60,737 nucleotides of DNA. It comes from Alphaproteobacteria bacterium (lineage in GTDB: Bacteria; Pseudomonadota; Alphaproteobacteria; Rhizobiales; Beijerinckiaceae). The position numbers and the translations under genes are program-made. The stretch is from the NCBI GenBank assembly GCA_016869595.1, contig VGDT01000016.1, forward strand, positions 1 through 60,737. Direction: 5' to 3'. This document shows positions 1 through 60,737 of this stretch, piece after piece; positions within the stretch are counted from its first letter, which is position 1, and every line of letters begins with the position of its first letter. The notes under the pieces were generated by a model. That model saw nothing but the letters and a program-made list of their open reading frames with translations, was not told the origin of the DNA and did not search any database.

Positions 1-83
1 TTCTCGAGATAATTGCGTTTGGTGGAGCGCCAGGTAGGCCTCTCATTTGGCGCAAAGGGCGTAAAATCTGGATCGTGAAACAT
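1..83 (-). CDS. N-terminal fragment of an unidentified protein
   Basis: An ATG at position 83 on the minus strand follows a GGGAG ribosome-binding site 6 nt away, and the frame stays open for 27 codons to the left edge. The peptide begins MFHDPDFTPFAPNERP. I do not recognise the family from so short a piece. It lies about 70 bp downstream of the second ABC permease on the same strand, so it may be the last gene of that operon. It could also be a chance frame, although the good ribosome-binding site argues against that. Confidence 0.45.
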   Translation of the reverse strand, partial: MFHDPDFTPFAPNERPTWRSTKRNYLE

Positions 84-154
84 CGCAGGCTCCCCTGAGC
101 AGGCAATCGGATTTTCCGTCTCAATCGGCGCAGAAAAAAGGCCCACGGTCTCCG

Positions 155-1603
155 TCAAATCCCGCAGCGGCGGAAGCCGCGCCAAGCGAAAACCGCGAGT
201 ATCAGCGCCGGCAGTGCGACGCCAATAAGTGGACCGGCGAGGCCGGGCGCCGGATCGTCATCCGCCTGGGTGAATTTCGGCAGGGCGGCGTAGTCCTGCG
301 CCGTCAGCGCCGCGCCGGCCTTGGCGCGGGAAAGGAAGAATTCGCGCCAATCGACATGGAAGGCGCGGATGCGATCGAGAAAGGCGCGATAGCGCGTCTC
401 GCCGGAGCCGGCGATGTCGGCCATCGCCTGAAAGGTCAGATAGGCGGGCGAGAGATAGCCGAGCCTGTCCGAGAGGCCGCGCTGACGGGCGAGTTGCGCG
501 TCATGCTCGGCGACGATCGCCTCGACGCGCTGAAACGCCGCCTCCTGCGTCGCGAGACGCCGCAGCGTCATCTCCTGCGAGCCGCCCGCGGGCTTGCCGC
601 CGCCATGTTCGTCGGCGTAGCGGGCGAGCGAAGCGTCGCGCGCCTTGTCGGCGTCGGTCGAGGCCGCCCGGGCCGCGAGGACCATGTCGATACGCGAGGG
701 CGCGGGATGGGCGAAAGCCGCGAGGCTATTGATCGCGGCCGGCAGGATCATTGTGATCGCCACCCAGGCGCCGATCAATGTCAACGCGTTGAAGGCGGAA
801 CTCCGGCCGAGCCCGTCAATGGCGGCGGCGAGCGCCGCCCAGAACAGCCCATAGAGCAGCACGAGAACAAGCAGCGCCGCAAAACCAGGCGAAGCGAGCC
901 GCTCCCATCCGGCGAAAACCCACACGCCGACAGTCACGGCCAGCAGCATGGCGATGATCGGCGCAGCGACGCGCGCCGCGAGCTTGCCGGCGAGCGCCGC
1001 GCCCGGTCGGCGCGCCGAGGCGAGCGTCACGGCGAGCGTTCCCTGCTCGCGCTCGCCGGCGAGCAGATTAAATACAAAGGCCAGAATGACGAGCGGATAG
1101 ACGAAGACGATGACAAAGGCGAGATCGGTCGCGCCGGACATTAGATTAGCGGGATTGTCGATCTCGTCGGCGAAGAGAAAACTGTCCTTCGAATTAGTCG
1201 TCACCCGAACTGCGGGCGGCAAAAGGTCGCTCTGCCCTATCGCGACGAGCGCCAGAGGCGCGGGGGCGAGCGCCGCCACCGCCGCGGCAGGCCCGCCGCC
1301 CATGAAGGTTGGATTACGCGGATCGCGAAACGGCGGCGGCTCGGGCGCAGGCTTTCCCTGAGCATCGCCTTCCTGCAACTGTCCGAGCGTCTTCTGGAGG
1401 TTCGCAATGCGCTGCATCTCGTCGGCGCGAGCCGCCGCGATCGCCGCCTGTTGCGCCGAGACCCGCGCCGATCCCATGGCGAGGGCGAAGAGCGCGACGC
1501 CCGCCAGAGTCAACAGGGCGAACCAGATTGCGCCGTCGCGGCGCATCATGCGCGCTTCGAAACGAAAGCCTGCAAAGAATGCAGAAGACATTGCGCGGCT
1601 CAT
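155..1603 (-). CDS. ABC-2 type transporter permease, DUF3526-like (second of pair)
   Basis: This 482-residue membrane protein is the second permease of an ABC exporter. An N-terminal membrane segment near residues 25-45 is followed by a large extracytoplasmic loop rich in Ala, Gln and Pro. A multi-helix block follows around residues 150-290, including a 'GEREQGTL' turn of the kind seen in ABC-2/DUF3526 permeases. A second soluble loop and a C-terminal helix end the protein. The start is set by an ATGA overlap with the stop of the upstream permease at 1600-1603. The substrate cannot be read from sequence; related operons export or process unknown compounds and often lie near TonB receptors. 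Confidence 0.8.
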   Translation of the reverse strand: MSRAMSSAFFAGFRFEARMMRRDGAIWFALLTLAGVALFALAMGSARVSAQQAAIAAARADEMQRIANLQKTLGQLQEGDAQGKPAPEPPPFRDPRNPTFMGGGPAAAVAALAPAPLALVAIGQSDLLPPAVRVTTNSKDSFLFADEIDNPANLMSGATDLAFVIVFVYPLVILAFVFNLLAGEREQGTLAVTLASARRPGAALAGKLAARVAAPIIAMLLAVTVGVWVFAGWERLASPGFAALLVLVLLYGLFWAALAAAIDGLGRSSAFNALTLIGAWVAITMILPAAINSLAAFAHPAPSRIDMVLAARAASTDADKARDASLARYADEHGGGKPAGGSQEMTLRRLATQEAAFQRVEAIVAEHDAQLARQRGLSDRLGYLSPAYLTFQAMADIAGSGETRYRAFLDRIRAFHVDWREFFLSRAKAGAALTAQDYAALPKFTQADDDPAPGLAGPLIGVALPALILAVFAWRGFRRCGI

Positions 1604-3078
1604 ACGGGCCGCAGCCGCCGCGCGGCGAACGCCGCGAAGACGACCGCGATCACGAGCCAACCGAGAAGCGCCGCGATCGGCAGCGCGCTATGGGCGAAGG
1701 CGAAGATGGCGCCGGGCGCCTGATAGGCGAACGAACCGATTTTTCGCCACAGCTCCGGTCCCGCGACGTAATGATTGTCACGGGCGAAATGGATAATGTT
1801 GTCGCTGACCTGATTTTGGATGTCGCGGCGATGGGCTTCGGCGGCCGTGGCGAAATCGAACTGGCTGCGGCTGTCGACTCCGGCGAAGGCCATCGAGATC
1901 GGACGCAGCGCCAGAAGCGGAAACAGAAAGCCTGGCGCGGCGCGCAATGCATCCTGGCGGTCGAAGGCCGATTGCAGCAGGCCGAAATGGCGGTCGAAAA
2001 TCGCATAGCCGGCCTCGTCATCCTTGCGCAGCGCAAGGCCACGGAAGTTGACGGGCAGATCCTCAATCCGCGTGACGCCGTATTTCTTCAAGGTCTCGTC
2101 GCGGAACGCGATGAAGCCCGGATGACTCTCGTCATGGCCGAAGGTTTTCGACTTGTCCTGAATGACGCCGGCCCGAAACTCCAGCCATGTCGGCGTCGGC
2201 GCAAACGCGCGCGCGGCGTCGGTCGCAAGCCGCGGCGCAAGGAAGGAATTGGCGAGCCAAAAGGCGAGCAGCGTCACGAGCGCGGCGCGCGAGTTTTTGG
2301 CGAGCGCCGAAACGCCAAGCGCGAGAAAAGCGAAGCCGGCGAGGTAAATGGCGTAGCCGGCGCCGAGAGCGCAAAGACGAATGAATTGGTCGGCAAGCGA
2401 CAGGCGTTCGCGATCGACGAAGAAGAACAGCGCGAGCGCCGCGCCGATGAAAGCCGGCGCGAGCAGCGCGAAAATCGCGCCGATGAGCGCCAGCGCCTTG
2501 CCGGCGAGAATATCGCGCGGGCGCGCGCCGACGCTCAGCAATTGTTTCAGCGCGCCGCTTTCGCGCTCGCCGGAGAAGCTTGCAAATCCCATGAGAATGA
2601 CGATGAGCGGCGCGATCGTCTGCAGGATGAAGGCGAGCGACAATGAACCGAGCCGCGCGCCGACGCCGCCGTCGCGCGCTTGCTTAAACTGCGTCTCATT
2701 CTGCTTATGCGCCTCGAGCCACACAGCCGAGCCGACATAGGCGTCGACGCCCGGATCGGCGAGCGCGAGCGGGCTCAACGGCTTGAAGGCGTATTGGCCG
2801 AAATGCGCTGCGGCGTGCGGATTCTTCGCGCTCTGGCCGACCCAGAGTTCGCGATCGGCTTTCCTCGCCGCGTCGCGCTCGCGCAGGATGCGCGCGTTCT
2901 CGGCATAGCCGAAGGCGAGCGCGCCCAGCATCAACGCTACGATGAGCGCGCATAGCGCGACGAGACGCCGGTCGCGAGCAAGCTCCAACCATTCCTTGGC
3001 GGCGACGGCGCGCATGACCCGCCAATGGCTTTTCGCAGACGCCGTGGCGGCGATGGGGGCGAGGGCGAGATCGCTCAC
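1600..3078 (-). CDS. ABC-2 type transporter permease, DUF3526-like (first of pair)
   Basis: This 492-residue permease pairs with the ATPase upstream and the second permease downstream. It has an N-terminal cytoplasmic stretch, one membrane helix, a long extracytoplasmic domain and then a helix bundle carrying 'GERESGAL', matching the 'GEREQGTL' of its partner. The two are clearly paralogous halves of a heterodimeric channel. The start is the GTG at 3078, which overlaps the ATPase stop as GTGA; the frame is open further upstream but lies inside the ATPase gene. Overlaps on both sides indicate translational coupling. Transport direction and substrate are unknown. Confidence 0.8.
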   Translation of the reverse strand: MSDLALAPIAATASAKSHWRVMRAVAAKEWLELARDRRLVALCALIVALMLGALAFGYAENARILRERDAARKADRELWVGQSAKNPHAAAHFGQYAFKPLSPLALADPGVDAYVGSAVWLEAHKQNETQFKQARDGGVGARLGSLSLAFILQTIAPLIVILMGFASFSGERESGALKQLLSVGARPRDILAGKALALIGAIFALLAPAFIGAALALFFFVDRERLSLADQFIRLCALGAGYAIYLAGFAFLALGVSALAKNSRAALVTLLAFWLANSFLAPRLATDAARAFAPTPTWLEFRAGVIQDKSKTFGHDESHPGFIAFRDETLKKYGVTRIEDLPVNFRGLALRKDDEAGYAIFDRHFGLLQSAFDRQDALRAAPGFLFPLLALRPISMAFAGVDSRSQFDFATAAEAHRRDIQNQVSDNIIHFARDNHYVAGPELWRKIGSFAYQAPGAIFAFAHSALPIAALLGWLVIAVVFAAFAARRLRPV

Positions 3079-3788
3079 GCCGCCCTCGCGAAGAGATCGA
3101 GATAGGCGCGCTCCAAGCCGAGATGGTCGACATCGTCTGCGCCGAAGACGGAAGCAAGACGGCCCTGCGCCATGATGCCGATCCGCGTGCCGCATTGCTT
3201 GGCGAGGAAGAGGTCGTGCGTGACCATCAGCACAGCCATGCCGTCCTTGCGCAGCCGCTCGATGAGCGCCGCGAACTCATTCGCCGCGAGCGGATCTAGG
3301 CCCGACGTCGGTTCGTCGAGCACAAGCGCCTGAGCGCGCCGCGCAAGAGCGATGGCGACGCCGACCTTCTGCCGCATGCCCTTTGAATAGAAGCGCACGG
3401 GGCGATGAAAGGCGTCGCTCGGCAGACCGGCCGCCGCGAGCAATGACAGAAGCGTCTCGCGCGGCGCCTCGGCGCCGGAGACTTCGGTGAAATATTGCAG
3501 ATTTTCGAGGCCGGTGAGCGCCCCATAGAGCATCACCTGCTCCGGAATATAGGCGAGCCGGGCGCGCGCCGCCGATGGATCGACCGCGGCGTCAATTCCG
3601 CAGACGAGCGCCTGGCCCGCCGTCGGCTCGACGAAATTGAGAAAGAGATTGACGGTCGTCGTCTTGCCAGCGCCATTGGGGCCGAGCAGGCAGAACACCT
3701 CCCCCGCCGGCACCGTCAAATTCAAACGGTCGAGCGCCGGAGCATCGGCCCCGTCGTAAATTTTCGTCAGATCGCGCGCTTCGAGCAT
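3075..3788 (-). CDS. ABC transporter ATP-binding protein
   Basis: This 237-residue nucleotide-binding subunit energises the two downstream permeases. It shows Walker A GPNGAGKTT (residues 36-44), a signature helix of the degenerate form YSKGMRQKVG, Walker B 'LVLDEPTSGLDP' and the H-loop 'VTHD'. The short single-domain form and degenerate signature are usual in ABC-2 exporters. I chose the ATG at 3788 because 'MLEARDLTKIYDG' is the usual beginning of such proteins. In-frame ATG 3815 and TTG 3854 (preceded by AAAGG) are alternatives. It lies about 110 bp downstream of ccr on the same strand and may be partly cotranscribed with it. Confidence 0.9.
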   Translation of the reverse strand: MLEARDLTKIYDGADAPALDRLNLTVPAGEVFCLLGPNGAGKTTTVNLFLNFVEPTAGQALVCGIDAAVDPSAARARLAYIPEQVMLYGALTGLENLQYFTEVSGAEAPRETLLSLLAAAGLPSDAFHRPVRFYSKGMRQKVGVAIALARRAQALVLDEPTSGLDPLAANEFAALIERLRKDGMAVLMVTHDLFLAKQCGTRIGIMAQGRLASVFGADDVDHLGLERAYLDLFARAA

Positions 3789-3896
3789 CGCCGCATCCGC
3801 CTCACGGCCCGACATAGCGCGCGTGGCCTCGCGCCGTAGTCGAAGTTTACCCAAGCGTGCCTTTCGAGACGCCGGCCGTCAAGCGAGCGGCGGTCC

Positions 3897-5150
3897 CTAC
3901 TTCTGCTTGTAGGCTTCTGTCACATCCTCGACCGTATGCAAGCCGGGCTTCGGCGACATGACGAGCACCGCCATATTGCCGGGCGCATGTTCGTTCTTCC
4001 ACATCTTGGTATGCGCCACGGGAATCTTCTCCCAGGAGAAGACTTCCGACATGCAGGGGTCGACGCGGCGGTCCAGAACGAAGCGATTGGCGGCCGACGC
4101 CTGCTTCAGATGCGCGAAATGCGAACCCTGAATGCGCTTCTGGCGCATCCACACATAGCGCGCGTCGAAGGTGAGGTTGAAGCCGGTCGTGCCGGCGCAG
4201 AACACCACCATGCCGCCGCGCTTCACCACGAGGCAGGAAACAGGAAAAGTCGCTTCGCCCGGATGTTCGAAGACGATGTCGACGTCCTTCTTGCCGGTGA
4301 TGTCCCAGATCGCCTTGCCGAAGGCGCGGGCGTTCTTGGTCCATTCGATATATTCGGGCGTGTTGACCTTCGGCAACTGCCCCCAGCACTTGAAGTCCTT
4401 GCGATTGATGACGCCCTTGGCGCCAAGCGACAGCACGTAATCGCGCTTGCTCTCGTCCGAAATGACGCCGATGGCGTTGGCGCCGGCGGCGGCGCAGAGC
4501 TGCACGCCGAAGACTCCGAGGCCGCCGGACGCGCCCCACACCAGCACATTGTCGCCGGGCTTCAATTGATGCGGCGCGTGGCCGAAAAGCATGCGATAGG
4601 CGGTGGCGAGAGTGAGCGTATAGCAGGCCGCCTCCTCCCAGCTGAGGTGCTTGGGACGCTCCATGAGCTGGCGGTCCTGGACCCGGCAGAACTGGGCGAA
4701 GGAGCCGTCCGGCGTCTCATAGCCCCAGATGCGCTGCGAAGGCGAGAACATCGGGTCGCCGCCGTTGCATTCCTCGTCGTCGCCGTCATCCTGGTTGCAG
4801 TGAACGACCACCTCGTCGCCGACCTTCCAGCGCTTCACCTTGGACCCGACCGCCCAGACGACGCCCGAAGCGTCGGAGCCCGCGATGTGATAGGGATTCT
4901 TGTGCGCGTCGAGCACGGAGATGGGCTCGCCGAGCGCGGCCCAGACCCCGTTGTAATTGACGCCGGCCGCCATCACGAGAACGAGCACGTCGTGGCTGTC
5001 GAGCTCCCAGGTCGGCAAGACCTCGAGCTGCATGGCGGTTTCGGGCGGCCCGTGCCGCTCCTTCCGGATCACCCAGGCGTACATGTTCTTCGGCACATGC
5101 CCGAGCGGCGGAATCTCGCCTATCTCGTAGAGGTCTTTCTTCTCAGTCAA
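3897..5150 (-). CDS. ccr: crotonyl-CoA carboxylase/reductase
   Basis: This cytoplasmic enzyme reductively carboxylates crotonyl-CoA with NADPH and CO2 to (2S)-ethylmalonyl-CoA, the hallmark step of the ethylmalonyl-CoA pathway. The 417-residue product is a full-length medium-chain dehydrogenase/reductase with a GroES-like N-terminal half and a Rossmann half ('VWGASGGLGVFGVQL'). It carries the long insertions typical of Ccr, and the 'VFEHPGEATF' and 'GSHFAHL' segments provide the Glu and His that bind CO2 in this family. The start is a TTG at 5150 behind GAGGAG; no better start exists. It is divergent from vapBC, with ecm 0.9 kb away. In serine-cycle methylotrophs this pathway regenerates glyoxylate. 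Confidence 0.95.
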   Translation of the reverse strand: MTEKKDLYEIGEIPPLGHVPKNMYAWVIRKERHGPPETAMQLEVLPTWELDSHDVLVLVMAAGVNYNGVWAALGEPISVLDAHKNPYHIAGSDASGVVWAVGSKVKRWKVGDEVVVHCNQDDGDDEECNGGDPMFSPSQRIWGYETPDGSFAQFCRVQDRQLMERPKHLSWEEAACYTLTLATAYRMLFGHAPHQLKPGDNVLVWGASGGLGVFGVQLCAAAGANAIGVISDESKRDYVLSLGAKGVINRKDFKCWGQLPKVNTPEYIEWTKNARAFGKAIWDITGKKDVDIVFEHPGEATFPVSCLVVKRGGMVVFCAGTTGFNLTFDARYVWMRQKRIQGSHFAHLKQASAANRFVLDRRVDPCMSEVFSWEKIPVAHTKMWKNEHAPGNMAVLVMSPKPGLHTVEDVTEAYKQK

Positions 5151-5313
5151 TTTTGGGCTCCTCGCCTTGCCGCCCCGCTGGGCTTTGGAATTGGCGGGAG
5201 CTTATAGACGCGGCGGCGCGGCGCGAATAGCCCTATGTTACCGGCGCCGACGGCCATTTATCGCGAAGCGGATCGTCCCGGCGCATTGCTCAATAGCGCG
5301 CCAACCCTTATCA

Positions 5314-5331
5314 TTAAGCTGGTTAAGCCAG
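5314..5331. promoter_or_regulatory. candidate VapBC operator
   Basis: Two copies of TTAAGC (5314-5319 and 5323-5328) overlap an imperfect palindrome CTGGTTAAGCCAG (5319-5331). They lie 16 bp before the antitoxin start. Type II antitoxins usually autoregulate through such sites; the assignment is by position only. Confidence 0.35.
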
Positions 5332-5346
5332 TTGATGGGACAAACG

Positions 5347-5586
5347 ATGGAAATCGGCGCCTTTGAGGCAAAAAACACGCTCGGCAGCCTCCTCGACCGG
5401 GTCGAGAAAGGCGAGGAGATCATCATCACCCGCCGCGGCAAGCCTGTCGCCCGGCTCGCGCCCGTACGAGCGGAGCGCGACATAAAGCGCGCGCGCAAGG
5501 CGATGGAAGAGCTTCGCCAACTCTCGAAAGGCAACAGGCTCGACGGTCTCAAGATCAAGGATTTGATCAACGAAGGGCGCCCGTGA
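5347..5586 (+). CDS. type II antitoxin, Phd/YefM (VapB) family
   Basis: This 79-residue protein begins MEIGAFEAKNTLGSLLDRVE and continues with 'GEEIIITRRGKPVARL'. That is the N-terminal DNA-binding fold of Phd/YefM antitoxins, followed by a basic, helical C-terminus expected to wrap the toxin. ATG 5347 has a GGGA ribosome-binding site 6 nt upstream; ATG 5335 in frame is possible. Its stop overlaps the toxin start as GTGA, the normal coupled arrangement. It should neutralise the adjacent PIN-domain toxin and repress its own promoter together with it. Confidence 0.85.
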   Translation: MEIGAFEAKNTLGSLLDRVEKGEEIIITRRGKPVARLAPVRAERDIKRARKAMEELRQLSKGNRLDGLKIKDLINEGRP

Positions 5587-5993
5587 GTCTGGTTCTCGAT
5601 AGTTCCGTCGCGCTTGCCTATTGCTTCGACGAAGAGATCACGCCTCAGATTCTTGCGACATTCGACAGGGTCATCGACGAAGGCATAGTCGTTCCAAGCT
5701 TGTGGCGATATGAAGTCGCCAATGTTCTGGCGCTCGCCGAGCGGAGGGGACGGGTGACGCTCGGCTTCCCGAAAATCGCCTTTGACCGGTTCGAGAAAAT
5801 CTCGATTGTTGTGGACGAAGAGAGCGACGAACAGGCTTGGATAACAACAATACGGCTCGCCGCGCTCTACAAGCTCACCGTCTACGACGCCGCCTATCTG
5901 GAGCTTGCGCAACGTCGCCGCCTGCCGCTGGCGACCCTCGACGCCGCCTTGGCGCAAGCGGCGCGCGTCGCCGGCGTCGAGACCCTGATCTGA
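5583..5993 (+). CDS. PIN-domain ribonuclease toxin, VapC family
   Basis: This 136-residue PIN domain is predicted to cleave RNA (tRNA or rRNA in studied VapC toxins) when freed from its antitoxin. The acidic metal-binding residues are present: D6 in 'LVLDSS', E44 in 'WRYEVAN', D102 in 'VYDAAYL' and D120 in 'LATLD', so the nuclease looks intact. The GTG start overlaps the antitoxin stop. The pair separates ccr from ecm, an unusual place for a toxin-antitoxin system. The RNA target cannot be predicted. Confidence 0.87.
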   Translation: MSLVLDSSVALAYCFDEEITPQILATFDRVIDEGIVVPSLWRYEVANVLALAERRGRVTLGFPKIAFDRFEKISIVVDEESDEQAWITTIRLAALYKLTVYDAAYLELAQRRRLPLATLDAALAQAARVAGVETLI

Positions 5994-6010
5994 GCCGCTG
6001 GCGCCTCATC

Positions 6011-6038
6011 TTGTCAAAACAGGGTCATGTGCTATCGC
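6011..6038 (+). promoter_or_regulatory. candidate promoter for ecm
   Basis: TTGTCA (6011-6016) and TATCGC (6033-6038) are separated by 16 bp, a fair match to housekeeping promoters of this group. They lie just after vapC and 23 bp before the GTG of ecm, and GGAGG at about 6046 serves as ribosome-binding site. Judged by eye only. Confidence 0.35.
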
Positions 6039-6060
6039 AACGGGCGGAGGAGCCCTTAAA

Positions 6061-8037
6061 GTGAACGATCTGACCACGCCGCGCCGCGATAAGCCTTGGA
6101 TGTTTCGCACTTACGCCGGCCACTCCAACGCCGCGGACTCGAACCAGCTTTATCGCTCCAATCTCGCCAAGGGTCAGACTGGTCTCTCCATCGCCTTCGA
6201 TCTGCCGACGCAGACGGGCTACGACAGCGACCACGTCCTGTCGCGCGGCGAGGTCGGCAAGGTGGGCGTGCCGGTCTCGCATCTTGGCGACATGCGCGCG
6301 CTCTTCGAGGGCATTCCGCTCGCCGAGATGAACACGTCGATGACCATCAACGCCACCGCCGTGTGGCTGATGGCGCTCTATATCGCCGCCGCCGAGGGAC
6401 AGGGCGCGCCGCGCGCCAAGCTGCAGGGCACCACGCAAAACGACATCATCAAGGAATATCTGTCGCGCGGCTCCTATGTGTTTCCGCCGGCGCAGTCGCT
6501 GCGGCTGACGCAGGACCTCATTCTCTTCACCACGAAGGAATGCCCGAAGTTCAATCCGATCAACGTCTGCTCCTACCATTTGCAGGAAGCTGGCGCGACG
6601 CCGTCGCAGGAGCTGGCTTACGCGCTCGCGACCGCCGTCGCCATTCTCGACAACGTGAAGAAATCGGGCGAAATTTCGGACGAAGATTTTGCCCAGGTCG
6701 TCGGCCGCATTTCCTTCTTCGTCAACGCCGGCATGCGCTTCGTCACCGAACTGTGCAAAATGCGCGCCTTCGTGGAGCTTTGGGAAGAGATCACGCGCGA
6801 GCGCTATGGCGTGAAGGACGAAAAGCTCCGCCGCTTCCGCTATGGCGTGCAGGTCAATTCGCTGGGGCTGACCGAGCAGCAGCCTGAGAACAATGTCTAC
6901 CGCATCTTGATCGAGATGCTGGCCGTCGTTCTCTCCAAGAACGCGCGCGCCCGCGCCGTGCAGCTGCCCGCATGGAATGAGGCGCTCGGCCTGCCGCGCC
7001 CCTTCGATCAGCAATGGTCGCTGCGCATGCAGCAGATCATGGCTTACGAGACGGATCTACTCGAATATGGCGACATCTTCGACGGTAATCCCGAGATCGC
7101 CCGCAAGGTCGCGGAACTGAAGGCGGAGGCGAAAGCCGAACTCAAGAAGATCGAAGAGCTCGGCGGCGCGGCGGCGGCGGTCGAGATCGGCTATATGAAG
7201 TCGAAGCTCGTCGAAGCCAACACCGCGCGTCTCGAAGCGATCGAGGCCGGCGAGCAGATCGTCGTCGGCGTCAACAAATTCACCGGCGGCGAGCCGTCAC
7301 CGCTCGCCTCGGGCGACGATCAGATCATGGTCGTGCCGGAACATGTCGAAGCCGAACAGATTTCGCGGTTGAAGGCGTGGCGCGAAAGCCGAGATCAGAA
7401 AGCGGCTAGGGACGCCATCGAAGAGCTGGCGCGCGCCGCGAAAGAAGGCCGCAACATGGTCGAGCCGTCGATCGCCGCGGCGAAAGCGGGCGTCACCACC
7501 GGCGAATGGGGCAATGTGCTCCGCGGGGTCTTCGGCGAGTATCGCGCGCCGACGGGCGTTTCCTCGACGGCGCGTCAGGTCGGCGGCCAGCTCGACGCGG
7601 TGCGCGAGGAAGTCGCGCGCGTGTCGCAAAAGCTCGGCAAGCGCGCGAAATTCCTCGTCGGCAAGCCGGGCCTCGACGGCCATTCGAACGGCGCCGAGCA
7701 GATTGCGGTGCGCGCGCGCGACGCCGGCTTCGATGTGATCTACGCCGGAATCCGCTCAACGCCCGCCGAACTCGTCGAGGCGGCGAAGAAGGAAGGCGCG
7801 CATTGCATCGGCCTTTCTATTCTCTCAGGCTCGCATGTGACGCTCGCGCATGAAGTGATCAAATTGATGAAGCAGGAGGGCGTAGACGCGCCGCTCGTCG
7901 TCGGCGGCATTATTCCGCCGGCCGACGAAAAGCTCCTGCGCGACGCCGGCGTCGCGGCGGTCTACACGCCGAAGAACTACGACCTCAACGCTATCATGAC
8001 CGACTTGGCGCATATTATCGAGAAGGCGGCGGTCTAA
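6061..8037 (+). CDS. ecm: ethylmalonyl-CoA mutase (MeaA type)
   Basis: This coenzyme-B12-dependent mutase converts (2R)-ethylmalonyl-CoA to methylsuccinyl-CoA, two steps after Ccr in the ethylmalonyl-CoA pathway. The 658-residue protein has an N-terminal TIM-barrel acyl-CoA mutase domain opening with 'TYAGHSNAADSN' and 'AFDLPTQTGYDSDH'. A linker follows, then a C-terminal B12-binding domain with DGHSNG (D539, H541, G544) and later 'SGSHV' and 'VGGIIPPAD'. The single-chain form of this length, the start pattern and the proximity to ccr favour Ecm over methylmalonyl-CoA mutase. The start is GTG behind GGAGG, and the gene has its own candidate promoter. Confidence 0.92.
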   Translation: MNDLTTPRRDKPWMFRTYAGHSNAADSNQLYRSNLAKGQTGLSIAFDLPTQTGYDSDHVLSRGEVGKVGVPVSHLGDMRALFEGIPLAEMNTSMTINATAVWLMALYIAAAEGQGAPRAKLQGTTQNDIIKEYLSRGSYVFPPAQSLRLTQDLILFTTKECPKFNPINVCSYHLQEAGATPSQELAYALATAVAILDNVKKSGEISDEDFAQVVGRISFFVNAGMRFVTELCKMRAFVELWEEITRERYGVKDEKLRRFRYGVQVNSLGLTEQQPENNVYRILIEMLAVVLSKNARARAVQLPAWNEALGLPRPFDQQWSLRMQQIMAYETDLLEYGDIFDGNPEIARKVAELKAEAKAELKKIEELGGAAAAVEIGYMKSKLVEANTARLEAIEAGEQIVVGVNKFTGGEPSPLASGDDQIMVVPEHVEAEQISRLKAWRESRDQKAARDAIEELARAAKEGRNMVEPSIAAAKAGVTTGEWGNVLRGVFGEYRAPTGVSSTARQVGGQLDAVREEVARVSQKLGKRAKFLVGKPGLDGHSNGAEQIAVRARDAGFDVIYAGIRSTPAELVEAAKKEGAHCIGLSILSGSHVTLAHEVIKLMKQEGVDAPLVVGGIIPPADEKLLRDAGVAAVYTPKNYDLNAIMTDLAHIIEKAAV

Positions 8038-8056
8038 GGCAGGCGCTATCTCTCCA

Positions 8057-8164
8057 CGTCATGCCCGCGCTTGTCGCGGGCATCCACGCCGCGCCGTTCC
8101 ACATAGAATGCAGTAAAAGCGCCATCCCCTTTCGTGGATGGCCGGGACAAGCCCGGCCATGACG
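8057..8164. repeat. inverted pair of REP-like palindromes
   Basis: Two hairpins face each other. ATGCCCGCG-cttgt-CGCGGGCAT lies at 8061-8083 and ATGGCCGGG-acaag-CCCGGCCAT at 8138-8160, each with 9-bp arms. Flanking CGTC and CCACG are shared but inverted, so both derive from one core. The form resembles REP/BIME elements of alphaproteobacteria. The pair lies between ecm and the MFS gene. Confidence 0.85.
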
Positions 8165-8255
8165 GAGGCGCCGGCGTTCCCGCTGATGTAATTTCAAACG
8201 CAGTTGCTCCTCCCCACCCTGCGCGCTGTGCGGGAGAAAGCGCCAGTGGAAGATC

Positions 8256-8291
8256 CCTCATCCTGAGGAGCGTGCGTCTCGAAGGATGAGG
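8256..8291. repeat. family A palindromic repeat, single copy
   Basis: CCTCATCC (8256-8263) and GGATGAGG (8284-8291) enclose 'TGAGGAGCGTGCGTCTCGAA'. The same outline recurs as inverted pairs near 18.7 and 35.3 kb. The rest of the 337-bp gap between ecm and the transporter gene shows no gene; an AT-richer stretch from 8335 probably holds the transporter promoter. Confidence 0.85.
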
Positions 8292-8374
8292 ATCAGTTGG
8301 GCCGTCAGGACTTGTGCCGGGCGTCACGCATACGCAATAACCACTAGGCTAAATTATTAGCCTGGGAAGTATTA

Positions 8375-10093
8375 ATGACTGCCGACGCCATCGCCCGTTC
8401 CGATTTTTTCAGCCGCGAGCGCACCATCGCTTTGCCAACGTTCAATCGTTGGCTCGTGCCGCCGGCGGCGCTGGCGATTCATCTTTGCATCGGCATGGCC
8501 TATGGCTTTTCCGTCTTCTGGCTGCCGCTGTCGCGCGTCGTCGGCGGCGCGCAGCCAAAAGAATGCCCGGAGACGCTCGGCTTCTTCGCGACGCTTGTCG
8601 CGACCGATTGTGACTGGAAGATCAGCTGGCTCGGGTGGACGTTCACGCTGTTCTTCGTCTTCCTCGGCTCCTCGGCGGCTGTCTTCGGCCATTGGCTCGA
8701 AACGGCCGGGCCGCGCAAGGCCGGCCTCGCGGCGGCCTGCTGCTGGTGCGGCGGCCTGCTCATTTCGGCGCTCGGCGTCTATCTGCATCAGATCTGGATG
8801 TTGTGGATCGGCTCGGGCGTGATCGGCGGCATTGGTCTGGGGCTCGGATACATTTCGCCCGTCTCGACGCTCATCAAATGGTTCCCGGACCGGCGCGGGC
8901 TTGCGACTGGGCTCGCCATCATGGGGTTCGGCGGCGGCGCGATGATCGGCGCCCCGCTCGCCGACCGGCTGATGGGCTTCTATGCCACGCCGGCCTCGCC
9001 CGGCGTCTGGCAGACCTTCGTCACGCTCGCGGCGATCTATTTCGCCTTCATGGTCGCCGGAGCGCTCGGCTACCGGGTGCCGCCCGAAGGCTGGACGCCC
9101 CAAGGTTTTACGCCCCCGGCGGCGACCAAGAACGCCCTGGTGACGCAACGGCATGTGCATCTGGACGTCGCATGGAAGACCCCGCAGTTTTGGCTCCTCT
9201 GGGGCGTTCTCTGTCTCAACGTATCGGCGGGTATCGGCGTTCTCGGCATGGCGTCGCCGATGCTGCAGGAAGTATTCGGCGGCAGGCTGATAGGGTTGGA
9301 CGTCGGTTTCGATCAGCTCAATGCCGACCAGAAGAAGCAGATTGCGGCGATTGCGGCGGGCTTCACCGGCCTTTTGAGTCTGTGCAACATCGGCGGGCGC
9401 ATCGGCTGGGCGTCGGCCTCAGATAAATTCGGCCGCAAGATCACTTACGCCATCTTCTTCATTGTCGGCCTGGCGCTTTATTCGGCGATACCCTTCGCGG
9501 CGAATGGCGGAATGGTCGGCCTTTTCGTTCTGCTCTTCGCTGTCATCATAACCATGTATGGCGGCGGCTTCGCGACGATCCCCGCCTACCTCGCCGACAT
9601 CTTCGGCACGCACCATGTCGGCGCCATCCATGGCCGGCTTTTGACCGCCTGGTCGACGGCGGGCGTGCTCGGACCTGTGCTCGTCAATTACATCCGCGAA
9701 TACCAGCTTGCGCACGGCGTCGCGCGCGAGGCCGCTTATAACCAGACGATGTATGTGCTCGCAGGACTGCTGCTCTGCGGGCTCGTCTGCGATCTGCTTG
9801 TGCGGCCATGCGCCGAGAAATATTTCATGAGCGACGAAGAGGTCGCGGCGCAAAAGCACATCCCCGTCGCTGAAGTCGTCAAGGAAGATGACGACGTCCA
9901 CGCCGACTTCGAGGATTTTGTCGAAGAGACGCTGGAGCCTGCCGCAAAAGGCCATCCGCCGGGCGCGCCACGCGGGCTGCAGGACTCAAAGGGCGGGTCG
10001 CTGCCGCTCATTCTCGCCTGGACCGCCGTCGGCGCGCCGCTCGCCTGGGGCGTCTGGGTGACGCTCCTCAAAACCGCCGCGCTCTTTCATTAG
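8375..10093 (+). CDS. MFS transporter, oxalate/formate antiporter (OFA) family
   Basis: This 572-residue inner-membrane protein has about 12 predicted helices. It has the early 'GMAYGFSVFWLPLSR' segment and the glycine-rich 'GSGVIGGIGLGLGYISPVSTLIKWFPDRRGLATGLA' region typical of the OFA family (read as two adjoining parts). The latter contains the family's WFPDRRG turn. A charged 60-residue tail precedes a last helix at the C-terminus. OFA members move oxalate, formate or other small carboxylates, or are of unknown substrate. Its place beside ecm suggests a role with pathway acids, but that is inference. GGGAAG lies just upstream of the ATG. Confidence 0.85.
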   Translation: MTADAIARSDFFSRERTIALPTFNRWLVPPAALAIHLCIGMAYGFSVFWLPLSRVVGGAQPKECPETLGFFATLVATDCDWKISWLGWTFTLFFVFLGSSAAVFGHWLETAGPRKAGLAAACCWCGGLLISALGVYLHQIWMLWIGSGVIGGIGLGLGYISPVSTLIKWFPDRRGLATGLAIMGFGGGAMIGAPLADRLMGFYATPASPGVWQTFVTLAAIYFAFMVAGALGYRVPPEGWTPQGFTPPAATKNALVTQRHVHLDVAWKTPQFWLLWGVLCLNVSAGIGVLGMASPMLQEVFGGRLIGLDVGFDQLNADQKKQIAAIAAGFTGLLSLCNIGGRIGWASASDKFGRKITYAIFFIVGLALYSAIPFAANGGMVGLFVLLFAVIITMYGGGFATIPAYLADIFGTHHVGAIHGRLLTAWSTAGVLGPVLVNYIREYQLAHGVAREAAYNQTMYVLAGLLLCGLVCDLLVRPCAEKYFMSDEEVAAQKHIPVAEVVKEDDDVHADFEDFVEETLEPAAKGHPPGAPRGLQDSKGGSLPLILAWTAVGAPLAWGVWVTLLKTAALFH

Positions 10094-10236
10094 TCGCACT
10101 CCTATCGGCGATATGCGCGTCGCCTTGATCGTGGCCGTCTTGTTTGACAGAAGTCGGGGTCGATCGGGCGGCTTCGCGATTCGTCGGGGGCCTTGGCGAT
10201 TCGGCGCGGCCCCCGGTAAACGAGACGAGGATCTTT

Positions 10237-11109
10237 ATGGCGACCGCTTGCACCAATGGGCTCGACACGGGTTTCGTCGATCTCGGCTATATGAAAGTCG
10301 CCATTCTTGGCGTGGTGCAGGGCATCACGGAGCTGTTGCCGATCTCCTCAACGGCGCATATGCGCATCGTGCCGGCGCTCTTGGGCTGGAAGGATCCCGG
10401 CTCCGCCTTCTCCGCCGCCATGCAGCTCGCGGCGCTCGCGGCGGTCGTCAGCTATTTCTGGAGCGACATTCGCGCCCTCGCCGAGGGCTCTATTCGCGCG
10501 CTTGTGCGGCGCGATTTCAACGATTGGACCCTTCGCTTCGTCGTTTGGATCGGGCTCGCGACCGTTCCCATCGGGATCGCTGGTCTCGCCCTGTCGCATA
10601 CGCTGAACACCTGCGGCTCGCCATTGCGCACGCTGCCGGTGATCGGCATTTCCTGCATCGTCATGGCGGCGCTGCTCGCCATCGCCGAACTCTATTGCAA
10701 TCACAAGCGCACGCTTGAACATGTCAGTCTGAAGGACGCGATGATCGTCGGCTTCGCGCAAGTCGGCGCGCTCATTCCCGGCGTGTCGCGATCCGGCTCG
10801 ACTCTGACGGCGGCGCTTTTCCTCGATCTCAGGCGCGAGGAAGCGGCGCGATTCTCGTTTCTTCTCGGCCTGCCGGCGATCGCGCTCGCGGGCTTAAAGG
10901 AACTGTGGGAGCTGCATAAGGCGCAGCTCGATTTCCACGCCTGGGCGGTGCTGACGCTCGGGCTCTTCGTTGCGTCGATCTCGGCCTTTATCGCCATCTG
11001 GGGCTTGCTGCGAATTCTCGAACGCTTTTCAGCCTGGCCCTTCGTCTTCTATCGCGCCTTCATCGGCGTCGTGCTGCTCGTCGGCTTCTACGCAGGCTTT
11101 TTGGCTTAG
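10237..11109 (+). CDS. uppP: undecaprenyl-diphosphatase
   Basis: This 290-residue integral membrane phosphatase recycles undecaprenyl pyrophosphate to the monophosphate carrier used for peptidoglycan and polysaccharide synthesis. The two family motifs are present: 'QGITELLPISSTAH' (Q28 to H41, with E32) and 'PGVSRSGST'. Length and helix pattern fit BacA/UppP. ATG 10237 is preceded by GAGG; the frame is open further upstream but without family similarity. An internal ATG at residue 19 would remove only a hydrophilic leader. The 140 bp between the transporter gene and this one hold no further gene. Confidence 0.93.
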   Translation: MATACTNGLDTGFVDLGYMKVAILGVVQGITELLPISSTAHMRIVPALLGWKDPGSAFSAAMQLAALAAVVSYFWSDIRALAEGSIRALVRRDFNDWTLRFVVWIGLATVPIGIAGLALSHTLNTCGSPLRTLPVIGISCIVMAALLAIAELYCNHKRTLEHVSLKDAMIVGFAQVGALIPGVSRSGSTLTAALFLDLRREEAARFSFLLGLPAIALAGLKELWELHKAQLDFHAWAVLTLGLFVASISAFIAIWGLLRILERFSAWPFVFYRAFIGVVLLVGFYAGFLA

Positions 11110-11115
11110 CGCTTA

Positions 11116-11279
11116 ACCCTCTCCCATGGGGAGAGGGTCGGTCCGAAGGACCGGGGTGAGGGGAATCGATCTCAATCGGTTTTTTTTAGGCGCTCAAGCG
11201 ACCTATGCCGCAACCCCTCACCCGGCTCGCTTCGCTCGCTACACTCCCCCACAGGGAGAGGGTGGGCTGCGCGTAGCCC
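11116..11279. repeat. family B repeat-like element, diverged copy
   Basis: The region opens with ACCCTCTCCC-atg-GGGAGAGGGT (11116-11138), then a small GGTCC/GGACC hairpin and GGGTGAGGGG. It mirrors these as CCCCTCACCC and GGGAGAGGGTGGG before a final GGGCT/AGCCC hairpin. The CTCTCCC and CCTCACCC blocks recur in copies at 37.6 and 48.9 kb. It fills most of the gap between uppP and ccrM and may terminate uppP transcription. Confidence 0.7.
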
Positions 11280-11354
11280 GTTGCTTTGGATAAAACGGCG
11301 AGCGCTTCTCTCTCATAAAAAGGGCGCGCGTCTTTTCCCTCTGGGAGAAAGTCT

Positions 11355-12590
<1,236 letters not shown>

Positions 12591-12673
12591 TTAGATCGAG
12601 TAACGGCTTGCGTCTCTTTTTCGAACGGAAATCTTAAAGAAATAAAAAGGTTAGCAAAGTCTTGCCAAGAACC

Positions 12674-13285
12674 TCACGCCTCGCGCACTGGCGTAAAGCT
12701 CGCACGATGCGCGGGGCTCGCGCCGTGCAGCGCCAGCGCTTCGAGGTGATGCTGCACGGCATAGCCGACATTGGTCTCGAAACCATATTGCGGATAATGC
12801 GCGGCAAGACGGCGCATCATGGCGTCGCGCGCGACCTTGGCGACGATCGAGGCTGCGGCGATCGAGAGCGCTGTCGCATCGCCCTTGATGATCAACTGGC
12901 AGGGACAATTGACCGGCGGCCGGTCATTGCCGTCGACGAGAAGATAGGCCGGCGCGTGGGAAAGGCCGGCGACGGCGCGCGCCATCGCCGCGAGCGAGGC
13001 CTGCCGAATATTAATGCGATCGATTTCGGCGGCGGTGACGAAAGCGACGCTGACGGCGAGCGCGCTGGCCATGATGCGTTCGAAAGCTTCTTCGCGCTGC
13101 GCCTGGTTCAGAGCCTTGGAATCATCGAGGCCGCGCGGCCGCCGCTCGGGATCGAGAATCACCGCCGCCGCGGCGACCGGTCCCGCGAGCGGCCCGCGAC
13201 CGACTTCGTCGACGCCGGCGATCGGCCATACGCCTTTCCGGCGCAATTGGGCCTCCAGCCGAAAACTGACCCCTTTGGCCGTCAC
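12674..13285 (-). CDS. rnhB: ribonuclease HII
   Basis: This 203-residue enzyme removes ribonucleotides misincorporated in DNA and RNA of hybrids. It begins the conserved core with '[15 protein letters not shown]' (D26, E27), continues with 'LLVDGND' (D118) and '[19 protein letters not shown]', and ends with the family's aromatic and His segment ('[13 protein letters not shown]'). All catalytic acidic positions are visible. It lies upstream of ccrM on the same strand with a gap of about 150 bp, in which I see no other gene. Confidence 0.95.
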
Positions 13286-13467
13286 AAACGCTCCCCTCCG
13301 GGCGGCTCGCTCGGTCTTGCGCAGAATGGCGATCTCAAGCGCCGGGCCGCGTGCGAATAAAGCGCGGAGGGCGGGCTGCTGGCAAGCCGAAGGACGGCGC
13401 CTGCGGCGAAGTCCAAAGGATTTTCAGTTAACGGCGGACGGCTGCGCCAGAGGCGCCCGTAATCGGC

Positions 13468-14622
13468 CTAAAAAAGGCTAAGCTGCTGCGGCGCGCGGCG
13501 GGGCGGCTCGAACAGATCCGTTCGCAATCTTGTTTTCTGCGTAAAGCCCAGTCTCGCGGCGGCGACCTCGAAACGCCGGCCGATCATCCAGGCGTAGGGG
13601 CCTTCGCCTTTCATGCGGGCGCCAAAGGCGGAATCATAAAGCTTGCCGTCTCGCGTCGAACGCACCAGCGCGAGGGCATGGCGGGCCCTGTCAGGGAAAT
13701 GCGCCACCAGCCATTCGGTGAAGAGATCGCGCAATTCGAGCGGCAGGCGCAGCAGAACATAGCCCGCCTCACGCGCGCCGGCGGCATGCGCCCGCGTCAA
13801 AATCCGCTCGATCTCGTCGTCGTTGATCGAAGGAATGATCGGCGCCGTCATCACCGCGGTCGGCACGCCAGCGGCGCTGAGCTTCTCTATGGTCTCGATC
13901 CGCAGCTCCGGAGTCGCGGCGCGCGGCTCCATGAGGCGCGCGAGCTTGCGATCGAGCGTCGTGACCGAGATCGCCACCTTCGCGAGGCCCTTCGCCGCCA
14001 TCGGCGCGAGGAGATCAAGGTCGCGTAACACGAGCGCCGACTTCGTCACGATGCCGACCGGATGATTGGCCCGCGAGAGCGCCTCTAGGATCGAGCGCAT
14101 GACGCGATGGATCTTCTCGGCCGGTTGATAAGGGTCGGTGTTGGTGCCGATGGCGATCGTCTTCGGCACATAGCCGGGGGCCGATAATTCACGTTCAAGA
14201 CGCTGCGCTGCGCCTTCTTTGACAAAGATCTCCGTCTCGAAATCAAGGCCTGGGGAAAAGCCCATATAAGCGTGCGTCGGCCGCGCGAAACAATAGACGC
14301 AGCCATGCTCGCAGCCGCGGTAGGGATTGATCGAGCGGTCGAAGGAAATATCGGGCGAATCGTTCCTAGTGATGATGGTGCGCGGCTTCTCGACGTGGAA
14401 ATTGGTCTTGAGCGCCTCGAGGCTCTCCAGCGACCCCCAGCCGTCGTCCGCTTCTTCACGCGTTTCCTTCTCGAACCGGCCGCTACGCTTTGACAGCGCG
14501 CCCCGCCCGCGCCGGCGCTCCGCCTCGACGATCGCCCCCGCGTCGATCCGCGCGCCTTTCATTTCCGCTACTGATTGAGCCGCATGTCCCATATCCGCAA
14601 CCTCTGCCGCAGCCGCGAGCAT
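13468..14622 (-). CDS. PA0069-family radical SAM protein (SplB-like) with C-terminal clamp motif
   Basis: This 384-residue protein has the radical SAM cluster motif C104-x3-C108-x2-C111 in 'YRGCEHGCVYCFARPTH'. The following 'IAIGTNTDPYQPAEK' and 'VGIVTKSALVLRDLDLL' segments are typical of the PA0069/COG1533 family, relatives of spore photoproduct lyase. Its substrate is unknown. The last five residues are QLSLF, the consensus pentapeptide by which polymerases and repair proteins bind the beta sliding clamp. An exact alphaproteobacterial SOS box lies 30 bp upstream of ATG 14622. An internal start at 14562 would fit relatives better and leaves these conclusions unchanged. A role in DNA damage repair or tolerance is inference. 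Confidence 0.9.
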   Translation of the reverse strand: MLAAAAEVADMGHAAQSVAEMKGARIDAGAIVEAERRRGRGALSKRSGRFEKETREEADDGWGSLESLEALKTNFHVEKPRTIITRNDSPDISFDRSINPYRGCEHGCVYCFARPTHAYMGFSPGLDFETEIFVKEGAAQRLERELSAPGYVPKTIAIGTNTDPYQPAEKIHRVMRSILEALSRANHPVGIVTKSALVLRDLDLLAPMAAKGLAKVAISVTTLDRKLARLMEPRAATPELRIETIEKLSAAGVPTAVMTAPIIPSINDDEIERILTRAHAAGAREAGYVLLRLPLELRDLFTEWLVAHFPDRARHALALVRSTRDGKLYDSAFGARMKGEGPYAWMIGRRFEVAAARLGFTQKTRLRTDLFEPPRRAPQQLSLF

Positions 14623-14651
14623 CGCCGTCTCGACCGCCAGAACCTACATGA

Positions 14652-14666
14652 GAACATATAGAGAAC
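14652..14666 (-). promoter_or_regulatory. LexA (SOS) box upstream of the radical SAM gene
   Basis: GAAC-atataga-GAAC, read on the gene's strand as GTTC-tctatat-GTTC, is an exact match to the alphaproteobacterial LexA site GTTC-N7-GTTC with the usual AT-rich spacer. A third GAAC lies at 14640-14643. The box is 30 bp from the ATG and may overlap a -10 element TATATG, a fitting position for repression. Confidence 0.8.
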
Positions 14667-14693
14667 ACTATCCCCGGGCAAGTGGCTTGCCCG

Positions 14694-14727
14694 AAAAAAA
14701 AATGCGCGCCGGCTTTCGACGGCGCGC
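14694..14727 (-). terminator. rho-independent terminator of homospermidine synthase
   Basis: On the minus strand a 7-bp stem GCGCGCC/GGCGCGC (14727-14721 with 14710-14704) is followed by A and nine T residues. It lies 27 bp after the hss stop. It separates hss from the SOS-controlled radical SAM gene, which therefore has its own promoter. Confidence 0.85.
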
Positions 14728-14753
14728 CGTTCTCGGGGTGCGGCAATGCGCCC

Positions 14754-16187
14754 TCAGCGCACCAGAATATTCCTGAACTGCCAGGGATCGCTTTCGTCGA
14801 TGTCTTCCGGAAAGAGCCCCGGACGGCCTTCGAGCGGCGTCCAATCCGTATAATAGCCCTTCACCGGCCCGAGATAAGGCAACTGCACGTCGAGGCAGCG
14901 CTTGTAGTCGACCTCGTCCGCCTCGACGATACCGGCCTCTGGATTCTCCAGCGCCCAGACCATGCCGGCGAGCGCGGCTGAGGAGACCTGAAGGCCGGTG
15001 GCGTTTTGATAGGGCGCGAGATCGCGCGTCTCCTCGATCGAGAGCTGCGAGCCGTACCAATAAGCGTTTTTCGCGTGGCCGTAGACCAGCACGCCGAGTT
15101 CGTCGATGCCGTCGACGATTTCATGCTCGTCGAGAATCTGCCAGCTCGCCTGCATCTTGCCGGCGGCACCGAATATTTCATGCAGAGAGAGAACGGCGTC
15201 GTCAGCGGGATGATAGGCATAATGGCAGGTTGGGCGGTAAATCACCTGTCCCGAACCATTGCGCAGCGTCAGATAATCGGCGATCGAGATCGACTCATTA
15301 TGCGTGACGAGAAAGCCATATTGGGCGCCGGGCGTCGGACACCATGAGCGCACGCGCGTATTGGCGCCGGGCGAGAGCAGATAGATCGCCGCGCCACAGC
15401 CGGTCGGATGCGTGCGGCCAATGTCGGGCAGCGCCTTTTCATGCGTCCCCCAGCCGAGTTCGGCGGGCTGCATGCCCTCGGAGACGAAGCCTTCGACCGA
15501 CCAGGTATTGACGAAGACGTTGCGCGGCTTCGGATCGCGTGCGCGTTGCGTATCGCGTTCGGCGATGTGAATGCCCTTGACGCCGAGCCTTTGGGCGAGC
15601 GCGCCCCACTCGGCGCGCGTTTCCGGCTCCTTGCCGAGCGCGCCCGTATCGCGCGCAATATTCACAAGCGCCTGCTTGACGAACCAGGACACCATGCCCG
15701 GATTGGCGCCGACGCAGGAGACAGCCGTCGATCCGCCCGGATTCTTCCGACGCTCTTCGAGCACCGTTTCGCGCAGCGCGTAATTGGTGCGCGCTTCATT
15801 GCCCATGCTCTTGTCGAAGTAGAAGCCCGGCCATGGCTCCACCACCGTGTCTACACAGAGCGCGTTCAGTTCGCGCGCGAGCTTGATGATCGCGAGAGAA
15901 GAAACGTCGACGGAGAGATTGACGATAAAGCCCTGGCCTTCGCCTTTCGTCAGCAGCGGCGTCAAAATCTCCCGGTAGTTGTCGGGCTTGAGGCTTGCTT
16001 TCAAAAAGGCGATGCCGCGTTCGTCCAGCAAACGACGATGCGTATCCACAGGATCGATGACGGTGAAGCGCGACTTGTCGAAATCGAAATGGCGCTCGAT
16101 CAGCGGCAAAATGCCTCGGCCAATGGAGCCGAAGCCGATCAGTACAATCGGACCAGTGATTTTGCCATGGTGAGGCCAAGTCGACAT
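14754..16187 (-). CDS. hss: homospermidine synthase
   Basis: This 477-residue NAD-dependent enzyme makes sym-homospermidine from two putrescines, or from putrescine and spermidine. Homospermidine is a major polyamine in many alphaproteobacteria. It has the N-terminal dinucleotide fold 'VLIGFGSIGRGILPLI' and family segments such as 'EPWPGFYFDK', 'GANPGMVSWFVKQAL' and 'NTWSVEGFVSEGMQPAELGWG' (the last in two adjoining parts). Length equals that of characterised bacterial enzymes. It is a single-gene unit with its own terminator, divergent from the CHAD gene. Confidence 0.95.
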   Translation of the reverse strand: MSTWPHHGKITGPIVLIGFGSIGRGILPLIERHFDFDKSRFTVIDPVDTHRRLLDERGIAFLKASLKPDNYREILTPLLTKGEGQGFIVNLSVDVSSLAIIKLARELNALCVDTVVEPWPGFYFDKSMGNEARTNYALRETVLEERRKNPGGSTAVSCVGANPGMVSWFVKQALVNIARDTGALGKEPETRAEWGALAQRLGVKGIHIAERDTQRARDPKPRNVFVNTWSVEGFVSEGMQPAELGWGTHEKALPDIGRTHPTGCGAAIYLLSPGANTRVRSWCPTPGAQYGFLVTHNESISIADYLTLRNGSGQVIYRPTCHYAYHPADDAVLSLHEIFGAAGKMQASWQILDEHEIVDGIDELGVLVYGHAKNAYWYGSQLSIEETRDLAPYQNATGLQVSSAALAGMVWALENPEAGIVEADEVDYKRCLDVQLPYLGPVKGYYTDWTPLEGRPGLFPEDIDESDPWQFRNILVR

Positions 16188-16338
16188 GAGGCGGAGCTCC
16201 CGAGAAGAATATCGCGCCGCGATAAAGCAAGCGCGGATGTATTAATCAAGGGCTTGAGGGAGAGGATTTCGCGCGCTTAACGTGGCGCCGTCCGCGCCGA
16301 ACCCTATGTTTGCGTTAGTTCTGCAGTAGAGCGTCTGT

Positions 16339-17316
16339 ATGGAGCTATCAGAGCCCCCGAGTTCACCTGCGCGCGACGATGCGCAGCAGGCGTCCAGCGC
16401 CGCCGAAGCGTCGGCGGCGATCAAGGCGAAGCCGATCGAGCTCTCTGAAGACGACACGCTCGAAGGCGCGGCGGCGGCCATCTTCTTCGCCTCGCTCGAA
16501 CATTTTCTGGCCAATCTTCCGCTTCTTCCAACCTCGAGCGCGCCGGAAAGCGTGCATCAGATGCGCGTCGCCTTGCGTCGCCTGCGCGCGGCGATCGGTC
16601 TGTTGCGGCCCACTCTCACCGGGCCGTCACTCGAAACCGCGCGCGATCGCGCCAAGACTCTCGCTTCCGTTCTCGGCGCGGCGCGCGATTGGGACGTCTT
16701 CGGCGCGGCGTTGAAGTCCGGCGTGCAGGAGGCGATTGGCGACGACGCGAGCTTTCATGCGCTAACCGACACTCTCGAATCGTTCCACGAAAAGGCTTAT
16801 CGCGCGGCGCATGAAGCGGTGTCGTCTGATGACACGTCGCGGCTCGTCGACGAACTGCGGCTGGCGATAGAGCGGCATGACTGGGAAGCCGAGCCCGAGA
16901 TGCGCGCGCCAGGATCGGCATCCAGTTTTGCCGCTCATGCGTTGACGCGGCTTCACAAGCGGCTCTTGAAGAAGAGCAAGGGTTTCGCGACGCTTTCGGC
17001 CGACGAACGACATCTTGTCCGCATTGCGCTCAAAAAGGCGCGCTATGGCGCTGAATTTTTTGAAAGCCTGTTTGAGGATCGTAAAGCCGCGCGCGCTTAT
17101 TTACGCACGCTTGGCGACATGCAAGACCAATTGGGCGTCTTCAATGACATGGAGGTCGCCAACGGGCTTCTCGACCGCATCGATGCGGAGAATCCAGAAG
17201 CGCTGCGAGCTTCGGGCTTCATACGCGGCTGGTTCGCCCATGCGGCGCAGCAAGGCGTCGCCCACGCAAAAAAGAGCGAGAAGCGGCTGAAGAAGCTCGC
17301 GCCGTTTTGGACGTAG
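16339..17316 (+). CDS. CHAD domain-containing protein
   Basis: This 325-residue, highly charged all-helical protein has a CHAD domain across residues 45-320. It contains the conserved 'VHQMRVALRRLRAAIGLLRP' stretch and, in the second half, 'LHKRLLKKSKGF' and 'HLVRIALKKARYGAEFFESL'. CHAD domains bind inorganic polyphosphate through these Arg, Lys and His faces and are found on polyphosphate granules. There is no fused CYTH triphosphatase domain and no ppk gene nearby, so its partner is unknown. It is divergent from hss and convergent with the P63C gene. Confidence 0.9.
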   Translation: MELSEPPSSPARDDAQQASSAAEASAAIKAKPIELSEDDTLEGAAAAIFFASLEHFLANLPLLPTSSAPESVHQMRVALRRLRAAIGLLRPTLTGPSLETARDRAKTLASVLGAARDWDVFGAALKSGVQEAIGDDASFHALTDTLESFHEKAYRAAHEAVSSDDTSRLVDELRLAIERHDWEAEPEMRAPGSASSFAAHALTRLHKRLLKKSKGFATLSADERHLVRIALKKARYGAEFFESLFEDRKAARAYLRTLGDMQDQLGVFNDMEVANGLLDRIDAENPEALRASGFIRGWFAHAAQQGVAHAKKSEKRLKKLAPFWT

Positions 17317-17331
17317 TTTTTTGCCCCAATA

Positions 17332-17359
17332 GGGCTCAGATGCAAAGGCGTCTGAGCCC
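17332..17359. terminator. hairpin between convergent genes
   Basis: GGGCTCAGA (17332-17340) and TCTGAGCCC (17351-17359) form a perfect 9-bp stem with a 10-nt loop. It sits between the stops of the CHAD and P63C genes. T-rich sequence is weak on the plus side, while a run of A follows on the minus side, so a bidirectional terminator is likely but not certain. Confidence 0.6.
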
Positions 17360-17363
17360 GCGC

Positions 17364-18389
17364 TTATTCGGCTTCGTCCAAGTCCATCTCTGTCTGGTCG
17401 CCATTCTTAGGGAATGCGATATCCAGGTGTCGCTTGAATGTCTTCCAATCCTTGGAAATCCTCATGACCGGCAAAATTTGCAGAATGTGATCCCGCAAGT
17501 CGGGTTGTCCGATCTCTTTCGATAGAAACTGGTGATGCTTGAAGCGTCGGCGCTTCGAGTCTTCAAGCGTCGGGTTTAGTTCGCGAAGTTTCGGGAGCAC
17601 CCCTTCAGGCAAGCGCTCATACACAATGTCGTTTGTGATGTGCCCGAGATAAGGCGTCTTTGCTTTGCCGACTGGCCACGGCCATCCTTTGAGACGATAG
17701 ACCTGTCTGTAGAACTCGTCAGGAAACCTCTTTGCCCAGGCCAATCGTTCTTCGACCAGATAGACCGACAGCAACTTGTGCAGTTCGTCGCGATCGCGCT
17801 CTGTCTGGAACCCTGTCGCTTCATCAACCAGCGCGACAATGCCAACTTTGGCTAGCGCCCGGACGAGCATTTCGCACTTTTCAGCGACGGGCAGTTGTTG
17901 CGTCGTCAGCAAGCCCTCTGTTCTGGCTTGTAAGAAAAGATCGCAGACCTTCGGTAGCAGCTCAGCCTTAAACCCCAGCGCCTTTCCGCCCTTCGGCGTA
18001 ACGAAAACGATGGGAGCCGTCGAGCTGATAATATCTTCCGATATGAGAGACTTAAGGCTCTTGGTAGCCAAAAAAGGAGGCAAACCGTCGGTCACCTGTT
18101 GAGAGCGCCCTTTCGGCTTTGTCGAACGTCCGAGGGCGCCTAGAAATCCTTCCTGCGTTAACAGCCTTGTGCCGTCTGATAGGACAGCGCAGGGGATTTC
18201 TGCGTCACCAATGCGCAGGCTTCCTGTATGCGTCGCCTTTGGAAGACTTGCGGCTTCCGCCCATCTCGCCTGCGCCGCGCGTTGAGCGATCTCTTTCTTT
18301 TCATCAGACGAAAGTTTATCCGCCCGCTTCCTGCCGCCGATCGCGCCGAACTCGGCGGGAGTTTGGGGTGGCTTCTTCGAATCGGCCAT
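17364..18389 (-). CDS. P63C domain-containing protein, probably acquired
   Basis: This 341-residue protein has a polar, Lys- and Ala-rich N-terminus ('EFGAIGGRKRADKLSSDE') and a middle section with a possible small beta domain. Its C-terminal half, from about residue 215, matches the P63C domain known from phage and mobile-element proteins ('KRFPDEFYRQVYRLKGWPW', 'YLGHITNDIVYERLPEGVL'). The function of P63C is unknown. Base composition is visibly less GC-rich and codon use less biased than in the neighbours, which points to transfer. There is no integrase or other phage gene nearby. GAGGTG precedes the ATG. Confidence 0.8.
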   Translation of the reverse strand: MADSKKPPQTPAEFGAIGGRKRADKLSSDEKKEIAQRAAQARWAEAASLPKATHTGSLRIGDAEIPCAVLSDGTRLLTQEGFLGALGRSTKPKGRSQQVTDGLPPFLATKSLKSLISEDIISSTAPIVFVTPKGGKALGFKAELLPKVCDLFLQARTEGLLTTQQLPVAEKCEMLVRALAKVGIVALVDEATGFQTERDRDELHKLLSVYLVEERLAWAKRFPDEFYRQVYRLKGWPWPVGKAKTPYLGHITNDIVYERLPEGVLPKLRELNPTLEDSKRRRFKHHQFLSKEIGQPDLRDHILQILPVMRISKDWKTFKRHLDIAFPKNGDQTEMDLDEAE

Positions 18390-18400
18390 AGCCGCACCTC

Positions 18401-18483
18401 ATGCTTAGGGTGCAGCAATAAAGAATGCTTAGCCTGATTCTGTCAAGCCAAGCATCGTGAACCGTTGTGCAGTAGATGCTTAG
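18401..18483 (-). promoter_or_regulatory. repeated CTAAGCAT motifs upstream of the P63C gene
   Basis: ATGCTTAG occurs three times in the same orientation (18401-18408, 18425-18432, 18476-18483), and AAGCAT appears inverted at 18450-18455. All lie within 95 bp of the P63C start in an AT-richer promoter-like stretch. Clustered copies suggest binding sites for a regulator, possibly the protein itself. The remaining 18484-18636 holds a GCCAAT/ATTGGC hairpin and no gene. Confidence 0.5.
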
Positions 18484-18636
18484 CTGAGAAAATCGCCAAT
18501 CCATTCAAACTATTGGCGTCGCTTGCATCAGCTGCATAATAGCGGTTTTTTGTTCAAACCGACGCTCGCAAAAGCGCGTCAATCAAGAACGAGAGCGCTC
18601 GCAAGACTATCGAGCCATGAACATGCGTCATCGGCC

Positions 18637-18795
18637 CCTCGTCCTTCGAGACGGCCTCTTCGAGGCCTCCTCAGGATGAGGCGCCTTAGATTTCGCAAAA
18701 TGACATGTTTGAGGAGCGCCCGATGCGTTAAAGGGCTCCAAAGTGGTCCTCATCCTGAGGAGCCGCTGAAAGCGGCGTCTCGAAGGACGAGGACC
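18637..18795. repeat. inverted pair of family A repeats
   Basis: One copy spans 18637-18681 (CCTCGTCC to GGATGAGG). A second, in the opposite orientation, spans 18745-18795 (GGTCCTCATCC to GGACGAGGACC). Both contain the TGAGGAG and CGTCTCGAAGGA blocks and a variable inner stem. They lie just downstream of aas and far upstream of the P63C gene. Confidence 0.88.
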
Positions 18796-18803
18796 GTGAC
18801 GGT

Positions 18804-21800
18804 TTAAGCCGACATCGCGGCGTCGCCATCAATCCGTCCGTGCAGCCCATTCGGCAGGCGCGGATTAGGCAAAATATAGCGCCCGCGCTCGCGCACCAAT
18901 TTCGTCACTGCGGCGAAATCGACTTTGCCTGAACCAAGAAGCGGCACGTGTTCGACGATCATGATTTCCGCCGGGATCATCAGATCGGATGCGCCCTTCG
19001 ACTTGGCGTAGGTCTGGAAATTTGCGCGCGTTGCGTCCTTCTGTTGCGTGATGAGAACTACCCTCTCGCCCTTGCGCGGGTCGATCTCCGTCGCCGCGGA
19101 CGATAGCGCGTCGGGCCAAAGTTCGGCCGCCAGTTGTTCGATGGCCGCCAGCGAAATCATCTCGCCGCCGATCTTGGCGAAACGCTTGGCGCGACCTTTG
19201 ATTGTCACATAACCTTGCGCGTCGATCGTGACGATATCGCCCGTATCATGCCAGCCATTCTCCGGAGGCTGCACCATGCCGGGCTTATCGACTTTGAGAT
19301 AGCCCATCATGACGTTGGGTCCGCGCACCAACAGACGTCCGCCGTCCTCCACGCCAGGGACGGGTTCGAGCTTATGTTCGACGCCGGGCATCAGCCGTCC
19401 GACTGTGCCGAATTTATTGAACATCGGCGTGTTGAGCGCGAGCACTGGCGCGGCTTCCGTCACGCCATAACCTTCGAGAATGCGGACGCCGAACTTCTCC
19501 AACCACGTATTGCGCGTCGCTTGCTTCACGGGTTCGGCGCCGGCGACGACATAGCGAATAGATCGGAAATCATAAGAGTGCGCCGCGCGGGCGTAACCCA
19601 CAAGAAACGTGTCAGTGCCGAAAAGGATGGTGGCGTTCGAGCCGTAAACGAGCTCGGGCACGATGCGATAGTGCAACGGCGAGGGATAGAGATAGATCGG
19701 AACGCCCGAGATCAGCGGCAGGGTGAAGCCGACAGTCAAACCGAAGGAGTGGAACATCGGCAGGACATTGAAGACCTTGTCCGCGCGCCCGAAATCGATG
19801 CGCGCCGCCGCCTGCGCCGCATTGGCGAGCATGTTTTTATGCGACAGCGCCACGCCTTTTGGCGCGCCTTCCGAACCTGAGGTGAAAAGAATCGCCGCCA
19901 TGTCGTCGGCCTTGCGCGCGACAATGGGCTGGCGGAATCGTCGGAAGGCGCCGAGCTTATCGCCAAGAGAGACGCGCGCCCTTATGTCCTCAAGATAGAC
20001 GATCGCTACTTTCTCTTCGAGAGCGGCGACGAGTTTTTCGAGGTTGGCCTTCTCAATAAAGCCGCGCGACGTCAAAATGGTCCCCGCCTGCGCCGCCTCG
20101 CAGCCCGCGAGAATATTTGCGGCGCCGGCGGTGAAATTGATCATCGCCGGGATGCGACCGGCGGAAATGATCGCAAGGAAAGTCACTCCCGCGCCATTGG
20201 CGTTCGGCAACATGAGTCCGATTGCCTCGCTCGGCTTGCCGATATTCGCAATTTTGCTGGCGAGCGCGCGCGTTCCGATCAAAAGCCTGCGATAGTTGAC
20301 CTTGCCGGCGACCGGATCTTCAAGCGCGACTCGCGAGAACCCATGCGCGCGCGCCGCTTCGACAACCGCTTCAAAAAGAGTGCGGTCGATATTCGTCGTG
20401 CGGAAGACGAGATCCGACATGACGTGATAGAGCGCCGCGCCTGCCGCAATCCGACGCGCCTTGCCCTTCAGCGCGTCGTCAATGGCAAGTCGAACGGGTT
20501 CGATTACGGTAAGCGTGACTTTTGGAAACCAGCGGCGGCGCGCCTGTTCACGCGTCAGCCGGGAGAACATCGTCGCCTCGGCGCCATCAATGCGAACAGG
20601 CACGATCATCGCGCCGGATTTCTCCGCAACCAGTCCGGCTCCATCATAGACTTTCATCAGACTGCCGGTGACGGTAAGCCTGCCTTCCGGGAAGATGACG
20701 AGCGGATTTCCGTCCTTGACCGCATTGACGAGCGCGCGCGCGCCGAACGGATTTGATGGATCAAGCGGGATGGCGCGCGCGAATTTGAGAAACAGCTTCG
20801 CCCACCATTTTTTCGCGATCGTGTGGTCGACGGCGAAAACCGGCTCTTTTGGCATGACGGCGAGAATCGCCGCGGCGTCGAGGAAACTCACATGATTGAG
20901 CGCGACGATCGGATTGGGCCCGGCCCGGTCGAAATTTTCGAGCCCTTTCACGTCGAGACGGTAGAAGGCGCGAAAGAAAATCGAGAGCAGATCCTGCAAC
21001 GGCGAGGCGACGACCGCATTAACCATCCAGATTGAAGCGGCGAACGCAATGGCCGCTACGCCAAGCAGGATCGCCGCGAACGAGACGCCCAGGCTCTGCA
21101 GTCCCGCCACGCCGACGCCTCCGAGCGCCATGAAAGCGGCGTTCTGCACGCTGACCGCGGCGATGGTGCGGGCGCGTTCCTGCGGCGCGCTCCGCGCCTG
21201 AATGGCGGCGAAGGACGGCACGATCATCAGGCCGCCGGCGATCGCGAGCAATGAAAAATCGATCGCCGCGCGCCAGGCGAGCGGCTGAGCGAAATAGGCT
21301 TCCGGCAATAGCGCCGGCGCTGCGGCGGGCGCAGGCGAAAGTAGAAGCGCAACGCCGAGGTCCGCTGACCCCAAGGCGACGAGGGCCGCGCCGACGGCCG
21401 AGGGGAGCAGCACGATCTTGCCCTTGAGCAGAAAGGCGGCGAGGCCCGACCCTGCAGCGATGCCGACGGCAAACAGCGCAAGATGCACGCTCACGACGAT
21501 CTCGGCGCCATGCAGCGTCTGGGTGATGAGCGAGGGCGCCACCGACATGGCGATGGAGCCGAACAGCCAAAAGAGGCTTGTGACGATTGCAAGCCGCCGC
21601 AACTCTGGCTGGGCGCGCAAATGCCGCAAAAGTTTGAAGGTCGAGCGGAAGACATTCGCGTCGACTGCAAGATCGGGATCGGCGCGCCCCGTTGGCGGAA
21701 TGAGCCACGCCGCGCCAAGAGCGAGAACCGCAACGCCCATGACCGCCCCGGCGAGGATCACCCCATCTCCCACATGGAGGGCGACGCCGCCGGCGATGGT

Positions 21801-22268
21801 GCCGGTCAATATCGCGAAGAAGGTCGCGCTCTCGACGAGCGCATTGCCCGCCGGAAGCTCCTCCTGGGTCAGATGGTCCGGCAGAATGCCGTATTTGATC
21901 GGGCCAAAGAGCGCGCCGATGACGCCAAAGAGAATGAGCGCGCCAAAGAGCGCCGGTATATTGGCGAAAAGAAAGCCCGCCGCCGACAGGACGGCGACGC
22001 CGAGTTCGGCGACGCTCAGCCAACGCACGACGCGCGCCTTGTCATATTTATCGGCGAATTCGCCGCCAATCGCCGATAGGAAAAAGAACGGCGCGATAAA
22101 GGCTGCGCCGGCGAGAGTCACGAGAGTGGCCCCGCTCTCGGCCGTGTGGGCCAAGATCAAAAGCACCAAAGCGTTCTTTAGAAAATTATCGTTGAAGGCC
22201 GCGAGAAACTGACGCCAGAACAACGGCGCGAAGCGCCGCGAAGCGAGAAGCGAATGCGTCATGTCCAA
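18804..22268 (-). CDS. aas: acyl-[ACP]--phospholipid O-acyltransferase, LplT-PlsC-Aas three-domain fusion
   Basis: This 1154-residue protein should import lysophospholipids across the inner membrane, activate fatty acids on acyl carrier protein and re-acylate the lysolipid. Residues 1-410 are an MFS flippase domain like LplT. Residues about 425-640 are a PlsC acyltransferase with 'NHVSFLDAAAI' (catalytic His and Asp near 455-460) and 'FPEGRLTVTG'. The C-terminal 500 residues are an AMP-forming ligase with 'ILFTSGSEGAPKGVALSH' near 796 and 'GWHDTGDIV'. The three-part fusion is known in Proteobacteria. It is divergent from a TetR regulator with paired palindromes in between. Confidence 0.93.
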   Translation of the reverse strand: MDMTHSLLASRRFAPLFWRQFLAAFNDNFLKNALVLLILAHTAESGATLVTLAGAAFIAPFFFLSAIGGEFADKYDKARVVRWLSVAELGVAVLSAAGFLFANIPALFGALILFGVIGALFGPIKYGILPDHLTQEELPAGNALVESATFFAILTGTIAGGVALHVGDGVILAGAVMGVAVLALGAAWLIPPTGRADPDLAVDANVFRSTFKLLRHLRAQPELRRLAIVTSLFWLFGSIAMSVAPSLITQTLHGAEIVVSVHLALFAVGIAAGSGLAAFLLKGKIVLLPSAVGAALVALGSADLGVALLLSPAPAAAPALLPEAYFAQPLAWRAAIDFSLLAIAGGLMIVPSFAAIQARSAPQERARTIAAVSVQNAAFMALGGVGVAGLQSLGVSFAAILLGVAAIAFAASIWMVNAVVASPLQDLLSIFFRAFYRLDVKGLENFDRAGPNPIVALNHVSFLDAAAILAVMPKEPVFAVDHTIAKKWWAKLFLKFARAIPLDPSNPFGARALVNAVKDGNPLVIFPEGRLTVTGSLMKVYDGAGLVAEKSGAMIVPVRIDGAEATMFSRLTREQARRRWFPKVTLTVIEPVRLAIDDALKGKARRIAAGAALYHVMSDLVFRTTNIDRTLFEAVVEAARAHGFSRVALEDPVAGKVNYRRLLIGTRALASKIANIGKPSEAIGLMLPNANGAGVTFLAIISAGRIPAMINFTAGAANILAGCEAAQAGTILTSRGFIEKANLEKLVAALEEKVAIVYLEDIRARVSLGDKLGAFRRFRQPIVARKADDMAAILFTSGSEGAPKGVALSHKNMLANAAQAAARIDFGRADKVFNVLPMFHSFGLTVGFTLPLISGVPIYLYPSPLHYRIVPELVYGSNATILFGTDTFLVGYARAAHSYDFRSIRYVVAGAEPVKQATRNTWLEKFGVRILEGYGVTEAAPVLALNTPMFNKFGTVGRLMPGVEHKLEPVPGVEDGGRLLVRGPNVMMGYLKVDKPGMVQPPENGWHDTGDIVTIDAQGYVTIKGRAKRFAKIGGEMISLAAIEQLAAELWPDALSSAATEIDPRKGERVVLITQQKDATRANFQTYAKSKGASDLMIPAEIMIVEHVPLLGSGKVDFAAVTKLVRERGRYILPNPRLPNGLHGRIDGDAAMSA

Positions 22269-22363
22269 AACATCCGGGAGGGGCGCGGAGACTTTCGTCC
22301 ATTACCCTTAAGGATCGGTCAAGTCTGGCGCGTTGCAATGGGCTTTAAGGCCAGCCTTTCGCC

Positions 22364-22431
22364 ATGAACTGCGTTCATAATTGAGACTAAGCGCTTTCGC
22401 GCTGCCGTCAATGATAAATGAACTATGTTCA
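22364..22431. promoter_or_regulatory. two TGAAC-N3-GTTCA palindromes in the aas/tetR divergent region
   Basis: ATGAAC-tgc-GTTCAT (22364-22378) and ATGAAC-tat-GTTCA (22418-22431) are near-identical palindromes 54 bp apart. They lie between the divergent aas and TetR starts; the second is about 20 bp before the regulator start. Spacing and symmetry fit TetR-family operators controlling both genes. Confidence 0.65.
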
Positions 22432-22452
22432 AGATCGGGAGGAGATTCCCCG

Positions 22453-23079
22453 TTGAATCAGAAAACGATCGAGGCTGGAGCCGACCGCCGTTCTCAATTG
22501 CGCGAGCGATTGATCGAAGTCGCCCAGGAAACAGTCGCCACACAAGGCCTCGCCGGTCTCAAGGCGCGAGATCTCGCCGCTGCGGCGGGCTGCGCGCTCG
22601 GCGCTATCTATACCGCCTTCGACGACCTCGACGAATTGATCCTGCGCGTCAACGAGCGAACGCTGGCGCGCCTCGAATCCGCGATCGATTTGGCGCTAGG
22701 AGACGCGGAGGCCGAGCAGGCGCTGCAGACCATGGCGCGGACCTATTTGCATTTCGCGAGAGCGGAACAGCCAAGTTGGCGCGCGCTTTTCGAACATCGC
22801 CTGCCGCCGGGCGTCGCGCCACCGCAATGGTATGTCGACGCGCGCAATCGCCTGTTCAATCGGCTCGACGCGCCCCTATCCCAGCTGCTGCCGGGAACGA
22901 ACCATTTGGCGCGCGCGGCTTTCGCCCGAACGCTATTCTCGGCCGTGCATGGCGTCGTGTCGCTCGGACTTGAGGAGAAGATCGCCGACATGCCGCCCAA
23001 GCTCCTCGACGACCAGCTCGAGAAGCTCATTCGCGTCGTCGCCGACGGGCTGATGATGGAGTCCGCCCGCTTGATTTGA
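22453..23079 (+). CDS. TetR/AcrR-family transcriptional regulator
   Basis: This 208-residue regulator has an N-terminal helix-turn-helix: 'LRERLIEVAQETVATQGLAG' followed by 'LKARDLAAAAGCALGAIYTAFDDLDELI'-type residues (given here in two adjoining parts), and an all-helical ligand-binding C-terminal domain. I chose the TTG at 22453 because GGGAGGAG lies 8 nt upstream; the ATG at 22411 has no such site. Divergence from aas suggests it controls phospholipid or fatty-acid remodelling and senses a lipid-like ligand, which is inference. A permease follows 25 bp downstream on the same strand and may be part of its operon. Confidence 0.88.
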   Translation: MNQKTIEAGADRRSQLRERLIEVAQETVATQGLAGLKARDLAAAAGCALGAIYTAFDDLDELILRVNERTLARLESAIDLALGDAEAEQALQTMARTYLHFARAEQPSWRALFEHRLPPGVAPPQWYVDARNRLFNRLDAPLSQLLPGTNHLARAAFARTLFSAVHGVVSLGLEEKIADMPPKLLDDQLEKLIRVVADGLMMESARLI

Positions 23080-23104
23080 ATGGCGCGACCTGACATAGGC
23101 GCGC

Positions 23105-23845
23105 ATGGCTTTCATTCTGCTGTTTGCCGTGGCGACTTGGGCGGGCGCGCAGAATGCGCTTGCCGGCGGCGGCTCGTTCCTCACGCTTCCCATGCTGATG
23201 TTTACGGGCATGGACGCGCTCGCCGCCAATGTCACGTCATGCGTGGCGCTGTTTCCGGCGCAGGTCGCGACTGGTTGGACCGGCCGCAAGCTTGCGACGG
23301 GCGCCAACGGGCTTTCGCTACGCACGCTATTCATCATCAGCATCGTCGGCGGCGCCGTTGGCGCGGCGGTGCTGCTGGCGACGCCGCGCGGGCTCTTCGC
23401 GCGTCTCGTGCCATGGCTGGTGCTCTTCGCGACAGGGGTCTTCGCCTGGGGCAGTTTCTTTCGCAAGCAGGGCGAAACGCATGCCCATCTCAGCGCGCCG
23501 GGCGCGGGGCTCGCGCAATTGCTGATCTCGGTATACGGCGGCTATTTCGGCGGCGGCATCGGCTTTCTCATGGTCGCCGCGCTCACCATGGCGGGACAGG
23601 GCGTGCGCATCGCCAGCGCCACCAAGAATGTTCTGGCGGGCGTCATGAACGCCTCGGCCGTCGTCATCTTCCTGTTTTCGCCGGATCTGCACTGGCCGCA
23701 GGCGCTGGTGACGAGCGCGGGGGCGACGATCGGCGGGATCATCGGCGCGCGCCTGATCCATCACATCGATGAAAAGCTCCTGCGCATCTTTATCATCGTG
23801 ATCGGCGCGGCGCTGACCGTTGGGCTCTTCCTCAGAGCGCCTTAA
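23105..23845 (+). CDS. TauE/SafE-family membrane permease
   Basis: This 246-residue, very hydrophobic protein has about 8 helices in two similar halves, each with the family's glycine-rich pattern. The first half has 'AGGGSFLTLPMLMFTGMDAL' and the second 'SVYGGYFGGGIGFLMVAAL'. Members export sulfite, sulfoacetate or other organic anions, but many have unknown substrates. It lies 25 bp after the TetR gene and is convergent with the ccm genes; cotranscription with the regulator is likely. Confidence 0.87.
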   Translation: MAFILLFAVATWAGAQNALAGGGSFLTLPMLMFTGMDALAANVTSCVALFPAQVATGWTGRKLATGANGLSLRTLFIISIVGGAVGAAVLLATPRGLFARLVPWLVLFATGVFAWGSFFRKQGETHAHLSAPGAGLAQLLISVYGGYFGGGIGFLMVAALTMAGQGVRIASATKNVLAGVMNASAVVIFLFSPDLHWPQALVTSAGATIGGIIGARLIHHIDEKLLRIFIIVIGAALTVGLFLRAP

Positions 23846-23855
23846 CCCCCCACGC

Positions 23856-24446
23856 TTAGCGCGTCACGCCGCCGCCGCTGGCCTTTTCGATCTCGGGAAT
23901 GAGCGTCGTCGCGACGGCGGAAGGCGTTAGCGGCCCGACGAATTTGTAGGCGATGGTTCCGTCGCCCTTGACCACGAAGGTCTCCGGCACGCCATAGACG
24001 CCGAAATCAATCGCCGTGCGGCCTAGGGGATCAACGCCGACGCGCGCGAAAGGATTGCCGCCCCCCTCAAGGAAGCCCAACGCTTTCCCCGTCTCGTCCT
24101 TGTAGGAAAGACCGTAGAGCGCGACGCCTTTCGCCTTAAGCGCTTCGTCGCCGGCGATCGCCATTAGAACAGGATGCTCCTGTCGGCATGGCCCGCACCA
24201 ACTCGCAAAAACATTGACGAGGCTGACGTGACCTTTTCGCAAATCGTCTGTCGAGAGACCCGGAACGCCAGCTAATCCTTCAAGCGCCGGCAGATCGAAG
24301 CTAGGCGCGGGCTTGCCAATGAGCGCCGAGGGAATGCGCGACGCGTCGCCGGAGAAGAGCCGCACAAGAAACACGAGCGCCAGCAGCGCGAAGAGCGCCA
24401 GCGGCAAAAAGCGCAGCGGCGAGCGCGGCGCGACGGCGTCGCTCAC
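23856..24446 (-). CDS. ccmG: cytochrome c biogenesis thiol:disulfide oxidoreductase CcmG/DsbE
   Basis: This periplasmic thioredoxin-like protein, anchored by one N-terminal helix (residues 11-30), keeps apocytochrome c cysteines reduced for haem attachment. The 196-residue product has the active site WCGPC (C84, C87) and the family's cis-Pro segment 'YGVPETFVVKGDG'. The start is GTG 24446, which overlaps the ccmD stop as GTGA and has AAGGAGAGG upstream. The frame is open further upstream, but that part is antisense to nothing conserved and overlaps ccmD. Confidence 0.93.
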   Translation of the reverse strand: MSDAVAPRSPLRFLPLALFALLALVFLVRLFSGDASRIPSALIGKPAPSFDLPALEGLAGVPGLSTDDLRKGHVSLVNVFASWCGPCRQEHPVLMAIAGDEALKAKGVALYGLSYKDETGKALGFLEGGGNPFARVGVDPLGRTAIDFGVYGVPETFVVKGDGTIAYKFVGPLTPSAVATTLIPEIEKASGGGVTR

Positions 24447-24601
24447 GCGTCCTCTCCTTGATCGCGCGAGCCAGCAGCGCCGAAACGCGCCAGCTCTGCG
24501 CGCAGACGGCGATAATCGAGGATGATGCGCAAGGTGACGACGCCGAGCGTCACGATCGTCACCCCATAGGCGGCGGCGATATAGAACCAGTGATCGCTCA
24601 C
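24443..24601 (-). CDS. ccmD: haem exporter protein CcmD
   Basis: This 52-residue small membrane protein begins MSDHWFYIAAAYGVTIVTLG. It has one helix followed by a basic tail ('LDYRRLRAELARFG'), the standard CcmD layout. It helps release holo-CcmE from the CcmABC complex. Both ends overlap neighbours by GTGA: its GTG start with the ccmC stop and its stop with the ccmG start. It is too short for simple length cut-offs and easy to miss. Confidence 0.9.
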   Translation of the reverse strand: MSDHWFYIAAAYGVTIVTLGVVTLRIILDYRRLRAELARFGAAGSRDQGEDA

Positions 24602-25362
24602 TCCGCCGCCTCCATGCTTTCGTCGCCGGCAGGTTCACCGGCGCGGACCGCCTGCAACGAAAGTCGCGCGAGGCGACGCCGCAGGATTTCGTTGCGGATC
24701 GCCATCACATGCAGCGTCAAAAATAGCAGCGTCCCGGCGAGCGCCATGACGATCAGCGGCCAAAGCATCGATCCGGAGATCGAAGGTCCGCCGATGCGAA
24801 ACACCGACGCAGGCTGATGCAGCGTATTCCACCAGTCGACCGAATATTTGATGATCGGGATGTCGATGGCGCCGACGAGCGTCATGATCGCCGCGATGCG
24901 CGCGCCGCGCGGCGTGTCGTCCATTGTCTGCCTTACGGCGATGAGGCCGAGATAGAGAAGAAAAAGAACGAGCATTGAGGTGAGGCGCGCGTCCCACACC
25001 CAGAACGTGCCCCACATCGGCTTGCCCCAAAGCGAGCCGGTGACGAGACAGATGAATGTGAAAGCCGCGCCGAGATTCGCCGCGGTCTTCTGCGCGGCGT
25101 CGGCCAGCGGATGACGCCACACGAGAATGCCGAGCGACGCCGAGGTCATCACGACATAAGCGAAGATTGCGAGCCAGGCGGACGGAACATGAATGTACAT
25201 GATCCGGACCGTTTCGCCTTGCTGATAATCAGGCGGCGCCGTGAAGGCGCCATAGAGCCCGATCGCGAGCAGAAGCAGCGTGGCGCCCGAAAGCCACGGC
25301 AACGCGCCTTCTGCAAATCGCAGAAAGCGCGTTGGGTTAGCGTAAGTAGAGAGAAAGCTCAT
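24598..25362 (-). CDS. ccmC: haem transporter/haem lyase interaction protein CcmC
   Basis: This 254-residue protein has six membrane helices. It handles haem for loading onto CcmE during cytochrome c maturation. The tryptophan-rich haem-handling loop reads 'GKPMWGTFWVWDARLTS', and flanking His residues ('YIHVPSAW', 'TLHQPAS') are present. It is the first gene of a ccmC-D-G unit; ccmA, ccmB and ccmE are not in the window. No terminator is visible between ctpA and this unit, which lies 49 bp downstream of ctpA on the same strand. Confidence 0.94.
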   Translation of the reverse strand: MSFLSTYANPTRFLRFAEGALPWLSGATLLLLAIGLYGAFTAPPDYQQGETVRIMYIHVPSAWLAIFAYVVMTSASLGILVWRHPLADAAQKTAANLGAAFTFICLVTGSLWGKPMWGTFWVWDARLTSMLVLFLLYLGLIAVRQTMDDTPRGARIAAIMTLVGAIDIPIIKYSVDWWNTLHQPASVFRIGGPSISGSMLWPLIVMALAGTLLFLTLHVMAIRNEILRRRLARLSLQAVRAGEPAGDESMEAAE

Positions 25363-25411
25363 CGACGGCCGGAAACTCCCGCCGACTGCCTAAGCCCCCC
25401 GGCCTGCGCCG

Positions 25412-26776
25412 TCAATTCGCGGCTTTGGCCGGCGGTTTGGTGGCGTCCTTGGCGACGTCCTTTGTCTGCTCGGCGAGGATTTGCGCCCTCGGCTTGCCGT
25501 GTAGAAGTTCGACCGCGGCGATGAGCTGCTTGTCCTTCGTCTCGTCCGGCGGGACATAGGCCTGCGAGCCGGTCTTCTCGTCCTCGCCATTCTTGAGATG
25601 CCCCTTGAGCGAGGCCTCGCCCTTGGTGTCGTCCTTGCCTTTAAGCTCGTCCGGCACCTCCTGCAGGATGACCATGTCCGGATCGATGCCTTTGGCTTGG
25701 ATGGAGCGGCCCGATGGCGTGTAATAGCGCGCCGTCGTCAGACGTAGCGCGCCGGCGCTGCCGCCGAGCGGAATGATGGTCTGCACGGAGCCCTTGCCGA
25801 AGGAACGCGTCCCAATCAGCGTCGCGCGCTTGTGGTCTTGCAGAGCGCCGGCGACGATTTCGGACGCCGAAGCCGAACCGCCATTGATCAGCACGACAAC
25901 CGGCTTGCCCTTCGACAGATCGCCAGAGCCGCGAGCGTTATAGCGCTGGGTTTCATCGGCGTTGCGGCCGCGCGTGGAAACGATCTCGCCCTTGTCAATA
26001 AAGGTGTTGACGACCTGGATCGACTGATCGAGCAATCCGCCCGGATTGTTGCGCAGGTCGATGATGTAGCCCTTGAACTTATCCGCAGGGATTTCCTGCA
26101 CCGCCTTGGCCATCGCGTTGCGCAGGCCTTCCGCCGTCTCCTCATTGAATTGCGAGACGCGAATATAAGCGATGTCATCGCCCTGTTTGCGCGAACGCAC
26201 GGATTTGATGTGAATCTCGGCCCGGACGAGCTTAACGTCGATCTTGTCCTTGTTCTTGCCGCGGAAGATCGTCAGCTTGACCGGCGTGTTGATCGCGCCG
26301 CGCATCTTGTCGACAGCCTGATTGAGCGTCATGCCCTGCACGGTCTCGTCGTCGATGGCGCCGATGAGGTCGCCCGAAAGGATCCCGGCCTTCGAGGCTG
26401 GGGTATCGTCGATCGGCGCGACGACCTTAACGAGTCCGTCTTCCTGCGTGACTTCGATGCCCAGACCGCCGAACTTGCCTTCGGTCTGAGTCCGCATGTC
26501 CTTGAACGCCTTGGCGTCGAGGTAGCTGGAATGCGGATCGAGCGAGGTCAGCATGCCATTGATGGCGTTTTCGACAAGCTTCTGCTCGTCGGGCTTCTCG
26601 ACATAGTCGGCCCGCACCTTGTCGAACACGTCGCCGAAAAGGCTCAAGTTCTTATAGGTGTCGGCGGAAGCCGCCTGAGCGGGAGCGCCGATGACGGCGC
26701 GCGCCTGCTGACCCAGCGTGGCGCATCCCGCTCCAATAGCGATTCCCGTAGCGATAAGGACTGTTTTGCGAATCAT
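25412..26776 (-). CDS. ctpA: S41-family carboxyl-terminal processing protease
   Basis: This 454-residue periplasmic serine protease has an N-terminal export signal (residues 1-25, ending near 'GAGC', possibly a lipobox). A PDZ domain spans about 80-160 ('GGLGIEVTQEDGLVKV'), and the catalytic domain has Ser in 'NGGSASASEIVAGAL' and Lys in 'GTRSFGKGSVQT'. The C-terminus is a charged, Lys-rich tail. The start is fixed by an ATGA overlap with the envC stop at 26773-26776. The envC-ctpA pair is typical of this order; the protease probably tunes cell-wall hydrolases. Confidence 0.93.
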   Translation of the reverse strand: MIRKTVLIATGIAIGAGCATLGQQARAVIGAPAQAASADTYKNLSLFGDVFDKVRADYVEKPDEQKLVENAINGMLTSLDPHSSYLDAKAFKDMRTQTEGKFGGLGIEVTQEDGLVKVVAPIDDTPASKAGILSGDLIGAIDDETVQGMTLNQAVDKMRGAINTPVKLTIFRGKNKDKIDVKLVRAEIHIKSVRSRKQGDDIAYIRVSQFNEETAEGLRNAMAKAVQEIPADKFKGYIIDLRNNPGGLLDQSIQVVNTFIDKGEIVSTRGRNADETQRYNARGSGDLSKGKPVVVLINGGSASASEIVAGALQDHKRATLIGTRSFGKGSVQTIIPLGGSAGALRLTTARYYTPSGRSIQAKGIDPDMVILQEVPDELKGKDDTKGEASLKGHLKNGEDEKTGSQAYVPPDETKDKQLIAAVELLHGKPRAQILAEQTKDVAKDATKPPAKAAN

Positions 26777-28116
26777 CCGCCGACCTTCCGACTGTCTGAC
26801 TTTGCCCACCATGGGCCCGAGTCGATTGACGCTCCGTCCTTGCGGAACTCAACATAAAGTATGGGTTGTTTCGCGCCGATTGCGATGGTCGCCGCGGTTT
26901 GCGCGGTCCCGTCACCCATGCTGGCTACCGGCTCACCCGCGAGAACAAACTGTCCCACGTTGACATTGGTGCGACTCATGCCGGCCAGGACCACATAATA
27001 GCCGCCGCCGGCGTTGATGATCAAGAGTTGCCCATAACTTCGGTAAGGGCCTGAAAAGGCTATCCAACCGTCGCAAGGGGCGATAACGACGCCATTTTCC
27101 CGCGCCGCGATCGACAGGCCCTTCTCCTTCCCCCCGAACCCGTCAGGCGCGCCAAATCGGCGCACCACGAGGCCGGAAGCCGGCGCCGGCAGCCGGCCTT
27201 TGAGATCGACGAAGGCGACCGCCGGCGTAAGCCGAGCCGGGTCTTTGAACGGGGCGGACAGCGCCTTGAGCCGTTCTTGCTCGGAAAGCTTCGCCTGAGC
27301 GGCGGTGCGCTCTTCGTCGGCCTTGCGCGCCGCCTCCGCCGCGCGCTGCGCCGCCACGCTTTCCGCCTCCATCCGCGCAATGAGGTCCTTAAGGCTCGTT
27401 GCGCGTTGCGCCAGCGACCGTGCGCGTTCCTGCTCCGCCTTCAATGCGCTTTGCGCGGTCGAGAGCGCCTCCTGGCGCTCGGCGATCATCGGCGCAAGCC
27501 TTTCGCGCTGCGCCTTGAGGCTTGCGCGCTGTTCGCCAAGAAGATTCTGCTCGCGTCGGACGCCGTCGCGCACCTGCTCCAATTCGGTCAGGTCGCGCTG
27601 AAGCTGCCGCGCCTCGCCGCGCATTTGCGGGAGCACCGCGCCGAGCGCGAGCGACGCGCGCACGGCTTCGAGAATCTCCTGCGGTCGCGCCATCAGCGCC
27701 GGCGGCGGCCGACGGCCCATGCGCTGCAGGACGGTGAGAATTTCCATAATCAACGCGCGCCGACTGTCGAGTGAGGACACAATCTTCCGCTCGTTCTCGG
27801 TGAGCGTCGAAAGCCGCTCCTCGATCTCGGCTGCGCGCGTTTCCGTCTCCTGCAGCCGCAGCGTCGCATCAATAAGCGCGCCGTTCAGTCTTTCGCGGGC
27901 GGCGGCATGATCTATGAGCTGTTCTTCGAGCTTACGGGCGCGTTCCTGGGCGGCGCCCATGGTGTCTTCGACGCCGCGCAATTCCTGCTGCCTTGACGAG
28001 ACGTCCGGGCTCTGTTGCTCGGCGTGCGCCGAGAAGGCGAAAGGAATCGCAACGAGCGCCGCAGACATCAGCCCGCGCTTCGTGGCCTCGTTACGCGCCC
28101 TGCCCGAAACGCTCAT
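26773..28116 (-). CDS. EnvC-like murein hydrolase activator
   Basis: This 447-residue exported protein has a signal peptide ('GLMSAALVAIPFAFSAHAEQ'), a long coiled coil to about residue 310, and a C-terminal LytM/M23 domain. The zinc ligands of active M23 peptidases are missing: 'KGLSIAARENG' replaces the HxxxD pattern, and no HxH pair follows. It should therefore activate amidases rather than cut peptidoglycan, as EnvC does. I chose ATG 28116, which overlaps the end of the upstream gene by 26 bp. ATG 28071 avoids the overlap but lacks positive charges in the signal. Confidence 0.87.
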   Translation of the reverse strand: MSVSGRARNEATKRGLMSAALVAIPFAFSAHAEQQSPDVSSRQQELRGVEDTMGAAQERARKLEEQLIDHAAARERLNGALIDATLRLQETETRAAEIEERLSTLTENERKIVSSLDSRRALIMEILTVLQRMGRRPPPALMARPQEILEAVRASLALGAVLPQMRGEARQLQRDLTELEQVRDGVRREQNLLGEQRASLKAQRERLAPMIAERQEALSTAQSALKAEQERARSLAQRATSLKDLIARMEAESVAAQRAAEAARKADEERTAAQAKLSEQERLKALSAPFKDPARLTPAVAFVDLKGRLPAPASGLVVRRFGAPDGFGGKEKGLSIAARENGVVIAPCDGWIAFSGPYRSYGQLLIINAGGGYYVVLAGMSRTNVNVGQFVLAGEPVASMGDGTAQTAATIAIGAKQPILYVEFRKDGASIDSGPWWAKSDSRKVGG

Positions 28117-31100
28117 GTCCATCCGCGGCATCAATTTCGCCCGACGGCGGATATGCCCCTGAAATAGCGTCCACATTGCGGCAAAGCCCGGCGAGGATCG
28201 CGCATGCGCGCGGCGAATCAAAAAGTTCATTGAGCAATCTGGGCAACCTTCGCCGCCAATTCGAGCGTTCCCGATCCGTGCCGGGCAGATTGATGGCGCT
28301 CGTCTCGCCCGCGAGATCGTCGAGCTGCGCCATGGCGAGCACGCAAGGCGTGCGCGCGACGAACGCATGGAGCGCCTGCGCCAAGGCGTCGTCAAAGGGA
28401 CTCGATGATTGATGGGCGGCGCCGATCAGCGCCTGTCCACGGAGCGCTTTGAGAAGCGCGTCCTTTTCCGCGCGTCGCGCGATGCGGGCCGCTTCAGCCG
28501 CTTCGGGCGTGATGAGCCCCAGCGCTTCTCGTTCTGCTATGTCGGCCGCCGCCCACCAGCCTGCGACGGTCGGCAGGTCGTGCGTCGACACGCAAGCCAT
28601 GGCGCTCTTCGGATAAAGTCTCGGCGGCGCGAAGCCTTCGCCCGAACGCTCGAACCATAGGACGCGATAGCTCAGGACGTCGGCCTGCGCGAGGCGCTCC
28701 CGGAACCCTCGCGGCACAGTGCCGAGGTCTTCGCCGACGACGACGCATTGCGCGCGCCGGCTCTCGAGCGCGAGTTGGCCAAGTAAGGCGTCAAACGGGT
28801 AGCTGACATAGGCGCCGGCCGCGGGCCTTTCGCCGTCCGGAACGAGGAACAGCCGCGCGAGGCCCATGACGTGATCGATGCGCAGCGCGCCGGCATGGCG
28901 CATGTTGGCGCGCAACAGCTCCGCGAAATCGGCGCCGCCATCTTTTTCCATTTCGATTGGATTGGGCGGCGGGAGGCCCCAGCTCTGGCCTTCCGGATTG
29001 AATGGATCAGGCGGCGCGCCGATCGAGAAGCCGTCGATGAAACTTTTCGAGCGACTCCAACACTCCGCGCCGTCGGGCGCCGCGCCGATCGCGAGGTCGC
29101 GGCAGAAGCCAAGCGACAGGCCGGCCCCACGCGCATCCTGCGCTGCTTTCGCAAACTGCGCGTCAGCGAGCCATTGCAGGAACTGGTGGAAGCGGATGCG
29201 CGACTCATGTTCGCTCGCGAAAGCAAATAACGCCGCAGCGCTCGCCTCGCCAAGCTCGTGCGGCCACATCCGCCAGCTTTGGCCGTTGCGCGCCTCGCTG
29301 ATCGACTCGAACAGGCAGAAGCGCGCGAGCGCCGCCCCGCCTTGTGCAACGAAGTGAGAGAACGAGGCGGCAGGCGCTGCGTCAGGCTGGCGGCGCATGA
29401 GATCGAGGAAAACTTCAAAAGCGCGCTCGAGCGCCGCCATCTTCAACGTATGAACGCCAGGATAGTCGACCTCTGGAACGGCGCGGAGCGCGACCGCAGA
29501 ACTCTCGTCGAAATCGATCGGCGCGCCGAGCGTGCGCGCCAAGTTAGCGACGTCGATATAAAGCGGATCGAGAAAGCGCCGGTCGGAAGGATAGTACGGG
29601 CTGGCGCGGGTGCGATCTTGCGCGAACAAAGCGTGCAGCGGATTGATCGCGATGAGCGAAGCGCCCGCCTTGGCGCCGACGCGCGCAAGTTCCACGAGCG
29701 TCGAAAAATCGCCGATACCCTGATCGTTGTCGCGGCGCACGGAATAAAGCTGCGCCGAGAGGCCGAATTCGCGGCGCGCATTTTCCGGCAAGTAGCAGCG
29801 CGCCGGAGCGACAGTGAGCGCACAAATCTCTCCGCTCTCGAGCGACAAGCGATGACGACCCGCCGGAAGCGGAGGAAGCCGCGCCTCGACCCCTTCGCAG
29901 CGTCTTCCGTCCAGTCCCTGCCATGTGGTCGGCGCGGCGTTTTCTGCGCGTAGCGCAATGCGCGACTTGGCTCCGTCTTCGTGCGTGACGACAATCCAGC
30001 CCGGGATGCGGCCGTCGCGCGCGGCGAGCCGAAGGGTGAAGGGCTCGCCCTCCTTCGCCGAGCAACTCTCTGGCAGGGCGCGTCTGTCGCGAAAGTCGGA
30101 AATGCGCGCGAGGCTGTCGCGGGCGTCGTTAATCGTGCTTGCCGGAAAGCCGAGTTGCGCCAGCAGCGCGCGGACCGTCTCGCGGGGAACGTCATGCAGC
30201 GCGCCTTCTACGCTCCGCCACTGTCTTTGAACGCCTGCCGCCTCGGCAAGACGCGATAGCATTTCTTCCGAAGCTGGCGCAGAAGGCCGGCGCGCGGCGC
30301 ACTTTTCCTCCACAAGAAACACGACCGAGCGGGGCGCGACGAAGAGGCTTCCTTCAACATCTTCGTCCACGCCGTCCATCGCTGAATTGAACGCCAATCT
30401 CCAGCCGTGATTATCGCGGCCAGGCGGCGGTCGCACGACGATCTCGTCCGTACCGCGATGCAGAATGACAATGACGCGGTCGCCTTCGGCATAAAGCGCC
30501 GCGATGAGCGTTTGCGCGTCGCCATCGCGCCAGTCGTCTTCGCGCATCGGCGCGCCATCAGGGCGCAGCCATTCGACGTCGGGGATGAGCGCAGCGTCAT
30601 GCGATTCGCCGTCAAGAAAGCGATCATCGCGCAATGCCGGATGTCGGTTGCGCAGCGCGATGAGCTTCGCCGTCATATCGATCAGCTGCTCGTCGGCTTG
30701 CGCCCAATCGATCCATGAGAGGGCGTTATCCTGCGCATAGGCGTTATTGTTGCCGGACTGCGTCTTGCCGAGTTCCGAGCCCATGAGGAGCATCGGCGTC
30801 CCGCGTGAGAAAAGCAGCGTCGCAAGCAGATTGCGCGCGTCCCGCGCGCGCGCCGCATTGATCGCCGCGTCTTCGCTCTCGCCTTCGACGCCATTGTTCC
30901 AGGAGAGATTGTGGTCGGCGCCGTCGCGGTTCTCTTCGTCGTTCGCTTCATTATGTTTATGCGCGTAGGAGACGAGATCGCGCAGCGTGAAGCCGTCATG
31001 CGCCACGATGAAATTGACGCTGCGTGAGGGACGCCTGCGCGCAAACACATCCTGCGATCCGGCGAAGCGCGTCGCGAGCTCGGCGACGCCGCAAGAATCG

Positions 31101-32308
31101 CCGCGCCAGAATCGTCGCGCGCTATCCTTGTAACGATCATTCCATTCGGCGAAAGGCTCGGGAAACTTGCCGAGCTGATAGCCGCCGGGGCCGAGGTCCC
31201 ACGGTTCGGCGATGAGCTTCAAATCCCGCAACACCGGATCTTGCAGCAGCGCTGAAAGAAACGGCGCGTCGCGATTAAACCCCGAGGGGCTCCGCGCAAG
31301 CGTCGGCGCCAGATCGAAGCGAAAACCGTCGACCCCGCCATAGAGCGCCCAGGCGCGCAGCGCATCCATGACGAGGCGCACGACAGGACGGCGGTCGCAG
31401 GCGAGAACATTGCCGCAAGCGGAGTCATTGACGTAACGCACGCGATCTTCCGAAAGCCGGTAATAGCTGGCGTTGTCGAAGCCCCGGAAAGAGACCGTCG
31501 GACCGAATTCGTCGCTTTCGCCCGTATGGTTGAACACGACGTCGAGGATGACTTCGAATCCGGAGTCATGAAGCCTCGCGACGGCTTCGCGAACTTCGCG
31601 CCAGCCGCCCGGCGCCAGACGCTTATCGGGCGCCATCATCGCGATCGGGTTATAGCCCCAGTAATCGGAAAGGCCGAGCGGCGGCAGATGGCGCTCGTCG
31701 ATCCACGCAGCGCAGGGCAACAGCTCCAGCGTCGTCACACCGAGCCGTTTCAGATGCGCGATCGCCGCTTCATGCGCGAGACCGGCAAAGGTCCCGCGCA
31801 GATGCGGCGGAATGTCAGGATGAAGCGCGGTGAAGCCTTTGACGTGAAGCTCATAGATGATCGTATCGCGCCAGGGATGTTTGGGCCGCGGCCCATCCGC
31901 ATGAACCGGCTTCGTGATGATCGCCTTCGGCAGATGCGCGGCGCTATCGGCATCCGCCGCCTCGCCATAGGCGAACAACAAAGGATGCAGCGTGAAGACG
32001 CGGTCGAGCGCGAGCGCGTAAGGATCGACGAGAAGTTTCGCTGGATTAAAACGATGACCGTCGCGGGGCGTGTCGGGTCCATAAGCGCGAAAGCCGTAGC
32101 GCTGGCCTTCTCTCAGACCTTCGATATATCCGTGAAAAACGTCGCCGCTGCGCGCCGGCAATTTTATGCGCGCAACTTCTTCGTCAGCTTCGTTGAAGAA
32201 ACAAAGCTCGATTGCCTCCGCATGCGCAGAAAAGATAGCGACATTCGCGCCGCTCTCGTCCAGCGTGACGCCAAGCGGCTCTGGAGCCCCGTCGGCGACG
32301 CGGTTCAT
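28091..32308 (-). CDS. GlgX-MalQ fusion: glycogen debranching enzyme and 4-alpha-glucanotransferase
   Basis: This 1405-residue protein joins two glycogen enzymes. Residues 1 to about 665 are GlgX. They comprise an N-terminal CBM48, then a GH13 barrel with 'DVVFNHTGESD' (near 255), 'GFRFDLAPTL' (nucleophile near 329), 'AEPWD' (acid near 367) and 'VAHDGF' (near 436). From about 670 a complete MalQ (GH77) follows, with 'DQGIGDFSTL', 'ALRIDHVMGL' (nucleophile near 1143), 'VVGEDLGTVP' (acid near 1192) and 'STHDLPTVAGWW' (near 1242). Both active sites look intact. The ATG has a purine-rich ribosome-binding site that lies inside a repeat. It is the last gene of the glycogen cluster. Confidence 0.93.
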   Translation of the reverse strand: MNRVADGAPEPLGVTLDESGANVAIFSAHAEAIELCFFNEADEEVARIKLPARSGDVFHGYIEGLREGQRYGFRAYGPDTPRDGHRFNPAKLLVDPYALALDRVFTLHPLLFAYGEAADADSAAHLPKAIITKPVHADGPRPKHPWRDTIIYELHVKGFTALHPDIPPHLRGTFAGLAHEAAIAHLKRLGVTTLELLPCAAWIDERHLPPLGLSDYWGYNPIAMMAPDKRLAPGGWREVREAVARLHDSGFEVILDVVFNHTGESDEFGPTVSFRGFDNASYYRLSEDRVRYVNDSACGNVLACDRRPVVRLVMDALRAWALYGGVDGFRFDLAPTLARSPSGFNRDAPFLSALLQDPVLRDLKLIAEPWDLGPGGYQLGKFPEPFAEWNDRYKDSARRFWRGDSCGVAELATRFAGSQDVFARRRPSRSVNFIVAHDGFTLRDLVSYAHKHNEANDEENRDGADHNLSWNNGVEGESEDAAINAARARDARNLLATLLFSRGTPMLLMGSELGKTQSGNNNAYAQDNALSWIDWAQADEQLIDMTAKLIALRNRHPALRDDRFLDGESHDAALIPDVEWLRPDGAPMREDDWRDGDAQTLIAALYAEGDRVIVILHRGTDEIVVRPPPGRDNHGWRLAFNSAMDGVDEDVEGSLFVAPRSVVFLVEEKCAARRPSAPASEEMLSRLAEAAGVQRQWRSVEGALHDVPRETVRALLAQLGFPASTINDARDSLARISDFRDRRALPESCSAKEGEPFTLRLAARDGRIPGWIVVTHEDGAKSRIALRAENAAPTTWQGLDGRRCEGVEARLPPLPAGRHRLSLESGEICALTVAPARCYLPENARREFGLSAQLYSVRRDNDQGIGDFSTLVELARVGAKAGASLIAINPLHALFAQDRTRASPYYPSDRRFLDPLYIDVANLARTLGAPIDFDESSAVALRAVPEVDYPGVHTLKMAALERAFEVFLDLMRRQPDAAPAASFSHFVAQGGAALARFCLFESISEARNGQSWRMWPHELGEASAAALFAFASEHESRIRFHQFLQWLADAQFAKAAQDARGAGLSLGFCRDLAIGAAPDGAECWSRSKSFIDGFSIGAPPDPFNPEGQSWGLPPPNPIEMEKDGGADFAELLRANMRHAGALRIDHVMGLARLFLVPDGERPAAGAYVSYPFDALLGQLALESRRAQCVVVGEDLGTVPRGFRERLAQADVLSYRVLWFERSGEGFAPPRLYPKSAMACVSTHDLPTVAGWWAAADIAEREALGLITPEAAEAARIARRAEKDALLKALRGQALIGAAHQSSSPFDDALAQALHAFVARTPCVLAMAQLDDLAGETSAINLPGTDRERSNWRRRLPRLLNELFDSPRACAILAGLCRNVDAISGAYPPSGEIDAADGHERFGQGA

Positions 32309-32453
32309 GCCCCCTCCCCATCCCTCCCCCGCTTCGCTTCGCTTGCAGGAGAGGGGGCGAGATGCGGCGAACATTGCGGACTATGCGCTGCGCGGATCGT
32401 TTGGGTTCCCTCTCCCGCGCAAGCGGGGGAGGGACAGGGAGGGGGTTTCGTCA
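32309..32453. repeat. family B-like repeat between glgA and glgX/malQ
   Basis: The gap is filled by CTCCC-rich and GGGAG-rich blocks: CCTCCCC and CCCTCCCCCGC at 32312-32332, GGAGAGGGGGCGAG at 32348-32361, and CCCTCTCCCGCG with GCGGGGGAGGGA at 32410-32435. The pattern resembles a decayed family B element. On the minus strand it ends with GGGGAGGGGGC directly before the fusion gene's ATG. Confidence 0.65.
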
Positions 32454-32462
32454 CAGTAACGA

Positions 32463-33917
32463 TCACACCGACCGCTCTGCGACCGCGTCCCGAAACAGCG
32501 TGGCGTAGCGGCGCGCCGGATTGCGCCAGGACACGTCTGTCCTCATGCCGCTGACCTGAATCTTGCGCCATGTCTCGGCGTCGCCGAACAGCCGTTCGGC
32601 TTCGCGCAACGCCATGGCGAGCGCTTCCTCAGTCGTCGGCGAAAATTGCAGCCCAGTCGCGACTTCGGCTTGCAACGCCATTTCATTAGCGTCGATGATC
32701 GTGTCTTTCAATCCGCCAACGCGCGAGACGATCGGCACGGCGCCGTAACGCAGCGCATAAAGCTGAGTCAGTCCGCAAGGCTCGAAGCGCGACGGCGCCA
32801 GAAAAGCGTCGACGCCGGCCTGAATCATATGCGCAAGCTCTTCGCTGTAGCCGATGTGCACGCCGACGCGTCCGGGATGCGCGGCTTCTGCGGCCACAAA
32901 TCCTTCCTCTAACGTCTCATCTCCAGCGCCGAGCAACGCGAGTTGCGCGCGGCCGCGCATGAGCTGCGGCAAGACCTCAAGCAGCAGGTCAAGCCCCTTT
33001 TGCCAGGTCAGGCGGCTGACGACGCCGACAAGAAAAACCTCGGGGTCGACGCGCAGCCCCAGACGCTTTTGCAAAGCGGCTTTGTTCTTGGCGCGCGACG
33101 CCAGACTCCAATGATCATAGAGCGCTTCAATATGCGTATCGGTCGCGGGGTTCCATGTCTCCTCGTCAACGCCGTTCAATATGCCGCTCACATCGCCCGC
33201 CCGCGCCCGCAAGAGTCCCTCGAGACCCATGCCGAATTCTGGCGTTTCAATCTCGCGCGCATAGCTTGGCGACACCGTGGTAATGCGGTCCGCGAGTTGC
33301 AGGCCGGCCTTCAAGAAGCCGATCCCGCCGTAATATTCGACGCCATCGATCGAAAAAGCGCGCGGCGGTAAGCGTAGCGGTTCGAGCAGCGCCTTTGGAA
33401 ATTTACCCTGAAAGGCGATGTTGTGAATGCTGACGATCGTGGCCGGCCGCGGATGATCGGCATAATGCATATAGGCTGGCGCAAGCGCCGCCTGCCAGTC
33501 ATGCGCATGCACCACGTCAGGCGCAAATCCGTCCGCGCCAAGCCCGATCTGCGCGCCCGCCCAAGCCAGCGCGGCAAAGCGAAAGGCGTTGTCGGGATAA
33601 TCGACGCCATCTAGTCCTGTATAAAGTCCGCCTTCGCGCGCATAAAGATGCGGCGCAATGAGCGTGTAGATCACGACGCCATGATGGCGGGCGGCGTGAA
33701 CCCATGCGGGACCGCCAAAGAGATCATCGAACTCAAGAACCGTCTCGCCCGAGCGCAGCGTCGCAAGAACGTCGGGATAGCCCGGAATAAGCGTGCGCAA
33801 TTCGATGTTTTCGTCGGCGAGCGCATGCGGCAGCGCGCCGACGACATCCGCCAGTCCGCCGGTCTTGACGAAGGGCGCCATTTCCGAGGCGATGGCGAGC
33901 GCGCGTAGCGAACTCAT
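32463..33917 (-). CDS. glgA: glycogen synthase (ADP-glucose)
   Basis: This 484-residue GT5 enzyme adds glucose from ADP-glucose to the growing glycogen chain. It shows the N-terminal '[16 protein letters not shown]' with the substrate-binding KxGGL motif, '[14 protein letters not shown]', and the C-terminal nucleotide site '[21 protein letters not shown]' (20 residues or fewer per half). The start is ATG 33917, overlapping the glgC stop as ATGA, so the two are translationally coupled and produced together. Confidence 0.95.
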
Positions 33918-35176
33918 GCGCCGAGCCTGTCGATCATCGGCTGCGTAATGAGGCAAACGCCGGCTTCGGTGCGTCGGAAGCGCGCGGCGTCGAATCGTGG
34001 ATCCTCCCCAACAACGAGGCCCTGTGGAATCTGCACGCCCCGATCGACGACGACATTGGCAAGCCGCGCCGAACGGCCGACGTCGACATAGGGCAGAACG
34101 ACGGCGTTCTCGACTGTGGCGTAGGAATTCACACGCACGCCGGTAAAGAGCAGCGTTCGGCGCAGCGTCGCGCCGGAGACGATGCAGCCTCCTGCGACGA
34201 GCGAGGACAGCGCCTGTCCGCGCCGCCCGACCTGATCGTGAACGAATTTCGCCGGCGGCGTGATTTCGGCGTAAGTCCAGATCGGCCAGTTGCGATCATA
34301 AAGATCGAGTTGCGGCGTGAAATCGGTGAGATCGATGTTCGCCGCCCAATAGGCGTCGACAGTTCCGACGTCGCGCCAATAGGCGTTCTGTTCGCTCGCC
34401 GAGCGCACGCAGGAGCGCTCGAAATGATGCGCGACTGCTTTGCCATGCGAGACGATATAGGGAATCACGTCCTTGCCGAAGTCATGTGTCGAGAGCGCAT
34501 CGGCGGCGTCGCGGCGCAATTCTTCATAGAGAAACTTCGCCTCGAAGACATAGATGCCCATGCTGACGAGCGCGCGGTCGGGGCGTCCAGGCATCGCCGG
34601 CGGATCGCGCGGCTTTTCGACAAAAGACATGATGCGATCGTTTTCGTCGACATGCATGACGCCGAAACCGGACGCCTCGGCGCGTGGAACTTCGAGACAA
34701 CCGATCGTCACATCGGCGCCGGAGTCCACATGCTGTTGCAGCATGGGCTCATAATCCATCTTGTAGACGTGATCGCCCGCGAGCAGCACGATATATTTAG
34801 GATCATAGCTCTCGACGATATCGAGGTTCTGAAAAACGGCGTCCGCCGTGCCGAGATACCAGTGGTCTTCGGAAACGCGCTGGCTCGCCGGAAGAATGTC
34901 GAAGCTTTCATTGCGTTCGGTGCGAAAGAAGCTCCAACCGCGTTGCAAATGGCGGATAAGGCTGTGCGCCTTGTACTGCGTCGCGACGCAAATGCGTCTG
35001 ATGCCGGAGTTGAGCGCATTGGAAAGCGCGAAGTCGATGATGCGCGACTTGCCGCCGAAATAGACTGCGGGCTTGGCGCGTCGATCGGTCAGTTCCATCA
35101 GCCGCGCGCCGCGTCCGCCGGCGAGGACATAGGCCATGGCGTGACGCGCGAGCGGCGGATTTTCAAAGGCGGACAT
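33914..35176 (-). CDS. glgC: glucose-1-phosphate adenylyltransferase
   Basis: This 420-residue enzyme makes ADP-glucose from ATP and glucose-1-phosphate, the committed step of glycogen synthesis. It has '[21 protein letters not shown]' at the nucleotide site, the 'FEDIL'-like region replaced by '[14 protein letters not shown]', the sugar-phosphate Lys in '[10 protein letters not shown]', and a C-terminal left-handed beta-helix. Length and motifs match bacterial homotetrameric enzymes, which are allosterically controlled. ATG 35176 has AGGAA upstream. Confidence 0.95.
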
Positions 35177-35228
35177 CGCCACTTCCTATCGGATTGACGG
35201 CCCTGTGATCGAATGAACGGCGTATCAT

Positions 35229-35349
35229 CGCCCTCATGCCGAGGAGCCTGCGAAGCAGGCGTCTCGAAGCGGGAGGGCGAGGATTGTCGCGTCTTCGGGT
35301 TTCCTCGTCCTTCGAGACGGCCCTTTCGGGCCTCCTCAGGATGAGGAAA
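35229..35349. repeat. inverted pair of family A repeats
   Basis: One copy spans 35229-35279 (CGCCCTCATG to GGGAGGGCG, with an inner CCTGCGAAGCAGG hairpin). The other, in opposite orientation, spans 35300-35349 (TTTCCTCGTCC to GGATGAGGAAA, with GGCCCTTTCGGGCC inside). The arrangement matches that at 18.7 kb. They occupy most of the gap between glgB and glgC; no gene lies here. Confidence 0.88.
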
Positions 35350-35404
35350 CCTCTGGCCCGGTCTCCTGAAGCGGACATCTTCATCGCCCCACTCGATTCG
35401 ATAT

Positions 35405-37621
35405 TCATTTTAATTCATCAGTTTCGAATGCGAAGAAGAGAGTCGACAGCGGCGGCAGAAGAATGTCGGCGCTCGCCGGAAACTCGCCGAACGCCTCGCC
35501 GCGCGCATGAATCGCGCCGAGATTGCCAAGTCCAGAGCCCCCATAGATCATTGCGTCGGAATTGACGAGTTCCCGCCAGCGTCCCGCGCACGGGAAGCCG
35601 AGTCTATAAGCGTTGCGCGTCACCGGCGTAAAATTCGAGACGACGACGATAGGGTGCGACCGGTCGGCGCCAAAACGCACGAAGGCGAATACCGAGCTCT
35701 CTGCGTCGTCGACCACGATCCACTGAAAGCCCTCGGCCTCGCAATCGCGCGCATAGAGCGTCTCGTGATCGCGGTAGATGCGATTAAGATCGCGGATGAA
35801 GGCCTGAAGTCCGCGATGCGGCGGGAAATCGAGCAACCACCAGTCGAGGCTCGATGCATAATTCCATTCATTCGTCTGGCCGAATTCCTGGCCCATGAAC
35901 AGAAGCTTCTTGCCCGGATGGCCCCACATAAATCCGTAATAGGCTCGCGCGGACGCGAAACGGCGCCATTCATCGCCGGGGATTTTGCTAACGATCGATC
36001 CCTTGCCATGCACGACCTCGTCATGAGAGATCGGCAGCACGAAATTTTCGGTGAAGGCATAGAGCAAGCCAAACGTAAACTCGTTGTGGCGCCATTTGCG
36101 ATGGACCGGATCGGACGAGAGATAGCGCAGCGTATCGTTCATCCACCCCATGTTCCATTTGAAGCCGAAGCCGAGCCCGGCGGCATAGGTCGGCCGCGTC
36201 ACGCCGCCCCAAGCGGTCGATTCTTCGGCGATCGTCACGACGCCGGGATAAAGCGCGTAGACGAGTTCGTTGAACTTTTGAAGAAAGGCGACGGCGTCGC
36301 GATTGTCATTGGAGCCGTCGGGATTGGGCGACCATTCGCCCGCTTTGCGCGAATAATCGAGATAGAGCATGGAGGCGACGGCGTCGACGCGCAGCCCGTC
36401 GATATGGAAGCGATCGAGCCAATAGAGCGCGCTGGCGATGAGAAAATTCGCCACTTCGCGCCGCCCATAATCATAGATCGCCGTGTTCCAGTCTGGATGA
36501 AAACCTCGCTTCGGATCGGAATGCTCATACAGCGGCCCCCCGTCGAATTGCGAGAGGCCATGTTCGTCGGTCGGAAAATGCGCCGGAACCCAATCGAGAA
36601 TGACGCTCAAGCCCGCCTGATGGGCCCGGTCGACGAAACGGCGAAAGCCATAAGAGTCGCCGTGCCGGCGCGTCGGCGCGAAAAGCCCGATCGGCTGATA
36701 GCCCCAGGAGGCGTCGAGCGGGTGCTCGTTGATCGGCATCAGCTCGATATGGGTGAAGCCGAGATCGGCGACATAGGGCACGAGCTGGTCGGCAAGCTCA
36801 TCATAGGTGAGAAAGCGTCCGTTTTCGCCGCGCCGCCATGAGGGCAGATGAACCTCATAGATCGACATGGGCGAACGTCGCGGGTCATATCTGACCCGTT
36901 CGCGCATGTGTATCTTGTCGCCCCAGCGATAGGGCGCATTCGCTGCGACGACGGAAGCTGTGGATGGCCGCAGCTCCGCCTCAAAGCCAAGCGGGTCGGC
37001 TTTGAGCGGCAGGAGTTCGCCATGTCGCCCGATAATCTCATATTTGTAATTCGCGCCCGCGCCGACGCCGGGAATGAAAATCTCCCAGACGCCGCTGTCG
37101 ATGCGCTTGCGCATCTGCGCGCGGCACCCGTCCCATTGATTGAAGTCGCCGACGACGGAGACGCGCCTGGCGTTCGGCGCCCAGACGGCGAAATGCGTCC
37201 CTTCAACGCCTTCATGCGTCAGCCCATGCGCACCAAGCTTTTCATAAAGCTTCTGGTGCGCGCCTTCGACGAGAAGATAATCATCGGTTGGACCGAGCAC
37301 TGGCGAAAAGGCGTAAGGGTCTGAGAATTCCCATTGCGCCGCCTCGTTAGAGGCGCGAAGGCGATATGACGCTCGCGCTTTGAGTGAGGTCAGCCCTTCA
37401 AAGAACCCATCAACGTGCACGCGATCGAGCGGCGCGATCACGCGGGCGTCGGACGTAGACGCCTCCACTTTCGTCGCGCCGGGAACGAAAGCGCGTATCA
37501 CAAAGCCCGCAGGCGTCTCATGCAGGCCAAGCACTGCGAACGGATCGCCATGGCGCGCAGCGATGATCGCGTCGATGTCGTGCGCGGAGACGCGCCAGTC
37601 GGCTTGGGTCATTTCGTTCAT
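35405..37621 (-). CDS. glgB: 1,4-alpha-glucan branching enzyme
   Basis: This 738-residue GH13 enzyme makes the alpha-1,6 branches of glycogen. Two N-terminal CBM48-type modules (residues 1-220) precede the barrel. Motifs visible are 'DWVPAHFPTDEHGL', 'GLRVDAVASMLYLDYSR' (nucleophile Asp), 'TIAEESTAWGGVT' (acid Glu) and 'PISHDEVVHGKGS'. The length matches group 1 branching enzymes. It lies between glgP and glgC on the same strand, with palindromic repeats in the gaps on both sides. Confidence 0.96.
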   Translation of the reverse strand: MNEMTQADWRVSAHDIDAIIAARHGDPFAVLGLHETPAGFVIRAFVPGATKVEASTSDARVIAPLDRVHVDGFFEGLTSLKARASYRLRASNEAAQWEFSDPYAFSPVLGPTDDYLLVEGAHQKLYEKLGAHGLTHEGVEGTHFAVWAPNARRVSVVGDFNQWDGCRAQMRKRIDSGVWEIFIPGVGAGANYKYEIIGRHGELLPLKADPLGFEAELRPSTASVVAANAPYRWGDKIHMRERVRYDPRRSPMSIYEVHLPSWRRGENGRFLTYDELADQLVPYVADLGFTHIELMPINEHPLDASWGYQPIGLFAPTRRHGDSYGFRRFVDRAHQAGLSVILDWVPAHFPTDEHGLSQFDGGPLYEHSDPKRGFHPDWNTAIYDYGRREVANFLIASALYWLDRFHIDGLRVDAVASMLYLDYSRKAGEWSPNPDGSNDNRDAVAFLQKFNELVYALYPGVVTIAEESTAWGGVTRPTYAAGLGFGFKWNMGWMNDTLRYLSSDPVHRKWRHNEFTFGLLYAFTENFVLPISHDEVVHGKGSIVSKIPGDEWRRFASARAYYGFMWGHPGKKLLFMGQEFGQTNEWNYASSLDWWLLDFPPHRGLQAFIRDLNRIYRDHETLYARDCEAEGFQWIVVDDAESSVFAFVRFGADRSHPIVVVSNFTPVTRNAYRLGFPCAGRWRELVNSDAMIYGGSGLGNLGAIHARGEAFGEFPASADILLPPLSTLFFAFETDELK

Positions 37622-37634
37622 TCAAGCGAGGCCC

Positions 37635-37749
37635 CCTTCTCCCGCTTGCGGGAGAAGGCGTCATGCGAAGCATGATGGATGAGGGAAACTGTAAGCGCCC
37701 TCACCCGACCCGGCTTCGCCGGGCCATCCTCTCCCGTCTTACGGGAGAG
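37635..37749. repeat. family B repeat, complete copy
   Basis: CCTTCTCCCGC-tt-GCGGGAGAAGG (37635-37658) is followed by a TCATGC/GCATGA hairpin and GGATGAGGG. Then come CCCTCACCCGACCC, a CCGGC/GCCGG hairpin and CTCTCCCGT-ctt-ACGGGAGAG ending at 37749. The 115-bp outline is nearly the same as that at 48856-48972. It fills the gap between glgP and glgB. Confidence 0.9.
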
Positions 37750-37760
37750 AGAATCGCGCT

Positions 37761-40214
37761 TCACACAGGAATATTCCAGATCTCTTGCGCATATTCGCGG
37801 ATGGTGCGATCGGACGAGAACCAGCCGACCCGCGCCGTATTCAGAATGCTCGAGCACCGCCAGGCCTTCTGGTCCCGCCAGCGCGCGTCGACGCGTCGCT
37901 GCGCCTCCCAATAGGCGTCGAAATCTTTCGCCACGAGGAAGTGGTCGTAATAGGTGAGCGTATCGACAAGCTGCGCGTAGCGATGCGGATCATCGGGCGA
38001 AAAAACGCCGCCGGCGATGGCCCGCAGCGCCTCGGCGAGACGCGGACTCGCGGCGATCGTCTCGCGCGCGTCGATGCCCCGCGCGCGGCTTTCCTCCACT
38101 TCTTGCGCCGTGAGGCCGAAAATGAAGATGTTGTCGTCGCCGACGCGCTCCCTGATTTCGACATTGGCGCCGTCGAGCGTGCCGATGGTCAGCGCGCCAT
38201 TCAGCGCGAATTTCATATTGCCGGTGCCGGAGGCCTCCATGCCGGCGGTCGAAATCTGCTCGGAGAGATCAGCCGCTGGAATGATCGTCTCGGCAAGGCT
38301 GACATTGTAGTTCGGCAGGAAAACGATCTTTAAGAGGCCGCGCGCTGCAGGATCGCCGTTCACGACCTTTGCCACGTCATTCGCGAGCTTGATGATGAGC
38401 TTCGCCTGATGATAGCTCGCCGCCGCCTTGCCGGCGAAGATTTTCACCCGCGGCGCAAATTCGCGAGCGGGTTGTGCGATGATGTCCTGATAGAGCGCGA
38501 CGGCTTCGAGCACGTTCAACAGTTGGCGCTTATATTCATGAATGCGCTTGATCTGTGCGTCAAAGAGCGCGGCGGGATCGACCCTGACGCCGACGCGCTC
38601 AAAGACTGTCGTCGCGAGGCGCGCCTTGTTCTCTCGCTTGGCCGCCGCGAAGCGATTCTGGAACTCGATGTCGTCAGCAAACTTCTCCAGCTCAATCAAT
38701 CGCTCAGGGTGATCGAAGACGCCAGCGCCGATCGTTTCGATAAGCAGTCGCGAAAGCGCCGGATTCGCCTCAAGCAGCCAGCGGCGAAAGGTGACGCCAT
38801 TCGTCTTGTTAACGATGCGATCTGGATAGAGCCGGTGGAAATCCTTGAACACCGTCTCCTTGACCAACTCGCTATGCAGCGCCGAGACGCCGTTCACCTT
38901 ATGCGAGCCGAGAAACGCCAAATGGCCCATGCGAACATGCCGCGCATTATGCTCGTCGATGAGCGACACTGAGGAGAGCGTCGCCGGGTCGCTCGCTCCT
39001 TTCGCGCGCAATGAGTCGAGGTGCATGGCGTTGATGAGATAGATGATCTGCATATGGCGCGGCAGCAGCCGCTCCACGAGCTGCACCGGCCAGGTCTCCA
39101 GCGCCTCCGGCAAAAGCGTATGATTGGTGTAGGAAAAGGTCGCCTGGGTGATGCGCCACGCTTCCTTCCACTCGACGCCGTGGACATCGACAAGAAGCCG
39201 CATCAGCTCGGCGACGCCGATCGCCGGATGCGTGTCATTGAGCTGGATCGCCACCTTGTCGGCGAGCTTATGGATGTCGCCAGTCTGCCGCATATGACGG
39301 CGGATCAGATCCTGCAACGAGGCCGAAGCGAAGAAATATTCCTGCCGCAGCCGCAGTTCCTGTCCGGCAGGCGTCGAGTCGCCCGGATAAAGAACCTTGG
39401 AGATCGCTTCGGCGCGCGCTTGCTCCGATTGCGCGCCGACATGGTCGCCTTGATTGAAGGCATCGAGGCGCAGCGCGTCAGGCGCCCTCGCCGACCAGAG
39501 CCGTAGCGTGTTGACATATTTGCCCCGCCACCCAACGACAGGCGTGTCATAGGCGACGGCGACGATGGTTTCGCCCGGTCGCCACACATGCGCGAGCATC
39601 CCGTCGGCCAAGCGCGAACTTTCGACATGGCCGAAGAAGCCAATGTCATAAGTGATTTCCGGCCGCGGGAATTGCCAGGCATTGCCGAAGGAGAGCCAGT
39701 CTTCGGGATATTCGTGCTGCCAACCGTCCTTGATCGTTTGCCGAAACAGGCCGTGATCATAGCGAATGCCGTAACCCATGGCGGCGATTCCGAGCGTCGC
39801 CATGCTGTCCATGAAACAAGCGGCGAGACGCCCGAGACCGCCATTGCCGAGCGCTGCGTCCGGCTCCACCGCGCGCAGCGCATCGAGATCGACGTCCAGC
39901 TCGGCGAGCGCCTCACGCATCGCTTCGGTCAGACCGAGGTTTGTCAACGCGTCGATGAGCAGCCGGCCGATGAGGAATTCGAGCGAAAGATAGTAAACGC
40001 GCCGCCGATCTTCCTGGTAATTGCGTTTCGTCGACTCGAGCCATGCAGGAACGAGGCGGTCGCGCGTCGCAAGCGCGGCGGCGACGAACCAGTCGCGCGG
40101 ACTTGCGTCGACGTTGTCCTTGCCGACGGTATAAGTGAGGCGCCGCTGCACGTCGTCGCGCAGCGCCGCGACAACGGCTCTATGAGCGATCTCGGGAGAA
40201 TCGTACGCGTTCAA
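37761..40214 (-). CDS. glgP: glycogen/starch/alpha-glucan phosphorylase
   Basis: This 817-residue PLP-dependent enzyme releases glucose-1-phosphate from glycogen. Family markers include 'ALGNGGLGRLAACFMDSMATLGI' (in two adjoining parts), 'QLNDTHPAIGVAELMRLLVD' and the PLP-lysine region 'EASGTGNMKFALNGALTIGT'. The N-terminal regulatory phosphorylation site of animal enzymes is absent, as usual in bacteria. It is the first gene of the leftward glycogen cluster, so synthesis and breakdown genes are in one unit. About 130 bp upstream contain the likely promoter region; no clear box seen. Confidence 0.96.
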   Translation of the reverse strand: MNAYDSPEIAHRAVVAALRDDVQRRLTYTVGKDNVDASPRDWFVAAALATRDRLVPAWLESTKRNYQEDRRRVYYLSLEFLIGRLLIDALTNLGLTEAMREALAELDVDLDALRAVEPDAALGNGGLGRLAACFMDSMATLGIAAMGYGIRYDHGLFRQTIKDGWQHEYPEDWLSFGNAWQFPRPEITYDIGFFGHVESSRLADGMLAHVWRPGETIVAVAYDTPVVGWRGKYVNTLRLWSARAPDALRLDAFNQGDHVGAQSEQARAEAISKVLYPGDSTPAGQELRLRQEYFFASASLQDLIRRHMRQTGDIHKLADKVAIQLNDTHPAIGVAELMRLLVDVHGVEWKEAWRITQATFSYTNHTLLPEALETWPVQLVERLLPRHMQIIYLINAMHLDSLRAKGASDPATLSSVSLIDEHNARHVRMGHLAFLGSHKVNGVSALHSELVKETVFKDFHRLYPDRIVNKTNGVTFRRWLLEANPALSRLLIETIGAGVFDHPERLIELEKFADDIEFQNRFAAAKRENKARLATTVFERVGVRVDPAALFDAQIKRIHEYKRQLLNVLEAVALYQDIIAQPAREFAPRVKIFAGKAAASYHQAKLIIKLANDVAKVVNGDPAARGLLKIVFLPNYNVSLAETIIPAADLSEQISTAGMEASGTGNMKFALNGALTIGTLDGANVEIRERVGDDNIFIFGLTAQEVEESRARGIDARETIAASPRLAEALRAIAGGVFSPDDPHRYAQLVDTLTYYDHFLVAKDFDAYWEAQRRVDARWRDQKAWRCSSILNTARVGWFSSDRTIREYAQEIWNIPV

Positions 40215-40341
40215 GTCGATCCTTTCGCGACGGACGCGATTGTCGTCGCAGACTGTCTCTTAAGGCCGCTGTTTTAAGTAGAATTCGATTTTGGCGCCAC
40301 CGCGCCGCGCTGGCGCCTGAAATCGAGACGCCGGCGCGGTG

Positions 40342-41199
40342 TCAGCGAACCTCGAAACTGATGGCCTGGCTTTCCAATTGCTGCGACTCGCCGCGAGAGG
40401 CGACGAGGCGGCGACCGCTCACGCCCTGACGTTCGAGATAGCCGACCGCCGCCTGCGCGCGCCGGTGCGCGAGCGCGTCATTGTGAGCTTTCGGCGCGGA
40501 ACCCCGGACATGGCCAATAATCTCGATCGTCGCATTTTCCGGACAGCGGCGAATGATCGCCGCCGCTTTGTCGAGCGCGTGCGCCGCCGACAATGTTATT
40601 TGCGCGTCGCCTTTACGAAAGACGAGGTCGCCCGAAGTCGAAGATTCTTCGAGCGCAGCTTGGCAATCTACGAGCGTCATGCCGCCGGACATGGGCAATG
40701 CTGACGCGCGTGGCGGCTTTGCATCCACGGGCAACGCGGCGGGCGCGACGATCGGCGCTTCGACGGGAGGCGCGGCAGTCGCCTGCGGTAAGTCTACGCC
40801 CGCGCCTTCGATCGGCTGGGCGTAGCGGCGGCTCATCTCTGCGCCATAGTCCGAACGCTCGATCAGCATGGCGCCCACCCAGACGAGCGCCGCGGCGATC
40901 AGCCCAACCGCCCAGCCCTCATGCGCCGACATCGATCCGTGCCGGAGCAATGCGCCAAGCGCCGCGCCGACAATGAAGACGGCATAGGCTGCGAGCGCGC
41001 CCTTGATGAACGTCGCCGCGTCGGCGAGCGCGCCGAGATGGACAACAAGCGCGCCGACGCCAAAGGCGAGCGCGGTCCAAATCAGCCAGCGCGCGACGAC
41101 GCCATTTTCAGGCGTACGGCGGCTGACTGCCCCGGCGCCAGCGCCGATCGCGAAACAGGCGAGAAGCCAAGGCCACAGACGGAAGATTTCGGCAAGCAC
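40342..41199 (-). CDS. four-helix membrane protein with C-terminal OmpA-like domain
   Basis: This 285-residue protein has four hydrophobic helices in residues 1-115. A Pro- and Ala-rich linker (about 125-165) follows, then an OmpA-like peptidoglycan-binding domain to the end ('ATIEIIGHVRGSAPKAHNDA' and 'LAHRRAQAAVGYLERQGV'). The likely layout is an inner-membrane anchor with the OmpA domain in the periplasm gripping the cell wall, similar in plan to MotB or TolQ/R-type couplers but of another family. Exact function unknown. It lies 54 bp after dnaN on the same strand. Confidence 0.8.
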   Translation of the reverse strand: MLAEIFRLWPWLLACFAIGAGAGAVSRRTPENGVVARWLIWTALAFGVGALVVHLGALADAATFIKGALAAYAVFIVGAALGALLRHGSMSAHEGWAVGLIAAALVWVGAMLIERSDYGAEMSRRYAQPIEGAGVDLPQATAAPPVEAPIVAPAALPVDAKPPRASALPMSGGMTLVDCQAALEESSTSGDLVFRKGDAQITLSAAHALDKAAAIIRRCPENATIEIIGHVRGSAPKAHNDALAHRRAQAAVGYLERQGVSGRRLVASRGESQQLESQAISFEVR

Positions 41200-41253
41200 G
41201 GGCCGAGCCTAACCGGCTAAAGGCGCCGCTCCAAGACTAAACGCGCATCAAGA

Positions 41254-42372
41254 CTAAACGCGCATCGGCATCAAGACGTAGAGCGCGGTGGCGCCGTCGC
41301 GGTCCTGCACCAGCGTCGGAGAGCCCGGGTCGGCGAGCTTAAATAGGGCCGTATCGCTATCAAGTTGCTGGGTAATATCCAGCAAATAACGGGCGTTGAA
41401 GCCAATATCGAGCGGCGGTCCGTCGTAATCCGCCTCAAGCTCCTCGACCGCCGAGCCCTGGTCGGGGTTGGTGACCGACAGCACGAGTTTGCCCTCAGCA
41501 AGCGAGAGTTTGACGGCGCGTCCGCGCTCCGACGAAATCGTCGAAACGCGGTCGACCGCCTTGGCGAAGGCGTCGCGCTCGACAGTGAGCCGCTTGTCGT
41601 TGCCGGAAGGAATGACGCGCGCGTAATCAGGAAATGTGCCGTCGATCAGCTTCGTCGTCAGCAGGGCATCGCCGAATGTGAAGCGCATCTTGTTGATCGA
41701 AAGCTCGACCGAGACGTCGCCCTGCGCATCTTCGATGAGACGCTGCACTTCGGTGACGGCCTTGCGCGGCAGGATGACGCCCGGCATGCCGGGGCTCCCT
41801 TCAGGCGCTGGCAGCTCCAGCCGCGCCAGACGATGGCCGTCGGTTGCGACAGCCCGAAGCATCGGTCGGCCTTCGACGTCGAGCGTGTGCAGATAGATGC
41901 CGTTGAGATAGTAGCGCGTCTCTTCCTGAGAGATGGCGAACTGCGTCTTTTCAATGAGCCGCTTGAGATCAGCGGGCCCCAGCGTGAACTTATGGCTGAA
42001 GTCGCCGGAGGTCACGTCGGGAAAGTCGCTCTCGGGAAGACTCGACAGATTGAATCGCGAACGTCCCGAGCGCAGCGTGAGCTGTCCGGCGTCGCCTGTC
42101 GCCTCTAGAGAGACCTGCGCGCCTTCCGGCAATTTGCGAACGATGTCGTAGAGCGTATGCGCCGGCAGCGTCGTCGCGCTGGGCTGCGCGACCTCGGCGA
42201 CGGTCTTTTCGGTGATTTCGAGGTCGAGGTCGGTGGCCTTGAGCGTCAGCCCGCCGTCCTTGGCGGAGAGCAGCACATTGGCCAGAATCGGGATGGTCGT
42301 GCGCCGCTCCACCACGCGGTGAACATGGCCGAGCGCCCGCAGAAGCGCCGCTCTCTCGATCGTGACCTTCAT
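41254..42372 (-). CDS. dnaN: DNA polymerase III beta subunit (sliding clamp)
   Basis: This 372-residue ring-forming processivity factor has the three repeated clamp domains and typical segments 'RRTTIPILANVLLSA', 'FAISQEETRYYLNGIYLH' and the C-terminal 'ALYVLMPMRV' that lines the partner-binding pocket. It is present alone, without dnaA or recF on either side. The clamp-binding motif of the radical SAM protein at 13.5 kb would dock on this protein. Confidence 0.97.
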   Translation of the reverse strand: MKVTIERAALLRALGHVHRVVERRTTIPILANVLLSAKDGGLTLKATDLDLEITEKTVAEVAQPSATTLPAHTLYDIVRKLPEGAQVSLEATGDAGQLTLRSGRSRFNLSSLPESDFPDVTSGDFSHKFTLGPADLKRLIEKTQFAISQEETRYYLNGIYLHTLDVEGRPMLRAVATDGHRLARLELPAPEGSPGMPGVILPRKAVTEVQRLIEDAQGDVSVELSINKMRFTFGDALLTTKLIDGTFPDYARVIPSGNDKRLTVERDAFAKAVDRVSTISSERGRAVKLSLAEGKLVLSVTNPDQGSAVEELEADYDGPPLDIGFNARYLLDITQQLDSDTALFKLADPGSPTLVQDRDGATALYVLMPMRV

Positions 42373-42400
42373 CGCCGGGAAATCCGTCCGAATATTATTG

Positions 42401-42423
42401 CGGCGCGGCAGGCCGCCGCGCCG
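42401..42423. other. GC-rich hairpin upstream of dnaN
   Basis: CGGCGCGG (42401-42408) and CCGCGCCG (42416-42423) form an 8-bp stem with a 7-nt loop in the divergent gap between dnaN and the penicillin-binding protein gene. It would lie in the dnaN leader. Role unknown. Confidence 0.4.
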
Positions 42424-42524
42424 GGGGCGAAGACTTTGGCGCGGCAGCGCAGGAAGCGCAAGGGCAAGCGCCGCTTAGGACTTGCTTGTCCAATAGATTT
42501 TGCTGGCCGCCACGCTGAGCGACC

Positions 42525-42546
42525 CCGGCCCTTAACCGGCCCTTAA
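42525..42546. repeat. perfect tandem 11-bp duplication
   Basis: CCGGCCCTTAA occurs twice without spacer (42525-42535 and 42536-42546), followed by ACGGCC, 64 bp before the penicillin-binding protein start. It could be a slippage product or a double regulator site. Confidence 0.7.
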
Positions 42547-42609
42547 ACGGCCTTCGTTACGCTTCATCAAGCATTTCGGCCCCTGCGGCGGCGACAGGCG
42601 AGCAATCCG

Positions 42610-44856
42610 ATGGCGCGCAGCGACAATCGTCGCGAACCGCGGTTCGATGACGACGAAGAGGACGAATTGCGCGCCGAACGCCGTCCTCCGCCTCGCGCGC
42701 GCGCGCGCAAGAAGTCGCGCCGCTCGCGCTCTCTTCTCGGTTCGCTAATCTATTGGAGCGTAACGCTCGCCCTTTGGGGGGCGATCGCAGGCGGCGGACT
42801 CGCCGTCTACTACGGCTCACGTTTGCCGCCGATCGATCAACTCGCGGTCCCCAAGCGCCCGCCCAATATCGCCATCCTCGACGTCAACGGCGAACTTCTC
42901 GCCAACCGTGGCGACACCGGCGGCGCCGCGATCCGGCTCACGGACCTCCCGCCCTATGTGCCCAAGGCCTTCATCGCCATCGAGGACCGCCGCTTCTACG
43001 CGCATTGGGGCGTCGATCCGATCGGCATCGGCCGCGCGATCATGCGCAACGTCACCGGCCGCGGCGGCATGCAGGGCGGCTCGACCTTAACGCAGCAACT
43101 CGCCAAGAACCTGTTCCTCACGCAAGAGCGCACGATTTCGCGCAAGATTCAGGAAGCGATTCTCGCGCTCTGGCTCGAGCGTAAATATTCGAAGGATCAG
43201 ATCCTCGAACTCTATCTCAACCGCGTCTATTTCGGTTCCGGCGCATATGGCGTCGAAGCCGCCGCCGAGCGTTACTTCGGCCATGGCGCGAAGACGATCA
43301 CGCTCTCCGAAGCCGCCATTCTCGCCGGATTGATGAAGGCGCCGAGCAAGCTCGCGCCGGATCGCAATCCCGAAGGGGCCGCCGAGCGCGCCGCGCAAGT
43401 GATCGCCGCCATGGCGCAGGAAGGTCACATCAGCGAGGCGATGGCGAAGGCGGCATTGGCGCGTCCCGCGCAAGCGCGAAGCGACATCGGCGCCGGGTCG
43501 ATCAATTACGCCGCCGACTACGTCATGGACATGCTCGACGACACGGTCGGCGCGATCGACCAGGACATCGTCGTAACGACGACCATAGACGCGCGCATGC
43601 AAATGGCGGCGGAAGGCGCGCTCAAGCAGGAGCTCGACGAAAAGGGCGCGAAATTTGGCGTCGCTCAGGGCGCGCTGATCGCCATGGATCCGAATGGCGC
43701 GATCCGCGCGCTCGTCGGCGGACGGGACTACTCGGAAAGTCAGTTCAACCGCGCCGTGTCGGCGAAACGCCAGCCGGGCTCCGCCTTCAAGCCCTTCGTC
43801 TATCTCACCGGGCTTGAACAAGGTCTTACCCCTGAGTCCGTTCGCGAGGACGGTCCGCTCGACGTCAAAGGTTGGAGGCCAGAAAACTACAGCCGCCAGT
43901 ATCTGGGGCCAGTCACGCTCACCAAGGCGCTGTCGCTGTCACTTAATACTGTGGCGGTGCGCGTCGGACTGGAAGTCGGCCCGAAGACCGTTGCGAAGAC
44001 GGCGCATCGTCTGGGCATTCAGTCCGACCTGCAGCCCAACGCCTCCATCGCTCTTGGCACGTCGGAGGTGACGCCGCTCGAACTCGTCGCCGCCTATGCG
44101 CCATTCGCCAATGGCGGCATCGCCGTGCAGCCGCATGTCATCCTCAAAGTGAAGACCGCCGCCGGCAAAGCGCTCTACCAGCGCAAGGGCGCTTCGCTAG
44201 GCCGCGTGATCGCGCCGCAATATGTGGCGATGATGAATGACATGATGCGCGAAACGCTGCTCACCGGAACCGCGCGCAAGGCCGAACTTCCTGGTTGGGA
44301 AGCCGCGGGCAAAACCGGCACCAGCCAGGATTTCCGCGACGCCTGGTTTGTCGGTTACACGGGCCGCCTGATCGCTGGCGTCTGGCTCGGCAATGACGAC
44401 AACTCGCCGACCAAAAAAGCCTCGGGAGGAACTCTTCCGGTCGAGATCTGGAGCCGGTTCATGGGCGTCGCCTTGAAAGGCCAGCAGGTCGCCGGGCTGC
44501 CGTCGGGCGCTTGGCGATCAGAGAACGCTGCAATTCCCGAAGAGATCGCCAAGCCGATCGACGATCTCATTGGCCTCTTCACCGGAGAAACCAAGCCAGC
44601 GCCGCGTCCGCAACGGGCGAGAACCGCGCCGGCGCCGCTCCCTCCGGCGGCTGTTCCCGGCGGAACGCCCGAGGCGCCGCCGCCGATTGCAGAGGCGCGG
44701 CCCGATCCGCCAGCGCCGCGCGCGCCGGCGCCTCGCGAGATCGACGATCTTCTGCCGCCCGAAGACATTCCGACGGTCGGCTCGATCGAACGTCCACGGC
44801 AAAGGCGCGGCGCATCGGAAAGAAGCGTTTTCGAGCAGCTCTTCGGCGGCGGCTAA
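42610..44856 (+). CDS. class A penicillin-binding protein 1A
   Basis: This 748-residue bifunctional enzyme polymerises and cross-links peptidoglycan. A strongly basic cytoplasmic tail (residues 1-40) precedes one membrane helix. The GT51 glycosyltransferase domain has 'AIEDRRFYAHWGVDPIG' (catalytic Glu near 124) and 'GGSTLTQQLAKN'. The transpeptidase domain has SAFK (Ser near 391), SLN in 'SLSLNTVAVRV' and KTG in 'AAGKTGTSQDF' (near 568). A Pro-rich tail follows. It is divergent from dnaN. Confidence 0.95.
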   Translation: MARSDNRREPRFDDDEEDELRAERRPPPRARARKKSRRSRSLLGSLIYWSVTLALWGAIAGGGLAVYYGSRLPPIDQLAVPKRPPNIAILDVNGELLANRGDTGGAAIRLTDLPPYVPKAFIAIEDRRFYAHWGVDPIGIGRAIMRNVTGRGGMQGGSTLTQQLAKNLFLTQERTISRKIQEAILALWLERKYSKDQILELYLNRVYFGSGAYGVEAAAERYFGHGAKTITLSEAAILAGLMKAPSKLAPDRNPEGAAERAAQVIAAMAQEGHISEAMAKAALARPAQARSDIGAGSINYAADYVMDMLDDTVGAIDQDIVVTTTIDARMQMAAEGALKQELDEKGAKFGVAQGALIAMDPNGAIRALVGGRDYSESQFNRAVSAKRQPGSAFKPFVYLTGLEQGLTPESVREDGPLDVKGWRPENYSRQYLGPVTLTKALSLSLNTVAVRVGLEVGPKTVAKTAHRLGIQSDLQPNASIALGTSEVTPLELVAAYAPFANGGIAVQPHVILKVKTAAGKALYQRKGASLGRVIAPQYVAMMNDMMRETLLTGTARKAELPGWEAAGKTGTSQDFRDAWFVGYTGRLIAGVWLGNDDNSPTKKASGGTLPVEIWSRFMGVALKGQQVAGLPSGAWRSENAAIPEEIAKPIDDLIGLFTGETKPAPRPQRARTAPAPLPPAAVPGGTPEAPPPIAEARPDPPAPRAPAPREIDDLLPPEDIPTVGSIERPRQRRGASERSVFEQLFGGG

Positions 44857-44887
44857 AAAAGCCAAACGCGTCGCGGTTCGCCAGGCG

Positions 44888-45721
44888 CTACTCCGCCGGC
44901 GCTCGGACCGCAGCCGAAGGCGGCCGCGAGGCGAAGAACTTCGTCGCAGCGATAATGGCGGCGAGCGTCGCGAGATAGACAGCGACCTGCATGTCTGAAG
45001 GCTGGTCGGCATAGCCGATCAGCGTATGCAGCACCCTTCCGACGATGCTCTTATCGGACAAGACCCATGACGTGTCCCAGGCGGTGTCGGAAAGCACCGT
45101 GATAAAACCCGCCTGCTGAAGAAAAGCCACGCATTGCGCCGCAAGTCCGGCGGCAAGCAGCGTGATAAGCCACGTCGTCACGGAAAAGAGGCGTTTCGCC
45201 GGGATGGCGACAAGGCCGTAGAAGGTCGCGACGCTCGTCGCCGCGCCGAGCGCCAGCCCGCCAACTCCCCCAGCAAGAACGTCCCAGCCGGACTCGCCCG
45301 AGGCGAGAATGCCGTAGAGAAACAGCGCCACCTCGGCGCCTTCGCGCAGCACCGCCAGTCCGACGACGGCGGTGAGCGCGAAGAGCGTCTCGTCGCCGCG
45401 CGCAACCGCCCGCCCGACGTCAGAAAGGTTCTGCGCCAGCTCGCGCCCGTGCTGCGCCATCCAGATGTTGTGCCAAACGAGCATGACGACGGCGAGCGCG
45501 AGGATCGCTGCGTTGAAAAGCTCCTGGCCACTGCCGGCGAAGGCTCGCGACAGACGGTCGGCGAAGGCGGCGACGATGACCGCGCCGAGCGCGCCTATTC
45601 CGACGCCGGCCGTAACGAAGCTTCGCGAACCGGAAACGCCACGCGTGACGGCGAGGACGATGCCAACGATCAGCCCGGCTTCAATGGCTTCGCGAAAGAC
45701 GATGATGAGCGCGCCGAGCAT
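44888..45721 (-). CDS. FTR1-family high-affinity iron permease
   Basis: This 277-residue protein has seven predicted helices. Two REXXE iron-binding motifs, REAIE (residues 10-14) and REGAE (126-130), are the signature of the Ftr1/EfeU iron transporters. It starts 3 bp after a periplasmic cupredoxin on the same strand, so the two should work as a pair: the cupredoxin supplies or oxidises iron, the permease imports it. There is no EfeB peroxidase gene here. The genes are convergent with the penicillin-binding protein gene. Confidence 0.92.
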   Translation of the reverse strand: MLGALIIVFREAIEAGLIVGIVLAVTRGVSGSRSFVTAGVGIGALGAVIVAAFADRLSRAFAGSGQELFNAAILALAVVMLVWHNIWMAQHGRELAQNLSDVGRAVARGDETLFALTAVVGLAVLREGAEVALFLYGILASGESGWDVLAGGVGGLALGAATSVATFYGLVAIPAKRLFSVTTWLITLLAAGLAAQCVAFLQQAGFITVLSDTAWDTSWVLSDKSIVGRVLHTLIGYADQPSDMQVAVYLATLAAIIAATKFFASRPPSAAVRAPAE

Positions 45722-45724
45722 GGC

Positions 45725-46066
45725 CTATTCCGCGATGACCTCGCCCTTGGCGTCGTCCTCGTGGAATTCGCCGACGAATTTGTAGCGGCCGGCTTTGAGG
45801 GGCCGAAGCGTGAAGGTCGCTTCGCTGCTGCCTGGAATCACCTTCTCGATGCGCAGGGGTTTGCTTTCAAACTCTTCTGGCGTCGGGTCAAGGTTCTTCA
45901 CAGTCAGCGTCGCCGCCTGATTGGCGGGCACGCGGAGTTCGGCAGGTTCGAAATGGTGATCCTTGATGGTGAGCGTGAAGGCATTTTCAGCCGCCGCGGC
46001 GCCGGAAAGACCCAAAGCCGAAGCCGCGAGGATCGCATACAGACAATAGCGCTTCAAAAACCGCAT
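45725..46066 (-). CDS. periplasmic cupredoxin-domain protein, iron-uptake partner
   Basis: This 113-residue protein has a signal peptide ('YAILAASALGLSGAAAAENA') and a single cupredoxin fold related to the EfeO N-terminal domain ('FTLTIKDHHFEPAELRVPAN', 'GRYKFVGEFHEDDAKG'). His residues at both ends of the fold could bind copper or iron, but the classic Cys ligand of blue copper proteins is absent. ATG 46066 directly abuts the AAGGAG ribosome-binding site; the TTG at 46057 has better spacing and may be the true start. It is coupled to the FTR1 gene. Confidence 0.87.
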   Translation of the reverse strand: MRFLKRYCLYAILAASALGLSGAAAAENAFTLTIKDHHFEPAELRVPANQAATLTVKNLDPTPEEFESKPLRIEKVIPGSSEATFTLRPLKAGRYKFVGEFHEDDAKGEVIAE

Positions 46067-46197
46067 CTCCTTCAGTTCGCCGCGCCGCCGTCCGCCGCGT
46101 CTGCAACCGAAAGTAAGAACGCCAAAACATGAGGTCAATCAATCTAATCTGGATCGCTTCCAAGCTGGTGTCGCAGGGTACGCAGCCAGCGCGACGC

Positions 46198-46533
46198 TCA
46201 CCCTGGATAACCATGACGCGATTTCGATGCGCGCAGCAGCGACAGCGCTCTGCCCTCTTGGCCGCCGGAGCAGGCCGAAGCCGCCTCGCCGATCTCGCTC
46301 GAGATCTGCGCGTGAACGCTCTTATTGACATGGCCCATCGCCAGATCGTTGTCGATCACCGACCGATAGCGCGCGACGGCGCCGGCGCAGCCAGGGCCGT
46401 CCGGCGCTTCCGCAGTCGGCGTCGGGGGCGGAACCGCGGGTCCGGGCGGCGCGGCTTGCGGCTGACGGGCGGCGTTGCAGCCGGCGCTCATAGCCGCCAT
46501 CAATACGGCTAGGAGAATTAAGCGTGCGCGCAT
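46198..46533 (-). CDS. small lipoprotein of unknown function
   Basis: This 111-residue product has a lipoprotein signal ending in the lipobox 'MSAGC', then a Pro- and Ala-rich linker. A compact domain follows with two Cys ('GPGCAGAVARYRSVIDNDL', 'EAASACSGGQEG') and a polar C-terminus. I do not recognise a named family; similar lipoproteins with the 'VIDNDLAMGHV' stretch are common in Hyphomicrobiales by my recollection. GGAG lies 6 nt before the ATG. It is divergent from the DUF2235 gene. Confidence 0.75.
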   Translation of the reverse strand: MRARLILLAVLMAAMSAGCNAARQPQAAPPGPAVPPPTPTAEAPDGPGCAGAVARYRSVIDNDLAMGHVNKSVHAQISSEIGEAASACSGGQEGRALSLLRASKSRHGYPG

Positions 46534-46694
46534 CCTTTTCTCCAATGCTTGGCTGAAGTTCCGCTTGTCATAGAGGGGAACGCTCCCCTCGCGCAAATTT
46601 ATCGTCTTCGCTTGCGGAGGCCGTCAAAGCGCGTCACCCTCCTAAAAAACCGCACTGCGTAATTGCCTTAGGCTCGCCCGCTGTTGGAGGGAAA

Positions 46695-47915
46695 ATGATA
46701 CGCAACATTGTCCTGCTCGACGGCACCTGGAATACGCCTCGCGATTTCACAAACATCTGCAAGAAGTCATGGGAGGAGAAAGTCGCGGAGCGGCTCATTC
46801 CTTCAAGAGGCGCCGGCGGCGTCGAACAGAAGGTCCCCTATTTCTCCGGCGTCGGCGCGCAAGGATTTAAGATCGTCGGCGGCGCCGTCGGCTTCGGCCT
46901 GCGCACCATCGTGCAGGACGCCTACGATTGGGTCGTCGACAATTACCGGGACGACCAGGAGCTCTACATCTATGGATTCTCGCGCGGCGCCTATGCGGCC
47001 CGCGCCTTGGCCGGCCTGATCGGCGACTGCGGCATCAGAAAGACGAAGGACAAGAGCATCTTCGACATCTCGCGCGCCAACAGGAGCGCGCGGCAGGGCT
47101 CGCGTAGCGGCGCACCGCCAAGCGGTCCCGACATTCAGGCGAACAATCGCATTAAGCTGCTCGGCGTGTTCGACACGGTCGGCTCATATGGCGTGCCGGC
47201 GGGCTTCAGCGGGCTTGCGCCGCTTGGCCGCTATATCACACTGGCGGTCTTCGGCGGCTTCGAGGATACGCAGCTCGGCCCGCACGTCGATCACGCCCTC
47301 CACGCGATCGGCGTCGACGAGCGCCGCCGTCCCTTTACGCCAACATTCTGGACGGTGAAGAAGGGGGACCCGCATCCTCAGAATATCGAACAGAATTGGT
47401 TTCCGGGCGTCCATTGCAATGTGGGCGGCGGCTACGAGGATTCGCGCCTCTCCGATATCGCGCTGATCTGGATGATCGCGCGCACGCAGGCGCTCACGGG
47501 ACTGACATTCGATAACGACGCGATCAGGCGGACGCTAAAGCCGAACATCGACGGAAACATCCCGGACTCAGCCGAAAAATATCCGATCGACAGGAATTTT
47601 CCGCGCAGTCGCGAGATGTTTCCCGCCGGCGCGCCGGCCAATGGCCTCCTTTGGGGCGGAAACCTTGACGAGGAACAGGTCAACGAGAAGGTCCATTGGA
47701 GCGTGCTGGCGAAGCTCGGCCGCAACTGCGACATCTATGGCGCGAACACACGATATGATCCTCCTAACTTGAAAGAGGCGATGGCGCGCCTCGGCCCCGA
47801 CCTCGCGGGCCGGATCGCGTTCATCACGCCTGAAGAGGCCCGACTTCTGCCGCCCGATCTCGTGGGGCTGGCGGAAGCGCGCGCCGTCCTTCAGTCCGCC
47901 GCCGCATTGTCGTGA
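46695..47915 (+). CDS. DUF2235-family alpha/beta hydrolase
   Basis: This 406-residue protein has the start 'IVLLDGTWNTP' and the nucleophile motif G94-F-S96-R-G98 ('YIYGFSRGAYAAR') typical of DUF2235. A probable catalytic Asp is D160 ('GVFDTVG') and the His H240 ('PGVHCNVGGGY'). Some members are type VI secretion phospholipase effectors (Tle1-like) and others are of unknown role. No VgrG, PAAR, immunity lipoprotein fused to it, or export signal is seen. The small lipoprotein divergent next to it is worth considering as a partner. GGAGG precedes the ATG. Confidence 0.9.
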   Translation: MIRNIVLLDGTWNTPRDFTNICKKSWEEKVAERLIPSRGAGGVEQKVPYFSGVGAQGFKIVGGAVGFGLRTIVQDAYDWVVDNYRDDQELYIYGFSRGAYAARALAGLIGDCGIRKTKDKSIFDISRANRSARQGSRSGAPPSGPDIQANNRIKLLGVFDTVGSYGVPAGFSGLAPLGRYITLAVFGGFEDTQLGPHVDHALHAIGVDERRRPFTPTFWTVKKGDPHPQNIEQNWFPGVHCNVGGGYEDSRLSDIALIWMIARTQALTGLTFDNDAIRRTLKPNIDGNIPDSAEKYPIDRNFPRSREMFPAGAPANGLLWGGNLDEEQVNEKVHWSVLAKLGRNCDIYGANTRYDPPNLKEAMARLGPDLAGRIAFITPEEARLLPPDLVGLAEARAVLQSAAALS

Positions 47916-47940
47916 CGGTCTCGCAAGGGGTCTCCGCGCT

Positions 47941-47964
47941 GCGCTTCCTCGGGAGCGCGTTTTT
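47941..47964 (+). terminator. terminator after the DUF2235 gene
   Basis: GCGCT (47941-47945) pairs with AGCGC (47954-47958), extendable with mismatches, followed by G and five T residues. It lies 26 bp after the DUF2235 stop. The next 136 bp, up to secE, contain no tRNA gene. Confidence 0.6.
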
Positions 47965-48100
47965 CCGCTTGGCGGCGCGGCGCTAAAGGGCTATAACCAC
48001 TCGAATTCGTGGCGCGCGGCCGACAGGTCCCGCGCCGCGATCGTTTTACGGCGCGCGCATTAAGGGTCTTTCGCGCGCCCTCGCACAGCCCGGTAGTCGA

Positions 48101-48292
48101 ATGGTCAATCCGTTTCAATTCCTGCAGGAAGTCCGCGCCGAGGGGAACAAGGTCACCTGGCCTACGCGCCGCGAGACGCTGATCACGACCGGCCTCGTCA
48201 TCCTTATGGTCTTATTCGCGAGCCTGTTTTTCGTCGTCGTCGATTCGGCGCTGCGTTTCGGCGTCGGTCTGATGATCGGCATCGGACATTAG
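48101..48292 (+). CDS. secE: preprotein translocase subunit SecE
   Basis: This 63-residue single-helix subunit clamps the SecY channel. It has the conserved N-terminal amphipathic part 'FLQEVRAEGNKVTWPTRRET' and one membrane helix ('VILMVLFASLFFVVVDS'). The short one-helix form is normal outside enteric bacteria. It is first in secE-nusG-rplK-rplA. The usual upstream tuf and tRNA-Trp genes are absent here. Confidence 0.95.
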   Translation: MVNPFQFLQEVRAEGNKVTWPTRRETLITTGLVILMVLFASLFFVVVDSALRFGVGLMIGIGH

Positions 48293-48316
48293 ATAATTGG
48301 AGCTGATGGCGCCGCT

Positions 48317-48847
48317 ATGAGCATGCGCTGGTATATCGTCCACGCCTATTCGAACTTCGAAAAGAAGGTCGCTGACGCCATTCGCGAAGGCGCGGCGCAG
48401 CGCGGTCTCTCCGACCAGTTCGAAGAGATTCTGGTGCCGACCGAGCAGGTCGTGGAAGTGCGGCGCGGCCGCAAGGTCTCAGCCGAGCGCAAATTCTTCC
48501 CCGGCTATGTGCTGGTGAAATGCGACCTCACCGACCAGGTCTTCTCACTCATCAAGAATACGCCGAAGGTCACGGGCTTTCTCGGCGCCGACAACAAGCC
48601 GATGCCGATCAGCGAGGAAGAGGCGCTGCGCATCAAGGGCCAGGTCGCCGAGGGCGTGGAACGGCCAAAGCCGACGATCATGTTCGAGGTCGGCGAGACG
48701 GTGCGCGTCGCCGACGGGCCTTTCGCCTCCTTCAACGGCCTCGTCGAGGAGATCGACGAGGCGCGTTCGCGCCTCAAGGTCGCCGTCTCGATCTTCGGGC
48801 GCCCGACGCCGGTCGAACTGGAGTTCGGCCAGGTCGAGAAGGTTTAA
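48317..48847 (+). CDS. nusG: transcription termination/antitermination factor NusG
   Basis: This 176-residue factor binds RNA polymerase with its N-terminal domain ('[19 protein letters not shown]', '[14 protein letters not shown]') and Rho or ribosomal S10 with its C-terminal KOW domain ('[20 protein letters not shown]'). It is complete. It lies 24 bp after secE. The ATG at 48317 and a second ATG two codons later are both possible. A family B repeat separates it from rplK. Confidence 0.96.
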
Positions 48848-48855
48848 GGAGAATC

Positions 48856-48972
48856 CCTTCTCCCGCTCGCGGGAGAAGGTGTCGCGCGAGGGCGCGACGG
48901 ATGAGGGTCGCTGCGGCCGCCCTCACCCGACCCTGCTTTGCAGGGCCACCCTCTCCCGCAAGCGGGAGAGGG
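48856..48972. repeat. family B repeat, complete copy, in ribosomal operon
   Basis: CCTTCTCCCGC-tc-GCGGGAGAAGG (48856-48879) is followed by a GTCGCGC/GCGCGAC hairpin and GGATGAGGG. Then come CCCTCACCCGACCC, CCTGC/GCAGG and CCCTCTCCCGC-aa-GCGGGAGAGGG. It mirrors the element at 37635. Position is directly after the nusG stop, 115 bp before rplK. Confidence 0.92.
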
Positions 48973-49086
48973 AGAAACGTGGCGGGTCTGCCCTGACGCC
49001 ATCGGGGAGTCCAGACCGGACCACGAACTGCAACCGGCGCCGACGCGTGAGAAATCGCGGCGGGCGCCAAATGTTGGAGAAAGCAA

Positions 49087-49533
49087 ATGGCGAAGAAAAT
49101 CGCCGGCTATATCAAACTGCAAGTGCCGGCCGGCGCGGCCAATCCGTCGCCGCCGATCGGACCCGCGCTCGGCCAGCGCGGCCTCAACATCATGGAGTTC
49201 TGCAAGGCGTTCAACGCCAAGACGGGACAGATGGAGAAGGGGATGCCGATCCCCGTCGTCATCACCGCCTATCAGGACCGCTCCTTCACCTTCGAGATGA
49301 AGCAGCCGCCGGTCAGCTTCTTCCTCAAGAAGGCCGTTGGCCTCAAGATCGGCAAGAAGCCCGCCTCCGGCGCGAAGGCGCCGGGGCGCGACGTCGTCGG
49401 CAAGGTGACCAAGGCGCAGATCCGGGAAATCGCGGAAAAGAAAATGCCCGATCTCAACTGCGCCACGGTCGAATCCGCAATGTCGATGATCGAAGGCTCG
49501 GCCCGCGCGATGGGCCTCCAGGTGGTGGAGTAA
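49087..49533 (+). CDS. rplK: 50S ribosomal protein L11
   Basis: This 148-residue protein of the GTPase-associated centre has the typical '[20 protein letters not shown]' beginning with the flexible proline-rich helix, '[19 protein letters not shown]', and a C-terminal RNA-binding domain. Length is slightly above the usual 142, owing to short insertions. GGAG 7 nt upstream. Confidence 0.97.
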
Positions 49534-49537
49534 GACC

Positions 49538-50242
49538 ATGGCGCACATCGGAAAACGTATTGCGAAGACCCGCGAGGGCGTTGAGCGCACGAAGCTCTAC
49601 GCGATCGACGAGGCGGTGAAGCTCGTGCGCGAACGCGCCAAAGCCAAATTCGACGAATCCGTCGAAATCGCCATGAATCTGGGCGTCGATCCCAAGCACG
49701 CCGACCAGATGGTGCGCGGCGTCGTCAATTTGCCGAACGGCACCGGCCGCACACTGCGCGTCGCGGTCTTCGCCCGCGGCCCTAAGGCCGACGAAGCCAA
49801 GGCCGCTGGCGCCGATATCGTCGGCGCCGAGGATCTGGTCAATGCGGTGCAGGGCGGCACGATCGACTTCGACCGCTGCATCGCGACGCCCGATCTGATG
49901 CCGCTTGTCGGCCGTCTCGGCAAGGTGCTGGGCCCCCGCGGCCTGATGCCGAACCCGAAAGTCGGCACGGTGACGATGGACGTCGCCGGCGCGGTGAAGG
50001 CCAGTAAGGGCGGCGCCGTCGAGTTCCGCGTCGAAAAGGCCGGCATCGTCCAGGGCACGGTCGGCAAGGCCTCTTTCGACGACGGCAAACTCGTCGAGAA
50101 CATCAAGGCTTTCGTCGACGCCGTGGCCAAGGCGAAGCCGCAGGGCGCCAAGGGCACTTATATCCAGCGCGTCGCCATCTGCTCGACCCAGGGTCCGGGC
50201 GTGAAGGTCGACGTGTCGAGCCTCGGCGCGACGCCGCACTAA
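49538..50242 (+). CDS. rplA: 50S ribosomal protein L1
   Basis: This 234-residue L1-stalk protein starts 4 bp after rplK behind GTGGAG. It has the family segments '[20 protein letters not shown]' and '[19 protein letters not shown]'. In many bacteria L1 represses its own mRNA. A strong terminator follows, and the usual downstream rplJ-rplL genes are not present. Confidence 0.97.
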
Positions 50243-50270
50243 AGCAAAACGCGCACTTCAAGCTTCAAAA

Positions 50271-50297
50271 ACCGGCGGGCGACCGCCGGTTTTTTTA
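50271..50297 (+). terminator. rho-independent terminator after rplA
   Basis: ACCGGCGG (50271-50278) and CCGCCGGT (50283-50290) form a perfect 8-bp stem with a GCGA loop, followed by a run of T. It ends the secE-nusG-rplK-rplA unit. Confidence 0.93.
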
Positions 50298-50509
50298 TTT
50301 TGGTTCATCCAACGTAAAGGTGGCTGCGCCACAATAGAGAACGTCCTGAGGGCGATTCGCGGCGGCCTGTCGCAGGGGTCTTTGCCGCCTTGTGCGGCTG
50401 AGCTTTTGTCAATAGGTTCCGCGCCGGCGACGACGGGAGGCGGCTCTTAAGTTTTCGCTTCATCCAAAAGGCGCGCGCGCCGTTTCGCTTGCTCCAGGAT
50501 TTGCGCTTC
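50298..50509 (+). other. leader region between rplA terminator and sucD
   Basis: These 212 bp hold no gene. Two small hairpins are visible: GTGGC-tgc-GCCAC (50320-50332) and GCCGC-cttgt-GCGGC (50384-50398). A GACGGGAGGCGG block precedes a T-rich stretch near 50450. It may be a promoter and leader for sucD, or a relic of an rplJ leader. I cannot match it to a known RNA family. Confidence 0.4.
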
Positions 50510-51394
50510 ATGTCCGTGCTGATCGACAAGAACACTAAAGTCATCACTCAAGGCTTCACCGGCAAGACCGCCACCTTTCACTCTGTTCAGGCCCTCGACT
50601 ACGGCACCAAAATGGTCGGCGGCGTCTCTCCGGGCAAAGGCGGCTCGATCCATCTTGATCTTCCGGTTTTCGACACCGTCGTTGAGGCGCGCGAAAAGAC
50701 CGGCGCCGACGCCTCGGTCGTCTATGTGCCGCCGCCTGGCGCGGCGGACGCCATCTGCGAGGCCATCGATGCGGAGGTCCCGCTCATCGTTTGCATTACC
50801 GAGGGCGTTCCGGTTCAGGACATGATCCGCGTCAAGCGCGCCCTTTGCGGCTCCAAGTCGCGACTCATCGGACCTAACTGCCCGGGCGTCGTTACCGCCG
50901 GCGAGAGCAAGATCGGCATCATGCCCGGCAATATTTTCTCGCCCGGCTCGGTCGGCGTCGTGTCGCGTTCCGGCACGCTCACCTATGAGGCGGTGTTCCA
51001 GACGACGCGCGAAGGCTTAGGTCAGACGACGGCGGTCGGCATCGGCGGCGACCCGGTGAAAGGCACGGATTTTATCGAAGTGCTGGAGTTGTTTCTCGCC
51101 GACGACGCAACTAAGTCCATCATCATGATCGGCGAAATCGGCGGGTCGGCGGAGGAGGACGCGGCCCAATTCTTGAAAGACGAGGCCAAGCGTGGCCGCA
51201 AGAAGCCGATGGTCGGATTTATCGCCGGTCGCACCGCGCCTCCTGGCCGCCGAATGGGCCATGCCGGCGCAATCGTTTCGGGCGGCAAGGGCGACGCGGA
51301 AAGTAAGATCGCAGCCATGGAGTCGGCGGGCATCAAAGTGTCGCCGTCGCCTGCAAGGCTTGGAAAGACATTGGTCGAAGCGCTGAAGGGCTAA
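50510..51394 (+). CDS. sucD: succinyl-CoA synthetase alpha subunit
   Basis: This 294-residue subunit binds CoA and carries the phosphorylated histidine. It begins [20 protein letters not shown] and has '[20 protein letters not shown]' and the active-site '[14 protein letters not shown]' (H251). All core residues are present and the identity pattern is that of true SucD. The close paralogue MtkB (malate-CoA ligase) is less likely because of the neighbouring sucAB. The beta subunit gene sucC, normally directly upstream, is absent. Confidence 0.92.
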
Positions 51395-51465
51395 CGCCAA
51401 AGTCCGCTCAACGCTTCGAAAGTCGTCGGCGCCCTTGAGCGCCGGCGCTTTTGGGAAAGATTGAG

Positions 51466-54453
51466 ATGGCGCGTTTTGAAACCAATGGCGGCGCCGGACC
51501 AGCGCCGGCGGGCGCTCGCTCGCCGCAAAATGATTTTTTGGCGTCGACATCCTTTTTGCAGGGCGCGAACGCCGCCTATCTGGAAAGCCTGCTTGCGGCC
51601 TATGAGTCCGATCCGTCTTCCATCAGCCCCGATTGGCGCAATTTCTTCGCCGAGATGGGCATCCGGCCGGGGGAGAAGCTCGCCTTAGGCGGGCCGAGCT
51701 GGGCGCGGCGCGATTGGCCGCAGCCCGCAAACGGCGAATGGGTCAAGGCGCTCGCCGGCGAGGCGCCGGCGCCTGTCAAAGCGCCAGCCGCTCCTGCCGC
51801 GGCGCCCGCGCCCATCGGCGAGGATGTGTTGCGCGCAACGCGCGACTCGGTGCGCGCCTTGATGATGATCCGCGCCTATCGCATGCGCGGCCATCTGCAC
51901 GCCAATCTCGATCCGCTTGGACTGGAGCAGCGCCACGATCACGGCGAGCTCAATCCGCAGACTTACGGTTTCACCGACGAGGACTACGAGCGCAAAATTT
52001 TCCTCGATGGCGTGTTGGGCATGCGCTACGCCACGCTTTTCGAAATGGTCACGATCCTGCGACGCACCTATTGCGGCACGATCGGCTTCGAATTCATGCA
52101 TATCACCAATCCGGAGGAGAAGGCCTGGCTGCAGGCGCGCATCGAAGGGCCGAAGAAGGAGATTGTCTTCACCCAGGAAGGCAAACGCGCAATTCTCAAC
52201 AAGCTCGTCGAGGCGGAAGGCTTCGAAAAGTTCCTCGACGTCAAATACACGGGCACCAAGCGCTTTGGCCTCGACGGCGCCGAAGCCATCGTTCCGGCGC
52301 TGGAGCAGATCGTCAAGCGCGGGGGCGCGCTCGGCGTGAAGGAAATCGTGCTGGGTATGGCGCATCGCGGCCGCCTCAATGTGCTGTCGCAAGTGATGGC
52401 GAAGCCGCACCGCGCTCTATTTCACGAATTCAAGGGCGGCTCCTTCCTGCCGGACGAAGTCGAAGGTTCAGGCGACGTCAAATATCATCTCGGCGCGTCG
52501 TCGGACCGCGTGTTTGACGACAATAAGGTGCATCTCTCGCTCACTGCCAATCCGTCGCATCTCGAGATTGTCGATCCGGTCGTGCTCGGCAAAGTCCGCG
52601 CGAAGCAAGATCAGCATCATTGCACGGATGGCGATCGCCGCTCGGTGATGCCGCTACTGATCCACGGCGACGCGGCATTCGCCGGCCAGGGCGTGGTCGC
52701 CGAATGTTTCGGGCTTTCCGGATTGAAGGGGCATCGCACCGGCGGCTCTGTTCACTTCATCATTAACAATCAGATCGGCTTTACGACCTATCCGCGTTAT
52801 TCGCGATCGTCGCCCTACCCTTCCGACGTCGCCAAGATGGTCGAGGCGCCGATTCTTCACGTGAACGGCGACGATCCCGAGGCGGTCGTCTTCGCCGCGC
52901 GCGTCGCCGCAGAATTTCGTCAGCAGTTCCAAAAACCCGTCGTCATCGACATGTGGTGCTATCGCCGCTTCGGCCATAACGAAGGCGACGAGCCAGGCTT
53001 CACCCAGCCGCTGATGTATAAAAAGATACGGGCGCATCGCACGACGCTCGATATCTATGCGGACCGTCTGATCGCCGAAGGCGTAATTTCGCGCGATGAC
53101 GTCGACCGCATGAAAGAAGAGTGGCGCACACGGCTCAACCAGGAGTTCGAATCCGGCCAGGGCTACAAGCCCAATAAGGCGGATTGGCTCGACGGCCGTT
53201 GGGCCGGCAAGAAGCCTGGCTCGCAAATCTCCGAGAACGAGCGCCGGGGACAAACCGGAGTCGCGCTCGAGACGCTGCAGCATATCGGCGAAAAGATCAC
53301 GTCGACGCCGCCGGATTTCCACGTGCATCGCACGATCCAGCGCTTTCTGGATAATCGCAAAGCAACGATCGAACACGGCGGACCAATCGATTGGGCGACC
53401 GCCGAAGCGCTGGCGATCAGTTCGCTGCTTTATGAGGGCTATAACGTGCGGCTCTCGGGGCAGGACAGCGAGCGCGGCACCTTTTCGCAACGCCACAGCG
53501 TGCTGATCGATCAGGAGAATGAGGCCCGCTACCTGCCTTTCAATCACATTGCGGATGGCCAGGGCCGCTACGAGGTCGTCAACTCGATGCTCTCGGAAGA
53601 AGCCGTGCTCGGCTTCGAATATGGCTATTCCCTCGCTGAACCCGACGCTCTGGTGTTGTGGGAAGCGCAGTTCGGCGATTTCGCCAATGGCGCGCAGGTC
53701 GTCTTCGACCAGTTCATTTCGTCGGCCGAGCGCAAGTGGCTGCGCATGTCCGGCCTCGTCTGCCTGCTGCCGCATGGCTATGAAGGTCAGGGCCCGGAAC
53801 ATTCCTCCGCGCGCCTTGAGCGCTATCTCCAGCTTTGCGCCGAAGACAATATGCAGGTCGCCAATTGCTCGACGCCTGCGAATTACTTTCACATCCTTCG
53901 CCGACAGTTGCACAGAAGCTTCCGCAAGCCTCTCGTGCTAATGACGCCGAAATCATTGCTGCGACACAAACGGGCCGTCTCGCGTCTCGGCGAGATGGGC
54001 ATGGCTTCGAGCTTCCAACGACTTCTACTCGATGACGCCGAAACCGCGCCAAACGAGACATTCGTTCTCAAAGCCGACGAAAATATTCGTCGCGTCATTT
54101 TGTGTTCGGGCAAGGTCTATTACGATCTCATAGAGGAGCGCGAGAAACGCGGCGTCGATGACGTGTATCTGCTGCGGGTCGAGCAGCTCTATCCCTTCCC
54201 GCTCAAGAGCCTCGTCACCGCGCTCGGACGCTTCAAAAGCGCCGATGTCGTGTGGTGCCAGGAGGAGCCCAAGAACATGGGCGCCTGGTCGTTCGTCGAA
54301 TCTTATCTTGAATGGGTGCTAACTCAGATCGGCGGCAAGTCGAAGCGCGCCCGCTTCGTCGGGCGCCCTGCTTCGGCCTCGACCGCCGCAGGCACCATGT
54401 CCCGTCACCTTGCGCAGCTGAAATTGTTCTTGGACGAAGCGTTCGCGGCGTGA
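51466..54453 (+). CDS. sucA: 2-oxoglutarate dehydrogenase E1 component
   Basis: This 995-residue thiamine-diphosphate enzyme decarboxylates 2-oxoglutarate in the TCA cycle. N-terminal lipoyl-enzyme docking ('ANAAYLESLLAAYESDPSSI') is followed by 'VLGMAHRGRLNVLSQVMAKP', 'GDAAFAGQGVVAECFGLSGL', 'HFIINNQIGFTTYPRYSRS' and a C-terminal transketolase-like half. A complete sucA argues for a closed oxidative TCA cycle. ATG 51466 is the family start; it lies 71 bp after sucD. Confidence 0.97.
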   Translation: MARFETNGGAGPAPAGARSPQNDFLASTSFLQGANAAYLESLLAAYESDPSSISPDWRNFFAEMGIRPGEKLALGGPSWARRDWPQPANGEWVKALAGEAPAPVKAPAAPAAAPAPIGEDVLRATRDSVRALMMIRAYRMRGHLHANLDPLGLEQRHDHGELNPQTYGFTDEDYERKIFLDGVLGMRYATLFEMVTILRRTYCGTIGFEFMHITNPEEKAWLQARIEGPKKEIVFTQEGKRAILNKLVEAEGFEKFLDVKYTGTKRFGLDGAEAIVPALEQIVKRGGALGVKEIVLGMAHRGRLNVLSQVMAKPHRALFHEFKGGSFLPDEVEGSGDVKYHLGASSDRVFDDNKVHLSLTANPSHLEIVDPVVLGKVRAKQDQHHCTDGDRRSVMPLLIHGDAAFAGQGVVAECFGLSGLKGHRTGGSVHFIINNQIGFTTYPRYSRSSPYPSDVAKMVEAPILHVNGDDPEAVVFAARVAAEFRQQFQKPVVIDMWCYRRFGHNEGDEPGFTQPLMYKKIRAHRTTLDIYADRLIAEGVISRDDVDRMKEEWRTRLNQEFESGQGYKPNKADWLDGRWAGKKPGSQISENERRGQTGVALETLQHIGEKITSTPPDFHVHRTIQRFLDNRKATIEHGGPIDWATAEALAISSLLYEGYNVRLSGQDSERGTFSQRHSVLIDQENEARYLPFNHIADGQGRYEVVNSMLSEEAVLGFEYGYSLAEPDALVLWEAQFGDFANGAQVVFDQFISSAERKWLRMSGLVCLLPHGYEGQGPEHSSARLERYLQLCAEDNMQVANCSTPANYFHILRRQLHRSFRKPLVLMTPKSLLRHKRAVSRLGEMGMASSFQRLLLDDAETAPNETFVLKADENIRRVILCSGKVYYDLIEEREKRGVDDVYLLRVEQLYPFPLKSLVTALGRFKSADVVWCQEEPKNMGAWSFVESYLEWVLTQIGGKSKRARFVGRPASASTAAGTMSRHLAQLKLFLDEAFAA

Positions 54454-54480
54454 CGCCCGACGCCAGGAAAGAGAGAGCCG

Positions 54481-55767
54481 ATGGCTGAAATTCGCGTGCC
54501 GACCCTAGGCGAATCGGTGACTGAAGCGACCATCGGCCGCTGGTTCAAGAAAGCCGGCGACGCGGTGCGCGCCGACGAAGCTCTCGCCGAACTCGAAACC
54601 GACAAAGTCACGCTCGAAGTCAACGCGCCTGCGGCCGGCGTGCTCGCGGAGATCGTCGCCAAGGAAGGCGAAACCGTAGCGCCCGGCGCGCTGCTCGGGC
54701 AGATCGCTGAAGGAGCGACGGCTTCCTATGCGAAGAGCGGCGAGGGCGCCGCCAAGCCCGGCGCGCCAAAGCCAGCCGCAACGCAAGCCGCGCCAGCGCC
54801 CAAGCCAGCGCCGGCTGCGCCTGGAACGACGGCGATGCCTCCTTCGCCTTCCGCCGCCAAAATCGCGGTCGAACAGGGAATCGACATTGCTCAGGTTCCC
54901 GGCAGCGGCAAGCGCGGACAGGCGCTGAAATCCGACGTCGTCCAATTCGCCGCGCGTCAGGCGGCCGCTCCGCAGCCGGCGCGAGAAGCCCGCGCGCAAG
55001 AGCTTCCCGCACAGGAAGCGCGAGTCGAAGCGCCGCCGCCGAGCGCGCCCATTCCGCAAGAAGACGCCCGCCGCGAAGAGCGGGTGAAGATGACGCGCCT
55101 ACGCCAGACGATCGCGCGCCGGCTAAAAGAAGCGCAAAACACAGCCGCCATGCTGACGACGTTCAACGAAGTCGACATGTCGGCGCTCATCGACTTGCGC
55201 AAACGCTATAAGGAGTCCTTCGAGAAGAGGCACGGCGTGAAGCTTGGCTTCATGGGCTTCTTCGTAAAGGCCTGTTGCCAGGCGCTTGAAGAGATCCCGG
55301 CCGTCAATGCGGAGATCGACGGAACCGACATCATCTATAAGCGCTTCTGCCACATCGGCGTCGCCGTCGGCACCGACAAGGGCCTCGTGGTGCCGGTGGT
55401 GCGCGACGCCGACCGTCTGTCGCTCGCGGAAATCGAAACAGCGATCGCCGAGCTCGGCCGAAAAGCGCGCGACGGCGCCCTCGACATCGCCGATTTGCAG
55501 GGCGGCACCTTCACGATTTCCAACGGCGGCGTTTACGGTTCATTGATGTCGACGCCGATCCTGAACGCGCCGCAATCGGGCATTCTCGGCATGCACAAGA
55601 TCGAGGAGCGGCCCGTGGTCGTCGACGGCAAAATCGAAGCGCGGCCGATGATGTATCTTGCGCTTTCCTACGATCACCGCCTCGTCGACGGGAAAGAAGC
55701 GGTGACTTTCCTCGTTCGAGTCAAGGAGTTGCTGGAAGACCCCGCAAGGCTTGCGCTCGGCCTGTAG
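54481..55767 (+). CDS. sucB: dihydrolipoyl succinyltransferase, E2 of 2-oxoglutarate dehydrogenase
   Basis: This 428-residue core protein has one lipoyl domain (lipoylated Lys K42 in '[11 protein letters not shown]'), an Ala- and Pro-rich linker, an E3-binding segment ('[20 protein letters not shown]') and a catalytic domain ending in '[12 protein letters not shown]' with the active-site His and Asp. It lies 27 bp after sucA behind AGGAAAG. The E3 gene lpd is not in the window. Confidence 0.97.
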
Positions 55768-55875
55768 CCGCGCGCGCCTCTTCAAAATCTCCAAAGCATA
55801 CACATCTAATTTTGGACGGCGCGCCGATTACTGGGCGTCGTCGGCGGGGGCGAAAGGACCGCCATGGAGGTGAAG

Positions 55876-56145
55876 ATGGACATGAAAGCCGCGACCGAAA
55901 CGAGAGAGTCTTTGCTGACGGCCGAGCAGTTCGCACATCTGGGCGATGGCCTTATCGCTTATGTGCGGCCGATGCGCTCAGAGGACGTCAACCGGCTGTA
56001 CCCGCAGGCGCCTCACATTGCGCCAGGGCTGACGATCTTCGCGCTCTTTGGCGCGGATGGCGCGCCGATTGTGCTTGCGGATTCGGAAGAAGGCTGCATC
56101 GGCAACGCCCGCGAAAACCATCTTCAGATGGTCAGCCTGCATTAA
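55876..56145 (+). CDS. DUF1150 family protein
   Basis: This 89-residue acidic protein has 'AYVRPMRSEDVNRLYPQAP' and 'LFGADGAPIVLADSEEGCIG', the conserved core of DUF1150. The family is restricted mainly to alphaproteobacteria and is usually encoded next to a small heat-shock protein. Function unknown. I chose ATG 55876 because GGAGG lies 5 nt upstream; ATG 55864 overlaps that site. The Hsp20 gene in this window lies 3 kb away beyond a TonB receptor. Confidence 0.85.
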   Translation: MDMKAATETRESLLTAEQFAHLGDGLIAYVRPMRSEDVNRLYPQAPHIAPGLTIFALFGADGAPIVLADSEEGCIGNARENHLQMVSLH

Positions 56146-56157
56146 AGCTCCCCGACA

Positions 56158-56178
56158 TGGCGCGCCAACGGCGCGCCA
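56158..56178. terminator. perfect GC-rich palindrome after the DUF1150 gene
   Basis: TGGCGCGCC-aac-GGCGCGCCA is a 9-bp perfect inverted repeat 12 bp after the DUF1150 stop. There is no T run, so termination would need Rho or it may be another REP-type relic. The rest of the gap to the TonB receptor stop (56179-56343) shows nothing. Confidence 0.5.
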
Positions 56179-56343
56179 AGCTGGGCCAAGGCCAGGCCCG
56201 TCGAAAACCTCTTTCCACTGCCTATATGCCTTAGCGTTTTCGCAGTCGCGGCAGCGTTTGCGATTGCGATCTAGCGCTTTGACGCGACGCTGATTGAGAC
56301 CGCGGGCGCTGGTTTCAGAGCGCGGAATTGTTTCGCGCGCGGG

Positions 56344-58794
56344 TTAGTTCGGCGCCCAAGCCATCAAGCCGGTCGGCTCCGCGTCGAAATTCCATTTCAT
56401 GCCGGCGTAGAACGCGGTCGGCGGTCCGACCGAGACCATCTTCGGATTGTAAAAATTCACAAAGTTGATGGCGTTCGTCTCGAAGAATGTGCCGAAACTG
56501 CGCGCCCGCGTGTTCGTCACATTCTCGATCAATGCATAGAGCTGCAGATAGGGCGTTATGTCATAGGACGTGCGCAGGTTCAGAATGCCGTAGGGCGACA
56601 GCGTGCCGAACTGATTGGCCCAGTCGCCCGCGAGATAGGGACCGGTCGCATAGACGAAATCGCCGCCGACCTTCCATTTTGGCGTCATCGCATAATCGAC
56701 GCCCGTCTTGAAACGATGGCGCGCAATCGACGGCAGCGTGGCGCCTGGATTGACCATAACGCCAGTCGATCCAACCGCGACGACCGCGGGGTTGTTCGGC
56801 GAGCCAAGGATGTTCTGCGAATTGAAATAAGCGTCGGTCAGCGTGTAATTCATATAGGCCCACATGCGCTCGTCGGCATAGCGCATGGACAACTCAACGC
56901 CTTGACGCACCGTGTTGCCGGCGTTGGTGAAATAGCCGCGGCCAACGATCTGGCTCGGAATGCTGAGAATGTCGTCGAAGACATTGGTTCGGAATATTCC
57001 CGCCGACCACTGAACGGTTCCGGGCAAGCGGCCGAGCATATCGGGCAGAGCTTCGGCGGGCCTGAAGCCCCCGCGCAGGCCCATGTCGATCGTGTTGGAC
57101 GTCACCTGCTTCAGCGGCGGATCGGCCACCAGGAAGGCGTCGATCACGCAGGGGCGGTTCGGGTCCGAACAGCCGAGCTCGAGAGGCGTCGGCGCCCGGT
57201 TTGCGACCGAATAGCTGGCGAAGGCGGCGATCTGCGGCGTGATTTTGTATGTCAGGCCGCCCATCGGATTTATGTGATCGAAAATATGGGTCGAGTTTAG
57301 CGCCGTGCCGACATTGTCATACATCTGGACGCTGGCGCGGTTGTAGCGCAAGCCGCCGGTGACAGTGAGTTGATCGGTCAGATCGAGCGCGTCCAGCGCA
57401 TAGGCGCCGAAATAATAGTTCGAGACGTTGAGGTTGACCGGCGCGATTCCCGCGGCGGGCTCGTTGGTGAAGTAGTTGAAGCCAGTGACCGTGTAATCGG
57501 CGTTGATGATGCCGAGTTCCTGATTCGCCTTAAAGCCAGTGTAACCGTGCTCGAGGTTGACGCCGACGGTGAATCTGTTGGGAAAGCCGAGAATCTTGTC
57601 CGTATTGTTGAGCTGCCCGGTGAAGCCGAGCGTATTGATCTTCGTCCAGGTGCGGTCGATGGCGCCGAGCGCTGGACCCCGGATGAGTTCGTCTCCCGTA
57701 TTGAAAAAATTCGGGACGCTTGTGGGCTGGCCGTCGCCTGTCGTGCAAAAGTCCTCGCCGCCCTCGCATTCGAACTCGGTGGTATTGCCGTCGACGCGCG
57801 CCTGATTATAGCCGCGGTAATGAATGTCGCCGAGCAGTCTTGTCGTCGGGCTGACGTCGACCACGCCGTTGAGGTCAAACATCATGACCTGGTTTTTATA
57901 GGTCTGCGGCGTCGTGTAGGTCGAACTCTTGTCCACTGCGACCAGCTCCACAGGCGACGGCCCAGAGGCGCCGAAATGGTTCGAGCCGAGCGTGGCGTTC
58001 GCGTGAATCTCGACGCTTTCGGCGCGATAGCCGATATCGCCATAGAAGCGCTTGATCTGCGAGCCCGAAAAATAACGATAGCCGGAATCGCCCGACGCCT
58101 CGCCGGCGGCGTAGATGGCGAAGTCCGCGATCTTACGCCCATATTGAAATACGCCCTGGCGGCGTCTGAACGAGCCGCCGCGAATATCGAGTTCTGAGCC
58201 CTGCCAGGTGAAGCCGTTCTTCATGTCGAGAACGATCGCGCCGCCAATGGCGTTCAAACCATAGAGAGGATTGCCCGTCTCGATCGCGATTCGGTCGATA
58301 GCGACGCTCGGAATCAAGTCCCAATTGACGGTGTCGCCCCACATCTCATTGATGCGAACGCCATTCTGGAACACGGCGAGACCTTGCGGCACGCCAGCGA
58401 AAGGCGAAGCGACGAAGCCGCGATAATCAACCTCAGGGAAAGAGGGATTGCCGCCGACATCGTTGATCGCCACTCCGGGCGCTGTGCGTTGCAGCGCTTC
58501 GCCGAGGTTAAACTTACGGCTATTGGCGATTTCCCGGCTGTCGACGACGTGAACGGACGCCGGAACCTGATAGGTCACGAGCGGCGAAATATAGGGAGCG
58601 GGGGCCGGCGCGGGCGCGGGGCCCGCCGGACGCACGGCGGGCGCAGCGGCGACAGTTGGCGAAGGACGAGAGGTAGAGCGTAGAGGCGTTGCGCCGACCT
58701 CGATCGTCGGGAGCGCTTGCTGGGCATGCGCCGCCCCAGACGCCAGCGACGCGGCAAGCGCAATCAAAGAAGCTTGTTTTTTGGAACCGATCAT
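56344..58794 (-). CDS. TonB-dependent outer-membrane receptor
   Basis: This 816-residue protein has a signal peptide (residues 1-24, ending AHA), then a Pro- and Ala-rich segment (about 30-70) that may include the TonB box region. A plug domain follows (about 75-190: 'VPASVHVVDSREIANS', 'LGEALQRTAPGVAINDVGG', 'NPLYGLNAIGGAIVLDMKNG'), then a 22-strand-type beta-barrel to the C-terminus. Ligand unknown; in methylotrophs such receptors take up iron, copper or lanthanide chelates. There is no FecI/FecR pair nearby. The C-terminus lacks the usual final Phe. Monocistronic by position. Confidence 0.92.
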   Translation of the reverse strand: MIGSKKQASLIALAASLASGAAHAQQALPTIEVGATPLRSTSRPSPTVAAAPAVRPAGPAPAPAPAPYISPLVTYQVPASVHVVDSREIANSRKFNLGEALQRTAPGVAINDVGGNPSFPEVDYRGFVASPFAGVPQGLAVFQNGVRINEMWGDTVNWDLIPSVAIDRIAIETGNPLYGLNAIGGAIVLDMKNGFTWQGSELDIRGGSFRRRQGVFQYGRKIADFAIYAAGEASGDSGYRYFSGSQIKRFYGDIGYRAESVEIHANATLGSNHFGASGPSPVELVAVDKSSTYTTPQTYKNQVMMFDLNGVVDVSPTTRLLGDIHYRGYNQARVDGNTTEFECEGGEDFCTTGDGQPTSVPNFFNTGDELIRGPALGAIDRTWTKINTLGFTGQLNNTDKILGFPNRFTVGVNLEHGYTGFKANQELGIINADYTVTGFNYFTNEPAAGIAPVNLNVSNYYFGAYALDALDLTDQLTVTGGLRYNRASVQMYDNVGTALNSTHIFDHINPMGGLTYKITPQIAAFASYSVANRAPTPLELGCSDPNRPCVIDAFLVADPPLKQVTSNTIDMGLRGGFRPAEALPDMLGRLPGTVQWSAGIFRTNVFDDILSIPSQIVGRGYFTNAGNTVRQGVELSMRYADERMWAYMNYTLTDAYFNSQNILGSPNNPAVVAVGSTGVMVNPGATLPSIARHRFKTGVDYAMTPKWKVGGDFVYATGPYLAGDWANQFGTLSPYGILNLRTSYDITPYLQLYALIENVTNTRARSFGTFFETNAINFVNFYNPKMVSVGPPTAFYAGMKWNFDAEPTGLMAWAPN

Positions 58795-58946
58795 TTCTGC
58801 CCCATGGCGTTAGCCTGGGCGTTATACCGCTGGAAACAACTTTTCGTCCCTGATCAGCTTGGCTGTAGAGCTAAAATTCCTAGGGTGTGACATGATATCT
58901 ACACTACTGAAAAATAACGACTTTTACGGGTCATAATCCCGCAATA

Positions 58947-58965
58947 ATCGGGAAGTTTTCCCGAT
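58947..58965 (-). promoter_or_regulatory. palindrome in the AT-rich region upstream of the TonB receptor
   Basis: ATCGGGAA-gtt-TTCCCGAT is a perfect 8-bp inverted repeat. It lies 150 bp upstream of the receptor start, near a CGGG/CCCG pair at 58927-58941, in the most AT-rich stretch of the window. A metal-responsive or other repressor site is possible. Nothing else in 58795-59190 looks like a gene. Confidence 0.45.
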
Positions 58966-59190
58966 GTTAGGACTGCAGTTGAACTCCTGATGATGAGTCC
59001 TGATGGCGCCCTTTCTCGGAGCGCCAAATTAGCTTAACCGCGACGTAAATGGCGTCGCCAAACGGGGCGCGATTGATTTCGTTTTGGCGAGACGCGACGC
59101 CAACGGCGGGACAAAGCCCTTCCCAATTTTCATTCGTCCGGAAATGACGAGATGCCGCAAATCGTGATTCAGTCGGACTGACGGCGGCCC

Positions 59191-59616
59191 TCACTCGCGC
59201 GCGGCGATTTCGATCTTCTTGATGACCCGCTCGGGCTCTGGCCGCGCGAGATCGACCGAAAGCAAGCCGTTGACGAGATCCGCGCCGAGCACCTGCATCC
59301 CTTCGGCAAGAAGAAACGCCCGCTGAAACTGGCGCGCGGCGATGCCGCGATGAAGGAAGTGGCGCTCCCGCTCTTCGGTTTGGCGCCCGCGAATAACGAG
59401 CTGATTCTCTTCGAGCGAAACGTCAAGCTGATCGCGCGTGAAGCCGGCGACCGCGAGCGTGATGCGAAGCAGCTCCGGCGCACTGTCGCTGCGCGGGATG
59501 CGTTCGATATTGTAAGGCGGATAGCCATCCGACGCAGTGCGGGCGACGCGGTCGAGCGCCCGTTCGATTTCATCGAATCCGAGCAGGAATGGCGAATTGA
59601 GCGGCGGACGCGACAT
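59191..59616 (-). CDS. small heat-shock protein, Hsp20/IbpA type
   Basis: This 141-residue alpha-crystallin chaperone holds unfolding proteins. 'PPYNIERIPRSDSAPELLRI' leads into the core beta-sandwich, with 'VAGFTRDQLDVSLEENQLVI' and the conserved A-x-x-x-G-x-L-like 'GADLVNGLLSVDLARP'. It is complete. A likely heat-shock promoter lies upstream. Gene and neighbours are divergent from a small exported protein. Confidence 0.95.
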   Translation of the reverse strand: MSRPPLNSPFLLGFDEIERALDRVARTASDGYPPYNIERIPRSDSAPELLRITLAVAGFTRDQLDVSLEENQLVIRGRQTEERERHFLHRGIAARQFQRAFLLAEGMQVLGADLVNGLLSVDLARPEPERVIKKIEIAARE

Positions 59617-59675
59617 GTGAATGAAGCCCTGTTGGCGCCTCTTCGGCCAGAACCCTAAAGCGCTCCGGCTATAGC

Positions 59676-59705
59676 TATATGGCCGAGGCCGTCCCAGCGT
59701 TCAAG
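59676..59705 (-). promoter_or_regulatory. candidate RpoH (sigma-32) promoter of the Hsp20 gene
   Basis: On the minus strand CTTGAA (59705-59700) and GGCCATAT (59684-59677) are separated by 15 bp, close to the sigma-32 pattern CTTGAA and CCCCATnT. The predicted start would give a leader of about 55 nt before the Hsp20 ATG. No clear RNA thermometer is seen in it. Confidence 0.6.
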
Positions 59706-59810
59706 CGCGGGCGGTCGAGCTGAGGCCACCGCCGAGGCCGCGCCGACGCCATTGACGCGCGAACCGCAAGCGCCCATTTGCGATCAAACTTCTCCACTAA
59801 GTGGCGGCGC

Positions 59811-60254
59811 ATGAGCCAATCACGGCGTCTTTTACTGGCCATTGGCGTTGTCGCCGTTTTTCGAGCGCCGGCGTTCGCCGAGACGCCGGCGATCGTGGCG
59901 CCGGAGGGCGAACGCTTCACGCTTACTCCGGCAGAGGGCGGCTATATGCGGCTCAATAAGGAAACGGGCGCCGTGTCCTATTGTTCGGTGAAGGACGGCG
60001 TCGCGGTGTGCCGGCTCGGCGCCGAAGAGCGCGCCGGACTCGAAGCGGAGATTGACCGGCTGCGCAAGGAGAACGCGGCGCTCAAAGCGCGCGCCGAGGC
60101 CGCGCCAATTCCGCCTGCGGCACGGCCGAACGATGCGCCAAATAATGCGCCAAGTGAAGAGCAGTTTGAGCGCGCGCTCTCCTTTACCGAGCGCTTTCTG
60201 CGCCGCATAATGCGCATCTTCCGCGAAGAGGCGTCGCCCGGAGGCTCTTTGTGA
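59811..60254 (+). CDS. exported coiled-coil protein of unknown function
   Basis: This 147-residue protein has a signal peptide (residues 1-24, ending AFAE) and a small beta-rich segment with two Cys ('GAVSYCSVKDGVAVCRLG'). A short coiled coil ('LEAEIDRLRKENAALKAR'), a Pro-rich linker and a basic helical C-terminus ('FTERFLRRIMRIFREE') follow. Similar proteins are widespread in Hyphomicrobiales without known role. ATG 59811 is chosen because the signal peptide starts there. The two Cys could form a disulfide. Confidence 0.8.
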   Translation: MSQSRRLLLAIGVVAVFRAPAFAETPAIVAPEGERFTLTPAEGGYMRLNKETGAVSYCSVKDGVAVCRLGAEERAGLEAEIDRLRKENAALKARAEAAPIPPAARPNDAPNNAPSEEQFERALSFTERFLRRIMRIFREEASPGGSL

Positions 60255-60284
60255 GCCGTAGGACGCGTCCGCAGGAGCGCCCCG

Positions 60285-60662
60285 ATGGCTGATCAGGGAC
60301 CCTTCGCCAATTGGCCGCATCTCGACAAGGCGCGTCAGCTGGCGCCGCGCGAGGTCCGGCGCGATCTGCTGATGCTACCCAGGTCCGACGAACTTTCACA
60401 GGAAACCAGAGCGATGGCCTCGAACAACACGCTTGAAAATTTCCTTGGCGGCTCGCCGCTCAACACTTTCGTGCGGTTGTTCTTTATCTCGCTCGTCGTC
60501 GGCGCCCTGCTGATGTGGCTCGAACTGCGGCCGATCGATATTTTTCGCGGCGTACAAGCCTTCTTCGACCGCATTTATCAGCTGGGCTTCGGCGCGGTGA
60601 AAGAGCTTATCCCCACATTCGCCAGATGGCCAGCGATTGTGAGCCTATCTTCACCCGACTGA
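60285..60662 (+). CDS. small membrane protein, DUF6460-like
   Basis: This 125-residue product has one or two C-terminal membrane helices ('FVRLFFISLVVGALLMWLEL', then a second weaker one) after a polar N-terminus. The region from residue 44 (ATG 60414, 'MASNNTLENFLGGSPLNTFV') matches the short DUF6460-type proteins and may be the true start. The longer form has an AGGAG site 7 nt before ATG 60285. It lies 30 bp after the exported coiled-coil gene and is probably cotranscribed with it. Function unknown. Confidence 0.7.
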   Translation: MADQGPFANWPHLDKARQLAPREVRRDLLMLPRSDELSQETRAMASNNTLENFLGGSPLNTFVRLFFISLVVGALLMWLELRPIDIFRGVQAFFDRIYQLGFGAVKELIPTFARWPAIVSLSSPD

Positions 60663-60684
60663 CGGTTTTCGGCAAGCCCATAGC

Positions 60685-60714
60685 CCCAGCCGGCCAAGTG
60701 AGCGGGGCTGGGGG
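60685..60714 (+). terminator. GC-rich hairpin near the right edge
   Basis: CCCCAGCC (60685-60692) pairs with GGCTGGGG (60707-60714), 8 bp, 22 bp after the last stop codon. No T run follows within the visible sequence, so a terminator role is uncertain. Confidence 0.45.
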
Positions 60715-60737
60715 TCGGCGAATGCCGCGCCGAGCGG

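Follow-up and report, generated by a model that had tools for sequence, protein, structure and literature searches.

A LexA-box-preceded radical SAM gene of the PA0069 family encodes a protein with a conserved C-terminal match to the beta-clamp-binding motif

The window analysed here, a stretch of 60,737 nucleotides of alphaproteobacterial DNA (Rhizobiales, Beijerinckiaceae; assembly GCA_016869595.1, contig VGDT01000016.1), contains on its minus strand the gene for a radical SAM protein of 384 amino acids, P0001. The features of this locus are as follows:

13468..14622, minus strand: gene for the PA0069-family radical SAM protein (P0001, 384 aa), identified as an open reading frame with a match to profile NF033668
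14652..14666, minus strand: predicted LexA box GTTCTCTATATGTTC, 29 nt 5′ of the ATG of the radical SAM gene, its pattern conserved in homologues
13471..13485, minus strand: codons of the C-terminal match to the clamp-binding motif, QLSLF (residues 380-384), from translation and alignment
14290..14313, minus strand: CX3CX2C radical SAM cluster motif (C104, C108, C111), containing the sole cysteines of P0001
14704..14727, minus strand: terminator-like hairpin and T run, setting the radical SAM gene apart from the upstream gene
12674..13285, minus strand: rnhB (RNase HII), the next gene downstream on the same strand, identified by profile match

The open reading frame begins with an ATG at 14622 and ends with a stop codon at 13468-13470. 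The hairpin, in which 8 G-C pairs are followed by ATTTTTTTTT, lies between the LexA box and an upstream gene for a saccharopine-dehydrogenase-like protein (14754-16187, minus strand). A sequence-only reading of the window had described a GTTC-N7-GTTC box ahead of the gene, QLSLF as the last five residues of the protein and an upstream terminator, and all three are present at the locus, the last as a terminator-like hairpin. The radical SAM gene is followed on its strand by rnhB and then by ccrM, which encodes a cell-cycle DNA methyltransferase, and this order is conserved; rnhB and ccrM occupy 11355-13285 of the window (minus strand), and about 180 bp separate the radical SAM gene from rnhB. 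The source of the window is a Methylocystis-like alphaproteobacterium. The closest of 80 alphaproteobacterial homologues is that of Methylocystis sp. B8, with a protein identity of 97%.

P0001 matches the profile of the PA0069 family (NF033668, rSAM_PA0069) with 547.8 bits against a cut-off of 360 (E 9e-165). Because this match spans profile positions 1-348 of 348, the C-terminal tail belongs to the profile, and P0001 is a full member of the family, tail included, with no structural difference. NF033668 is a model of the type hypoth_equivalog; its description gives no function, and the clamp motif appears in neither its name nor its description. A match to the radical SAM superfamily (PF04055, E 1e-19) includes the CX3CX2C motif in the domain. 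The core of P0001 is also homologous to that of the Rv2578c family (NF038135; E 2e-66) and to that of radical SAM mobile pair protein B (TIGR04470; E 5e-25). The Rv2578c family is a separate one, to which P0001 does not belong (224 bits against a cut-off of 430), and its model of 317 positions ends before the tail.

Conservation was assessed in two sets of homologues, which may overlap in species and for which tail and box counts are kept separate. Set 1 consists of 80 named alphaproteobacterial homologues with identities of 63-97% over the best segment. Set 2 was drawn from 398 evenly sampled Pseudomonadota genomes, among which 171 carry a PA0069-family gene above the NF033668 cut-off, and consists of 170 homologues above this cut-off, 110 of them from alphaproteobacteria (102 + 8) and 60 from other Pseudomonadota (47 + 13), that is, 149 loci plus 21 lower-scoring ones. 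Left out of set 2 were the gene of the window itself and the 6 of 177 matching genomes that have sub-cut-off matches only (G001 and five with E values of 1e-4 to 7e-4). A LexA box was counted where the perfect pattern lay in the 350 bp preceding the match start, and a tail where a widened clamp motif, allowing any residue at position 2, fell inside the last 15 residues. Residue frequencies are taken from an alignment of 229 rows that omits homologue L143, a set 2 member whose protein ends in QLSLF and whose gene has the box. In one genome (G344; L277 and L281) the gene copy seems broken, being interrupted by an in-frame stop and divided into fragments that lie on two contigs.

A lone GTTCN7GTTC proves little, since the bare pattern is not enriched in the window's own genome (73 sites, versus 91 for the reversed control pattern), and conservation was therefore tested in the two homologue sets. 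Genome-wide enrichment was discarded as support, and conservation alone is counted here. By our arithmetic, the chance of finding the pattern in one 350-bp stretch is about 1%; it is present upstream of 79 of the 80 close alphaproteobacterial homologues of set 1 and of 101 of the 110 alphaproteobacterial members of set 2 (94/102 + 7/8). For other spacings between the two GTTC elements (3-12), the counts are 0-9 of 80 and 0-4 of 102 in the respective alphaproteobacterial loci. The gamma- and betaproteobacterial LexA box is CTGTN8ACAG, and this pattern lies upstream of 37 of the 60 non-alphaproteobacterial members of set 2 (30/47 + 7/13), with any other spacing in at most 2 of 47. Perfect boxes appeared in shuffled upstream sequences in 1/80, 1/102 and 2/47 cases. 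The middle of the box is biased too, position 11 being T in 96% of the perfect alphaproteobacterial boxes of set 2. In 9/110 alphaproteobacterial and 23/60 other homologues, the 350 bp ahead of the match start contain no perfect box; among the 17 of 47 non-alphaproteobacterial loci without a perfect CTGTN8ACAG, one has it at a single mismatch and the others at two or three.

The window's own genome has GTTCN7GTTC, in the orientation opposite to the gene, upstream of lexA (C73:2345), of recA (C30:1994) and of a putative imuA-imuB-dnaE2 operon (C21:24830), in which imuA and imuB are named solely by their position ahead of dnaE2. The radical SAM gene shows what is expected of a LexA-regulon member, a class-specific promoter box conserved among orthologues, and we predict that in the strain of the window it is almost certainly under SOS (LexA) control. 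At 14 of the 80 close loci (within L011-L090; for example L027, L028, L030, L034 and L040) there are two GTTCN7GTTC boxes 15-20 bp apart, which suggests double LexA operators. On a secondary replicon of Sphingomonas (L243, 2486-6038), the gene is preceded by two GTTCN7GTTC boxes, one of them 25 bp upstream, and a gene for the alpha subunit of DNA polymerase III is located nearby.

The clamp-binding motif is defined, in the available text of a review, as Q-phi-x-[L/M]-[F/L] or Q-phi-x-[L/M]-x-[F/L], where phi is aliphatic (PMC11139829), and the terminal QLSLF of P0001 fits the first form. The widened motif is found in the tails of 80/80 homologues of set 1 and 164/170 of set 2 (99/102 + 47/47 + 18/21). 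Elsewhere in these proteins it is found in 0.2-0.6% of 15-residue stretches, and shuffling the tails leaves it in 8-12% of them. In its strict form, Q[LMIV]x[LM][FL], it occurs in the tails of 80/80 proteins of set 1, 79/102 of the alphaproteobacterial proteins of set 2 and 26/47 of the others. The six proteins of set 2 without the widened motif in their last 15 residues have the near-forms QLSLW, QMHLW and QMRFML or, in three cases, longer or altered ends. Across the 229 aligned rows, Q380 is invariant and L383 is present in 228. At position 384, 167 rows have F and 52 have L; at position 381, L (156 rows) is commoner than M (38) and G (23). Glycine at this second motif position, which the published definition excludes, occurs in 15/47 non-alphaproteobacterial and 8/101 alphaproteobacterial proteins. 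The linker varies, with 6-27 residues between F371 and Q380; ahead of it (residues 366-374), L366, F371 and P374 are highly conserved, F371 being present in 228/229 rows, and make up a second conserved element of the tail. In the window's own genome, the putative ImuB frame does not match the clamp-motif pattern, and the DnaE2 frame matches it once, internally (QMNML), so that these frames provide no positive control. The conserved motif makes it very likely that the P0001 tail docks on the beta sliding clamp (DnaN).

Similar tails occur in the Rv2578c family, which was sampled through four actinobacterial proteins from a plasmid collection, all above the NF038135 cut-off and all with clamp-like C-termini. 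The actinobacterial SOS box is GAACN4GTTC. Upstream of these four genes it is perfect in two, one base off in one and present with N5 spacing in one:

Streptomyces sp. BHT-5-2: tail QLTLL; GAACATGTGTTC at -57
Nonomuraea: tail QLRLL; GAACTGCTGTTC at -22
Tsukamurella: tail QESLF; GAACGAGATGTTC (N5 spacing) at -23
Arthrobacter: tail QEPLF; CGAACATACATTCG at -81, counted from the start of the match

The Tsukamurella and Arthrobacter tails have E at position 2 and so fall outside the strict motif definition. Published Streptomyces LexA boxes, as given in the available text, resemble GAACN4GTTC (PMC9380542). A Gemmatirosa relative that scores below both family cut-offs ends in QLSLGI and has no recognised box, and the motif is absent from the ends of five more distant relatives, from Paenibacillus (L250), Runella (L251), two viral sequences (L244, L245) and the one example of mobile pair protein B (L242). 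Since the four Rv2578c relatives have both features and the five distant relatives lack the tail, the combination of motif and SOS control appears to be characteristic of the PA0069/Rv2578c branch, the actinobacterial sample being small. The conservation of pentapeptide and LexA box on which the sequence-only reading had staked its proposal thus extends across Pseudomonadota and to four proteins of Actinomycetota. Among the distant relatives, L242 (1345-3364, a Lachnospira plasmid) comprises the genes of radical SAM mobile pair A/B alongside one for a MarR regulator, and L251 (1387-3501, a conjugative Runella plasmid) has the radical SAM gene immediately 5′ of a UvrD-like helicase gene. A relative of P0001 was confirmed in none of the viral contigs, where a Streptomyces query gave two distant ones; phage records gave 10 distant matches, none of which spans 80% of the query.

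The linkage to rnhB, downstream and on the same strand, is seen in alphaproteobacteria only, at 70/80 loci of set 1 and 38/102 further alphaproteobacterial loci (108/182 over both). Linkage to ccrM is found at 52/80 close loci and at 7/102 further ones, whose flanks extend over only about 1.5 kb. The neighbours of 149 sampled loci were clustered, and for ten of the clusters a single member was compared with Pfam. The families recognised were RNase HII, glycosyltransferase, B12-binding, homocysteine S-methyltransferase, molybdopterin-binding, ATP synthase B, AsnC-type regulator and carbonic anhydrase; two of the ten clusters had no match, and RNase HII was the only DNA-repair family among the ten. 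The biggest neighbour cluster of the 47 non-alphaproteobacterial loci covers 6 loci. A function deduced from neighbours was rejected, as no neighbour implicates a lesion and no substrate follows. In some alphaproteobacteria (for example L131, 2709-3422, and L221, 2547-3590), B12-binding and homocysteine S-methyltransferase genes flank the gene (12 loci each), possibly as a link to methionine and SAM supply, or as mere neighbourhood.

PA0069 itself is presumably a member of the Pseudomonas LexA regulon, and no paper connecting PA0069 with LexA was found in the open-licence literature. LexA control of a gene called 'splB' has been predicted in alpha- and betaproteobacteria and, in the available text, is read as photoreactivation (Sanchez-Alberola 2012, PMC3323433). 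This 'splB' is probably the same gene as that of the PA0069 family, although the accessible part of that paper offers no locus tag to match. It likewise has predicted LexA boxes, and the clamp motif is not mentioned in the sections available; these sections describe the trait as not seen in Gammaproteobacteria, whereas a homologue from the gammaproteobacterium Aeromonas has a box in our sample. According to the excerpts available, the radical SAM gene vnz_31145 of Streptomyces venezuelae has a LexA ChIP-seq peak and is induced 19.97-fold by mitomycin C (PMC9380542); its likeness to P0001 lies in the radical SAM annotation and SOS control, not in a sequence comparison. As far as the respective extracts go, a 'DNA repair photolyase' of Mycobacterium tuberculosis, whose gene is not named there, is induced by mitomycin C in a RecA-dependent manner (PMC8151990), and a Bacteroidetes study refers to a SplB radical SAM protein as SOS-regulated in several species (PMC8565304). 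SOS control of such genes was therefore already known or predicted, to judge from the text available (PMC3323433, PMC9380542), and is not new here. No description of the clamp motif in PA0069/Rv2578c radical SAM proteins was found among the titles and opening lines of abstracts listed in a search of open-licence literature only, which is weak evidence of novelty.

Searches of solved structures gave no match with the single sequence of P0001, and spore photoproduct lyase only at E 0.63 with an alignment of 47 rows; with a mixed alignment of both families and outgroups, the lyase was matched at E 2e-6. A structure model of P0001 was built from 47 alignment rows. Its mean pLDDT of 74.6 is only fair: most of the core (130-320) exceeds 85, residues 1-70 and 111-130 are low (the latter below 40), and in the tail only the last four residues are low (48), with residues 371-380 averaging 72. 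The six best PDB matches of the model are all entries for spore photoproduct lyase (E 6e-9 to 8e-8, TM about 0.5, 295-299 columns), and other radical SAM enzymes match at E 1e-6 or worse. Spore photoproduct lyase (TIGR04070; PDB 4FHC and relatives) is thus the best fold match of the P0001 model; the two share radical SAM chemistry, and the substrate of the lyase is DNA. The lyase depends on a fourth cysteine, C140/C141, as hydrogen donor, and C140 mutants of it are among the PDB matches. P0001 has no such cysteine, its only cysteines being the three of the cluster. A conserved fourth cysteine was not found in the family either, the best other alignment column reaching 23% (weighted) and any cysteine within residues 140-166 occurring in 47/229 rows.

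Taken together, we consider P0001 most likely to be an SOS-induced, clamp-recruited radical SAM enzyme that acts on damaged DNA. In the proposed mechanism, LexA would repress the radical SAM gene, and after DNA damage RecA-promoted cleavage of LexA would free the promoter. The cell would then make a radical SAM enzyme that has a lyase-like fold and whose C-terminal tail is attached through a variable linker. By binding in the hydrophobic cleft of the sliding clamp, QLSLF would recruit the enzyme to stalled replication forks or to gaps left behind such forks. At these sites, reduction of SAM by the [4Fe-4S] cluster would yield a 5′-deoxyadenosyl radical, which might abstract hydrogen from a damaged nucleotide, so that the lesion would be reversed or rearranged without excision. 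The basis of this scheme differs by step: repression has strong comparative evidence, docking has the conserved motif, and the DNA substrate has fold and context. From the latter two, the enzyme probably acts on DNA; that it also reverses a lesion is, in our judgement, evenly balanced.

The fold raises the alternative that P0001 is orthologous to spore photoproduct lyase and either repairs 5-thyminyl-5,6-dihydrothymine or acts as the main photolyase. The lyase is its nearest solved fold and, with the mixed alignment, a distant profile match, and orthology was assumed for 'splB' in the available text of PMC3323433 and in PMC3925955. Against this, P0001 scores 11.4 bits with the lyase model TIGR04070, whose cut-off is 400, and neither the protein nor its family has the extra catalytic cysteine. 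By these sequence criteria, P0001 is not a spore photoproduct lyase, which makes the alternative improbable; the designation PA0069/SplB-type in the sequence-only reading therefore stands for PA0069 and holds for SplB only as a distant relationship. Lacking the fourth cysteine of the lyase, the PA0069 family must finish its reaction differently. The tail, too, could be read otherwise, as a C-terminal degradation signal or a docking peptide for another partner. SOS proteins are often unstable, and the motif forms the very C-terminus in 193/229 rows; however, 36/229 rows carry 1 to 75 residues beyond it and keep both Q and L, so a free C-terminus is not required. An invariant Q followed by a mostly hydrophobic residue, any residue, L, and F or L is the clamp-motif pattern, and a short conserved peptide on a variable linker that tolerates extra residues behind it argues for a docking motif and against a degradation signal that needs a free end. 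We thus regard a degradation signal or other docking peptide as improbable as well.

A role in SOS translesion synthesis, as an accessory of ImuA-ImuB-DnaE2 at the clamp that modifies, for instance, DNA or a mutasome protein, would have LexA control and clamp-motif logic in common with the reading that we favour. SplB-like genes have been linked to ImuB-C genes, according to the accessible text of one study (PMC3765255), and DnaE2 (presence judged by a best E of 0) also occurs in 41 of the 60 non-alphaproteobacterial carriers of the gene. The other 19 carriers are without it and 24 further non-alphaproteobacterial genomes of the sample have DnaE2 without the gene, so that, with kinship uncorrected in these counts, the co-occurrence is suggestive, not decisive; in the genome of the window, moreover, dnaE2 is on another contig. 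We consider such an accessory role unlikely. Linkage to RNase HII and co-occurrence with DnaE2 fit a post-replicative role and single out no lesion. Many radical SAM enzymes act on substrates other than DNA, and the substrate might likewise be RNA, a cofactor or a protein, with SOS control reflecting a secondary need. Clamp docking and SOS control jointly point to DNA instead, and the closest fold acts on DNA, which leaves a substrate of this other kind unlikely too.

The reading of P0001 as a damage-induced enzyme that is recruited to the clamp, as proposed from the sequence at the outset, is hence supported in the main, with the corrections that SOS control had been predicted before and that the protein is not a spore photoproduct lyase. 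The new elements, as far as we found, are the near-universal clamp motif of the family, its presence in the Rv2578c sister family and the case against spore photoproduct lyase. More tentatively, the PA0069 and Rv2578c families might together form an ancient class of SOS-induced, replisome-docked direct-reversal enzymes, which would travel with the clamp and remove a covalent DNA lesion by abstracting hydrogen, and in which the hydrogen-return step would be unlike that of spore photoproduct lyase.

The gene is present in about two fifths of the sampled Pseudomonadota (171/398) and has relatives in Actinomycetota, yet the family is without an assigned function. A conserved clamp hook and SOS control recast this 'hypothetical photolyase' as a sharp hypothesis as to where and when the enzyme would act and which residues would be involved. 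It would correct the 'splB/photolyase' label and could reveal a lesion whose repair in vegetative cells has so far escaped notice, making the family a strong candidate for a novel form of direct repair that would operate at the replication fork. If such a replisome-docked class exists, it would add a further direct-reversal chemistry to those of photolyase, alkyltransferase, AlkB and spore photoproduct lyase, and its members would, as far as we are aware, be the first radical SAM enzymes recognised as working on the clamp.
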